Below are positions 1 to 32,104 of a DNA stretch of 32,104 nucleotides, one piece after another (position 1 is the first letter of the stretch; every line of letters begins with the position of its first letter). Location: the NCBI GenBank assembly GCA_903857255.1, contig CAIODY010000110.1, forward strand, positions 1-32,104. Reading direction: 5' to 3'. The notes beneath the pieces are model-generated. The model was not told the DNA's origin. It did not search any database and saw only the letters and a program-made list of their open reading frames with translations. Origin of the DNA: an uncultured bacterium (GTDB lineage: Bacteria; Bacteroidota; Bacteroidia; Chitinophagales; CAIODY01). The translations under genes and the position numbers were made by a program.

Positions 1-169
1 GAATCAGAAAATGTTTCGGGTTTTTTTTGTTGGAGCTAGGAAGCACCGCCATTCAAAATTGCTCCTAATATTTTGATTCTTATTGTTTATTTATAAAAAA
101 TATTTCTGCACACAAGCAACCCTTTTAGGCATTTTGTTCGTCAATGTATTTAATTAAACCAACCAAATC

Positions 170-2224
170 ATGAAAAAGCATTTTGTTATTTCCGTTGCAG
201 TAGTAATGATATTCATTCCATGCTGCTTTGCTCAAACTCTTTCTATCAGTGTTAATTCTACCATCGAAAAAGTAACGGTGTATGTAAGTAGTGCGCAGGT
301 TTACAGAAAAGCTACAGTGAATTTATCAAAAGGGAAAAATGAAATTGAATTCAAAAATCTTTCGCCCTACATTGATAAACAAAGCATAGTAGTAGGTTGT
401 AAAGAAAAGGCAACCGTATTGGCTGTAACAAGTCAGTTAAAAAGCAATGAGCCAGCTAATAAAAACAGCGACATTAAAAAACTGGAAGAAGAAAAAGCAG
501 ATTGGTTAGATAAAATGAAACTCAATCAGAACATGATGAAGGTGTTTCAAACCGAAGAAAATATTTTATTAAAAAATCAGCAAGTAGGCAACGAACACAC
601 CATCCTGAAAGCAGTGGACTTAAAAGACATGGCTGATTTTCAAAGGAACCGATTGACTGAAATTTATTTAAAACAAATTGATATTAGCAAAACTATAGAT
701 GGGGTTGATTCGGCATTGCAACGAATAGACCGACAAATTTTTGCATTGAAAAATAAAACAGAGAAAAGCAGTGGTGAAATAAAAGTGATATTGAATGCGG
801 AAGAATCAACTTCAGCCGAAATCAGTTTCACTTACATAGTGCCCAATGCTGGCTGGTATGCTAATTACGATTTAAGAGTGAAAGATGTAAACAGCCCAAT
901 TGATTTAAAATTTAAAGCCAATGTTTTTCAGCAAACCGGCGAAGACTGGAAAGATGTAAAATTACAATTGAGCAATAGTAACCCATCTGAAAACAGCATT
1001 GCACCTTATTTGCCAACTTGGTTAGTGAATCAATCAAGTGCTTATACGGTGTCAAAACCCATCAATAATTATGTGCTCAACAATCATGTAACCGAAGTGA
1101 AGGGAAGAGTATATGATAACCGAGCTTACCAACCTATTGCTTATGCCAATGTATTAATCGAAGGTTCAACCATGGGAACTATCACCGATGAAAATGGTAA
1201 TTTTAGTATTAAAGTAACCCCCTTGGCTGAAAAACTGATTATCAAAAGTATTGGTTACGACGATTTTCAGTGGCTAATAAATTTAAACGAAGCACAATTT
1301 CCAATGCAGGCAACTGGCAATAAATTGCAGCAAGTTGTTGTGAGTTATAAGAAACCACTTCGTGATGAAAATTATGTAAAGGATGTTCAGGTAGTGAGTA
1401 GAAGAGCATTAATATCTGAAGAAATAAAAAGTGCTCCAGTCCGTGAATTAAATTCTTTGGTTTCAGTTGGTACTGCAGGTGTTTATCAAAGCAATGATTT
1501 AGCCATTCGTGGTGAAAGAGGAAATGGAACAAGAGTGTATGTAGATGGCATTCAAGTGAGAAGCGATGCTACTTTGCCCAATAATATCAATCAACAATTG
1601 GTGTATAATGACATTGAAATGGATGTGTTGTTTGATATTGCAATGCCTTATTCTATCCCAACCGATGGTAAAAGTTATCAGGTAGATATAAAAACGATTA
1701 GCATGCCTGCTTATTATGAATACTATGCTATTCCTAAATTAGATAAGAGTGTATATCTAACAGCACATGTGCCCAACTGGCAAGATTTTAAATTGTTAGA
1801 TGGCGAATTGAATTTGTTTTTAGAGGGAAAATTTATTGGCAAATCAGTTATTCAAACTCATTTTGCTGCCGATACTTTAAGCATTTCGATGGGGAAAGAC
1901 AATGGGATTTTTATTGAAAGAAAAAGAGTGAAAGATTTTTCAAAAAATCAAATATTAGGCGACAATAAAATAGACTTTTGCTCAATGGATATAGTAGTTA
2001 AAAACAACAAACCATATCCTATTCATTTAAAAATGGAAGACCAATTTCCATTGTCAACAGAGAAAAAAATTGTGGTAGATGAAATTGCATACACCGCAGG
2101 TAAATTAGATAAAGACACCAGAAAAATATTGTGGGATTTTGATTTAGGCAACAAAGAAGAAAAACATTTTGAGTTGAAATATTCAGTAAAACATCCCAGA
2201 AATGCTTATTTAAGATTAGAGTAA
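170..2224 (+). CDS. DUF4139/DUF4140 (MuiA-like) protein with inserted CarboxypepD_reg and TonB-plug-like segments
   Basis: 684 residues, exported: the N-terminus MKKHFVISVAVVMIFIPCCFAQ is a typical signal peptide. Residues about 30-130 fit DUF4140, followed by a charged, probably coiled-coil stretch (about 100-200). DUF4139 then starts near 220 (VPNAGWYANYDLRV) and resumes to the C-terminus (DFDLGNKEEKHFELKYSVKHP). The DUF4139 domain is split by about 170 residues. These hold a carboxypeptidase-regulatory-like fold (about 308-390, VKGRVYDN then GTITDENGNFSIKV) and a short TonB-plug-like part (about 390-480) with LAIRGERGNGTRVYVDGIQV. This is the architecture seen at the start of SusC-type transporters, but no barrel follows. 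The family is sometimes called mucoidy inhibitor MuiA; its biochemical role is unknown. The ATG is well placed for the signal peptide. Probably periplasmic or outer-membrane associated. Confidence 0.85.
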   Translation: MKKHFVISVAVVMIFIPCCFAQTLSISVNSTIEKVTVYVSSAQVYRKATVNLSKGKNEIEFKNLSPYIDKQSIVVGCKEKATVLAVTSQLKSNEPANKNSDIKKLEEEKADWLDKMKLNQNMMKVFQTEENILLKNQQVGNEHTILKAVDLKDMADFQRNRLTEIYLKQIDISKTIDGVDSALQRIDRQIFALKNKTEKSSGEIKVILNAEESTSAEISFTYIVPNAGWYANYDLRVKDVNSPIDLKFKANVFQQTGEDWKDVKLQLSNSNPSENSIAPYLPTWLVNQSSAYTVSKPINNYVLNNHVTEVKGRVYDNRAYQPIAYANVLIEGSTMGTITDENGNFSIKVTPLAEKLIIKSIGYDDFQWLINLNEAQFPMQATGNKLQQVVVSYKKPLRDENYVKDVQVVSRRALISEEIKSAPVRELNSLVSVGTAGVYQSNDLAIRGERGNGTRVYVDGIQVRSDATLPNNINQQLVYNDIEMDVLFDIAMPYSIPTDGKSYQVDIKTISMPAYYEYYAIPKLDKSVYLTAHVPNWQDFKLLDGELNLFLEGKFIGKSVIQTHFAADTLSISMGKDNGIFIERKRVKDFSKNQILGDNKIDFCSMDIVVKNNKPYPIHLKMEDQFPLSTEKKIVVDEIAYTAGKLDKDTRKILWDFDLGNKEEKHFELKYSVKHPRNAYLRLE

Positions 2225-2238
2225 ATTTTTCCAGTAAA

Positions 2239-2284
2239 AATAATCCCGAATCATTCTTAATGGTGGTTGGGATTATTTGGTTTT
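2239..2284 (+). terminator. Probable terminator after the DUF4139 gene
   Basis: A perfect 9-bp inverted repeat (AATAATCCC at 2239-2247, GGGATTATT at 2269-2277) with an additional inner CATT/AATG pairing is followed by a modest T-run. It lies 15 nt after the stop codon. The T-run is weak (TGGTTTT), so termination may be partial. Confidence 0.55.
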
Positions 2285-2380
2285 AAAGTTGTAAAATTTA
2301 TGGCATTTTAACTTATTTTTAGAAAGACTTCTTTGGGAGCAGTCAAAATTTTATTTCTTAACAAAAAAACGAAGTTATTT

Positions 2381-2410
2381 TTTGTAATTCGGAATAAAGT
2401 TTTACCTTCG
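2381..2410 (+). promoter_or_regulatory. Bacteroidota-type promoter for the L25 gene
   Basis: A -33 TTTG at 2381-2384 and a -7 TACCTTCG at 2403-2410 are separated by 18 nt. This fits the Bacteroidota sigma-A consensus TTTG-N17-21-TANNTTTG with one mismatch. It lies 37 nt before the L25 ATG. The -7 element sits inside an 8-bp inverted repeat (AATTCGGA 2386-2393, TCCGAATT 2414-2421), which could be an operator. Confidence 0.55.
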
Positions 2411-2447
2411 CAGTCCGAATTTTTTACCCTCGTAATAAAATAATCAA

Positions 2448-3092
2448 ATGGAAGCAGTTAAATTAGAAGGTATTTTACGTACCGATAAAAGCAGACAAGC
2501 ATTAAGAGAAGCTCGTGAAAAGGGTTTGATAGCTTGTGTAATGTATGGCGGCGAAAAAGAAACTCACTTTTTCGTATCAGCAAAAAGCGTTAAATCGTTG
2601 GTGTATACGCCTGATTTCAAAAAAGCTGAAATTGCTCTTGATGGAAAAACTCACATTGCCATTGTGCAAGATTTACAATTTTCGCCAGTAGAAGATAAAT
2701 TAGTTCATATTGATTTCTTAGAATTAATTGGCGATAAAAAAGTAACTGTTGATTTACCTGTAAAATTCATCGGCATTGCTAAAGGCGTTCGTGCTGGCGG
2801 AAAATTATTACCCCGTTTGCGTAAATTAAAAGTAAAATCAGCTCCAAATTTTTTAAGAACGACATTAGATATTAATGTAGAAGAATTAGAATTGGGCAAA
2901 CATATTCGTGTTCGTGATGTGGCTTTTGAAGGCATGGAAATTATCACCGCTAAAAACAACCCGATTGTGAGTGCATTTGTTCCACGTCAGTTGAAACAAG
3001 AAGAAGCTGCTGCTAAACCAGCTGCTGGTGCTGCTCCTGCCGCTGCTGCAACTCCGGCTGCTGCCGCTGCTAAGCCTGCTGCAAAAAAATAA
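2448..3092 (+). CDS. rplY: 50S ribosomal protein L25/general stress protein Ctc
   Basis: 214 residues. The protein binds 5S rRNA in the large ribosomal subunit. Residues about 1-95 match the L25 beta-barrel domain (EGILRTDKSRQALREAREKG near the start, HIAIVQDLQFSPVEDKLVHI at its end). Residues about 98-185 match the TL5/Ctc C-terminal domain (DLPVKFIGIAKGVRAGGKL, ELGKHIRVRDV). The last 30 residues are an Ala/Pro/Lys-rich tail, common in long L25 proteins of Bacteroidota and probably disordered. It stands alone between a promoter at 2381 and a strong terminator at 3114, so it is probably monocistronic. The prs gene that often accompanies it is not next door. Confidence 0.95.
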   Translation: MEAVKLEGILRTDKSRQALREAREKGLIACVMYGGEKETHFFVSAKSVKSLVYTPDFKKAEIALDGKTHIAIVQDLQFSPVEDKLVHIDFLELIGDKKVTVDLPVKFIGIAKGVRAGGKLLPRLRKLKVKSAPNFLRTTLDINVEELELGKHIRVRDVAFEGMEIITAKNNPIVSAFVPRQLKQEEAAAKPAAGAAPAAAATPAAAAAKPAAKK

Positions 3093-3113
3093 ATTAAGCA
3101 TTGACCAATATTG

Positions 3114-3150
3114 AAAAAATCCTGCAAAGTAAATTTGTGGGATTTTTTTT
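3114..3150 (+). terminator. Rho-independent terminator after rplY
   Basis: The stem AAAAAATCCTGCAAA pairs with TTTGTGGGATTTTTT (15 positions, two of them G-U) across a GTAAA loop. A run of ten T follows. It ends about 17 nt before the ATG of the next gene. Confidence 0.85.
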
Positions 3151-3166
3151 TTGAACAAATATTTTC

Positions 3167-3697
3167 ATGATAAAAACACCTAACGAACAATTAACTCGGC
3201 TTAACAACGAGCAGTTTAAACAAGCTGATAAAACACCGCTGCTGATTATTTTAGATAATATTCGCAGTCATCACAATGTTGGTTCGGTGTTTCGTACGGC
3301 TGATGCTTTTTTAGTAGAAGCCATTTATTTATGTGGCTATACACCACAGCCGCCGCATCGCGATATTCAGAAAACTGCTTTAGGCGCAACTGATACCGTT
3401 GCTTGGAAATATTTTGCGACTACTTTAGAAGCCATTGAATTTGCCAAACAACAAGGCTACAAAGTAGCAGCCATTGAACAAGTAGAGCCTAAAATTGAAT
3501 TGCAAAATTTTATACCTTATGCCAAAACCGCTGTGGTATTCGGTTCGGAAGTAGGTGGTGTAGATGAAGAAGTTTTAAAACAAGCAGATGCTTGCATCGA
3601 AATTCCGCAATTTGGCACCAAACATTCATTAAATATTTCAGTTTGTGCTGGTGTGGTATTGTGGGATTTGTTTTCAAAATTAAATTTCAGAAAGTAA
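3167..3697 (+). CDS. TrmH-family (SpoU) RNA 2'-O-methyltransferase
   Basis: 176 residues, a compact SPOUT-fold protein without an N-terminal substrate-binding domain. The three SpoU motifs are visible: motif 1 NIRSHHNVGSVFRTADAF (Asn and Arg that bind substrate and SAM), motif 2 VFGSEVGGVDEEVL, and motif 3 IEIPQFGTKHSLNISVCAGV, which forms the trefoil knot. It transfers a methyl group from SAM to a ribose 2'-OH in tRNA or rRNA. The exact target (for example tRNA Gm18) cannot be read from the sequence. It follows the rplY terminator closely, so it either has its own start within that region or is read through. Confidence 0.9.
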   Translation: MIKTPNEQLTRLNNEQFKQADKTPLLIILDNIRSHHNVGSVFRTADAFLVEAIYLCGYTPQPPHRDIQKTALGATDTVAWKYFATTLEAIEFAKQQGYKVAAIEQVEPKIELQNFIPYAKTAVVFGSEVGGVDEEVLKQADACIEIPQFGTKHSLNISVCAGVVLWDLFSKLNFRK

Positions 3698-3713
3698 GCG
3701 AAAACTAAAATTA

Positions 3714-3734
3714 ATGTTCCTTGTTTAAGAACAT
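3714..3734. promoter_or_regulatory. Inverted repeat upstream of the peroxiredoxin gene, possible operator
   Basis: ATGTTC (3714-3719) and GAACAT (3729-3734) form a 6-bp perfect dyad with a 9-nt spacer. It lies about 35 nt upstream of a candidate -7 element. This is a reasonable place for a peroxide-responsive regulator, but six bases can match by chance in AT-rich DNA. Confidence 0.25.
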
Positions 3735-3769
3735 AACTTTTATCATAACTATTTAATGAAGCAAAAGAT

Positions 3770-3777
3770 TATTTTTG
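3770..3777 (+). promoter_or_regulatory. Candidate -7 element for the peroxiredoxin gene
   Basis: TATTTTTG matches TANNTTTG exactly and lies 39 nt before the ATG. I found no convincing TTTG -33 element at the usual distance, so activator dependence or a weak promoter is possible. Confidence 0.35.
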
Positions 3778-3816
3778 CCTTTCGATTTTAAAAACAAATA
3801 AAAAATAAAAAATAAC

Positions 3817-4449
3817 ATGTCAGTATTAACAGGAAAAAAAGCTCCAGCATTTGTAGCGAAAGCTGTGGTGAACGGTAATGAAATTGTTGACGATTTTTCG
3901 TTGCAACAATATTTAGGAAAAAAGTACGTGGTGTTTTTCTTTTACCCAAAAGATTTCACGTTTGTATGCCCAACCGAGTTGCATGCGTTTCAAGAAAAAT
4001 TAGCCGAGTTTGAAAAACGCGATTGCGCTGTGGTGGCTTGCTCAACCGATAGCGAACAATCGCATTGGGGTTGGTTACAATTAACCAAAAATCAAGGTGG
4101 TATCAAAGGTGTTACTTATCCAATTGTAGCTGATACCAACAAAATTATTTCGCATCATTTTGATGTGTTAGACGGCGAATATTTTGTAGATGAAAACAAT
4201 AATTTTTCAGCAACTGCCGAATTGGTGGCTTATCGTGGCTTGTTTTTAATTGATAAAGAAGGTGTCATTCAACATCAATTAGTCAACAATATGCCATTAG
4301 GACGCAATGTAGATGAGACTTTACGCATGGTTGATGCCTTAACTTTTTTTGAAGAAAACGGTGAAGTTTGTCCTGCGAATTGGGTAGCTGGTAAAGAAGG
4401 TTTGAAAGATACACACGAAGGTATTGCTTCGTATTTAACCAAACACTAA
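3817..4449 (+). CDS. 2-Cys peroxiredoxin (AhpC/Prx1 type)
   Basis: 210 residues, cytoplasmic. It reduces hydrogen peroxide and organic hydroperoxides. The peroxidatic Cys51 lies in DFTFVCPTELHAFQ, with the PxxxTxxC-like context of the AhpC/TSA family. The resolving Cys185 lies in GEVCPANW near the C-terminus, so this is a typical 2-Cys enzyme. The C-terminal arm after Cys185 (26 residues) has the length of the oxidation-sensitive Prx1 arm. An inverted repeat at 3714 and a -7 element at 3770 lie upstream and a terminator at 4467 downstream, so it is probably transcribed alone. No AhpF-like reductase is in the window. Confidence 0.93.
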   Translation: MSVLTGKKAPAFVAKAVVNGNEIVDDFSLQQYLGKKYVVFFFYPKDFTFVCPTELHAFQEKLAEFEKRDCAVVACSTDSEQSHWGWLQLTKNQGGIKGVTYPIVADTNKIISHHFDVLDGEYFVDENNNFSATAELVAYRGLFLIDKEGVIQHQLVNNMPLGRNVDETLRMVDALTFFEENGEVCPANWVAGKEGLKDTHEGIASYLTKH

Positions 4450-4466
4450 AATAGTTTTAGCAAAAT

Positions 4467-4507
4467 AAAAACCTTCGTTACTCTGTAAAGTGGCGAAGGT
4501 TTTTTTG
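4467..4507. terminator. Bidirectional terminator between convergent genes
   Basis: AAAAACCTTCG and CGAAGGTTTTT form a GC-containing stem with an A-run before and a T-run after. It can therefore terminate the peroxiredoxin gene from the left and the minus-strand gene at 4532-5974 from the right. Confidence 0.85.
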
Positions 4508-4531
4508 TTTTTATGATTTGCAAAATAGAAA

Positions 4532-5974
4532 TCAAAAATCAATTTTCATAAATTGCAAATAGCCTCGGTTTTCGCTAGGGATAATGGCTTCGTATAATGA
4601 AACCTGACTTGCTTTTTTCGGAATCAAAAATAAATTTTTCTGATGCGAACCATAAATGCTGTTACGAATAGTTGCACCATTTTGTTTGATAGAATAAGAG
4701 GCTAAATTCGATTGCTCTTCAATAGATTCGTTGTAAAATAATTTGATAGAATTTTTCCCTTTCACAATGCCGAATGAACTATAAGCACTACCATCATTTT
4801 CGGTAGTTTGTTTTTTGTGCAATAGTTGATGCCACTCTGCCAAGCCACTTGCATCAAAACTTTGAATAAAAATATCGTCTTTATGAAAATAAGTATAGGT
4901 GCGAACGGTTGGAAAAGCTGGCGAATAATAATTGGGTATCTCAACAGTTTGTTGAGTGATGTAAGTGTTTTCAGCCACCAACACCATGCCGCCATCAAAA
5001 CGAAGAATGATATCTTCTATTTCAAAATTACCAATTTCAGTTTCGGGTGTTAAAGTCATTTCTTTCACCATTTCGTTGGTGAAAGTTTCCAATTGATTGA
5101 CAGCCAACGAATCCTTATCCAGCAACCATTTTGATACATTAAAACCTGGAATATTTTTTTCCGAACTTTTTTCTTTTGCAATACCAGCTAAAATAAAACA
5201 ACGATTGATGTTATCAATTTTTGCAAAAACGCTATTGAATCTTTTGGTGTCATTACTTAAAAAATGAACTGCTGAAATGGCTTCATTTTTTTTGAGTGTA
5301 TAAAATCGGGGCTTCGTAAAAATTGCTTTCGAGCCAAAGCCACTGCGGTCTTGGTTGGCAACAAAAAAATAAAAATTGCCGTTGTTATCTAATAATTCAT
5401 CAGCCATATTTTTTTTTGGCTCGGCAACTGTAATAGTTTTTCGGGAAATGATTTTCAATTTATCATCCAACAAAATGGTTTGAATGGCAGTGCTGTTGAT
5501 GGTTTCCTGCTTCACATAATAAGCCATGTAAAAGCGTTTGTCTTCACTGTGTTTCACAAACCAATCTACATCGCCTGCGCTCCGTTCGGTTAGGAACGAA
5601 TCTAACGAAACATTTTTCCCTTCGCTATTCAATCCCGCCGAAAACCTTTGTGCAGCAAGGATTACATTGCCATCGCGTTTATAACTAAAAAAAGTATAGA
5701 GCTTGTTGTTATGAACTGATATGTGTTCGATGGTGTTGGTTTTAGAATCCATTTCAGCATTTTTACTCCATTTCAAATTCATCGAAACATCGTAGCATTC
5801 TACTAAGCTTTCGTATTTGTTGTATTTGTATAACAAAATTCCTTCGGTAGTTTTTCCTAAAACTGCGTAATCATAATTTTTACTATTTTTTATCGGCAAC
5901 GAAAAATTAGCAGTTTGCGCCCATGAAAAATGTGCAGCAACAAAAATGAAAATAAAAAGTGAAAATGATTTCAT
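4532..5974 (-). CDS. Exported protein of unknown function, 480 residues
   Basis: I do not recognise a named family. The N-terminus MKSFSLFIFIFVAAHFSWAQ is a signal peptide with the AQ cleavage ending common in this phylum. The rest alternates short beta-strand-like and loop segments (for example YDYAVLGKTTEGILLYKYN, DNNGNFYFFVANQDRSGFG, RFDGGMVLVAENTYI). This suggests a beta-propeller that reads out as repeated strand-turn-strand units, but that is inference. There is no sorting domain and no lipobox. It has its own ATG and is convergent with the peroxiredoxin gene; the next gene upstream (6112-6429) is separated by a terminator at 6052. Confidence 0.8.
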   Translation of the reverse strand: MKSFSLFIFIFVAAHFSWAQTANFSLPIKNSKNYDYAVLGKTTEGILLYKYNKYESLVECYDVSMNLKWSKNAEMDSKTNTIEHISVHNNKLYTFFSYKRDGNVILAAQRFSAGLNSEGKNVSLDSFLTERSAGDVDWFVKHSEDKRFYMAYYVKQETINSTAIQTILLDDKLKIISRKTITVAEPKKNMADELLDNNGNFYFFVANQDRSGFGSKAIFTKPRFYTLKKNEAISAVHFLSNDTKRFNSVFAKIDNINRCFILAGIAKEKSSEKNIPGFNVSKWLLDKDSLAVNQLETFTNEMVKEMTLTPETEIGNFEIEDIILRFDGGMVLVAENTYITQQTVEIPNYYSPAFPTVRTYTYFHKDDIFIQSFDASGLAEWHQLLHKKQTTENDGSAYSSFGIVKGKNSIKLFYNESIEEQSNLASYSIKQNGATIRNSIYGSHQKNLFLIPKKASQVSLYEAIIPSENRGYLQFMKIDF

Positions 5975-6051
5975 TGAAATAAAAATCTACAACGAAAGTA
6001 AGGTAGAAAAAATTGTAACAATTAAGCCGATGAAAAAAAAATCTACAAATA

Positions 6052-6095
6052 AAAAACTCCTTTGCTTCAGCAATTACCGAAACAAAAGAGTTTTT
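6052..6095 (-). terminator. Terminator of the small exported-protein gene
   Basis: The arms AAAAACTCCTTTG (6052-6064) and CAAAAGAGTTTTT (6083-6095) pair at 12 of 13 positions. Read on the minus strand, this is a hairpin ending in a T-run, 17 nt after the stop codon of the gene at 6112-6429. Confidence 0.75.
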
Positions 6096-6111
6096 AAATT
6101 TGAGATTACAA

Positions 6112-6429
6112 TTACTTCTTTTCCTGAATCATTTTTAATTTGTAAGGTGCGCCTTTCATCCTAACATTAGGCTTGGGTGCGGTTTCTACGCCGATAAACT
6201 CTACTTTCATGCCATCCTTTTTAAACCGATTGTCAAGCGTTTCAACCCATAATCTTTTGCTGGGTTCGCCATCAGGAATGATGACATAACTTTCCGAGCC
6301 TTTCGGAAAATTGACAACTGTGCCAGTGTAAGGTAATTTTTTAGTGGTCATTTTTCTTTTGCTCATAGCCATCATTGGCAATGTGGCAATAAAAAATAAA
6401 ATAAAAACGGAGATAAGAATTTTTTTCAT
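6112..6429 (-). CDS. Small exported protein of unknown function, 105 residues
   Basis: MKKILISVFILFFIATLPMMAMS is a signal peptide. The mature part of about 80 residues is basic and beta-rich (LPYTGTVVNFPKGSESYVII, MKVEFIGVETAPKP), compatible with a small beta-barrel such as an OB fold. I cannot name a family. It lies 51 nt downstream of the large gene at 6480-9878 on the same strand and may be co-transcribed with it, with its own terminator at 6052. A 7-bp inverted repeat (6429-6435 with 6460-6466) could fold over its start codon in the mRNA. Confidence 0.75.
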   Translation of the reverse strand: MKKILISVFILFFIATLPMMAMSKRKMTTKKLPYTGTVVNFPKGSESYVIIPDGEPSKRLWVETLDNRFKKDGMKVEFIGVETAPKPNVRMKGAPYKLKMIQEKK

Positions 6430-6479
6430 GGTTGTTATATTTTTTCTTGTTAGAAAATTACAACCACTCTGAATAAATG

Positions 6480-9400
6480 TTAAAAATCAGTAGTTAAAGA
6501 AAAATACACTTGCTTGTTCACAACACTATTATTATCGACACCTCGAGCAAAATCAATCCGTATAAAGTAGCCTAATAAAGTTGTTCGCATACCCCAGCCA
6601 TAGCCAAAAATAATCGGGTTGCGATAATAATTTACTTGAACAGTTATTGGCGGTGTATTGATGACATCGGTGAAAGAAACTTTTGCTTGCGTACTTAATG
6701 GCGATGGACCAACCCATGCGCTGCCCATATCAAAGAAAGTGATAAGTTGGAAATTTTTTATAAAATCGCTACCAATTGGTTTGTTGGTAAAAAACGGATA
6801 CAAAGCCCAACGTAGCTCACTGTTCAACACAAAATAACTATTGCCATTTCGGGCATTTTGTTGAAAGCCTCTCATATTGGTTGCCAAACTTTGGTAAGCA
6901 TAATCACTCGGATTTGCAACAGGATTGCTGTGGTCGAATTTTGCACCTAACCAACTATCAACACCACCTAAATAGTAAATCATTTTCTGTTGCCCAAAAG
7001 ATGTAGCACCTGAAAAACTATTTGCCCAAACTAATGTGCGATAGATTTTTGAATAACGTCTGAAATCCCAACCAGCGATATTCATGGATGCACCGCCATT
7101 ATCGAGTAATTTATACTTTTCAAAAAACAGTTTGTATCTGAATCCGTTTAAAATATTCACCACTTTATTTCGTGTGTTATCGTGAACATATTCTAATCTG
7201 AAAATTCCCCAATGCTCTTTGTAAACGGGCACTTGCAAAGAGTTTTGGTCAGTTGCAAGAATGTCATAATTATTTTGTCGAATCGCAAAATCAGTACGAA
7301 TGCATCTGAATTCATTAAACGGATAAGTGAATCTTGATTCCAAATAATTTGTCTTCATCCGCAATTTTACTGGTGTTTGCAATCCCGAAATAGTTACGCC
7401 ATCGGTCTCTGTATTTCGATAAAAAGTATATTGCTTATCAATTCTTTTTTTGAAATTTTGATAACGAATAAAATAAGCCAACCCGTTAAATGCAGATGGC
7501 ACGTTGATTCCAGCCTGCCAGCGATAATCTTCCATAATGTCTTTCACATCAGCCCTTAACCAAGCACTTAATGCTGGATTGATGTACCCAGCATCAGCAC
7601 CATAAAATGGTTGATATTGTTTCATGATTGAACCTTGGTCTAACTGCGTATAAATTGACGAAGTGTAAGTGTGCAACCGATAAGGCGTTACACGATTTAC
7701 TTTGAAAATTGGTTCGTTAATGAAAACAGTTTCAGTGTCGCCATAAATAAAAGTTTCGGTATCCCACGGCATCACAAATTCATTTTGAAAAACTGAATGA
7801 AAGGGATTTATTTTTCGTTGCAAGGAATCATTGCCAAACTTCAAAGGCTCATCATCATTGGTTTTGGCGGTAATTGTTTCATCAGCATCTTCGTTGTCAA
7901 TTTCTTTTACTGTTTTTTTATCACTCTCTAATTTTGGCTTCATCATCGTTTTTATTCGATAAGAAGTATTCACCAATACAGCAGCACTTTTTGCTGAAAC
8001 ACTATCACGAACTGGAATTTTGAAGTAGCTCATTTTATTGCCATTTCTAAAACTCTCTACCATATATTTTGCTTTGTAAGGCACTTCCATAGCGGTAATG
8101 CTGGTGTTGTAATTGCTGGATGGAAAAACTTTAAAAGTATCTTTATACACATCCACCAATTGCAAACTATCAATCCATTTATTCGGAATGTTTTGATACC
8201 AAGTTCTATCCACATTTTGCGGATTAGTTAAGGTAGAATCTTTGAAATAAACTATTGTATCTGTTCTGTCGAAAACGCTATCTGGTCGGGCATAGAAGCG
8301 ATTGCTAATGCCGTTTTGGTCAGAGGTAAAAACCAATAATTGCTTGTTGTATTGCTGCGGAAAACTTTCGTTGAATTTTTTTGTATGGCTAATTCTTGTG
8401 AGTTTTTTATTTTGCAAATTGTAAAAGAAAACATCAAAATTTAAAGTTTGCAAAAGTGTATCCTGCGGCTGTTTGTATAAGGAATCTTTCACACGGTTTG
8501 ATGCAAACACAATTCCTTTTCGGTTGTTGATTTTTACAAAATGCGGATTTTTTTCATCCCAATAATCATTGGTAATAGCTGTTGTTTTTCCGTTGGTGAA
8601 GTTGTAAATGTAAATGTCAGAATTGGCTGTGGCTCTGGCATTCAGTAAGATTGTGTTTTTATCGGGTCCAAAATTTATTTCATAAATTTTATTGAATCCA
8701 GCAAACATTCTAATCTCACGTTTTTTGGTTTCAATATCGTACTGCAAAAAATAAAGCTGTTTTCTTTTCATGAAAAAAGCCAACAATTTTTTACCTGTAA
8801 TATCAAAAGTGAAAACAGGATTTTGTTCATCAGTTGGCAACATTGCATTTCGTAAACCATACCGATAAATGGCACGAGGCAATAATTCGTCTTCTTTTTT
8901 TAACATCAATTTCACTCTGCCCATATCATTCACCACATAAGCAATGCAGCTTCCATCCTCATTTATTTTGGCAGTTGAATTGGAATTATTTTTTTTCAAA
9001 GGCACATTTACCAAATATTTTTCGGCAGGATTTTTTCTTTCTTGCGCTTCTTTTTCATAACGCTCCTTATAAAATTCAAACCATTCGTTGTAGGCTTCTT
9101 TAATGCCTTTGTTCAACACAAAATTAAATCCAGCTTCCATGCTTCGGTTAATTCGAGTCATGTACAACAAATTCGAAAGTGTACCTTTGTCAAATTTTTC
9201 ATCCACATAATTCCAAAATGATTCACCTGCAAAAGTGTTGTCAACGCCAGTAAACTGATTGAAACTTTTCACCAAATTGTGATTGAAAAAATCTCTCAAT
9301 CTATCATCTTTATCAACGCTCCAAGGCTCGGCTAAATAAGCCACCAAACCATCGGTGTACCAGCTTGGAAGGCTCAACAATACTGCGTTTTGCAATATTT

Positions 9401-9878
9401 CTTGCACATTAGTTCCGAACAACATATTGTCCATCAACACTTTTGCAATGCCTTGCCTGATTTGTACATTCAAATGATTGTGGTCGCCATCGAAATACAC
9501 AAAAATTTTATTGCCCAATACTTTTGTTGTGCCGCCAATATTATAACTTTCTTGTGCTGGTTCAAAACCAATATTGCTTTGATTATAATCACTGATGTCG
9601 CCAAAAACAAGCAACTCAATTTTGTTGCCGTAACTAAATTCCATTTTCTGTTTGATGTCTTCCAAGTTTTTTTCAGCGCATAAAACAGTGAACTTTTCCA
9701 TCTCAATTCCACCAGTATGAAAGTAAGTGGTGAAATTGGCTGATTCATAAAAAAACCAATCGGCTGGCACATATTGCACACGATTTTTGCCAAACTCTAC
9801 TTGCGTAGTTTGAGCAGAAACGCTTTGCCACAGGGCAATTGAAAGCAACAATAAAAATATTTTTTTCAGGAACTTCAT
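6480..9878 (-). CDS. TolB-like beta-propeller fused to a BamA-like outer-membrane barrel
   Basis: 1132 residues from the ATG at 9878. That start gives the signal peptide MKFLKKIFLLLLSIALWQSVSAQ; an upstream in-frame ATG at 9911 would add 11 unlikely residues. Residues about 25-290 resemble the peptidase-MA-like N-terminal region of Bacteroidota PD40 proteins (LPSWYTDGLVAYLAEPW), but there is no HExxH zinc motif, so it is probably not catalytic. Residues about 300-640 hold TolB/WD40-like repeats (NPVFTFDITGKKLLAFF, NPHFVKINNRKGIVFASNR). The C-terminal 350 residues look like a surface-antigen/BamA-type beta-barrel and end in Phe (FSLTTDF), as outer-membrane barrels do. Probable outer-membrane protein of unknown role. 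Confidence 0.85.
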   Translation of the reverse strand: MKFLKKIFLLLLSIALWQSVSAQTTQVEFGKNRVQYVPADWFFYESANFTTYFHTGGIEMEKFTVLCAEKNLEDIKQKMEFSYGNKIELLVFGDISDYNQSNIGFEPAQESYNIGGTTKVLGNKIFVYFDGDHNHLNVQIRQGIAKVLMDNMLFGTNVQEILQNAVLLSLPSWYTDGLVAYLAEPWSVDKDDRLRDFFNHNLVKSFNQFTGVDNTFAGESFWNYVDEKFDKGTLSNLLYMTRINRSMEAGFNFVLNKGIKEAYNEWFEFYKERYEKEAQERKNPAEKYLVNVPLKKNNSNSTAKINEDGSCIAYVVNDMGRVKLMLKKEDELLPRAIYRYGLRNAMLPTDEQNPVFTFDITGKKLLAFFMKRKQLYFLQYDIETKKREIRMFAGFNKIYEINFGPDKNTILLNARATANSDIYIYNFTNGKTTAITNDYWDEKNPHFVKINNRKGIVFASNRVKDSLYKQPQDTLLQTLNFDVFFYNLQNKKLTRISHTKKFNESFPQQYNKQLLVFTSDQNGISNRFYARPDSVFDRTDTIVYFKDSTLTNPQNVDRTWYQNIPNKWIDSLQLVDVYKDTFKVFPSSNYNTSITAMEVPYKAKYMVESFRNGNKMSYFKIPVRDSVSAKSAAVLVNTSYRIKTMMKPKLESDKKTVKEIDNEDADETITAKTNDDEPLKFGNDSLQRKINPFHSVFQNEFVMPWDTETFIYGDTETVFINEPIFKVNRVTPYRLHTYTSSIYTQLDQGSIMKQYQPFYGADAGYINPALSAWLRADVKDIMEDYRWQAGINVPSAFNGLAYFIRYQNFKKRIDKQYTFYRNTETDGVTISGLQTPVKLRMKTNYLESRFTYPFNEFRCIRTDFAIRQNNYDILATDQNSLQVPVYKEHWGIFRLEYVHDNTRNKVVNILNGFRYKLFFEKYKLLDNGGASMNIAGWDFRRYSKIYRTLVWANSFSGATSFGQQKMIYYLGGVDSWLGAKFDHSNPVANPSDYAYQSLATNMRGFQQNARNGNSYFVLNSELRWALYPFFTNKPIGSDFIKNFQLITFFDMGSAWVGPSPLSTQAKVSFTDVINTPPITVQVNYYRNPIIFGYGWGMRTTLLGYFIRIDFARGVDNNSVVNKQVYFSLTTDF

Positions 9879-9938
9879 TTTTGCAGAAACGTAAAAATAA
9901 ATAAAATTCATTTAGCTAAGCGATTGTATTTTTGTTAA

Positions 9939-10589
9939 ATGATTCGCATTCACACTTTCACTTTTAATCCTTTTCAGGAGAATACTTATGTTTTGTATAA
10001 CGAGCAAAAGCATTGCATCATTGTTGATGCTGGCTGTTATTTTGAAGAAGAAAAAAATCAGTTATTCAATTTCATTCAGCAAAATAATTTGCAACCCATT
10101 TTATTGCTCAATACGCATGCACATTTAGACCATGTTTTTGGCTTAAAATTTTTGAAAGAAAAATTTCCAAACGTGCCATTCACCTTGCATGAACGTGAAT
10201 TGCCAGTTTTACATTCAGCACCTGTTGTAAGTGCAAAATACGGCGTTCCATGCGATGTTCCGCCTACTCCAGATTATTTTATTGATGAAAAAAGTGAAGT
10301 AAAGTTGGGCGATGAAAAAATAAAAATCTTATTCACTCCCGGGCATTCACCAGGTAGTTTGAGTTTTTATTTTGAAGAAGAAAAATTTGTTTTAAGTGGC
10401 GATGCCTTATTTCAACAAAGCATTGGTAGGACTGATTTACCAGGCGGCGATTTTTCTACTTTAGTGCAAAGTATTCACGATAAATTATTTTCATTACCCG
10501 ATGAAACGCAGGTGTATAGCGGACATGGAAGCGTTACAACCATAGGCGAAGAAAAAAACTTCAACCCGTTTGTTGGAAAAAATGCTTAA
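9939..10589 (+). CDS. MBL-fold metallo-hydrolase, glyoxalase II-like
   Basis: 216 residues, cytoplasmic. The metal-binding motif THAHLDH (His60, His62, Asp64, His65) is intact. So are the later ligands FTPGHSPGSL, LSGDALF and the C-terminal YSGHG. The order and length match the small glyoxalase II-like hydrolases (YcbL/GloC type), which hydrolyse S-D-lactoylglutathione or related thioesters in vitro. True substrate not determinable. A TATTTTTG -7-like element at 9927-9934 lies only 4 nt before the ATG, so the transcript may be nearly leaderless. Its stop codon overlaps the stop of the convergent glycosyltransferase gene. Confidence 0.9.
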   Translation: MIRIHTFTFNPFQENTYVLYNEQKHCIIVDAGCYFEEEKNQLFNFIQQNNLQPILLLNTHAHLDHVFGLKFLKEKFPNVPFTLHERELPVLHSAPVVSAKYGVPCDVPPTPDYFIDEKSEVKLGDEKIKILFTPGHSPGSLSFYFEEEKFVLSGDALFQQSIGRTDLPGGDFSTLVQSIHDKLFSLPDETQVYSGHGSVTTIGEEKNFNPFVGKNA

Positions 10590-11695
10590 CGAAGTTGGCT
10601 TCGATATAGCTCTAAATATTTTGCTGCATTCATTTCCCACTGAAATTTATTAGCATGAGCAATAATTTCTTGATTGAAATTTTGATGCAAATTCAACCAT
10701 TGTAATTTCTCCTGAATCAAATTTGCCATTTGCTGCGATTCAAAATTATCCAAGTAAAACCCTTTATCGGCAGCTATTTCGGGCAATGATGTGAGCCGAC
10801 TAACAAACACAGCTTTACCACAACTCATCGCTTCAACAACTGGCAAACCAAATCCTTCTAACAAAGACGGGAACAAAAATGCGGTGCAATTTTGCATCAA
10901 ATAATTCTTTTCTTCGGCAGCAATTTTTCCTGTAATAATTACGTTTGAAATATTTTCATCGGTAATTTTCTTTTTCATTTCAGTAGCATAATTATCGGCA
11001 TCATTGCCAGCAATAATTAATTGAAATTGCGGCAACAATTTCATCATTGGCAACAGCACATGAAAATTCTTTTTTGCAGTTAAATTACCAATGGTGGATA
11101 AAAATTGGTTTTCATTTTTTAAAAATGAAGGTTTTACAGAAGCACTATGCAGTAATGATTCTACGCCATTATATATCACTTCAACCTTTTTATTTTTTAA
11201 TTGCAAATGTCTTTCTATTTCTGATTTTGAAAAATTTGAAATAGAAACAACGGCATTTGCACGATTCACTTTTTGCTGCAAAACTGCTAATCGTTTTTTT
11301 GCTTTCGTTTGATTTTTTTCGGTTAAAAAATTCAAATCGTGAATAGTTAAAACAAACTTCGATTTAGATGAAGGCATAAAATCACTGTCCTGATGAATGG
11401 AATGCCACAAATCGAAACCAGAATTTAGAAACGAATAATGTCGTTTGAAAAAGTTGGGTGTTTGGTATTTTACATCGTTACCAAAATAGTCAACAAATTT
11501 TTCAGGCACTAAAAAAGTAAATTCCATTTTATCTTTCACTTCCAAAGCCTTAGCTGCAATGGCTTTGCCATAATGCAACGAAACTTGCCCCAAACCAACA
11601 TACAGGTTGTTGAGCTTGAGCAAATCAATGAGTATTTGTTTGGGCTTTTGCAATAAATCAACTTTTATTTTGTCCTTCTTTTCTGATTTCGTCAA
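10586..11695 (-). CDS. Glycosyltransferase family 4 (GT-B fold)
   Basis: Up to 369 residues. The GT4 acceptor-domain start ILIDLLKLNNLYVGLGQVS is recognisable, as is the donor-domain E-x7-E motif in LLEGFGLPVVEAMSCG. Other supporting segments are VVSISNFSKSEIERHL and FLSTIGNLTAKKNFHVLLP. It would transfer a sugar from a nucleotide sugar to an envelope glycan. The start is uncertain: no ATG lies near the conserved N-terminus. TTG at 11695 gives the longest form and overlaps the upstream gene by 38 nt; TTG at 11653 starts 12 codons nearer to the conserved ILIDLL and avoids the overlap. The lost ATG may reflect insertion of the upstream nuclease gene. Last gene of the minus-strand run. Confidence 0.85.
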   Translation of the reverse strand: MTKSEKKDKIKVDLLQKPKQILIDLLKLNNLYVGLGQVSLHYGKAIAAKALEVKDKMEFTFLVPEKFVDYFGNDVKYQTPNFFKRHYSFLNSGFDLWHSIHQDSDFMPSSKSKFVLTIHDLNFLTEKNQTKAKKRLAVLQQKVNRANAVVSISNFSKSEIERHLQLKNKKVEVIYNGVESLLHSASVKPSFLKNENQFLSTIGNLTAKKNFHVLLPMMKLLPQFQLIIAGNDADNYATEMKKKITDENISNVIITGKIAAEEKNYLMQNCTAFLFPSLLEGFGLPVVEAMSCGKAVFVSRLTSLPEIAADKGFYLDNFESQQMANLIQEKLQWLNLHQNFNQEIIAHANKFQWEMNAAKYLELYRSQLR

Positions 11696-12905
11696 TATAT
11701 TTTTTAAGGCTTGCCATGAATTGATTAAAGACAGGTTTCAAATTTTCAATTGAAGGATAACTTTTCCAAGTTGACTTTATTTCTGAGTTACATTGAATAT
11801 TTAATATTCTTGCGGTTTCTTCAGCAAATTTATAACTAATCTCAACAGGTATCTGAAGCTTCTTAAATGCAACTTCAGAGGGTCGTAAATAAAACCATCC
11901 AACTTTATCAAAAACAATTATACTGATTTTCACTCCGCTACCTTGAGGGTCAGGAAATTTTATGCTAAAACTCAACGAATTCCATTCAACAACAAGCCCA
12001 ATCTCTTCACTTTCTTTTATTATCTGACGAACAAAATCAAGCATTTCGACATCATACTTTTTTGCAAGTAAAGCAAAAAAATCATCCATAGAAATTACTG
12101 TTGATAGCTGTCGTAAATTTTGTTTTTGCTTAGTTGATTCTGTGTTTAAATCAGTTTCAATATTTACTTTTATATCAGAGGAATAATTCCCCTCAATTTT
12201 TACAACCGCCCTAATTACTTCTCTTGTTCGAGTTACGAGCTGTGGAATTACAATCAGTGAGTTATCGCTTTGAAATTTATAAACCTGCAATTCTATTAGT
12301 GCTAATGTGAAATAAAGTTGTGGTGTTTGGGTCAAGTAATCAACCATTTCCTCAACACTTTCCCGAATGCCATCTCCGACAATTAAAAGTAAAAATCTCC
12401 CACGTTTTAAGTTTTTATTGACGTTGTCAATAAAATATTGTTCCTCTGTTTCTTCAAGGTCAGTATGTTTTCTAACTGTAGCTAAAAGTCCATCATTGTT
12501 ATTGTTGTACAGACTATTGAATTGTTTTACACTATTATCAAGGTTAGTAAAAGTCCATTTATTCAATTCTTTTGCATAATCAAGAATTTGCCCGACAACT
12601 TCCCTTCTTGCTTCAGGGTTTCGCCATAGTTTTGTTTCAATTATTGTTAAATAACCATCAGGCGAAATAAACAGGTTATCAATATATCCTGCTGCCGTTG
12701 ATACTTCTCGACCAATTGCAATTGCAGGCGCAAAGCCAGTTTCAAGTTCATTGATTGGTAGAATGTCAGGATTATTGTAAATTAATTTTTGAATCCAATC
12801 TTCATTAAATGCTTTAGCGTCTAATGGAATTCGTTGAAGTCCTTTTGCAATATCGTCTTTTATAAAAATGGGTTGCCCATTACGTCTATTTCCTTTAGCA
12901 GTCAT
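11658..12905 (-). CDS. PD-(D/E)XK nuclease-like protein (DUF91/NucS-like N-terminal domain)
   Basis: 415 residues from the ATG at 12905 (MTAKGNRRNGQPIF). A GTG 19 codons upstream is possible but adds a hydrophobic stretch translated from spacer DNA. The N-terminal 120 residues hold a PD-(D/E)XK signature: Asp76 in AAGYIDNLFISPDGYL, then Glu90-x-Lys92 in IIETKLWRNPEARREVVGQI, then Gln106 and Tyr110 in GQILDYAKEL. This is the layout of endonuclease NucS/DUF91-type restriction-like folds. The C-terminal half has no family I recognise. It may cut DNA in repair or defence; that is inference. It separates the radical SAM and GT4 genes in an otherwise tightly packed run, leaving 53 nt before it and overlapping the GT4 start. 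Confidence 0.75.
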   Translation of the reverse strand: MTAKGNRRNGQPIFIKDDIAKGLQRIPLDAKAFNEDWIQKLIYNNPDILPINELETGFAPAIAIGREVSTAAGYIDNLFISPDGYLTIIETKLWRNPEARREVVGQILDYAKELNKWTFTNLDNSVKQFNSLYNNNNDGLLATVRKHTDLEETEEQYFIDNVNKNLKRGRFLLLIVGDGIRESVEEMVDYLTQTPQLYFTLALIELQVYKFQSDNSLIVIPQLVTRTREVIRAVVKIEGNYSSDIKVNIETDLNTESTKQKQNLRQLSTVISMDDFFALLAKKYDVEMLDFVRQIIKESEEIGLVVEWNSLSFSIKFPDPQGSGVKISIIVFDKVGWFYLRPSEVAFKKLQIPVEISYKFAEETARILNIQCNSEIKSTWKSYPSIENLKPVFNQFMASLKKYIDEIRKEGQNKS

Positions 12906-12958
12906 TATTTTGAATTTATTTTTACTAAAAACCAGTAACAAGAAACTAAAAACTATTT

Positions 12959-13984
12959 TCACTCATCACCCCAAACCTTAGTTCCATCGCTGCAATTGGA
13001 GCAGATGTCTATATTTTTTCGGGAAATGGAAATTTGCTTTCTGAAATTTTTATACGCTTCGTTGTGCCAAATTTCTTTGAAACTTTTGTTTTTCAAATCA
13101 CCCAAATGATGTGTGGCATCTTTATCAAAACAACAAGGCACAACCAAACCATCCCAACTGATAACGCAGCTGTGTTGCAGCTTCCAGCAATGGTTGGCTA
13201 ATTTATTTTTGATTTTATAAGTGCCATCATTTTGCAAAGCATAACGAGAATATTTATCAATGGTTGGAATCAGCGCATTGCCATTTTCAAAATCATAAAT
13301 TTGCGCTGTTTTAAACTTCACATCATCCACACCAATTTCAGCGGCTAATTTTTTTACGTCTTCAATTTGATGCTCGTTAGGTTTCACCACCAAAAACTGA
13401 AAAAAGATGTAAGGCGTTTTACTATTCAATTCTTTTTTCCATTTCACAATATTTTTTGCGCCTTGCAAAACTTTTTCCAAATTTCCACCCACACGATATT
13501 GCTCATACACACCTTGTGTAGTGCCATCCAACGAAATGATTAACCTGTCCAATCCGCTTTCAACAGTACGTTTGGCGTTGTCATCAGTTAAATAATGTGC
13601 GTTGGTGGAAGTGGCAGTGTAGATTTTTTTTGAGTTGGCATATTTTACCATTTCCAAAAAATCGGGATTCAAATAGGGTTCGCCTTGAAAGTAAAAAATC
13701 AAGTACAATAACTCTTTGTGCAAATCATCAATCGTTGTTTTAAAAAAATCTTTTTGCAACATGCCTGTTGGTCGGGTGAATGCTCGTAAACCGCTTGGGC
13801 ATTCGGGACAGCGTAAATTGCAACTTGTTGTTGGTTCAAATGAAATAGTAATCGGCAGACCCCATTGAACGGGTTTACCTGTCCATTTAGAAATGTAAAA
13901 ACTACTCAACACTTTTGCGGCGTTGAAAGCCCTTTGTGGTGTGAGTTTGCGGAGCAGATTAAAAGTGTCGGTGAAATTTATCAT
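12959..13984 (-). CDS. Radical SAM protein with SPASM domain
   Basis: 341 residues. The radical SAM cluster motif CX3CX2C is at Cys55, Cys59 and Cys62 (TSCNLRCPECPSG). The C-terminal SPASM region has Cys residues in HCWKLQHSCVISWDGLVVPCC (about 265-284) and ICSNCSDG (Cys328, Cys331), which bind auxiliary iron-sulfur clusters. Such enzymes use a 5'-deoxyadenosyl radical to modify peptides, sugars or cofactors; the substrate is not evident here. Its start overlaps the mtaB stop by one base (TAATG), so translation is probably coupled. The neighbouring glycosyltransferase hints at an envelope role, but that is weak. Confidence 0.88.
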   Translation of the reverse strand: MINFTDTFNLLRKLTPQRAFNAAKVLSSFYISKWTGKPVQWGLPITISFEPTTSCNLRCPECPSGLRAFTRPTGMLQKDFFKTTIDDLHKELLYLIFYFQGEPYLNPDFLEMVKYANSKKIYTATSTNAHYLTDDNAKRTVESGLDRLIISLDGTTQGVYEQYRVGGNLEKVLQGAKNIVKWKKELNSKTPYIFFQFLVVKPNEHQIEDVKKLAAEIGVDDVKFKTAQIYDFENGNALIPTIDKYSRYALQNDGTYKIKNKLANHCWKLQHSCVISWDGLVVPCCFDKDATHHLGDLKNKSFKEIWHNEAYKNFRKQISISRKNIDICSNCSDGTKVWGDE

Positions 13985-15270
13985 TATGCCATCACTTCAT
14001 TTTGCAATGATAAAAGTTGTTGTTCCTGAATTTTTACATCCACAATTTGATTGATTTTATTTTCATCAAATGGCAAACTGATACGCAAATAATTATCTGA
14101 ATAACCTTCCATCATGCCGTTTTTATTTTCTGATTCAAACAAAACTTTTCGAATTGTGTTTTCAAATTGGTTGCGAAAATGATGCATTAATTTTGAACTT
14201 AAATTTCGCAACATTTGATTGCGTTGCTTGCGAATGTGCATCGGCACTGCATTTGGAAGCGTTGTTGCTAAAGTATTTAATCGTTCGCTATAAGTGAAAA
14301 CATGCAAATAACTAATCGGCAACGAATGAATAAAATCGAAAGTAGTTTTAAAATCCTCTTCGGTTTCGCCTGGAAAACCAACAATCACATCAGCACCAAT
14401 GCAAGCATCTGGCATCACCGACTTTATTTTTTCTACTCTGCTTTTGTATAAATCCGTTAAATATCTGCGGCGCATCAACTTCAAAATTTTATCGCTTCCG
14501 CTTTGTAATGGAATGTGAAAATGCGGCATAAATTTCTTTGAAATGCTTACCCAATCAATGATTTCATCGGTTAGCAAATTTGGTTCGATGCTGCTGATGC
14601 GGTAACGCTCGATGCCTTCCACTTCATCCAATGCTTTTATTAAATCGAAAAAAACTTCTTCGCCATTTTTAAAATCCCCCAAATTAATTCCTGTCAATAC
14701 AATTTCTTTTGTGCCTAATGCGGCAATTTCTTTTGCTTTATTCACCGCTCCAAACACAGTATCACTGCGGCTTGCACCACGAGCCAACGGAATAGTGCAA
14801 AACGAACAACTGTAATCGCAGCCATCTTGCACTTTTAAAAACGAACGAGTTCTATCTCCATAAGAAAATGAAGAGTGAAAAATATTTACATCATCAATGT
14901 CGCAACTGTACACCTGTGGCTGTGTTTGAGGTTGTAAGGTTTTGATGTGATGCACCAAATTAAATTTTTCAGCAGCACCCAACACCATATCAACACCTTC
15001 AATTTCTGAAATTTCTTTTGGCTTTAATTGAGCATAACAACCTGTTATCACAACGCCTGCATCGGGGCTTCGGCGGCGGATTTGACGCACCAACTGTTTA
15101 CATTCTTTATCCGCATTTTCGGTTACGCTGCAAGTATTGATGACATACACATCCGCATCATTCGTGAAATCAACTTTTTTCATGCCTTCGTTTTCTATCA
15201 AACGACTCAATGTTGATGTTTCGGAATAATTTAATTTGCAACCTAAAGTGTGAAACGCTACTGTTTTCAT
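13984..15270 (-). CDS. mtaB: tRNA t6A37 methylthiotransferase MtaB
   Basis: 428 residues from the ATG at 15270 (MKTVAFHTLGCKLNYSET). A TTG three codons upstream is not needed. The enzyme converts t6A37 to ms2t6A37 in tRNAs that read ANN codons. The UPF0004 domain shows Cys in GCKLN, NTCSVTENADKEC and TGCYAQ. The radical SAM motif is DGCDYSCSFCTIPLARG, followed by the family segment SSIEPNLLTDEI. A short TRAM-like C-terminus follows (about 365-428). GCKLN and the overall length favour MtaB over MiaB and RimO. It is followed directly by the radical SAM/SPASM gene. Confidence 0.92.
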   Translation of the reverse strand: MKTVAFHTLGCKLNYSETSTLSRLIENEGMKKVDFTNDADVYVINTCSVTENADKECKQLVRQIRRRSPDAGVVITGCYAQLKPKEISEIEGVDMVLGAAEKFNLVHHIKTLQPQTQPQVYSCDIDDVNIFHSSFSYGDRTRSFLKVQDGCDYSCSFCTIPLARGASRSDTVFGAVNKAKEIAALGTKEIVLTGINLGDFKNGEEVFFDLIKALDEVEGIERYRISSIEPNLLTDEIIDWVSISKKFMPHFHIPLQSGSDKILKLMRRRYLTDLYKSRVEKIKSVMPDACIGADVIVGFPGETEEDFKTTFDFIHSLPISYLHVFTYSERLNTLATTLPNAVPMHIRKQRNQMLRNLSSKLMHHFRNQFENTIRKVLFESENKNGMMEGYSDNYLRISLPFDENKINQIVDVKIQEQQLLSLQNEVMA

Positions 15271-15353
15271 GGGCTGCAAAAATAGCTAAGTAGATTGGGA
15301 TTTTTGAAAGAATGGAATTTGAAATTGATTTTGAATTCAATAATTTTTCTGAA

Positions 15354-18300
15354 TTACAAAATTACCAATTTTTGAATGGTGCTTTGTGATAATCCGCTTC
15401 CATTGCGGATGCTTAACTTATAAATATAAACGCCCCGAGCTAATTTATCACCAAAATCGTCCGTACCGTCCCAAGTTACATCATCTCTGCTGATATAACC
15501 TTCAGTTGAAATTTGCTGACGAATTGTTTTTACAGCTTTGCCACTTACTGTGAAAATAGTGATGTGTACATCAATCAATTGCCCAGGCATATTATGTTCA
15601 AAGAAAAATGTAGTGTGTGTGGTAAATGGGTTTGGGTAGTTCATCACATGCGTTAAAGCCAATTGTTTTTGCGATGTTACCGTGAATTGAATTTCACTTT
15701 CATTCGAGTTATTAAACACATCCCATGCTTTCACTTTTAAAGTATGCGTGCCAGCAGTTAAATTTTTCAACGGATAAGTAACACTCCCTTTTTGATAATT
15801 ATCTAAATCACTTTCGTAATAATCATTCATGGTTTGTTTATCCTTTTCATCATTATCAAAAGTGGCTGTAATATCATGCCCAATGCCATTTCCAGCCGTG
15901 TTGATGCCGCTTTGGTCTTGCAATTTTACAATCATTATTGGGTTGGGGTCGGTAGTTCCACCATTGGCAAATTTCAAATCGTTCATGTAAATTTTAATGG
16001 TTGGTCCCACTTTATCACGAATGGTTGAATCAGCAATTGCACCTACATTTACAGTGCCATCATAACCCATTGCGTCGCTTGAATTATCATTAGCATAATA
16101 ACTGAATTTGCCTTTGCCCACTGCATACGAAATATCTTTTGGACAAATAAAAGTGTAATGAAATAAACCATTTTTCACTGTTGCTTTTCCTTTGAAGATG
16201 GCATTTTGTTGCAATGAAAAGCTTCGAACAGGGCTTGCAGTGGTATTTCCAAGCGTTAATTGATTTACTGCTTTGTCATAAATTGTTGGATAAACAACAC
16301 CACTAAAATTGTTCAATAAATTTCCAGCGTTATCGGTTACCTGCCCCGAAATAGTGTATTTACCATAGGCTTTGAGCGTATCGTTATTAATGTTATGATT
16401 GTTGATTTGTAAATTATTCACTTTAGTTTCAGGGAAATTCAGTGTCAATGCTGGGTCGCCGAGCAAAGCAAATTTTCGATTGTTCACATCTAATGAAGTT
16501 GCATTTTTTCCTAAACGAAATATCTCACCAATCGTTAGGTGATTTCCAGCTCCATCCTTATTGAAAAAATAATTGTAGATATTGCTGTTCATTTGTTCGT
16601 TGCCGCCTGTATAAACCAATCGTGCAGTGGTCATCAATGATACTGCTCCACCATTTTCATTCAACAATAAATGTTCGCCAGCTGTTACAATATCAGGTTG
16701 GTCATACATACTAAATTCGCAAGTAGCTGTGATGAACAAAGGCAATTTATTCAAATTGTCTAACACTTCAATGTCAGGTGTTTCAAACACTCTTTCATGC
16801 GACCAACCAATTACGCTACCATGACCTGTATAATTCATCACCATTGTACCACCTTCTAATCGGCGAACAATCGCATCGTGTGCATCAGGATAACGTGCGC
16901 CTGAAGAAGATTGCACTTGTTTGTAAGCATCAAAATAAATTTTATCAATGTTGATTTCAGGATGTGTTGCAGCAATGGTTGCAGCGTAGCTATCTGCTTG
17001 ATTGATGTGCGTATCTTGGTCACCATCATCGGCTACAAAAGTCATGAGGTTGCGCCAATTGCCATAAGAATTAATCGATTTGTAATTTATGATTTTATTT
17101 ACCACAGCATTCGCTTGCGCCAAAGTTTGCACAGTAAATCGTCCAACACTCACATCTAATAATTGGCTACCATCTTCAATTTCGCTGCCATCGCCATCGC
17201 TCAACAAACCATAAAAATCATCGGATGTAAATGAGCTGGCTAAATCAATACTGCTGCTGCCTTCATAAGTAGGAATAAATAAAGTATTGCCGCTGATGAT
17301 ATTTCTATTATCATACGAACCATCGCCCATCAACAAAACATATTTTGGCATTTTTGAAGTATCATTTCCAGCAGCTTTATAAAATGCTCTTAGCATATCT
17401 CTTATTGCACCTGCATCGGGTTTACCACCGCCAAACTCTTGATAAACCTGCGTTGTAGGAATTACTAAAGTTTTTTGGCGATAATTATTTTGATGAAAAT
17501 TTGCCAACGTATTGGCAGCACTCAAAAAATCAGGATGAGAAACAATAATGAATTCAGGTGCATTCGCAATTTGCCCATGAATATCCTGATTGGCAATTGT
17601 GCCAACATAATTGGGTGTTAAATATCCACCATTAAATGCAATGAACCGATGTAAAGTATCTGTTGGAATAATAAATGAAAATTGTGTTCCACTCTGCGAA
17701 CCTTGCTGCGATGAAGGTTGCAGCGGATTAGTAATATCCCAAATTGTTTCGCTAGCATAATTATTCAAAATAAAATTGGAAATATTTCCAGCAGCTACAC
17801 TTTTTGAATCCATGAATTGCATCTGGTTACCAACCATAGTCAAGCTTCTTCGGGCTTGTAAAACCAAATAATCCATCCAAGCATTAGCAGCAATGCCTAG
17901 GTTTGGATTTTGAAAATTCATTTGCACCGAAATATTATTCGACGATGAAATGAAATTAGTTGCTGTTTGTGCAGTTGAACCAATTGGCAAATCGTATTCG
18001 GGTGTGTATGGGCCCAAAGATAAATTTGCAACAGTGTTGCCATTGGCTAAAACATTGATAGATACTGTGTTTGAAATAGTTTGAGCTGCTGCAAAAATTT
18101 TTAAAACTACATTTTGCGAAGTAACTAAATTTGGAAAATTGAAATTGTAAACGTGCAATGGATTGCTTTCAAAATCGTTGGCATCAAACCATTGCCTGCC
18201 TGTGTGCCCTAAATTAATTCCATCATTATCTACATATTCATAATCATCAAATGAATTAATGGTGGTGTTTGCAGTTCCGCTACCAGCTTGATTTACAACA

Positions 18301-19175
18301 CGTTTACCAGTACCTAAATCAACTGTTAAAAAATAAAAAGATTGATTGGTGTACAAATTTTTTTCGTGATGAAAATTACTATTCCCATCATAAAAAAGTT
18401 TGTCAGCTTTTTGTCCGTAAAATAAAACATAGTCGCCAACATCAAAGTGGTGGTCGCTTTCGCCAACAACTGTAATTGCAATTTCTTCTAAATCATCAGG
18501 TCGAGCGATGGAATTTGATTCAGGAATATTTCCATTTCCCATGCTGAACAACCTAATGTTTTGTGGGTCGAATGAAGAAATATCCAAGCCCATTTGTTTA
18601 AATAAATTCGCATCAATTTTATGAATACCATCAGCTGATGTACTCAGCTGAAACCAATGACCTGACGCCAATACCGAGTGTGCTGCAATTTTTTTTCGAG
18701 CTTGATTGGCATTGAAATTTTTATTAGGTGAAGTAGGTGAAAAAGCTAAATTAAAGTGCGTTAGTTTTTCTAATTGCCCTGCTGAATTTTTACGAATTGG
18801 AATAATGGTAGCCAATAAAAAATATTTCCCTCGTTCTTCACTTACGTTAACATCCACCTTAAAATCTTCGTCCACAGCGGTTTTGGGGTAAATGTTTTCG
18901 GTGGTTGTAATTTGTTGGTTGATGATTTTTGCTGCATAATTAAAATCGCCTCTCACTTCTTTTTTTAAAAAATATTGCGGTAACATTCGCATATATTCAC
19001 CCACCATTTTTGCGCCATCAAAGGTGATGTATTGCTGTGTTAAACCACCCGAAGTTTCTGTTTTTATAGGCGCATCTTTCCATTTCAAAACAATCTCACT
19101 CGATTGAATATTTTGTGAAATAGCCCTGCTACTGCACAAAATAAGACCAATAAAAATCAAAAATCGCGTCCGCAT
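15354..19175 (-). CDS. porU: Type IX secretion system sortase PorU (C25 family)
   Basis: 1273 residues from the ATG at 19175, which gives the signal peptide MRTRFLIFIGLILCSSRAISQ. PorU sits on the cell surface, removes the C-terminal signal of T9SS cargo and attaches the cargo to anionic LPS in some species. The gingipain-type catalytic domain is in the middle: the His is in VMNYTGHGSVIGWSHERV (about residue 785) and the Cys in FITATCEFSMYDQP (about 819). Before it are beta-rich domains; after it an Ig-like region. The C-terminus is a T9SS type A domain (MNYPNPFTTHTTFFFE, DDFGDKLARGVYIYKLSI), as known for PorU itself. porV, often adjacent, is not in the window. Probably leads the minus-strand run into mtaB. 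Confidence 0.93.
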   Translation of the reverse strand: MRTRFLIFIGLILCSSRAISQNIQSSEIVLKWKDAPIKTETSGGLTQQYITFDGAKMVGEYMRMLPQYFLKKEVRGDFNYAAKIINQQITTTENIYPKTAVDEDFKVDVNVSEERGKYFLLATIIPIRKNSAGQLEKLTHFNLAFSPTSPNKNFNANQARKKIAAHSVLASGHWFQLSTSADGIHKIDANLFKQMGLDISSFDPQNIRLFSMGNGNIPESNSIARPDDLEEIAITVVGESDHHFDVGDYVLFYGQKADKLFYDGNSNFHHEKNLYTNQSFYFLTVDLGTGKRVVNQAGSGTANTTINSFDDYEYVDNDGINLGHTGRQWFDANDFESNPLHVYNFNFPNLVTSQNVVLKIFAAAQTISNTVSINVLANGNTVANLSLGPYTPEYDLPIGSTAQTATNFISSSNNISVQMNFQNPNLGIAANAWMDYLVLQARRSLTMVGNQMQFMDSKSVAAGNISNFILNNYASETIWDITNPLQPSSQQGSQSGTQFSFIIPTDTLHRFIAFNGGYLTPNYVGTIANQDIHGQIANAPEFIIVSHPDFLSAANTLANFHQNNYRQKTLVIPTTQVYQEFGGGKPDAGAIRDMLRAFYKAAGNDTSKMPKYVLLMGDGSYDNRNIISGNTLFIPTYEGSSSIDLASSFTSDDFYGLLSDGDGSEIEDGSQLLDVSVGRFTVQTLAQANAVVNKIINYKSINSYGNWRNLMTFVADDGDQDTHINQADSYAATIAATHPEINIDKIYFDAYKQVQSSSGARYPDAHDAIVRRLEGGTMVMNYTGHGSVIGWSHERVFETPDIEVLDNLNKLPLFITATCEFSMYDQPDIVTAGEHLLLNENGGAVSLMTTARLVYTGGNEQMNSNIYNYFFNKDGAGNHLTIGEIFRLGKNATSLDVNNRKFALLGDPALTLNFPETKVNNLQINNHNINNDTLKAYGKYTISGQVTDNAGNLLNNFSGVVYPTIYDKAVNQLTLGNTTASPVRSFSLQQNAIFKGKATVKNGLFHYTFICPKDISYAVGKGKFSYYANDNSSDAMGYDGTVNVGAIADSTIRDKVGPTIKIYMNDLKFANGGTTDPNPIMIVKLQDQSGINTAGNGIGHDITATFDNDEKDKQTMNDYYESDLDNYQKGSVTYPLKNLTAGTHTLKVKAWDVFNNSNESEIQFTVTSQKQLALTHVMNYPNPFTTHTTFFFEHNMPGQLIDVHITIFTVSGKAVKTIRQQISTEGYISRDDVTWDGTDDFGDKLARGVYIYKLSIRNGSGLSQSTIQKLVIL

Positions 19176-19270
19176 ATTTTCAAAGTAAATGAATATTTCA
19201 GAATTGTTCAAATTCGTTAGTAATCATTAAACGATTATTTTCAATTAATATTGCAACACTTTTTTAGTAG

Positions 19271-19798
19271 ATGCGAATTTTTATAAACGGATTTATGGGC
19301 AGCGGCAAATCAACCATTGGTAAGCAATTAGCCGAACGACTGAATTATTATTTTGTTGATTTAGATAATTTTATTGAAGAAAAAACTTTCAGTAAAATTA
19401 ATCTGTTGTTTCGCCAATTTGGTGAAGAAGAATTTAGGAAAATCGAAAAAGAATATTTGCTCGATTTGGCTGTGTATGACAATATGGTGGTGGCTTGTGG
19501 TGGTGGAACAATCACCAACCTAGCTAATGAAAAATGGATGAATGAAAATGGATTAACTGTTTTACTCGATGAAAATTTTGAAACTATTTTCAAGCGTTTG
19601 AATCAAGAAAAAGAAATTGAAAAGCGTCCGTTGTTAAAAGCAATTGCAGGAAAAAATTTCAAAAAAAGTTTACAATTATTATTTGAAAAAAGAGCAAACG
19701 CTTATCAAAATTGTAAGATAAAAATCAAGTCTGAAAAGGATTTAACAAATACTATAGAAAAAATTGAAGAGGAAATTCAACGAATAAAATTGAAATAA
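19271..19798 (+). CDS. aroK: Shikimate kinase
   Basis: 175 residues, the usual length. It phosphorylates shikimate at O3 with ATP, the fifth step of chorismate and aromatic amino acid synthesis. The Walker A motif is GFMGSGKST (7-15). Substrate-binding acids are Asp30 and Asp32 in FVDLDNFIEE, Arg56 lies in GEEEFRKIE, and the glycine motif is VVACGGGTITN (77-79). The LID region is represented by EIEKRPLLKAI. It is divergent from porU (95 nt between starts) and ends in front of a bidirectional terminator at 19871. Confidence 0.95.
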   Translation: MRIFINGFMGSGKSTIGKQLAERLNYYFVDLDNFIEEKTFSKINLLFRQFGEEEFRKIEKEYLLDLAVYDNMVVACGGGTITNLANEKWMNENGLTVLLDENFETIFKRLNQEKEIEKRPLLKAIAGKNFKKSLQLLFEKRANAYQNCKIKIKSEKDLTNTIEKIEEEIQRIKLK

Positions 19799-19870
19799 TT
19801 TACTTGACCAGCTAACGCAAAAAAACTTAGCTAAAAATGATGTGAGTTGGGGGTGGTAAGAAAATGTTAA

Positions 19871-19912
19871 AAAAAAATCCCGAAACATTTTTTCATGCTT
19901 CGAGATTTTTTT
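19871..19912. terminator. Bidirectional terminator between aroK and the convergent gene
   Basis: An A7 run, then arms TCCCGAAACAT and ATGCTTCGAGA that pair with two mismatches around a TTTTTC loop, then a T7 run. The A-run/T-run symmetry lets it work in both directions, which suits its place between convergent genes. Confidence 0.8.
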
Positions 19913-19956
19913 ATCATAAGTCAGTTAGTGTACCAAACATTTATTCTTATTCATCA

Positions 19957-21102
19957 CTAAAATTTGTAAGAAAATTTGATGCCACTCAATCGGCTGCCCG
20001 ATTGTTGCTTTTCTTTTACATTAATTCCAAATTCATTCACTCTCATAAAACCAAATAAATCTTCCATCGAAAGGGTGTTCATTATCTTGCCAGTTTCATC
20101 CACTTGTTGCGCTTGAGCACCTGGCACAAAATAGGTTTGCAAACATCTTTCGGAAAAAGCAAAACGAGTATCATAATCAATATCACCGTTTGGAATTGAT
20201 TTCAAATATTCATCAAAATTTTTTGGGTAGGGCTTAGAAGCCTTGATGAACCTTGCTTCCGAAGTATTGTACGAAACGTAATAATTCGATGGTTTAGCAA
20301 CTGCTGCTACTTCATTCGGGTTAGTTTTGTATTTATAAGTAGGATATTCTTTTGATGAAGATGCTTGCCCAGCAGGAATGGTGTATGAATTATCGGTATG
20401 ATAAACCGCATAATCATCATTCTTTTTTGTGAATTTACTTTTTGAAACTATTGCATTTTTTGATGAAGTAATTTTTGATGAAGTTGATTTTTCAGCTTTC
20501 ACATTTTCAGATGAAGCAATCGTATTGTTAGAACTACTTTTTGTTTCTACTTCTTTTTTAACAGTTGGTTCAACTGCTTGTTTTTTTGCTGAAACTGTTG
20601 ATGCAGAATAACTTTCAGCTATCATTTTTTTGCTAACAATTTTTGTAACCGATTTTTCTACGCTTGTTTTTGTTGCAGCCGCAACTTTTTGTTCTACTGC
20701 TTTTGTTTCTTTTTGAGCAATTGAAGTTGTTTCTTTTTTTGCTGAATCAGCTTGTGCCACTGCATTTTTTGAAGTAGTATCAGTTGCAACATGCAATGTA
20801 TCCATGGCTGCCATACCTGTGGTATCAAATGTAGAAGAGGAAGCCAAAGTGCTTGAATCTACTGTGTTACTCTTTTTGAAATGCGGTACAAAAGAAGATA
20901 ATGCTGACAATTTTGTCGAATTAAAATTATATAAAACTGTCAATGTGATATACCCAGCCACCAACACACCAGCCAACACAATCATCCATTTGTTTGATTT
21001 TTTCTTTGATGCATCTTTTTTCAATCCATCAGCAATCGGCGTTGCTTCAGGGTTTGTTGGTGTAGTAGGTTGTTGCAAATTGTCTTTAATGTTATTGTCC
21101 AT
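19957..21102 (-). CDS. Single-pass membrane protein with long low-complexity linker, unknown function
   Basis: 381 residues; no family recognised. Residues 1-37 are hydrophilic and rich in Pro, Thr and Lys. Residues about 38-60 form a transmembrane segment (WMIVLAGVLVAGYITLTVLY). Residues about 75-250 are a Ser/Thr/Lys/Ala-rich, probably disordered stretch with runs such as SSSNNTIASSENVKAEKSTS. A more ordered C-terminal part follows (FDEYLKSIPNGDIDYDTRF, MEDLFGFMRVNEFGINV) and ends in KFSYKF. The layout, a cytoplasmic tail, one membrane pass and a long spacer to a small periplasmic domain, resembles envelope-spanning scaffold or TonB-like proteins, but there is no TonB signature. It lies 83 nt after the small channel-like gene and may be in the same transcript. 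Confidence 0.75.
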   Translation of the reverse strand: MDNNIKDNLQQPTTPTNPEATPIADGLKKDASKKKSNKWMIVLAGVLVAGYITLTVLYNFNSTKLSALSSFVPHFKKSNTVDSSTLASSSTFDTTGMAAMDTLHVATDTTSKNAVAQADSAKKETTSIAQKETKAVEQKVAAATKTSVEKSVTKIVSKKMIAESYSASTVSAKKQAVEPTVKKEVETKSSSNNTIASSENVKAEKSTSSKITSSKNAIVSKSKFTKKNDDYAVYHTDNSYTIPAGQASSSKEYPTYKYKTNPNEVAAVAKPSNYYVSYNTSEARFIKASKPYPKNFDEYLKSIPNGDIDYDTRFAFSERCLQTYFVPGAQAQQVDETGKIMNTLSMEDLFGFMRVNEFGINVKEKQQSGSRLSGIKFSYKF

Positions 21103-21185
21103 TTTTTCTTTTTAAATATTCTACAAAAAAAACTAAAATTAGGTTGATTTCAAAACAAATTTCTACTCATCATTCAGCAAAATGT

Positions 21186-21527
21186 CTATTCTTCAGGTAA
21201 ATGAAATGTGTGCATGAAGCGATGTACGGCTGGTGCTAACAACACCCCAACGCTTGTGATAAACAACACTCCACTGATGATAGCATAAACCGAAGCAAAT
21301 ACTTTCCCCAAATTATTATCAATCGGATTGGTTGGTCCCATGCCCGATAATATCATCGAAGCATTGAGCAGCGAATCATAAAAATCGTAATGACAAGTGA
21401 TATGATAACCCCAAATGCCAAAAACTAACCAAGAAATTAAAATCAAAAAAGTGATAAATGCACTTTTTGCAAGCCGGCGATAAAAAACATTTTTATGCGC
21501 TACTTTTTCATGTCGTTTTTCAAACAT
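21186..21527 (-). CDS. Small two-helix membrane protein resembling a K+ channel pore module
   Basis: 113 residues from the ATG at 21527; a TTG directly before it is the alternative. TM1 is about 22-40 (SAFITFLILISWLVFGIWGY). A re-entrant-like segment follows (49-65, FYDSLLNASMILSGMGP), then TM2 at about 74-97 (GKVFASVYAIISGVLFITSV). The order TM1, pore helix, TM2 is that of a KcsA-type subunit. However, the selectivity filter TVGYG is replaced by LSGMGP, so potassium selectivity cannot be assumed. The start is 3 nt after the malic enzyme stop, which implies co-transcription. Confidence 0.8.
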   Translation of the reverse strand: MFEKRHEKVAHKNVFYRRLAKSAFITFLILISWLVFGIWGYHITCHYDFYDSLLNASMILSGMGPTNPIDNNLGKVFASVYAIISGVLFITSVGVLLAPAVHRFMHTFHLPEE

Positions 21528-21530
21528 CAA

Positions 21531-23834
21531 TTAGCTTTTATCACGTTTACGATGTTGTGCATCAACGGCTGCAATCGTAACCATATTCACTATTTCACGA
21601 ACACTGCTTCCTAAATGCAACACATGCACAGGTTTATTTAATCCTAAAACTAATGGTCCAATTGACTCCATTGATTGACCTAATTTTGAAACCAAATTGT
21701 AAGCAATATTTCCAGCTGCTAAATTTGGAAAGATTAAAACATTTGGTGCACCACCAGTTGCTAAATCGCTGAATGGATAATTGTCTTGTAATATCTCTTT
21801 ATCAAAAGCTACATTGCCTTGCATTTCACCATCTACAACCATTTCAGGATGTTTCTCTTTTAAAATAGCAACGGCTTTGCTCATTTTTTCAGCATCTTCC
21901 CCTTTTGCACTTCCAAAATTACTGTAACTTAAAAATGCAATTCGTGGCGTGATATTAAATGCACGAACTGCGGCTGAAGTCAACTCGGTAATTTCAACTA
22001 AATCATCAACAGATGGATTTGAATTTACAGTTGTATCAGCAAAAAATATCGGTCCTTTTTTCGTAATTAAAATATACATGCCTGCAATTTTTTTCACTTT
22101 CGGATGAGTACCAATAATTTGTAACGCTGGTTTTATCGCATCTGAATAACGCCTTGTAATGCCCGTTATCAGTGCATCGGCTTCGCCTATTTCTACCATC
22201 ATCGCTCCGAAATGTGTTCGGTCTTTCATCATTTTTCGAGCTTCGTACAAGTTCACACCTTTGCGTTTTCTTTTCTCAAAAAACAAATCACCAAACTGCT
22301 GACGTTTCTTTTCTAAAACATTTTCAAACGTATCAACAATTTCAATTTGCTTGCTCAATTGAAAACTATTTTCTTTTAAAATGGAATGAATTTTTTGTTT
22401 GTTGCCCAATAAAATTGGTGTGGCAATGCCTTCATCAAAAACAATTTGAGCAGCACGAAGTATTTTAAAATTGTCAGCATCAGCCATCACAATGCGTTGC
22501 TTATTTCGTTTTGCTTTGTTGGCTATCATCCGCATCAGTTGGTCGTTTTGACCTAATCTTGCAGAAAGTTGAGCTTCATAAGCAGCAAAATCTTTGATTG
22601 GATTTTTTGCAACACCACTTTTCATTGCTGCCTTTGCTACCGCTGGAGCCACTGTTGACAACAATCTTGGGTCAACTGGTTTTGGAATGATATAATTTTT
22701 TCCGAACGAAATATTTTTTTCGTTGTATGCAACATTCACAATATCAGGCACTGGTTGTTTTGCTAATTCCGCTAAAGCCTTTACAGCGGCTAATTTCATG
22801 GCTTCATTAATTTCAGTTGCTCTTACATCTAATGCGCCACGGAAAATATAAGGGAAGCCTAAAACGTTATTTACTTGATTGTTGTAATCACTTCTGCCTG
22901 TCGCCATAATCACATCTGGTCGGGCTTTTAAGGCTTCTTCGTAAGTAATTTCAGGGTCAGGATTTGCTAATGCAAACACGATTGGATTTTTTGCCATCGC
23001 CTTCAAATGCTTGCCAGTAATAGTGTTACCTTTTGACAAACCCAGCATCATGTCGGCATTTTTCAACGCCTCTTCTATTGATTTTATTTTTCGTGTAGTA
23101 GCAAACTGACGTTTGTATTGGTCTAAATCTTTTCTATCAGCAGTGATTGCACCTTTGCTATCAAACATCACAATGTTCTCTTTTTTCGCTCCCAAAGCCA
23201 CATACAGTTTGGTGCAACTAATGGCCGAAGCACCTGCACCTAACACTACAATTTTTACTTCGTTGATTTTTTTACCCACCACTTCCAATGCGTTCAACAA
23301 ACCAGCTGATGAAATAATAGCTGTGCCATGTTGGTCATCGTGCATCACAGGAATATTCAATTCCTTTTTCAATCGGGTTTCAATTTCAAAACATTCGGGT
23401 GCTTTGATGTCTTCCAAATTCACACCACCAAAAGTTGGTTCTAAAATTTTTACAGTCCGAACAAATTCATCCACATTTTTGGTGTCAAGCTCAATATCAA
23501 ATACATCAATATCTGCGAAAATTTTGAACAACAATCCCTTGCCTTCCATTACAGGTTTGCCTGCTAATGCACCAATATCACCCAATCCTAAAACGGCAGT
23601 GCCATTGCTGATAACCGCTACCAGATTGCCTTTGGCGGTGTATTTATAGGCATCATCCGGATTTTTTGCAATCTCTTTGCAAGGTTCAGCTACACCAGGC
23701 GAATAAGCCAATGATAAATCGCGTTGTGTTTTATACTCTTTTGAAGGAATGACTTCAATCTTCCCAGGTCTTCCTTTTTGATGATAATCTAAGGCGTCTT
23801 GTTTTTTTCTGTCTTGCAACTTTTGCTTTGCCAT
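21531..23834 (-). CDS. maeB: NADP-dependent malic enzyme with phosphotransacetylase-like C-terminal domain (MaeB type)
   Basis: 767 residues, the usual length of the MaeB fusion. Residues about 1-430 are the malic enzyme: it decarboxylates malate to pyruvate with reduction of NADP. The entry motif SLAYSPGVAEPC, the metal and substrate segment LGLGDIGALAGKPVMEGKG, DDQHGTAIISSAGLLNAL, and the Rossmann motif VVLGAGASAISC are all present. Residues about 430-767 match phosphate acetyl/butyryltransferases (ARLGQNDQLM, VDGEMQGNVAFD, NVLIFPNLAAGNIAYNL). In MaeB proteins this part is mainly a regulatory, acetyl-CoA-sensing domain rather than an enzyme. First gene of a minus-strand unit with the channel-like protein. 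Confidence 0.93.
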   Translation of the reverse strand: MAKQKLQDRKKQDALDYHQKGRPGKIEVIPSKEYKTQRDLSLAYSPGVAEPCKEIAKNPDDAYKYTAKGNLVAVISNGTAVLGLGDIGALAGKPVMEGKGLLFKIFADIDVFDIELDTKNVDEFVRTVKILEPTFGGVNLEDIKAPECFEIETRLKKELNIPVMHDDQHGTAIISSAGLLNALEVVGKKINEVKIVVLGAGASAISCTKLYVALGAKKENIVMFDSKGAITADRKDLDQYKRQFATTRKIKSIEEALKNADMMLGLSKGNTITGKHLKAMAKNPIVFALANPDPEITYEEALKARPDVIMATGRSDYNNQVNNVLGFPYIFRGALDVRATEINEAMKLAAVKALAELAKQPVPDIVNVAYNEKNISFGKNYIIPKPVDPRLLSTVAPAVAKAAMKSGVAKNPIKDFAAYEAQLSARLGQNDQLMRMIANKAKRNKQRIVMADADNFKILRAAQIVFDEGIATPILLGNKQKIHSILKENSFQLSKQIEIVDTFENVLEKKRQQFGDLFFEKRKRKGVNLYEARKMMKDRTHFGAMMVEIGEADALITGITRRYSDAIKPALQIIGTHPKVKKIAGMYILITKKGPIFFADTTVNSNPSVDDLVEITELTSAAVRAFNITPRIAFLSYSNFGSAKGEDAEKMSKAVAILKEKHPEMVVDGEMQGNVAFDKEILQDNYPFSDLATGGAPNVLIFPNLAAGNIAYNLVSKLGQSMESIGPLVLGLNKPVHVLHLGSSVREIVNMVTIAAVDAQHRKRDKS

Positions 23835-23857
23835 ATTTTTTTAAAAAATGAGAGAAA

Positions 23858-23889
23858 CAAATGTAAGCGTATTTGATTGAACGGGCAAC
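23858..23889 (-). promoter_or_regulatory. Candidate promoter of maeB
   Basis: On the minus strand a -7 TACATTTG (23858-23865) matches TANNTTTG exactly. A -33-like GTTG (23886-23889) lies 20 nt upstream. The -7 element ends 23 nt before the maeB ATG. Confidence 0.45.
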
Positions 23890-23958
23890 GAAAGATTTTT
23901 TTTGATTAAACTATTTTCAGAAAAAACAGTCTATTTAACTCACAAAAATTATTTTAGC

Positions 23959-24744
23959 ATGAAATCAAAAATTTATTTTCTATCCATCGTTTGTATCCTA
24001 TTCGTTGCTGCATTTTCATCGTGTACAAAAACTGGTCCCGCCGGACCACAAGGTACACAAGGCGTTCAAGGACCTTCGTACACAGGTACAATTTCAGGTT
24101 TCGTAACCTTGTACGACCAATTTGGAACTAAAGTAACTACCAATTTATCTACTATTAAAGTGAGTATTGATGGCACTTCTATTTCTGCAAAAACAGATGC
24201 AACAGGCAAATACACCATTAATAATTTAAACACAGGAAACTATACATTAACCGTTACCGATACGGCTGGCGTTTATGCTGGAACGAAATTGCAAGAGATA
24301 CAATTGGTAAGTGGAACAGTAGAACACGATGTGAAATTAAGTGCTGTACCAACATTTACCATTCAAAATTTTGTGGCAAAAGACACTACAATTAATAGCG
24401 TCAATTACATCAAACTAACAGTTTATCCAACAAGTACCGACCCACAAGCAAGAACAGTTGCAGCTTGGTTCAATAACTCATCGGCTGTAACATCAAGCCC
24501 TGAAAGCTCTTTGGGTGTTTATGCAGTTACAATAAAAGCCAATGCAGCTACAGGCACTTTATTGATTTTTCAATCTGATTTTACAGATGCAGGCTTTACA
24601 AGTGGCTCTACTGCCTATTTTATGGCGTATGCAGCCGCTTCTAATTTTACTTCATCATCCGATTATGAAGATTTCAATAACGGCAGAGCTTACTTAAATG
24701 CAGTAGCAGTAAATGGTTTGGCGGCTAATGCAGCTATTCAATAA
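23959..24744 (+). CDS. Lipoprotein with collagen-like segment and carboxypeptidase-regulatory-like domain
   Basis: 261 residues from the ATG at 23959; an earlier in-frame start at 23902 would put 19 odd residues before the signal. The signal MKSKIYFLSIVCILFVAAFSSC ends in a lipobox with Cys22 as the acylation site. Directly after it comes a collagen-like stretch, TGPAGPQGTQGVQGP, often found in Bacteroidota surface lipoproteins. A carboxypeptidase-regulatory-like domain follows (about 37-115, ISGFVTLYDQFGTKV to LNTGNYTLTVTDT). The C-terminal half is beta-rich and not recognised. It is probably an outer-membrane lipoprotein of unknown function, transcribed alone: divergent from maeB and closed by a terminator at 24762. 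Confidence 0.82.
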   Translation: MKSKIYFLSIVCILFVAAFSSCTKTGPAGPQGTQGVQGPSYTGTISGFVTLYDQFGTKVTTNLSTIKVSIDGTSISAKTDATGKYTINNLNTGNYTLTVTDTAGVYAGTKLQEIQLVSGTVEHDVKLSAVPTFTIQNFVAKDTTINSVNYIKLTVYPTSTDPQARTVAAWFNNSSAVTSSPESSLGVYAVTIKANAATGTLLIFQSDFTDAGFTSGSTAYFMAYAAASNFTSSSDYEDFNNGRAYLNAVAVNGLAANAAIQ

Positions 24745-24761
24745 TTGATTTTAACCTTTTT

Positions 24762-24799
24762 AAAAGCCGATGTAATTAATTTAATTTCATCGGCTTTTT
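24762..24799 (+). terminator. Rho-independent terminator after the lipoprotein gene
   Basis: AAAAGCCGATG (24762-24772) pairs perfectly with CATCGGCTTTT, followed by more T. It separates the lipoprotein gene from the sigma factor gene that starts at 24833. Confidence 0.9.
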
Positions 24800-24832
24800 G
24801 TTTTTAAACTTCTTCCTAAATACACTATCTAT

Positions 24833-25429
24833 GTGTTTGATAAAAAATTTTCATTGAACGAAATTGAATTCATACAAAACCTGCAACAGGGCAACCAGCA
24901 AGCATTTGCCGAGTTGGTAGAATTGTACAAGAATAAAATTTTCAACACAGCTATTGGCATTTTACAAAATGAACACGACGCCGAAGAAATTACGCAAGAA
25001 GTTTTTATCGAAGTTTTTCGTTCGATAAAAAACTTTAAAAATGAGGCTACTCTTTCCACTTGGATTTACAGAATTGCCGTCAACAAATCGTTAGATTTTA
25101 TTCGCAAAAGCAAACGCAACAAGCGATTTGGCATTGTTGTCAACTTATTTAAAGAAGAAACCAACGAGCCGATCGTGCATCCCAAAAACTTTTTTCATCC
25201 AGGAATTGCGTTGGAAAAAAAAGAAAAATCAACGATTTTATTTGCAGCGATTGAACAATTAAACGAGCGACAAAAAACTTGTTTTGTGTTAAAACATGTA
25301 GAAGGATTAAGCCAACGAGAAATTTCAGAAGTGATGCAATGTGCCGAAGGTGCAGTAGAATCAATGCTTTCAAGAGCAAAAGAAAATTTAAGAAAAATAT
25401 TGGGCGATTATTTTGATAAAAATTATTGA
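24833..25429 (+). CDS. ECF-type RNA polymerase sigma factor
   Basis: 198 residues. Region sigma-2 runs from AFAELVELYKNKIF through NEHDAEEITQEVFIEVFRSI to STWIYRIAVNKSLDFIRK. Region sigma-4 is LNERQKTCFVLKHVEGLSQ followed by REISEVMQCAEGAVESMLSR. There is no sigma-3, as in ECF factors. The start is GTG at 24833; the ATG two bases earlier is in another frame and ends after eight codons. Downstream, in order, are a small single-pass protein, a His-rich sensor-like protein, an MbnP and a di-heme peroxidase. This order suggests that the sigma factor is held by a membrane anti-sigma and released by a metal-sensing partner, as in CnrYXH. The proposed target promoter is at 25511 and 28417. Confidence 0.9.
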   Translation: MFDKKFSLNEIEFIQNLQQGNQQAFAELVELYKNKIFNTAIGILQNEHDAEEITQEVFIEVFRSIKNFKNEATLSTWIYRIAVNKSLDFIRKSKRNKRFGIVVNLFKEETNEPIVHPKNFFHPGIALEKKEKSTILFAAIEQLNERQKTCFVLKHVEGLSQREISEVMQCAEGAVESMLSRAKENLRKILGDYFDKNY

Positions 25430-25434
25430 ACCGA

Positions 25435-25513
25435 ATTGATTTTGCAAATTCAAAAATCCCTCTCCTTTTGGAGAGGTTAGGTGAGGTAAAAAAAGAAAAT
25501 TTGCAAAATCAAT
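25435..25513. repeat. 79-bp MITE-like element with 16-bp perfect inverted ends
   Basis: The left arm ATTGATTTTGCAAATT (25435-25450) is the exact reverse complement of the right arm AATTTGCAAAATCAAT (25498-25513). Inside is a second perfect stem, CCTCTCC-TTTT-GGAGAGG (25459-25476), followed by GGTGAGG. The core resembles the CCCTCTCC...GGAGAGG intergenic repeat that I recall from many Bacteroidota genomes; that recollection is unverified. It lies between the sigma factor stop and the next gene, and its right arm runs into the proposed -35 element. Confidence 0.65.
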
Positions 25514-25543
25514 CGAAGGATTTATTTTAAAACAACATCTAAA
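25511..25543 (+). promoter_or_regulatory. Candidate ECF-sigma promoter before the anti-sigma-like gene
   Basis: AATCGAAGGA, 12 nt, CAACATCTAAA. The same two blocks with the same 12-nt spacing occur at 28417-28449 before the YHYH gene. Read as an ECF promoter, the -35 is GAAGGA and the -10 is TCTAA, 17 nt apart, close to the sigma-E-type geometry. The -10 ends 6 nt before the ATG at 25549, so the transcript would be leaderless or nearly so. Confidence 0.55.
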
Positions 25544-25548
25544 AAAAT

Positions 25549-25836
25549 ATGCAAAAGGAAAAATGGATAGATGAAATATTGGAAAGCATTGACGGAATAA
25601 AAGCAACCGATACAAAAAATATTTCGTGGCAAACTATTCAGCAACGCATGAATGCACAACCACAAAATTATTTTTTTGAAACAAAAATAAAATGGGTGGC
25701 TGCGGCTGCAATGATAGTGTTCATCAATGTTTCGGTGTTGTGGTATATTAATCAACAACACACACAACCAACAAATAATTTGGCTGTTGAAAACATGGCA
25801 AAGGAAATGGGAATTGAAAATTCGTATAATTACTAA
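25549..25836 (+). CDS. Small single-pass membrane protein in anti-sigma position (CnrY-like)
   Basis: 95 residues with one transmembrane helix at about 48-66 (KWVAAAAMIVFINVSVLWYI). The N-terminal 47 residues are hydrophilic, with amphipathic helices (EKWIDEILESIDGIKA, SWQTIQQRMNAQ), and would be cytoplasmic. The last 29 residues would be periplasmic. I recognise no sequence family. The call rests on position directly after an ECF sigma gene, on topology, and on size equal to that I recall for CnrY, the anti-sigma of the nickel/cobalt system in Cupriavidus. Only 3 nt separate its stop from the next start, so the two are translated together. Confidence 0.65.
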   Translation: MQKEKWIDEILESIDGIKATDTKNISWQTIQQRMNAQPQNYFFETKIKWVAAAAMIVFINVSVLWYINQQHTQPTNNLAVENMAKEMGIENSYNY

Positions 25837-25839
25837 GCG

Positions 25840-26358
25840 ATGCAAAACGATAGCAATATCAAATTTTGGAAACTTTCAGTGGCTGGTTTAATTATTTTAA
25901 ACTTGCTTATTTTGACGTTCATATTTATTAGCCATCAACACCAAATTCGCCATCACGAAAGGTTTAAGCAAATGCCACCACCCATGCAAGGTGGTGAAAC
26001 ACCTGGCGAATTTTTGTGTCGTGAATTAAAATTTACCGAAAAACAAAAAGCTGATTTTGAAATTTTACGCAACCAACATCACGAAGCAATGGATTCGTTG
26101 GAAGAGCAAAGCAGAGATTTGCACCACGATTATTTTGATTTACTAAACAACGAAAACCCTGATGAACAAAAAGTTACAGCTTTGGCAAATGAAATTGGGC
26201 AAAATCAAAAAGCAAGAGATTTAATTACCTTTCATCATTTTGAAACAGTACGAAAATTGTGCAATGACGAACAGAAAAAGTATTTTGACGACATTATTCA
26301 CGAAGTGTTGCATCGCATTCATGGTGGGCAAAATCAGCCACCGCCGCCGCATCCATAA
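25840..26358 (+). CDS. His-rich membrane-anchored CpxP/Spy/CnrX-like periplasmic metal sensor
   Basis: 172 residues. An uncleaved N-terminal helix (about 12-30, SVAGLIILNLLILTFIFI) anchors a helical periplasmic domain of about 140 residues. It is of the CpxP/Spy type (LKFTEKQKADFEILRNQHHE, then LHHDYFDLLNNENPDEQKV, then FHHFETVRKLCNDEQKKYF). It is rich in His, with some Met: SHQHQIRHHE, HH80-81, HH95-96, HH132-133, IIHEVLHRIHGG and a final PPPPHP. Cys60 and Cys141 are also present. CnrX, the sensor of CnrYXH, has this fold and binds metal through His, Glu and Met. Here the protein would detect periplasmic metal and act on the anti-sigma encoded before it; that is inference from family and order. 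Confidence 0.75.
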   Translation: MQNDSNIKFWKLSVAGLIILNLLILTFIFISHQHQIRHHERFKQMPPPMQGGETPGEFLCRELKFTEKQKADFEILRNQHHEAMDSLEEQSRDLHHDYFDLLNNENPDEQKVTALANEIGQNQKARDLITFHHFETVRKLCNDEQKKYFDDIIHEVLHRIHGGQNQPPPPHP

Positions 26359-26376
26359 ATTTTAGTAGATAGTTTT

Positions 26377-27102
26377 TTGTTAAAAAATCAGCGTTTGAAA
26401 ATTTTTATTTTTTCTTGGTTTGCAATTTTGAATTGGTTTAGCAACAATTCAGCGCAGCATAATTTGCAAATAAATTTTCAGCCTGTTGTAAAAAATATTG
26501 TGCTACAACTCAATACCAAAGCGTATTTCATCCATTCGCAAGATTCTATTTTTATCACTACATTTAAAATGTACGTTGGAAAAATAATTTTGAATGATGA
26601 GGAATTGAAGGAACAATTTGTGGATGAAAATTATCATTTGCTGAATGTTGAAAATGTAGAATCATTCAAAATCGATTTAAAAAATTTGACGTTAAAGAAA
26701 ATTTCTTCGATAGATTTTTTTGTTGGTGTAGATAGTATCGAAAACATGAAAGGCGCATTGGATGGCGATTTGGATGTGAGCAATGCGATGTATTGGACAT
26801 GGAATTCGGGCTTTATTAATTTCAAATTAGAAGGTCATTCGCCCATTTGCAAAAGCATTCATCATGTATTTGAATTTCACATTGGCGGGTTTAAACATCC
26901 GAATAATTCGTTGCGAAAAGTCCATTTGCAATTAAAAACTCCGATGGATTTAATTTCAAAAAATAATCTCATCATAAAAATAGATTTGGCTGAAGCATTG
27001 AATAATATTGAGTTGGCGACCAACAACAGCATTGTTGAACCCAGCACCGAAGCGTTGAAAATGGCTGATAATTTTGCAAAAATGTTTTCCATTTCCGAAT
27101 GA
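26377..27102 (+). CDS. MbnP-family copper-binding protein
   Basis: Up to 241 residues. A hydrophobic signal (LKIFIFSWFAILNWFSNNSAQ) is followed by an MbnP-like beta domain with KMYVGKIIL, YHLLNVEN, IDFFVGVDS, GALDGDLDVSNAMYWTWNSG and FKLEGHSP. The mature part has only two Trp, W140 and W142, both in the YWTWNSGF signature, and many His (154, 162, 163, 168, 174, 183). In studied MbnP proteins a Trp is oxidised to kynurenine by the partner MbnH, which allows Cu(I) binding; here one of these two Trp is the only possible site. There is no ATG in frame: TTG at 26377 or TTG at 26395 must serve, and the latter gives a shorter signal peptide. It overlaps the next gene by 4 nt. Confidence 0.8.
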   Translation: MLKNQRLKIFIFSWFAILNWFSNNSAQHNLQINFQPVVKNIVLQLNTKAYFIHSQDSIFITTFKMYVGKIILNDEELKEQFVDENYHLLNVENVESFKIDLKNLTLKKISSIDFFVGVDSIENMKGALDGDLDVSNAMYWTWNSGFINFKLEGHSPICKSIHHVFEFHIGGFKHPNNSLRKVHLQLKTPMDLISKNNLIIKIDLAEALNNIELATNNSIVEPSTEALKMADNFAKMFSISE

Positions 27103-28127
27103 AAAAAAATCAAAAAATAGTTTTCGTTTTTTTTGTATCGACAATTTTTTCTGTTGTTTTTTTTTCGTTTAAAAAAGATAAAATTGAGTTTATTCAGCCC
27201 AAAGGTTTTCCAAAACCGTTGTATGATTTTTCTAAAAATCCTTTAACTGATGCAGGTTTCAAGTTGGGCAGAAAATTATTTTACGACCCAATTTTATCAA
27301 AAGACAGTTCCACTTCTTGCAATAGTTGTCATTTACAATTTTCAGGTTTTACGCATGTTGACCATGCGCTAAGCCATGGTATTCATGGCTTGAAGGGCAA
27401 TCGCAATTCGCCAGTGTTGGTGAATTTGGCTTGGCAGAAATTTTTTATGCTGGATGGTGGTGTTACAAATTTAGAATTGCAACCACTTGCGCCGCTCACC
27501 AATCCTGTGGAAATGGATGAGAATATGGCGCATGTGGTGATGAAATTAAATCGGTCGCATTATTACAGAAGCCATTTCCAGCAAGCATTTGGCGATAGTT
27601 TGATAACTGGGCAACATGTGTTGAAAGCGTTGACACAGTTTTTGGTAATGTTGGAATCGTACCATTCAAAATTTGACAAAGTGATGAATGGCGAAGAAAA
27701 ATTTTCGGTTGAAGAAGAAAATGGTTTTCGATTTTTTAAAAAGAATTGCGCCGCTTGTCATATCAATCAAACCTTTACGGATGGCGCATTTCACAACATC
27801 GGTTTGCCTTATGATGCGGAATTAAAAGATGTGGGTAGAATGAAAATCACGAAAGACAAACGTGATTCGTTGAAATTTAAAACGCCTACACTCCGCAATG
27901 TGGCTGCATCTTATCCTTACATGCACGATGGTAGATTTAAAAATTTGGATGAAGTAATTGATTTTTATGCAACGGATAAAAGCAATAATTTAGCAGTTGA
28001 TAAATTGCTTCGGCGAAAAATTATTTTTAAAAACAACGATAAAAAAGATTTGCTAGCATTCCTCAAAACGTTGACTGATAAAGAGTTTCTGAATGATTTA
28101 AAATTTAGAGATTGGGTGAATGAATGA
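27099..28127 (+). CDS. Di-heme cytochrome c peroxidase, MauG/MbnH-like
   Basis: 342 residues. An N-terminal hydrophobic segment (6-23) is a signal or anchor. Two c-type heme sites are present: CNSCH (74-78) and CAACH (217-221). Family segments include GNRNSPVLVNLAW (W112 between the hemes), LAPLTNPVEMDENM and TLRNVAASYPYMHDGRF, with Met275 where classical peroxidases have an axial Met. Its ATG overlaps the MbnP stop (ATGA), the usual arrangement of MbnP-MbnH pairs. I infer that it is the MbnH partner that oxidises the MbnP Trp, rather than a detoxifying peroxidase. It requires the cytochrome c maturation system, which is not in this window. Confidence 0.88.
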   Translation: MKKNQKIVFVFFVSTIFSVVFFSFKKDKIEFIQPKGFPKPLYDFSKNPLTDAGFKLGRKLFYDPILSKDSSTSCNSCHLQFSGFTHVDHALSHGIHGLKGNRNSPVLVNLAWQKFFMLDGGVTNLELQPLAPLTNPVEMDENMAHVVMKLNRSHYYRSHFQQAFGDSLITGQHVLKALTQFLVMLESYHSKFDKVMNGEEKFSVEEENGFRFFKKNCAACHINQTFTDGAFHNIGLPYDAELKDVGRMKITKDKRDSLKFKTPTLRNVAASYPYMHDGRFKNLDEVIDFYATDKSNNLAVDKLLRRKIIFKNNDKKDLLAFLKTLTDKEFLNDLKFRDWVNE

Positions 28128-28132
28128 AAACC

Positions 28133-28170
28133 AATTTGAAAATTTGAAGATGAGAAAATTTGAAAATTGA
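28133..28170. repeat. AT-rich dispersed repeat, copy 1
   Basis: Repeated AATTTGAAAA units just after the peroxidase stop. The 18-mer TGAGAAAATTTGAAAATT at 28151-28168 recurs exactly at 30938-30955. It belongs to the 345-nt gene-free stretch 28128-28472. Confidence 0.6.
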
Positions 28171-28180
28171 AATGCAATAG

Positions 28181-28220
28181 CACACGGATTGAACGGATGA
28201 GAAGGATTTTGACAGATTTT
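28181..28220. repeat. ACGGATTGAACGGAT-type intergenic repeat
   Basis: The sequence CACACGGATTGAACGGATGA followed by GAAGGATTTTGACAGATTTT has three imperfect GGAT(T) units. I recall this kind of short repeat from intergenic regions of many bacteria; this is not verified here. Confidence 0.45.
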
Positions 28221-28275
28221 AAAAAAGGCTTAACGCAAAATTCGCAAAGAGAATACAGCGCAAAGAACGCAGCGT
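28221..28275. repeat. ACGCAAAG-type intergenic repeat
   Basis: Imperfect repeats of CGCAAAG: AACGCAAAATTCGCAAAGAG, then GCGCAAAGAACGCAGCG. It directly follows the GGATT repeat. It resembles a widely dispersed bacterial intergenic repeat, from memory only. A 78-codon open frame on the minus strand crosses it and is not a gene. Confidence 0.5.
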
Positions 28276-28311
28276 AAAATAGATAACGAGAAGGTCGAAA
28301 TAAAAAATGAA

Positions 28312-28396
28312 GCGGCAGGGATAGTAGCGGAAATCCTTTTGCAGCATAGGTTTTGAGCGTTGAGCAAAAGATTGTAGCGAATAGCCCGTGTGCCGC
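28312..28396. repeat. 85-nt structured repeat or possible small RNA element
   Basis: Nested pairing: GCGGCA (28312-28317) with TGCCGC (28391-28396), GGG (28318-28320) with CCC (28385-28387), and AATCCTTTTGC (28332-28342) with GCAAAAGATT (28364-28373, one bulge). The two flanks of the internal loop are themselves a direct repeat (ATAGTAGCGGA and TTGTAGCGAAT). It ends about 20 nt before the proposed ECF promoter of the YHYH gene. Confidence 0.5.
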
Positions 28397-28416
28397 ACGA
28401 AAATATTTTCAGAAAA

Positions 28417-28449
28417 AATCGAAGGAAAAAAATTGAAACAACATCTAAA
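28417..28449 (+). promoter_or_regulatory. Candidate ECF-sigma promoter of the YHYH gene
   Basis: AATCGAAGGA, 12 nt, CAACATCTAAA, identical in both blocks and spacing to 25511-25543, while the 12-nt spacer differs (TTTATTTTAAAA versus AAAAAATTGAAA). With GAAGGA as -35 and TCTAA as -10, transcription would start about 18 nt before the ATG at 28473. Confidence 0.55.
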
Positions 28450-28472
28450 CTAAATAACAAACACAATTAATC

Positions 28473-29729
28473 ATGAGAAAATTATTTTTACCACTACTTT
28501 TTATTGCCATGAGCTACAACGCTTTATTGGCGCAGGTTACAGACCCTACAATTACTTCATGGATTCAAAACACAACGGCAACGGGCTATGCTGGCATTGT
28601 TTCTAATTGTCAATTGGTGCAATATGCCACCAACAATGTGTATGTAAGTTGCACTTGCATTCCGGGTTATTCGATTGGTCCTTGGAATAATCCGAATGTT
28701 GCCAGTAATCAAAATTTTGTTTACAAAATTACTCGTCATCCGCAACCAGAAACAGGTACGCAAACGGCTGTGGGCATGGGACACATCGGAGTTTTAATCA
28801 ACGGTGTTTCGTTGTTTAATGTGTATGATGGTTATTGGTGGGATACAACAACGAATAATTGGAATAGCACACCAAGCATGACCACACACCTTTGGAACAG
28901 AAATGCGTTGAAATATGAATACCCAAGTTTTGATAATTGCATTGGGCATCCGCAGCAACAAGGCGAATATCATCATCATGTGAGCCCAAAATGTTTGTAT
29001 GACCAAACGGATAGCACACATCACTCACCATTGATTGGATATGCGTTTGACGGTTATCCAATTTATGGTGCCTACGGCTATGCCACTGCCAACAACGCTT
29101 CCAGCGGAATTAAAAGAATGAAAAGCAGTTATGTATTGCAATCAGCATCAACTCGATATCTTGGACCGCCAGTAAATTCAACTTATCCTTTGGGTAATTT
29201 GTGTGAAGATTATGTGTACACACAAGGCGCTGGAGATTTAGATGCCAGCAATGGTAGATTGTGCGTTACGCCTGAATATCCGAATGGTACTTATGCCTAT
29301 TTTATGACGCTGGATGCTTCGTTGAATCCAACATTTCCTTACACTTTTTATGGGAATTATTATGGCGTAGTGCCAACAGGAAATATCGGACCTAACTCGG
29401 GTCATCAAACTGTTGCCAGCACTGATACGGTGCAAACCTATACGCCATCAACAACTGGCGTTGAAGAATTGAAAAATCAAACATTGGATTTTTTGGTTTT
29501 TCCAAATCCAACCAACACGATGTTGCACATTTTTATTCAACCAATTTATTCAAATGATTTCACCGTTGAATTGTATGACATGATGGGAAGAAAAATTATT
29601 TCAAAAAATAATGTGCACCCAACTATTACCGAAAGCCTTGATGTAAGCCAAGTTGCGGCAGGTAATTATGTTTTGAAAATTTTCAATAGTCAATTTAGCA
29701 GCACCAAAAAAATTACAATAGGCGAATAA
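28473..29729 (+). CDS. YHYH-domain protein exported by the type IX secretion system
   Basis: 418 residues with signal peptide MRKLFLPLLFIAMSYNALLAQ. The YHYH domain spans about 22-310: GMGHIGVLINGVSLFNVYDG, then the signature region GEYHHHVSPKCLYD (166-169 is YHHH instead of YHYH), then PLIGYAFDGYPIYGAYGYA and YVYTQGAGDLDASNGR. Cys46, Cys60, Cys62, Cys156 and Cys174 could form disulfides. The C-terminal 80 residues are a T9SS type A sorting domain (FLVFPNPTNTMLHIFI, ELYDMMGRKIISK, VAAGNYVLKIFNSQ). The protein is thus probably cell-surface bound or secreted, processed by PorU. YHYH function is not known. A shared promoter motif links it to the MbnP/MbnH operon. Confidence 0.88.
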   Translation: MRKLFLPLLFIAMSYNALLAQVTDPTITSWIQNTTATGYAGIVSNCQLVQYATNNVYVSCTCIPGYSIGPWNNPNVASNQNFVYKITRHPQPETGTQTAVGMGHIGVLINGVSLFNVYDGYWWDTTTNNWNSTPSMTTHLWNRNALKYEYPSFDNCIGHPQQQGEYHHHVSPKCLYDQTDSTHHSPLIGYAFDGYPIYGAYGYATANNASSGIKRMKSSYVLQSASTRYLGPPVNSTYPLGNLCEDYVYTQGAGDLDASNGRLCVTPEYPNGTYAYFMTLDASLNPTFPYTFYGNYYGVVPTGNIGPNSGHQTVASTDTVQTYTPSTTGVEELKNQTLDFLVFPNPTNTMLHIFIQPIYSNDFTVELYDMMGRKIISKNNVHPTITESLDVSQVAAGNYVLKIFNSQFSSTKKITIGE

Positions 29730-29751
29730 TATTTTCTGAATTTTAATTCCA

Positions 29752-29788
29752 AAAACCTCTGCTGTGCAAATACAGCAGAGGTTTTTTT
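29752..29788 (+). terminator. Strong Rho-independent terminator after the YHYH gene
   Basis: AAAACCTCTGCTGT pairs perfectly with ACAGCAGAGGTTTT around the loop GCAAAT, followed by further T. It closes the transcription unit and isolates prfB. Confidence 0.93.
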
Positions 29789-29818
29789 ATGGCTTGCGCT
29801 TAACTAATCTTATCTTCG
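29788..29818 (+). promoter_or_regulatory. Candidate prfB promoter
   Basis: A -7 TATCTTCG (29811-29818) is very like the rplY -7 TACCTTCG. A -33-like TATG lies 19 nt upstream, at the end of the terminator T-run. It is 17 nt before the prfB ATG. Confidence 0.4.
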
Positions 29819-29835
29819 CCATTCAAAAAAAATAA

Positions 29836-30925
29836 ATGACAACAGATAATTTGAAAGCCCTCCGGGAGCGTTCCGCTGCTTTAAAGCGGTTTCTTTGACG
29901 TAGATACCCGAATTGAAAAACACAGACAGGAAGAGGCTTTAACGCTTGCACCCAATTTTTGGGACGACCCCAAACGGGCTGAAACCGTGATGAAATCTAT
30001 CAAAACGGAATTGTTTTGGATAAATGCATTCAAGCAAACAAATGATGCGGTGGAAGATTGTGGTGTGTTGCAAGAGTTTTTAGAAGTTGGCGAATCTACC
30101 GAAAATGATGTAGAAGCCGCTTACCAAAAGGCTTTGCAGGAAGTGGAAGATTTAGAATTTAAAGCCACCCTCAACAAACCCGAAGATAGTTTTGGTGCGG
30201 TGCTTACCATCAACGCAGGTGCAGGTGGTACTGAAAGCTGCGACTGGGCTGGCATGCTGGTACGTATGTATTTGCGTTATGCCGAAAAACAAGGTTATAA
30301 AATTACTGAAATGGATTTGCAACAAGGCGATGTAGCAGGTATAAAATCGGCTACCTATGAATTTGAAGGCGAATTTGCTTATGGTTTTTTAAAGGCTGAA
30401 ACTGGCGTCCATCGCTTGGTTCGCATTTCGCCGTTTGATAGCAATGCACGAAGACATACTTCTTTTGCCAGCGTTTCGGTTTACCCGATGGTGGACGATA
30501 CGATTGAAATTGAAATAAAACCGGCTGACATTGAAATGCAAACATCACGAAGTGGTGGTGCTGGTGGACAGAATGTAAATAAAGTGGAAACAAAAGTTCA
30601 ACTCACTCACATTCCAACAGGCATCGTGGTGGTGTGTCAGGCTGACCGTTCGCAATTGGGCAACAAAGAGTTAGCAATGAAAATGTTGAAGAGCAAATTG
30701 TATGAATTGGAATTGCAAAAGCGCAATGAAGAACGCGATAAACTGAACGCCACAAAAAAGAAAATTGAATGGGGTAGCCAGATTCGCAGTTATGTTTTGC
30801 ATCCTTATAAATTGATTAAAGACCACAGAACTGATTATGAAGTAGGCAACGTACAACCTGTGTTGGATGGGGAATTAGACGGATTCATCAAAGCATTTTT
30901 GATGTTGGAAGCAGAGAATAATTAG
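29836..30925 (+). CDS. prfB: Peptide chain release factor 2, with programmed +1 frameshift
   Basis: Read as join(29836..29895, 29897..30925), 362 residues. The short first frame (20 codons, [20 protein letters not shown]) ends in CTT TGA C. Skipping one base there gives [19 protein letters not shown] and continues to the stop at 30925. RF2 reads UGA and UAA stop codons. The recognition tripeptide SPF is in [16 protein letters not shown] and the catalytic GGQ in [17 protein letters not shown], both specific for RF2. Because the frameshift competes with termination at UGA, the factor limits its own synthesis. An ATG at 29987 is internal and not the true start. A promoter candidate lies at 29788. 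Confidence 0.95.
29873..29899 (+). promoter_or_regulatory. prfB: prfB programmed frameshift site
   Basis: The slippery CTT with the in-frame TGA followed by C (29893-29899) is the classical RF2 signal. The AGGGGG-type Shine-Dalgarno normally found just upstream is reduced to AAGCGG. These bases form the 3' arm of a 5-bp stem (CCGCT 29873-29877 with AGCGG 29885-29889) that ends 3 nt before the CTT. Confidence 0.85.
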
Positions 30926-30937
30926 TAAATTAGTGGG

Positions 30938-30955
30938 TGAGAAAATTTGAAAATT
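30938..30955. repeat. AT-rich dispersed repeat, copy 2
   Basis: TGAGAAAATTTGAAAATT, an exact copy of 28151-28168, here between prfB and pfkA. The rest of this 64-nt spacer continues with GAATTT-like units. Confidence 0.5.
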
Positions 30956-30989
30956 ATTTTTGATTTTGAATTTATAATTTTGAATTAAC

Positions 30990-31961
30990 ATGAAACACAT
31001 AGCCCTTTTTACAAGTGGTGGCGATGCACCAGGCATGAATGCAGCCATCAGAGCAGTGGTAAGAACCGCTATTAGCAAAGGTTTGCAGGTGAGTGGCATT
31101 AAACATGGTTATGAAGGAATGATAAATGATGAGTTTGTGAAAATGAATTTGGATAGTGTTTCCAATATTATTCAAACTGGTGGTACTATCTTAAAAACCA
31201 GTCGTAGTGAGCGTTTTAAAACTCTTGAAGGAAGAAAAATTGCTTTTGAAAATTTACAAAAACATAAAATTGATGGCTTGATTGCCATTGGTGGCGATGG
31301 TACTTTTACGGGTGCAAATGTTTTCAAAAATGAATACAATGTGCCATGTGTGGGCATTCCGGGCACTATTGATAAAGATTTGAGCGGCACCGATTTCACC
31401 ATTGGATTTGACACAGCAGTGAACACAGCCATGTATGCCATTGATAAAATCAGAGACACTGCCGATGCACATGATAGAATATTTTTTGTGGAAGTGATGG
31501 GTAGAGATGCAGGCTACATCGCACTCAATGCTGGTATTGCAACAGGCGCAGAAGAAATTTTAATTCCCGAAACGCCCACTTATTTAGAAGATTTGTACAA
31601 ACATTTGGCAGATGATTTTCGGCGAAAAAAAATGTGTCACATCATTATTGTTGCCGAAGGCGACGATGCAGGCCATGCGATAACGATTGCTGAAAAAGTG
31701 AAACAAAAATTTCCAAACATCGATGCTCGAACAACCGTGTTGGGGCATATTCAACGTGGAGGTTCGCCTACTTATTTTGACAGAGTGCTTGCCAGCCGAT
31801 TAGGTTTTGCAGCCGTAGAAGCCTTGCTGGATAATAATTTTCAGGTGATGGCAGGATTGGTGAATGATGAAATTGTGTTCACGAAATTTGAAAATGTAAT
31901 TAAACAACACCCACCCATCGACAAAGAAATTTTGAAAATGGTGAAGATTTTGGCTTCGTAA
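30990..31961 (+). CDS. pfkA: ATP-dependent 6-phosphofructokinase
   Basis: 323 residues, the usual bacterial length. It phosphorylates fructose 6-phosphate to fructose 1,6-bisphosphate, the committed step of glycolysis. Motifs in order: TSGGDAPGMNAAIRAVVR (ATP site), IGGDGTFTGANVF, GIPGTIDKDLSGTDFTIGFD (catalytic Asp in TIDKD), EVMGRDAGYIALNAG, EGDDAGHAI, and LGHIQRGGSPTYFDRVLASR. The Gly in GGDGT and in SGTD, rather than the Asp and Lys of PPi-dependent enzymes, points to ATP as the donor. It follows prfB by 64 nt on the same strand without a terminator and could share its transcript. Confidence 0.95.
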   Translation: MKHIALFTSGGDAPGMNAAIRAVVRTAISKGLQVSGIKHGYEGMINDEFVKMNLDSVSNIIQTGGTILKTSRSERFKTLEGRKIAFENLQKHKIDGLIAIGGDGTFTGANVFKNEYNVPCVGIPGTIDKDLSGTDFTIGFDTAVNTAMYAIDKIRDTADAHDRIFFVEVMGRDAGYIALNAGIATGAEEILIPETPTYLEDLYKHLADDFRRKKMCHIIIVAEGDDAGHAITIAEKVKQKFPNIDARTTVLGHIQRGGSPTYFDRVLASRLGFAAVEALLDNNFQVMAGLVNDEIVFTKFENVIKQHPPIDKEILKMVKILAS

Positions 31962-32070
31962 AAAATGAATGCAACTATTTACCATAAATTGCAACTAAAA
32001 AAAACAGAAACATTTTCTAACTAAATTTTTATTTCGTCTTATTATTTATTTATTTTTTTAACATAATGCC

Positions 32071-32104
32071 ATGAAAAAAAAAATTCCCTTTTTGGTATTC
32101 ATAC
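32071..32104 (+). CDS. 5' end of an exported-protein gene, cut by the window edge
   Basis: ATG at 32071 begins MKKKIPFLVFI, a basic start followed by a hydrophobic run like a signal peptide. Only 11 codons are inside the window, so the product cannot be named. The start follows a 109-nt AT-rich spacer after pfkA, in which I see no clear terminator. Confidence 0.5.
   Translation, partial: MKKKIPFLVFI

Follow-up and report, generated by a model that had tools for sequence, protein, structure and literature searches.

An uncultured bacterium of the Chitinophagales carries genes of a sigma factor module immediately upstream of genes resembling the copper protein MbnP and its enzyme partner MbnH. 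Do these genes form one regulatory system and, if so, which signal does it read? We analyzed this locus in a window of 32,104 nucleotides (positions 1 to 32,104 of contig CAIODY010000110.1) and in related genomes.

Gene content of the cassette

Six genes were found, all on the plus strand and in the order given in a preliminary description of this DNA. They encode an ECF sigma factor, a 95-residue single-pass protein, a CpxP/CnrX-fold protein, MbnP, an MbnH-type di-heme enzyme and a YHYH protein. The genes and predicted promoters are as follows.

24805..24831, plus strand: predicted promoter of the sigma gene, TAAACT-N16-TATCTA (AAACY-N16-RTCT); position conserved in two congeners
24854..25429, plus strand: ECF sigma factor gene (Sigma70_r2/r4_2; alignment with six orthologues; tree)
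25514..25542, plus strand: predicted sigma-dependent promoter P1, CGAAGG-N16-CATCTAA, for the putative anti-sigma, sensor, MbnP and MbnH genes (motif match)
25549..25836, plus strand: putative anti-sigma factor, 95 aa (conserved position, one TM helix)
25840..26358, plus strand: membrane-anchored CpxP/Spy/CnrX-fold sensor, 172 aa (LTXXQ/Metal_resist, profile, model)
26377..27102, plus strand: MbnP-family protein (PF20243, 5.2e-39; AlphaFold2 model; invariant W140-T-W142 and H168)
27099..28127, plus strand: MbnH/MauG-type di-heme enzyme (CCP_MauG, 5.3e-52; TIGR04039, 3.6e-59; CNSCH, CAACH and axial-type Tyr290)
28420..28448, plus strand: predicted sigma-dependent promoter P2, CGAAGG-N16-CATCTAA, for the YHYH gene (motif match; conserved in both congeners)
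28473..29729, plus strand: secreted YHYH-domain protein with a T9SS type A sorting tail (PF14240, 7.6e-55; Por_Secre_tail, 2.2e-13; alignment with 24 relatives)

On the evidence of gene order, the arrangement is far beyond chance, because the same order recurs in dozens of Bacteroidota families. The gene set is widespread in Bacteroidota and apparently undescribed. The preliminary description knew of no system of this composition, and the open-access literature gave no account of a cassette in Bacteroidota that combines a sigma factor, a CnrX-like protein and MbnPH, which does not prove its absence from subscription literature. No relative of the cassette was found on viral contigs. A role in anti-phage defence was also considered and rejected; defence models gave one marginal, meaningless match.

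Sigma factor, small partner protein and sensor

The sigma factor possessed both expected domains (Sigma70_r2, 1.7e-16; r4_2, 1.6e-16). Its start had been placed at GTG 24833; TTG 24854 is likelier because the GTG directly abuts the predicted promoter, before any expected transcription start. This promoter is kept at the same site in the two congeners despite diverged surrounding DNA. Further, a search for AAAC[CT]-N16-[AG]TCT within -75..-15 of the sigma genes of 111 cassettes gave 8 occurrences with spacing 16, against 0-1 with other spacings. Genome-wide, TAAACY-N15-17-RTCTW gave 50 matches, fewer than the backwards control (99); this pattern is not specific, and the claim of a sigma-gene promoter therefore rests on position and spacing. 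The looser form AAAC[CT]-N15..17-[AG]TC was present upstream of 16 of the 111 sigma genes (shuffled mean, 3.4) and was rejected as the common motif of the cassette.

The small protein comprises approximately 46 cytoplasmic residues, one TM helix and a short periplasmic tail. One TM-like window was detected in 105 of the 106 members of its family, and the tail motif NxLY in most of them. There was no match in Pfam, NCBIfam or PDB, and a profile search for CnrY detected no similarity to CnrY or to another anti-sigma factor in PDB or Pfam. Size and topology fit a CnrY-like (class II) anti-sigma domain, a class in which sequence identity between members is no more than a few percent (PMC7406223). 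The protein is a candidate anti-sigma factor in a phylum in which most ECF sigma factors have no class I anti-sigma neighbor (PMC7406223).

The third protein has an N-terminal anchor helix (residues 3-35) and matched LTXXQ (9.9e-9) and Metal_resist (4.6e-7) in the domain search. When the family profile was compared with solved structures, the best match was Spy (9e-5), followed by NccX (0.006) and CnrX (0.05); the match to NccX was full length, including the membrane anchor. As the preliminary description had proposed, we compared the predicted structure with CnrX. The model aligned to CnrX residues 40-148 without large gaps, with a Z score of 11.4, a value that common helical hairpins also reach. 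H80, H133 and C141 were nearly invariant in the 42 members of the sensor family. The metal ligands of CnrX, which we take to be H42, H46, E63, H119 and M123, fall on G56, C60, R77, H133 and V137 in an offset-14 alignment, and only H133 is conserved in the family. Since four of the five ligands are not conserved, metal binding by the sensor is putative, and C141 could equally sense redox state.

MbnP, MbnH and the YHYH protein

MbnP scored 134.6 bits against PF20243 (gathering score, 27) and 27.1 bits against the copper-binding equivalog TIGR04052, below the cut-off of 140. Its AlphaFold2 model (pLDDT 91.6) matched MbnP 7l6g with a Z score of 17.5 over 205 residues. W140 and W142, the WxW motif, were invariant in 36 of 36 sequences and were aligned to the WxW of 7l6g via a relative. 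When the cassette MbnPs themselves were used as queries in a PDB profile search, no match was obtained, whereas a relative nearer the family consensus did match.

MbnH scored 200.5 bits against TIGR04039, below the equivalog cut-off of 362.85, and this was still the best model for the protein. The closest solved structure was 6e1c (1.4e-37). Two CXXCH motifs (residues 74-78 and 217-221) and Tyr290 were present in 75 of 75 MbnH-type sequences; Tyr290 aligns with the Met of 1iqc and replaces the axial Met of di-heme peroxidases. The MbnB family (PF05114) had no match in the genome, which is 97% complete, consistent with the earlier remark that no methanobactin genes are in view.

The YHYH protein scored above the cut-offs for both PF14240 (186 bits) and the sorting domain (50.7 bits). 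The genome has two YHYH genes, each of which adjoins such a cassette, the second one on contig C21. The cassette also suggests a function for YHYH proteins, for which none was given in the literature searched.

Distribution and partner genes

A sensor-based, class-wide search yielded 63 cassettes of sigma factor, small protein and sensor, 36 of which continue into MbnP-MbnH. All fetched loci together gave 107 cassettes; 79 contained MbnP, every one of these (79/79) an MbnH-type gene, and 58 of the 79 also YHYH. For a scan of 80 loci, most of the seeds were cassette MbnPs, which biases its proportions. The cassettes span many families as well as cultured Flavobacterium species (among them F. 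tegetincola DSM 22377, F. psychrotolerans and F. paronense), in which the system is open to testing. In the order as a whole, MbnP genes mostly occur elsewhere than in cassettes of this type. The survey of gene order in related Bacteroidota suggested earlier found the linkage kept in relatives, contrary to the outcome that the preliminary description named as refuting its proposal. On the sigma tree, the MbnPH label clustered (0 of 500 shuffles were as low), and sigma factors with SCO1-type outputs were nested among those of the MbnPH type.

SCO1/SenC was encoded in four sister cassettes and one MbnPH operon. A multicopper oxidase was encoded in 12 of the 79 MbnP cassettes and in the paralogous cassette of the same genome, which also carries HupE/UreJ; some sister cassettes contained TonB-dependent receptors. 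Neither a P-type ATPase motif nor an RND-sized protein (950-1150 aa) was detected in any of the 107 downstream gene runs. Because genes for SCO1 or multicopper oxidase, and never one for an efflux pump, occur in related cassettes, the metal is probably copper, as had been supposed, and for the same reason the role is probably copper acquisition or handling rather than resistance of the CnrYXH type.

A shared promoter signature

In 61 of 108 cassettes, the motif CG[CA][AG][AG]G-N16-C[GA]TC[TA] precedes the small-protein gene, and in 32 of 64 regions it precedes the gene that follows MbnH, almost only at spacing 16. Like gene content, fold matches and wide co-occurrence, this signature was established computationally; it is new here. 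A stricter form (CG[CA]A[AG]G-N16-C[GA]TC[TA]) had 3 matches in the whole genome, 2 of them in this cassette (25514 and 28420). In genome G004, all 4 matches were on the cassette contig and 3 were within the cassette; a match at C3:4278 of that genome was left out of the regulon, as no clear gene lies close downstream.

The common motif before the small-protein gene and after MbnH places YHYH and MbnPH in a single regulon. The earlier proposal that two modules are joined here is thus supported by both synteny across families and this motif. The predicted -10 element of P1 lies approximately 7 bases from the ATG of the small-protein gene, so that a leaderless or nearly leaderless transcript would be needed; in F. 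psychrophilum, approximately 5.5% of the mRNAs lack a leader (PMC9723704).

Proposed circuit and alternatives

The gene set, linked by a single promoter signature, suggests dedicated copper handling at the cell envelope. We consider it fairly probable that the cassette forms a regulon dedicated to metal responses at the envelope, with copper the probable metal, in which a sensor-freed sigma factor fires two promoters. The 95-residue protein would tether the sigma factor to the inner membrane; the anchored sensor would read the periplasmic metal state via its conserved His and Cys residues. A change in the state of the sensor would free the sigma factor, which would then fire both CGAAGG-N16-CATCTAA promoters, that of the anti-sigma, sensor, MbnP and MbnH genes and that of YHYH. 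MbnH would oxidize a Trp of MbnP to kynurenine, building a copper site, and YHYH would be exported to the cell surface by the T9SS. The output would be capture or handling of copper, by MbnPH here and with SCO1 and multicopper oxidase in relatives, and not efflux.

That metal releases the sigma factor was assumed in the preliminary description. It is a serious possibility, somewhat short of an even chance, that the polarity is reversed, such that a shortage of copper releases the sigma factor and the products of the regulon collect the metal, as do CorA, MopE and methanobactin gene products of methanotrophs. Metal binding activates CnrX, the nearest characterized sensor, and multicopper oxidases serve copper tolerance too, both of which argue against this polarity. 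On the other hand, MbnPH, SCO1, multicopper oxidase and the TonB-dependent receptors of some sister cassettes look like acquisition or maturation functions, accompanied by none of the pumps sought, and in methanotrophs the comparable CorA, like the MauG-like CorB that partners it, is copper-repressible (PMC3912023).

It is unlikely that the sensor instead responds, like Spy or CpxP, to envelope or redox stress through Cys141, with copper or peroxide damage inducing copper proteins. Spy was the best profile match, H42, E63 and M123 of CnrX are absent, and MauG-type enzymes use peroxide. However, His80, His133 and Cys141 are nearly invariant, the full-length match that includes the anchor is to NccX/CnrX and not to soluble Spy, and the outputs are copper-related. 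It is rather improbable that the metal is another, such as Zn, Ni, Co or Fe, and that the MbnP-family proteins here bind it or only transfer electrons; the low equivalog score of MbnP (27 vs 140 bits) and HupE/UreJ in the paralogous cassette fit this, whereas the fold and WxW common to MbnP 7l6g and the recurrence of SCO1/SenC and multicopper oxidase in sister operons favor copper. That the sigma module and MbnPH-YHYH are chance neighbors or a selfish cluster with no regulatory link is very improbable. In its favor, MbnP-MbnH-YHYH stand without a detected sigma gene at 18 of the 80 named loci, and the module adjoins other genes too. Against it, the bipartite motif, with a constant spacing in different families, precedes both the anti-sigma gene and the YHYH or oxidase gene; in this genome the motif has hardly any matches beyond the cassette, and the MbnPH label clusters on the sigma tree.

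The proposed regulon may tentatively be extended, with less confidence than the circuit itself, to a new Bacteroidota-wide class of metal-sensing sigma circuits, in which His80, His133 and Cys141 form a distinct ligand set and the anti-sigma factors a separate, NxLY-tailed family, commanding kynurenine-based surface acquisition of copper free of methanobactin. If this is true, MbnP/MbnH/YHYH would be a general copper-uptake system. The kynurenine chemistry of MbnP and MbnH was established after a 2013 survey. That survey found MbnP/MbnH pairs far beyond methanobactin producers, their role and control being unknown at the time (PMC3621798). For such pairs, a promoter sequence, a candidate for the regulator and a co-regulated gene set (YHYH, SCO1 and multicopper oxidase) are now proposed.

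Comparison with known systems

The cassette had been called CnrYXH-like, a likeness that holds for fold and logic and not for the ligands (1 of 5 conserved), the sequence of CnrY or the efflux pump, absent from 107 cassettes. As in CnrYXH/NccYXH of Cupriavidus metallidurans, an ECF sigma factor, a small single-pass partner and a membrane-anchored four-helix sensor are encoded together. In contrast, the gene order is H-Y-X here and Y-X-H there, H46 of CnrX is replaced by C60, with H80 and C141 conserved instead of the remaining ligands, and the downstream genes are copper-protein and surface genes rather than the efflux pump of cnr.

The MbnP/MbnH pair resembles that of Methylosinus trichosporium (7l6g, 6e1c) in adjacency, folds, WxW, two CXXCH motifs and the axial-position Tyr, but there is no MbnB-family gene in this genome and both scores lie under the NCBIfam equivalog cut-offs. 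Further, MbnPH is linked to a CnrX-like module here and to the FecIR-like MbnIR in Methylosinus (PMC3621798). CorA/CorB and MopE/SACCP of methanotrophs likewise combine a kynurenine copper protein, surface exposed, with a MauG-like di-heme partner (PMC3912023), kynurenine being presumed in our case. CorA/MopE belong to a different protein family with no marked similarity to MbnP (PMC3621798), and in the literature examined no sigma module was reported for them, unlike the cassette described here. In PorXY-SigP, too, the sigma factor is an ECF factor of Bacteroidota, and the -10 box is of the CGT type (PMC9723704). However, SigP belongs with a two-component system and the T9SS machinery, whereas here a membrane partner and a sensor would be dedicated to the sigma factor and the regulon would be local.

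Gene content and layout of the cassette

Family searches identified an ECF sigma factor, a 172-residue LTXXQ/Metal_resist protein (the sensor), MbnP and a di-heme enzyme for which the MbnH family was the best model, as well as a YHYH protein that carries a T9SS sorting tail. Together with the 95-residue small protein between the sigma factor and the sensor, all six genes lie on one strand in the order that the preliminary description had named. The gaps between the small protein and the sensor and between the sensor and MbnP are 3 and 18 bases, respectively; the MbnP and MbnH genes overlap by 4 bases, and 345 bases separate the end of MbnH from the start of YHYH. The sigma factor gene, previously read from GTG 24833, probably starts further downstream: a conserved element, TAAACT-N16-TATCTA, ends immediately before this GTG, and in the orthologues the start lies at or near the position of the next TTG, 24854. 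The following features were located.

25514-25542, predicted promoter before the small-protein gene (CGMARG-N15-17-CRTCTAA match)
28310-28395, Flavo-1 RNA (Rfam RF01705) in the MbnH-YHYH gap, 52.5 bits against a cut-off of 42
28420-28448, predicted promoter before YHYH (CGMARG-N15-17-CRTCTAA match)
G000:C21 (L165:604-13063), second sigma/small protein/sensor cassette, on another contig of the window genome

The Flavo-1 RNA occupies a portion of its gap that is longer than the counterpart in congeners. The gap between the sigma factor and the small protein (25430-25513) contains a nested inverted repeat, TTGATTTTGCAAATT...AATTTGCAAAATCAA flanking CCCTCTCCTTTTGGAGAGG, which is absent from both congeners and looks like a small inserted repeat. 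Further, the reading frame of the release factor 2 gene (29838-30925) apparently has to shift by +1 near 29892, where a short first frame is followed by tctttgac; a programmed frameshift is usual in prfB.

Conservation of the gene order in Bacteroidota

MbnP (PF20243) was present in 53 of 61 relatives. The full order from sigma factor to YHYH was found at seven of the loci read, the window included (families f1, f9, f13 and f20), and a few others carried MbnP-MbnH-YHYH without the sigma part. A class-wide search of 295 genomes with the sensor alignment, followed by reading of neighbourhoods and addition of the relatives' loci, yielded 63 cassettes (one per sigma gene), 36 of which contained MbnP-MbnH. 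The linkage is thus kept in relatives. A scan of named genomes, which used cassette MbnPs as the query and is skewed to cassette-type MbnP, detected at least 569 relatives; among the best 80 of these, more than 40 had sigma and sensor genes, including those of Flavobacterium paronense, F. sedimenticola, F. amnicola, F. tegetincola DSM 22377, F. lotistagni and F. psychrotolerans. When all loci were pooled, MbnP was present in 79 of 107 cassettes, always with an MbnH-type gene (79/79) and in 58 cases with YHYH. In an independent sample centred on YHYH, approximately two-fifths of full-length YHYH genes had MbnP or MbnH within 1.5 kb.

The window genome has only two YHYH genes, each beside one of its two cassettes. 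The C21 cassette is preceded by genes for a T9SS multicopper oxidase and a thioredoxin-like protein and followed by metallophosphatases, a YHYH-domain T9SS protein and HupE/UreJ. In the sigma tree, its sigma factor groups with that of locus L163 from another genome, which precedes MbnPH (the MbnP and MbnH pair) and YHYH.

The sensor and the putative anti-sigma factor

The AlphaFold2 model of the sensor (42-member alignment; mean pLDDT 85) consists of a four-helix hairpin domain preceded by an anchor helix. Profiles matched Spy (9e-5), NccX (0.006, over the whole length including the anchor) and CnrX (0.05). The model aligned with CnrX 40-148 over 106-109 residues (rmsd 3.2-3.8) with a Z of 11.4, a score that is indecisive for helical hairpins. 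At a constant offset of 14, H133 corresponds to CnrX H119 and C60 to H46; the structural alignment gave no counterparts in the sensor of CnrX H42, E63 and M123. Because these three ligands lack counterparts and the nearly invariant residues of the family alignment are H80, H133 and C141, a metal site in the sensor would not be of the CnrX type. The designation "CnrYXH-like" holds for the fold and the logic only. The sensor could nonetheless function as CnrX does; the main alternative for the input step is a redox or envelope-stress sensor.

The small protein had no match in family searches and no known relative in sequence searches. It had been described as single-pass, and 105 of 106 family members have a single TM-like stretch, which is preceded by a median of 46 residues. 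In most members, the short tail, predicted to be periplasmic, closes with an NxLY- or NxLYxE-like motif, which may be a contact point with the sensor. In the small protein (25549-25836) and its family (A9), this motif is conserved though the remaining sequence evolves fast. From its position, topology and size, we infer that the small protein is an anti-sigma factor. Class I anti-sigma neighbours are rare for ECF sigmas of Bacteroidota (PMC7406223), and there is therefore room for another anti-sigma class.

A promoter signature within the cassettes

Comparison of gaps within cassettes revealed a bipartite motif, CG[CA]A[AG]G-N16-C[GA]TC[TA](AA), just 5' of the small-protein gene and again 5' of the gene after MbnH (YHYH or multicopper oxidase). 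At spacing 16, it occurred in 61 of 108 cassettes at the former position and 32 of 64 at the latter; each of the other spacings between 8 and 24 gave at most one or two occurrences in these regions. The motif was present at spacing 16 in 34 of 550 upstream regions of the comparison set, among which are those of the YHYH and oxidase genes themselves. The window genome contains three occurrences of CGMARG-N15-17-CRTCTAA, two of them within the cassette; in genome G004, all four matches lie on the cassette contig, three inside the cassette 5' of the sigma, small-protein and YHYH genes. A narrower pattern from the window's own motif matched only the two cassette sites in 2.97 Mb, and its backwards control matched none. 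We read these boxes as candidate target promoters of the cassette's sigma factor. An ECF promoter of F. psychrophilum is also marked by a CGT-type -10 box (PMC9723704). A weak point of this reading is that the message from the box before the small-protein gene would be nearly leaderless.

MbnP, the di-heme enzyme and a probable link to copper

The only strong match of the MbnP model (pLDDT 91.6) was Methylosinus MbnP (7l6g), with a Z of 17.5 across 205 residues against 5.2 for the next match. W140 and W142 were invariant in 36 cassette MbnPs, and the WxW of one relative aligned with that of 7l6g. Both CXXCH motifs are present in the di-heme enzyme; in 75 of 75 enzymes, Tyr290 occupies the position of the Met of di-heme peroxidases, as would be expected for MauG/MbnH chemistry. 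Both proteins scored under the NCBIfam equivalog cut-offs. We therefore classify them as MbnP-superfamily and MauG/MbnH-type and not as strict equivalogs.

In four sister cassettes, MbnPH is replaced by a lipoprotein YHYH, a MORN-repeat protein and SCO1/SenC, with a TonB-dependent receptor in one of the four; the sigma tree placed these SCO1-type sets among MbnPH-type sets. In F. tegetincola, sigma-anti-sensor-MbnP-MbnH is followed by a YHYH lipoprotein, SCO1 and CotH. In other flavobacteria, a T9SS multicopper oxidase and a thioredoxin-like protein are inserted in the operon, and among all 107 cassettes 12 had a multicopper oxidase and 10 an AhpC/TSA-type thioredoxin. The recurrence of SCO1/SenC and multicopper oxidase in sister cassettes points to copper as the probable metal. 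No P-type ATPase motif or RND-pump-sized protein was found in the 107 cassettes; without efflux genes, the output fits scavenging or maturation.

Related arrangements were also observed. At Flavobacterium loci L183, L191, L199, L209 and L213, the operon is extended either by the T9SS multicopper oxidase together with the thioredoxin-like protein, or by a second MauG-like enzyme (~394 aa) that follows YHYH. An operon of a lipoprotein YHYH (~260 aa), a MORN-repeat protein (~190-200 aa) and a ~215-225 aa protein, SCO1/SenC where tested, recurs in Bacteroidota (L123, L131, L135, L136 and L327-L333) and sometimes adjoins the same sigma module. What follows a branch of this sigma/sensor family at L155, L160, L161 and L164 is not MbnPH but a TonB-dependent outer membrane receptor; in L155 it is annotated as OMP_b-brl_3.

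Comparison with known systems

A 2013 survey noted that the conservation of MbnP and MbnH reaches far beyond methanobactin producers, referred to the two as "mysterious partners" and described a FecIR-like sigma pair for Methylosinus alone (PMC3621798). In the openly accessible literature searched, we found no description of a cassette of this composition. Its individual parts are already known; the gene combination, the ligand set of the sensor, the candidate anti-sigma family and the promoter signature appear to be new. In CnrX-type systems bound metal leads to activation, and this logic predicts that bound metal would activate the cassette. In contrast, CorA/CorB, the best-studied kynurenine/MauG-like pair in the literature surveyed, is copper-repressible (PMC3912023), the opposite polarity.
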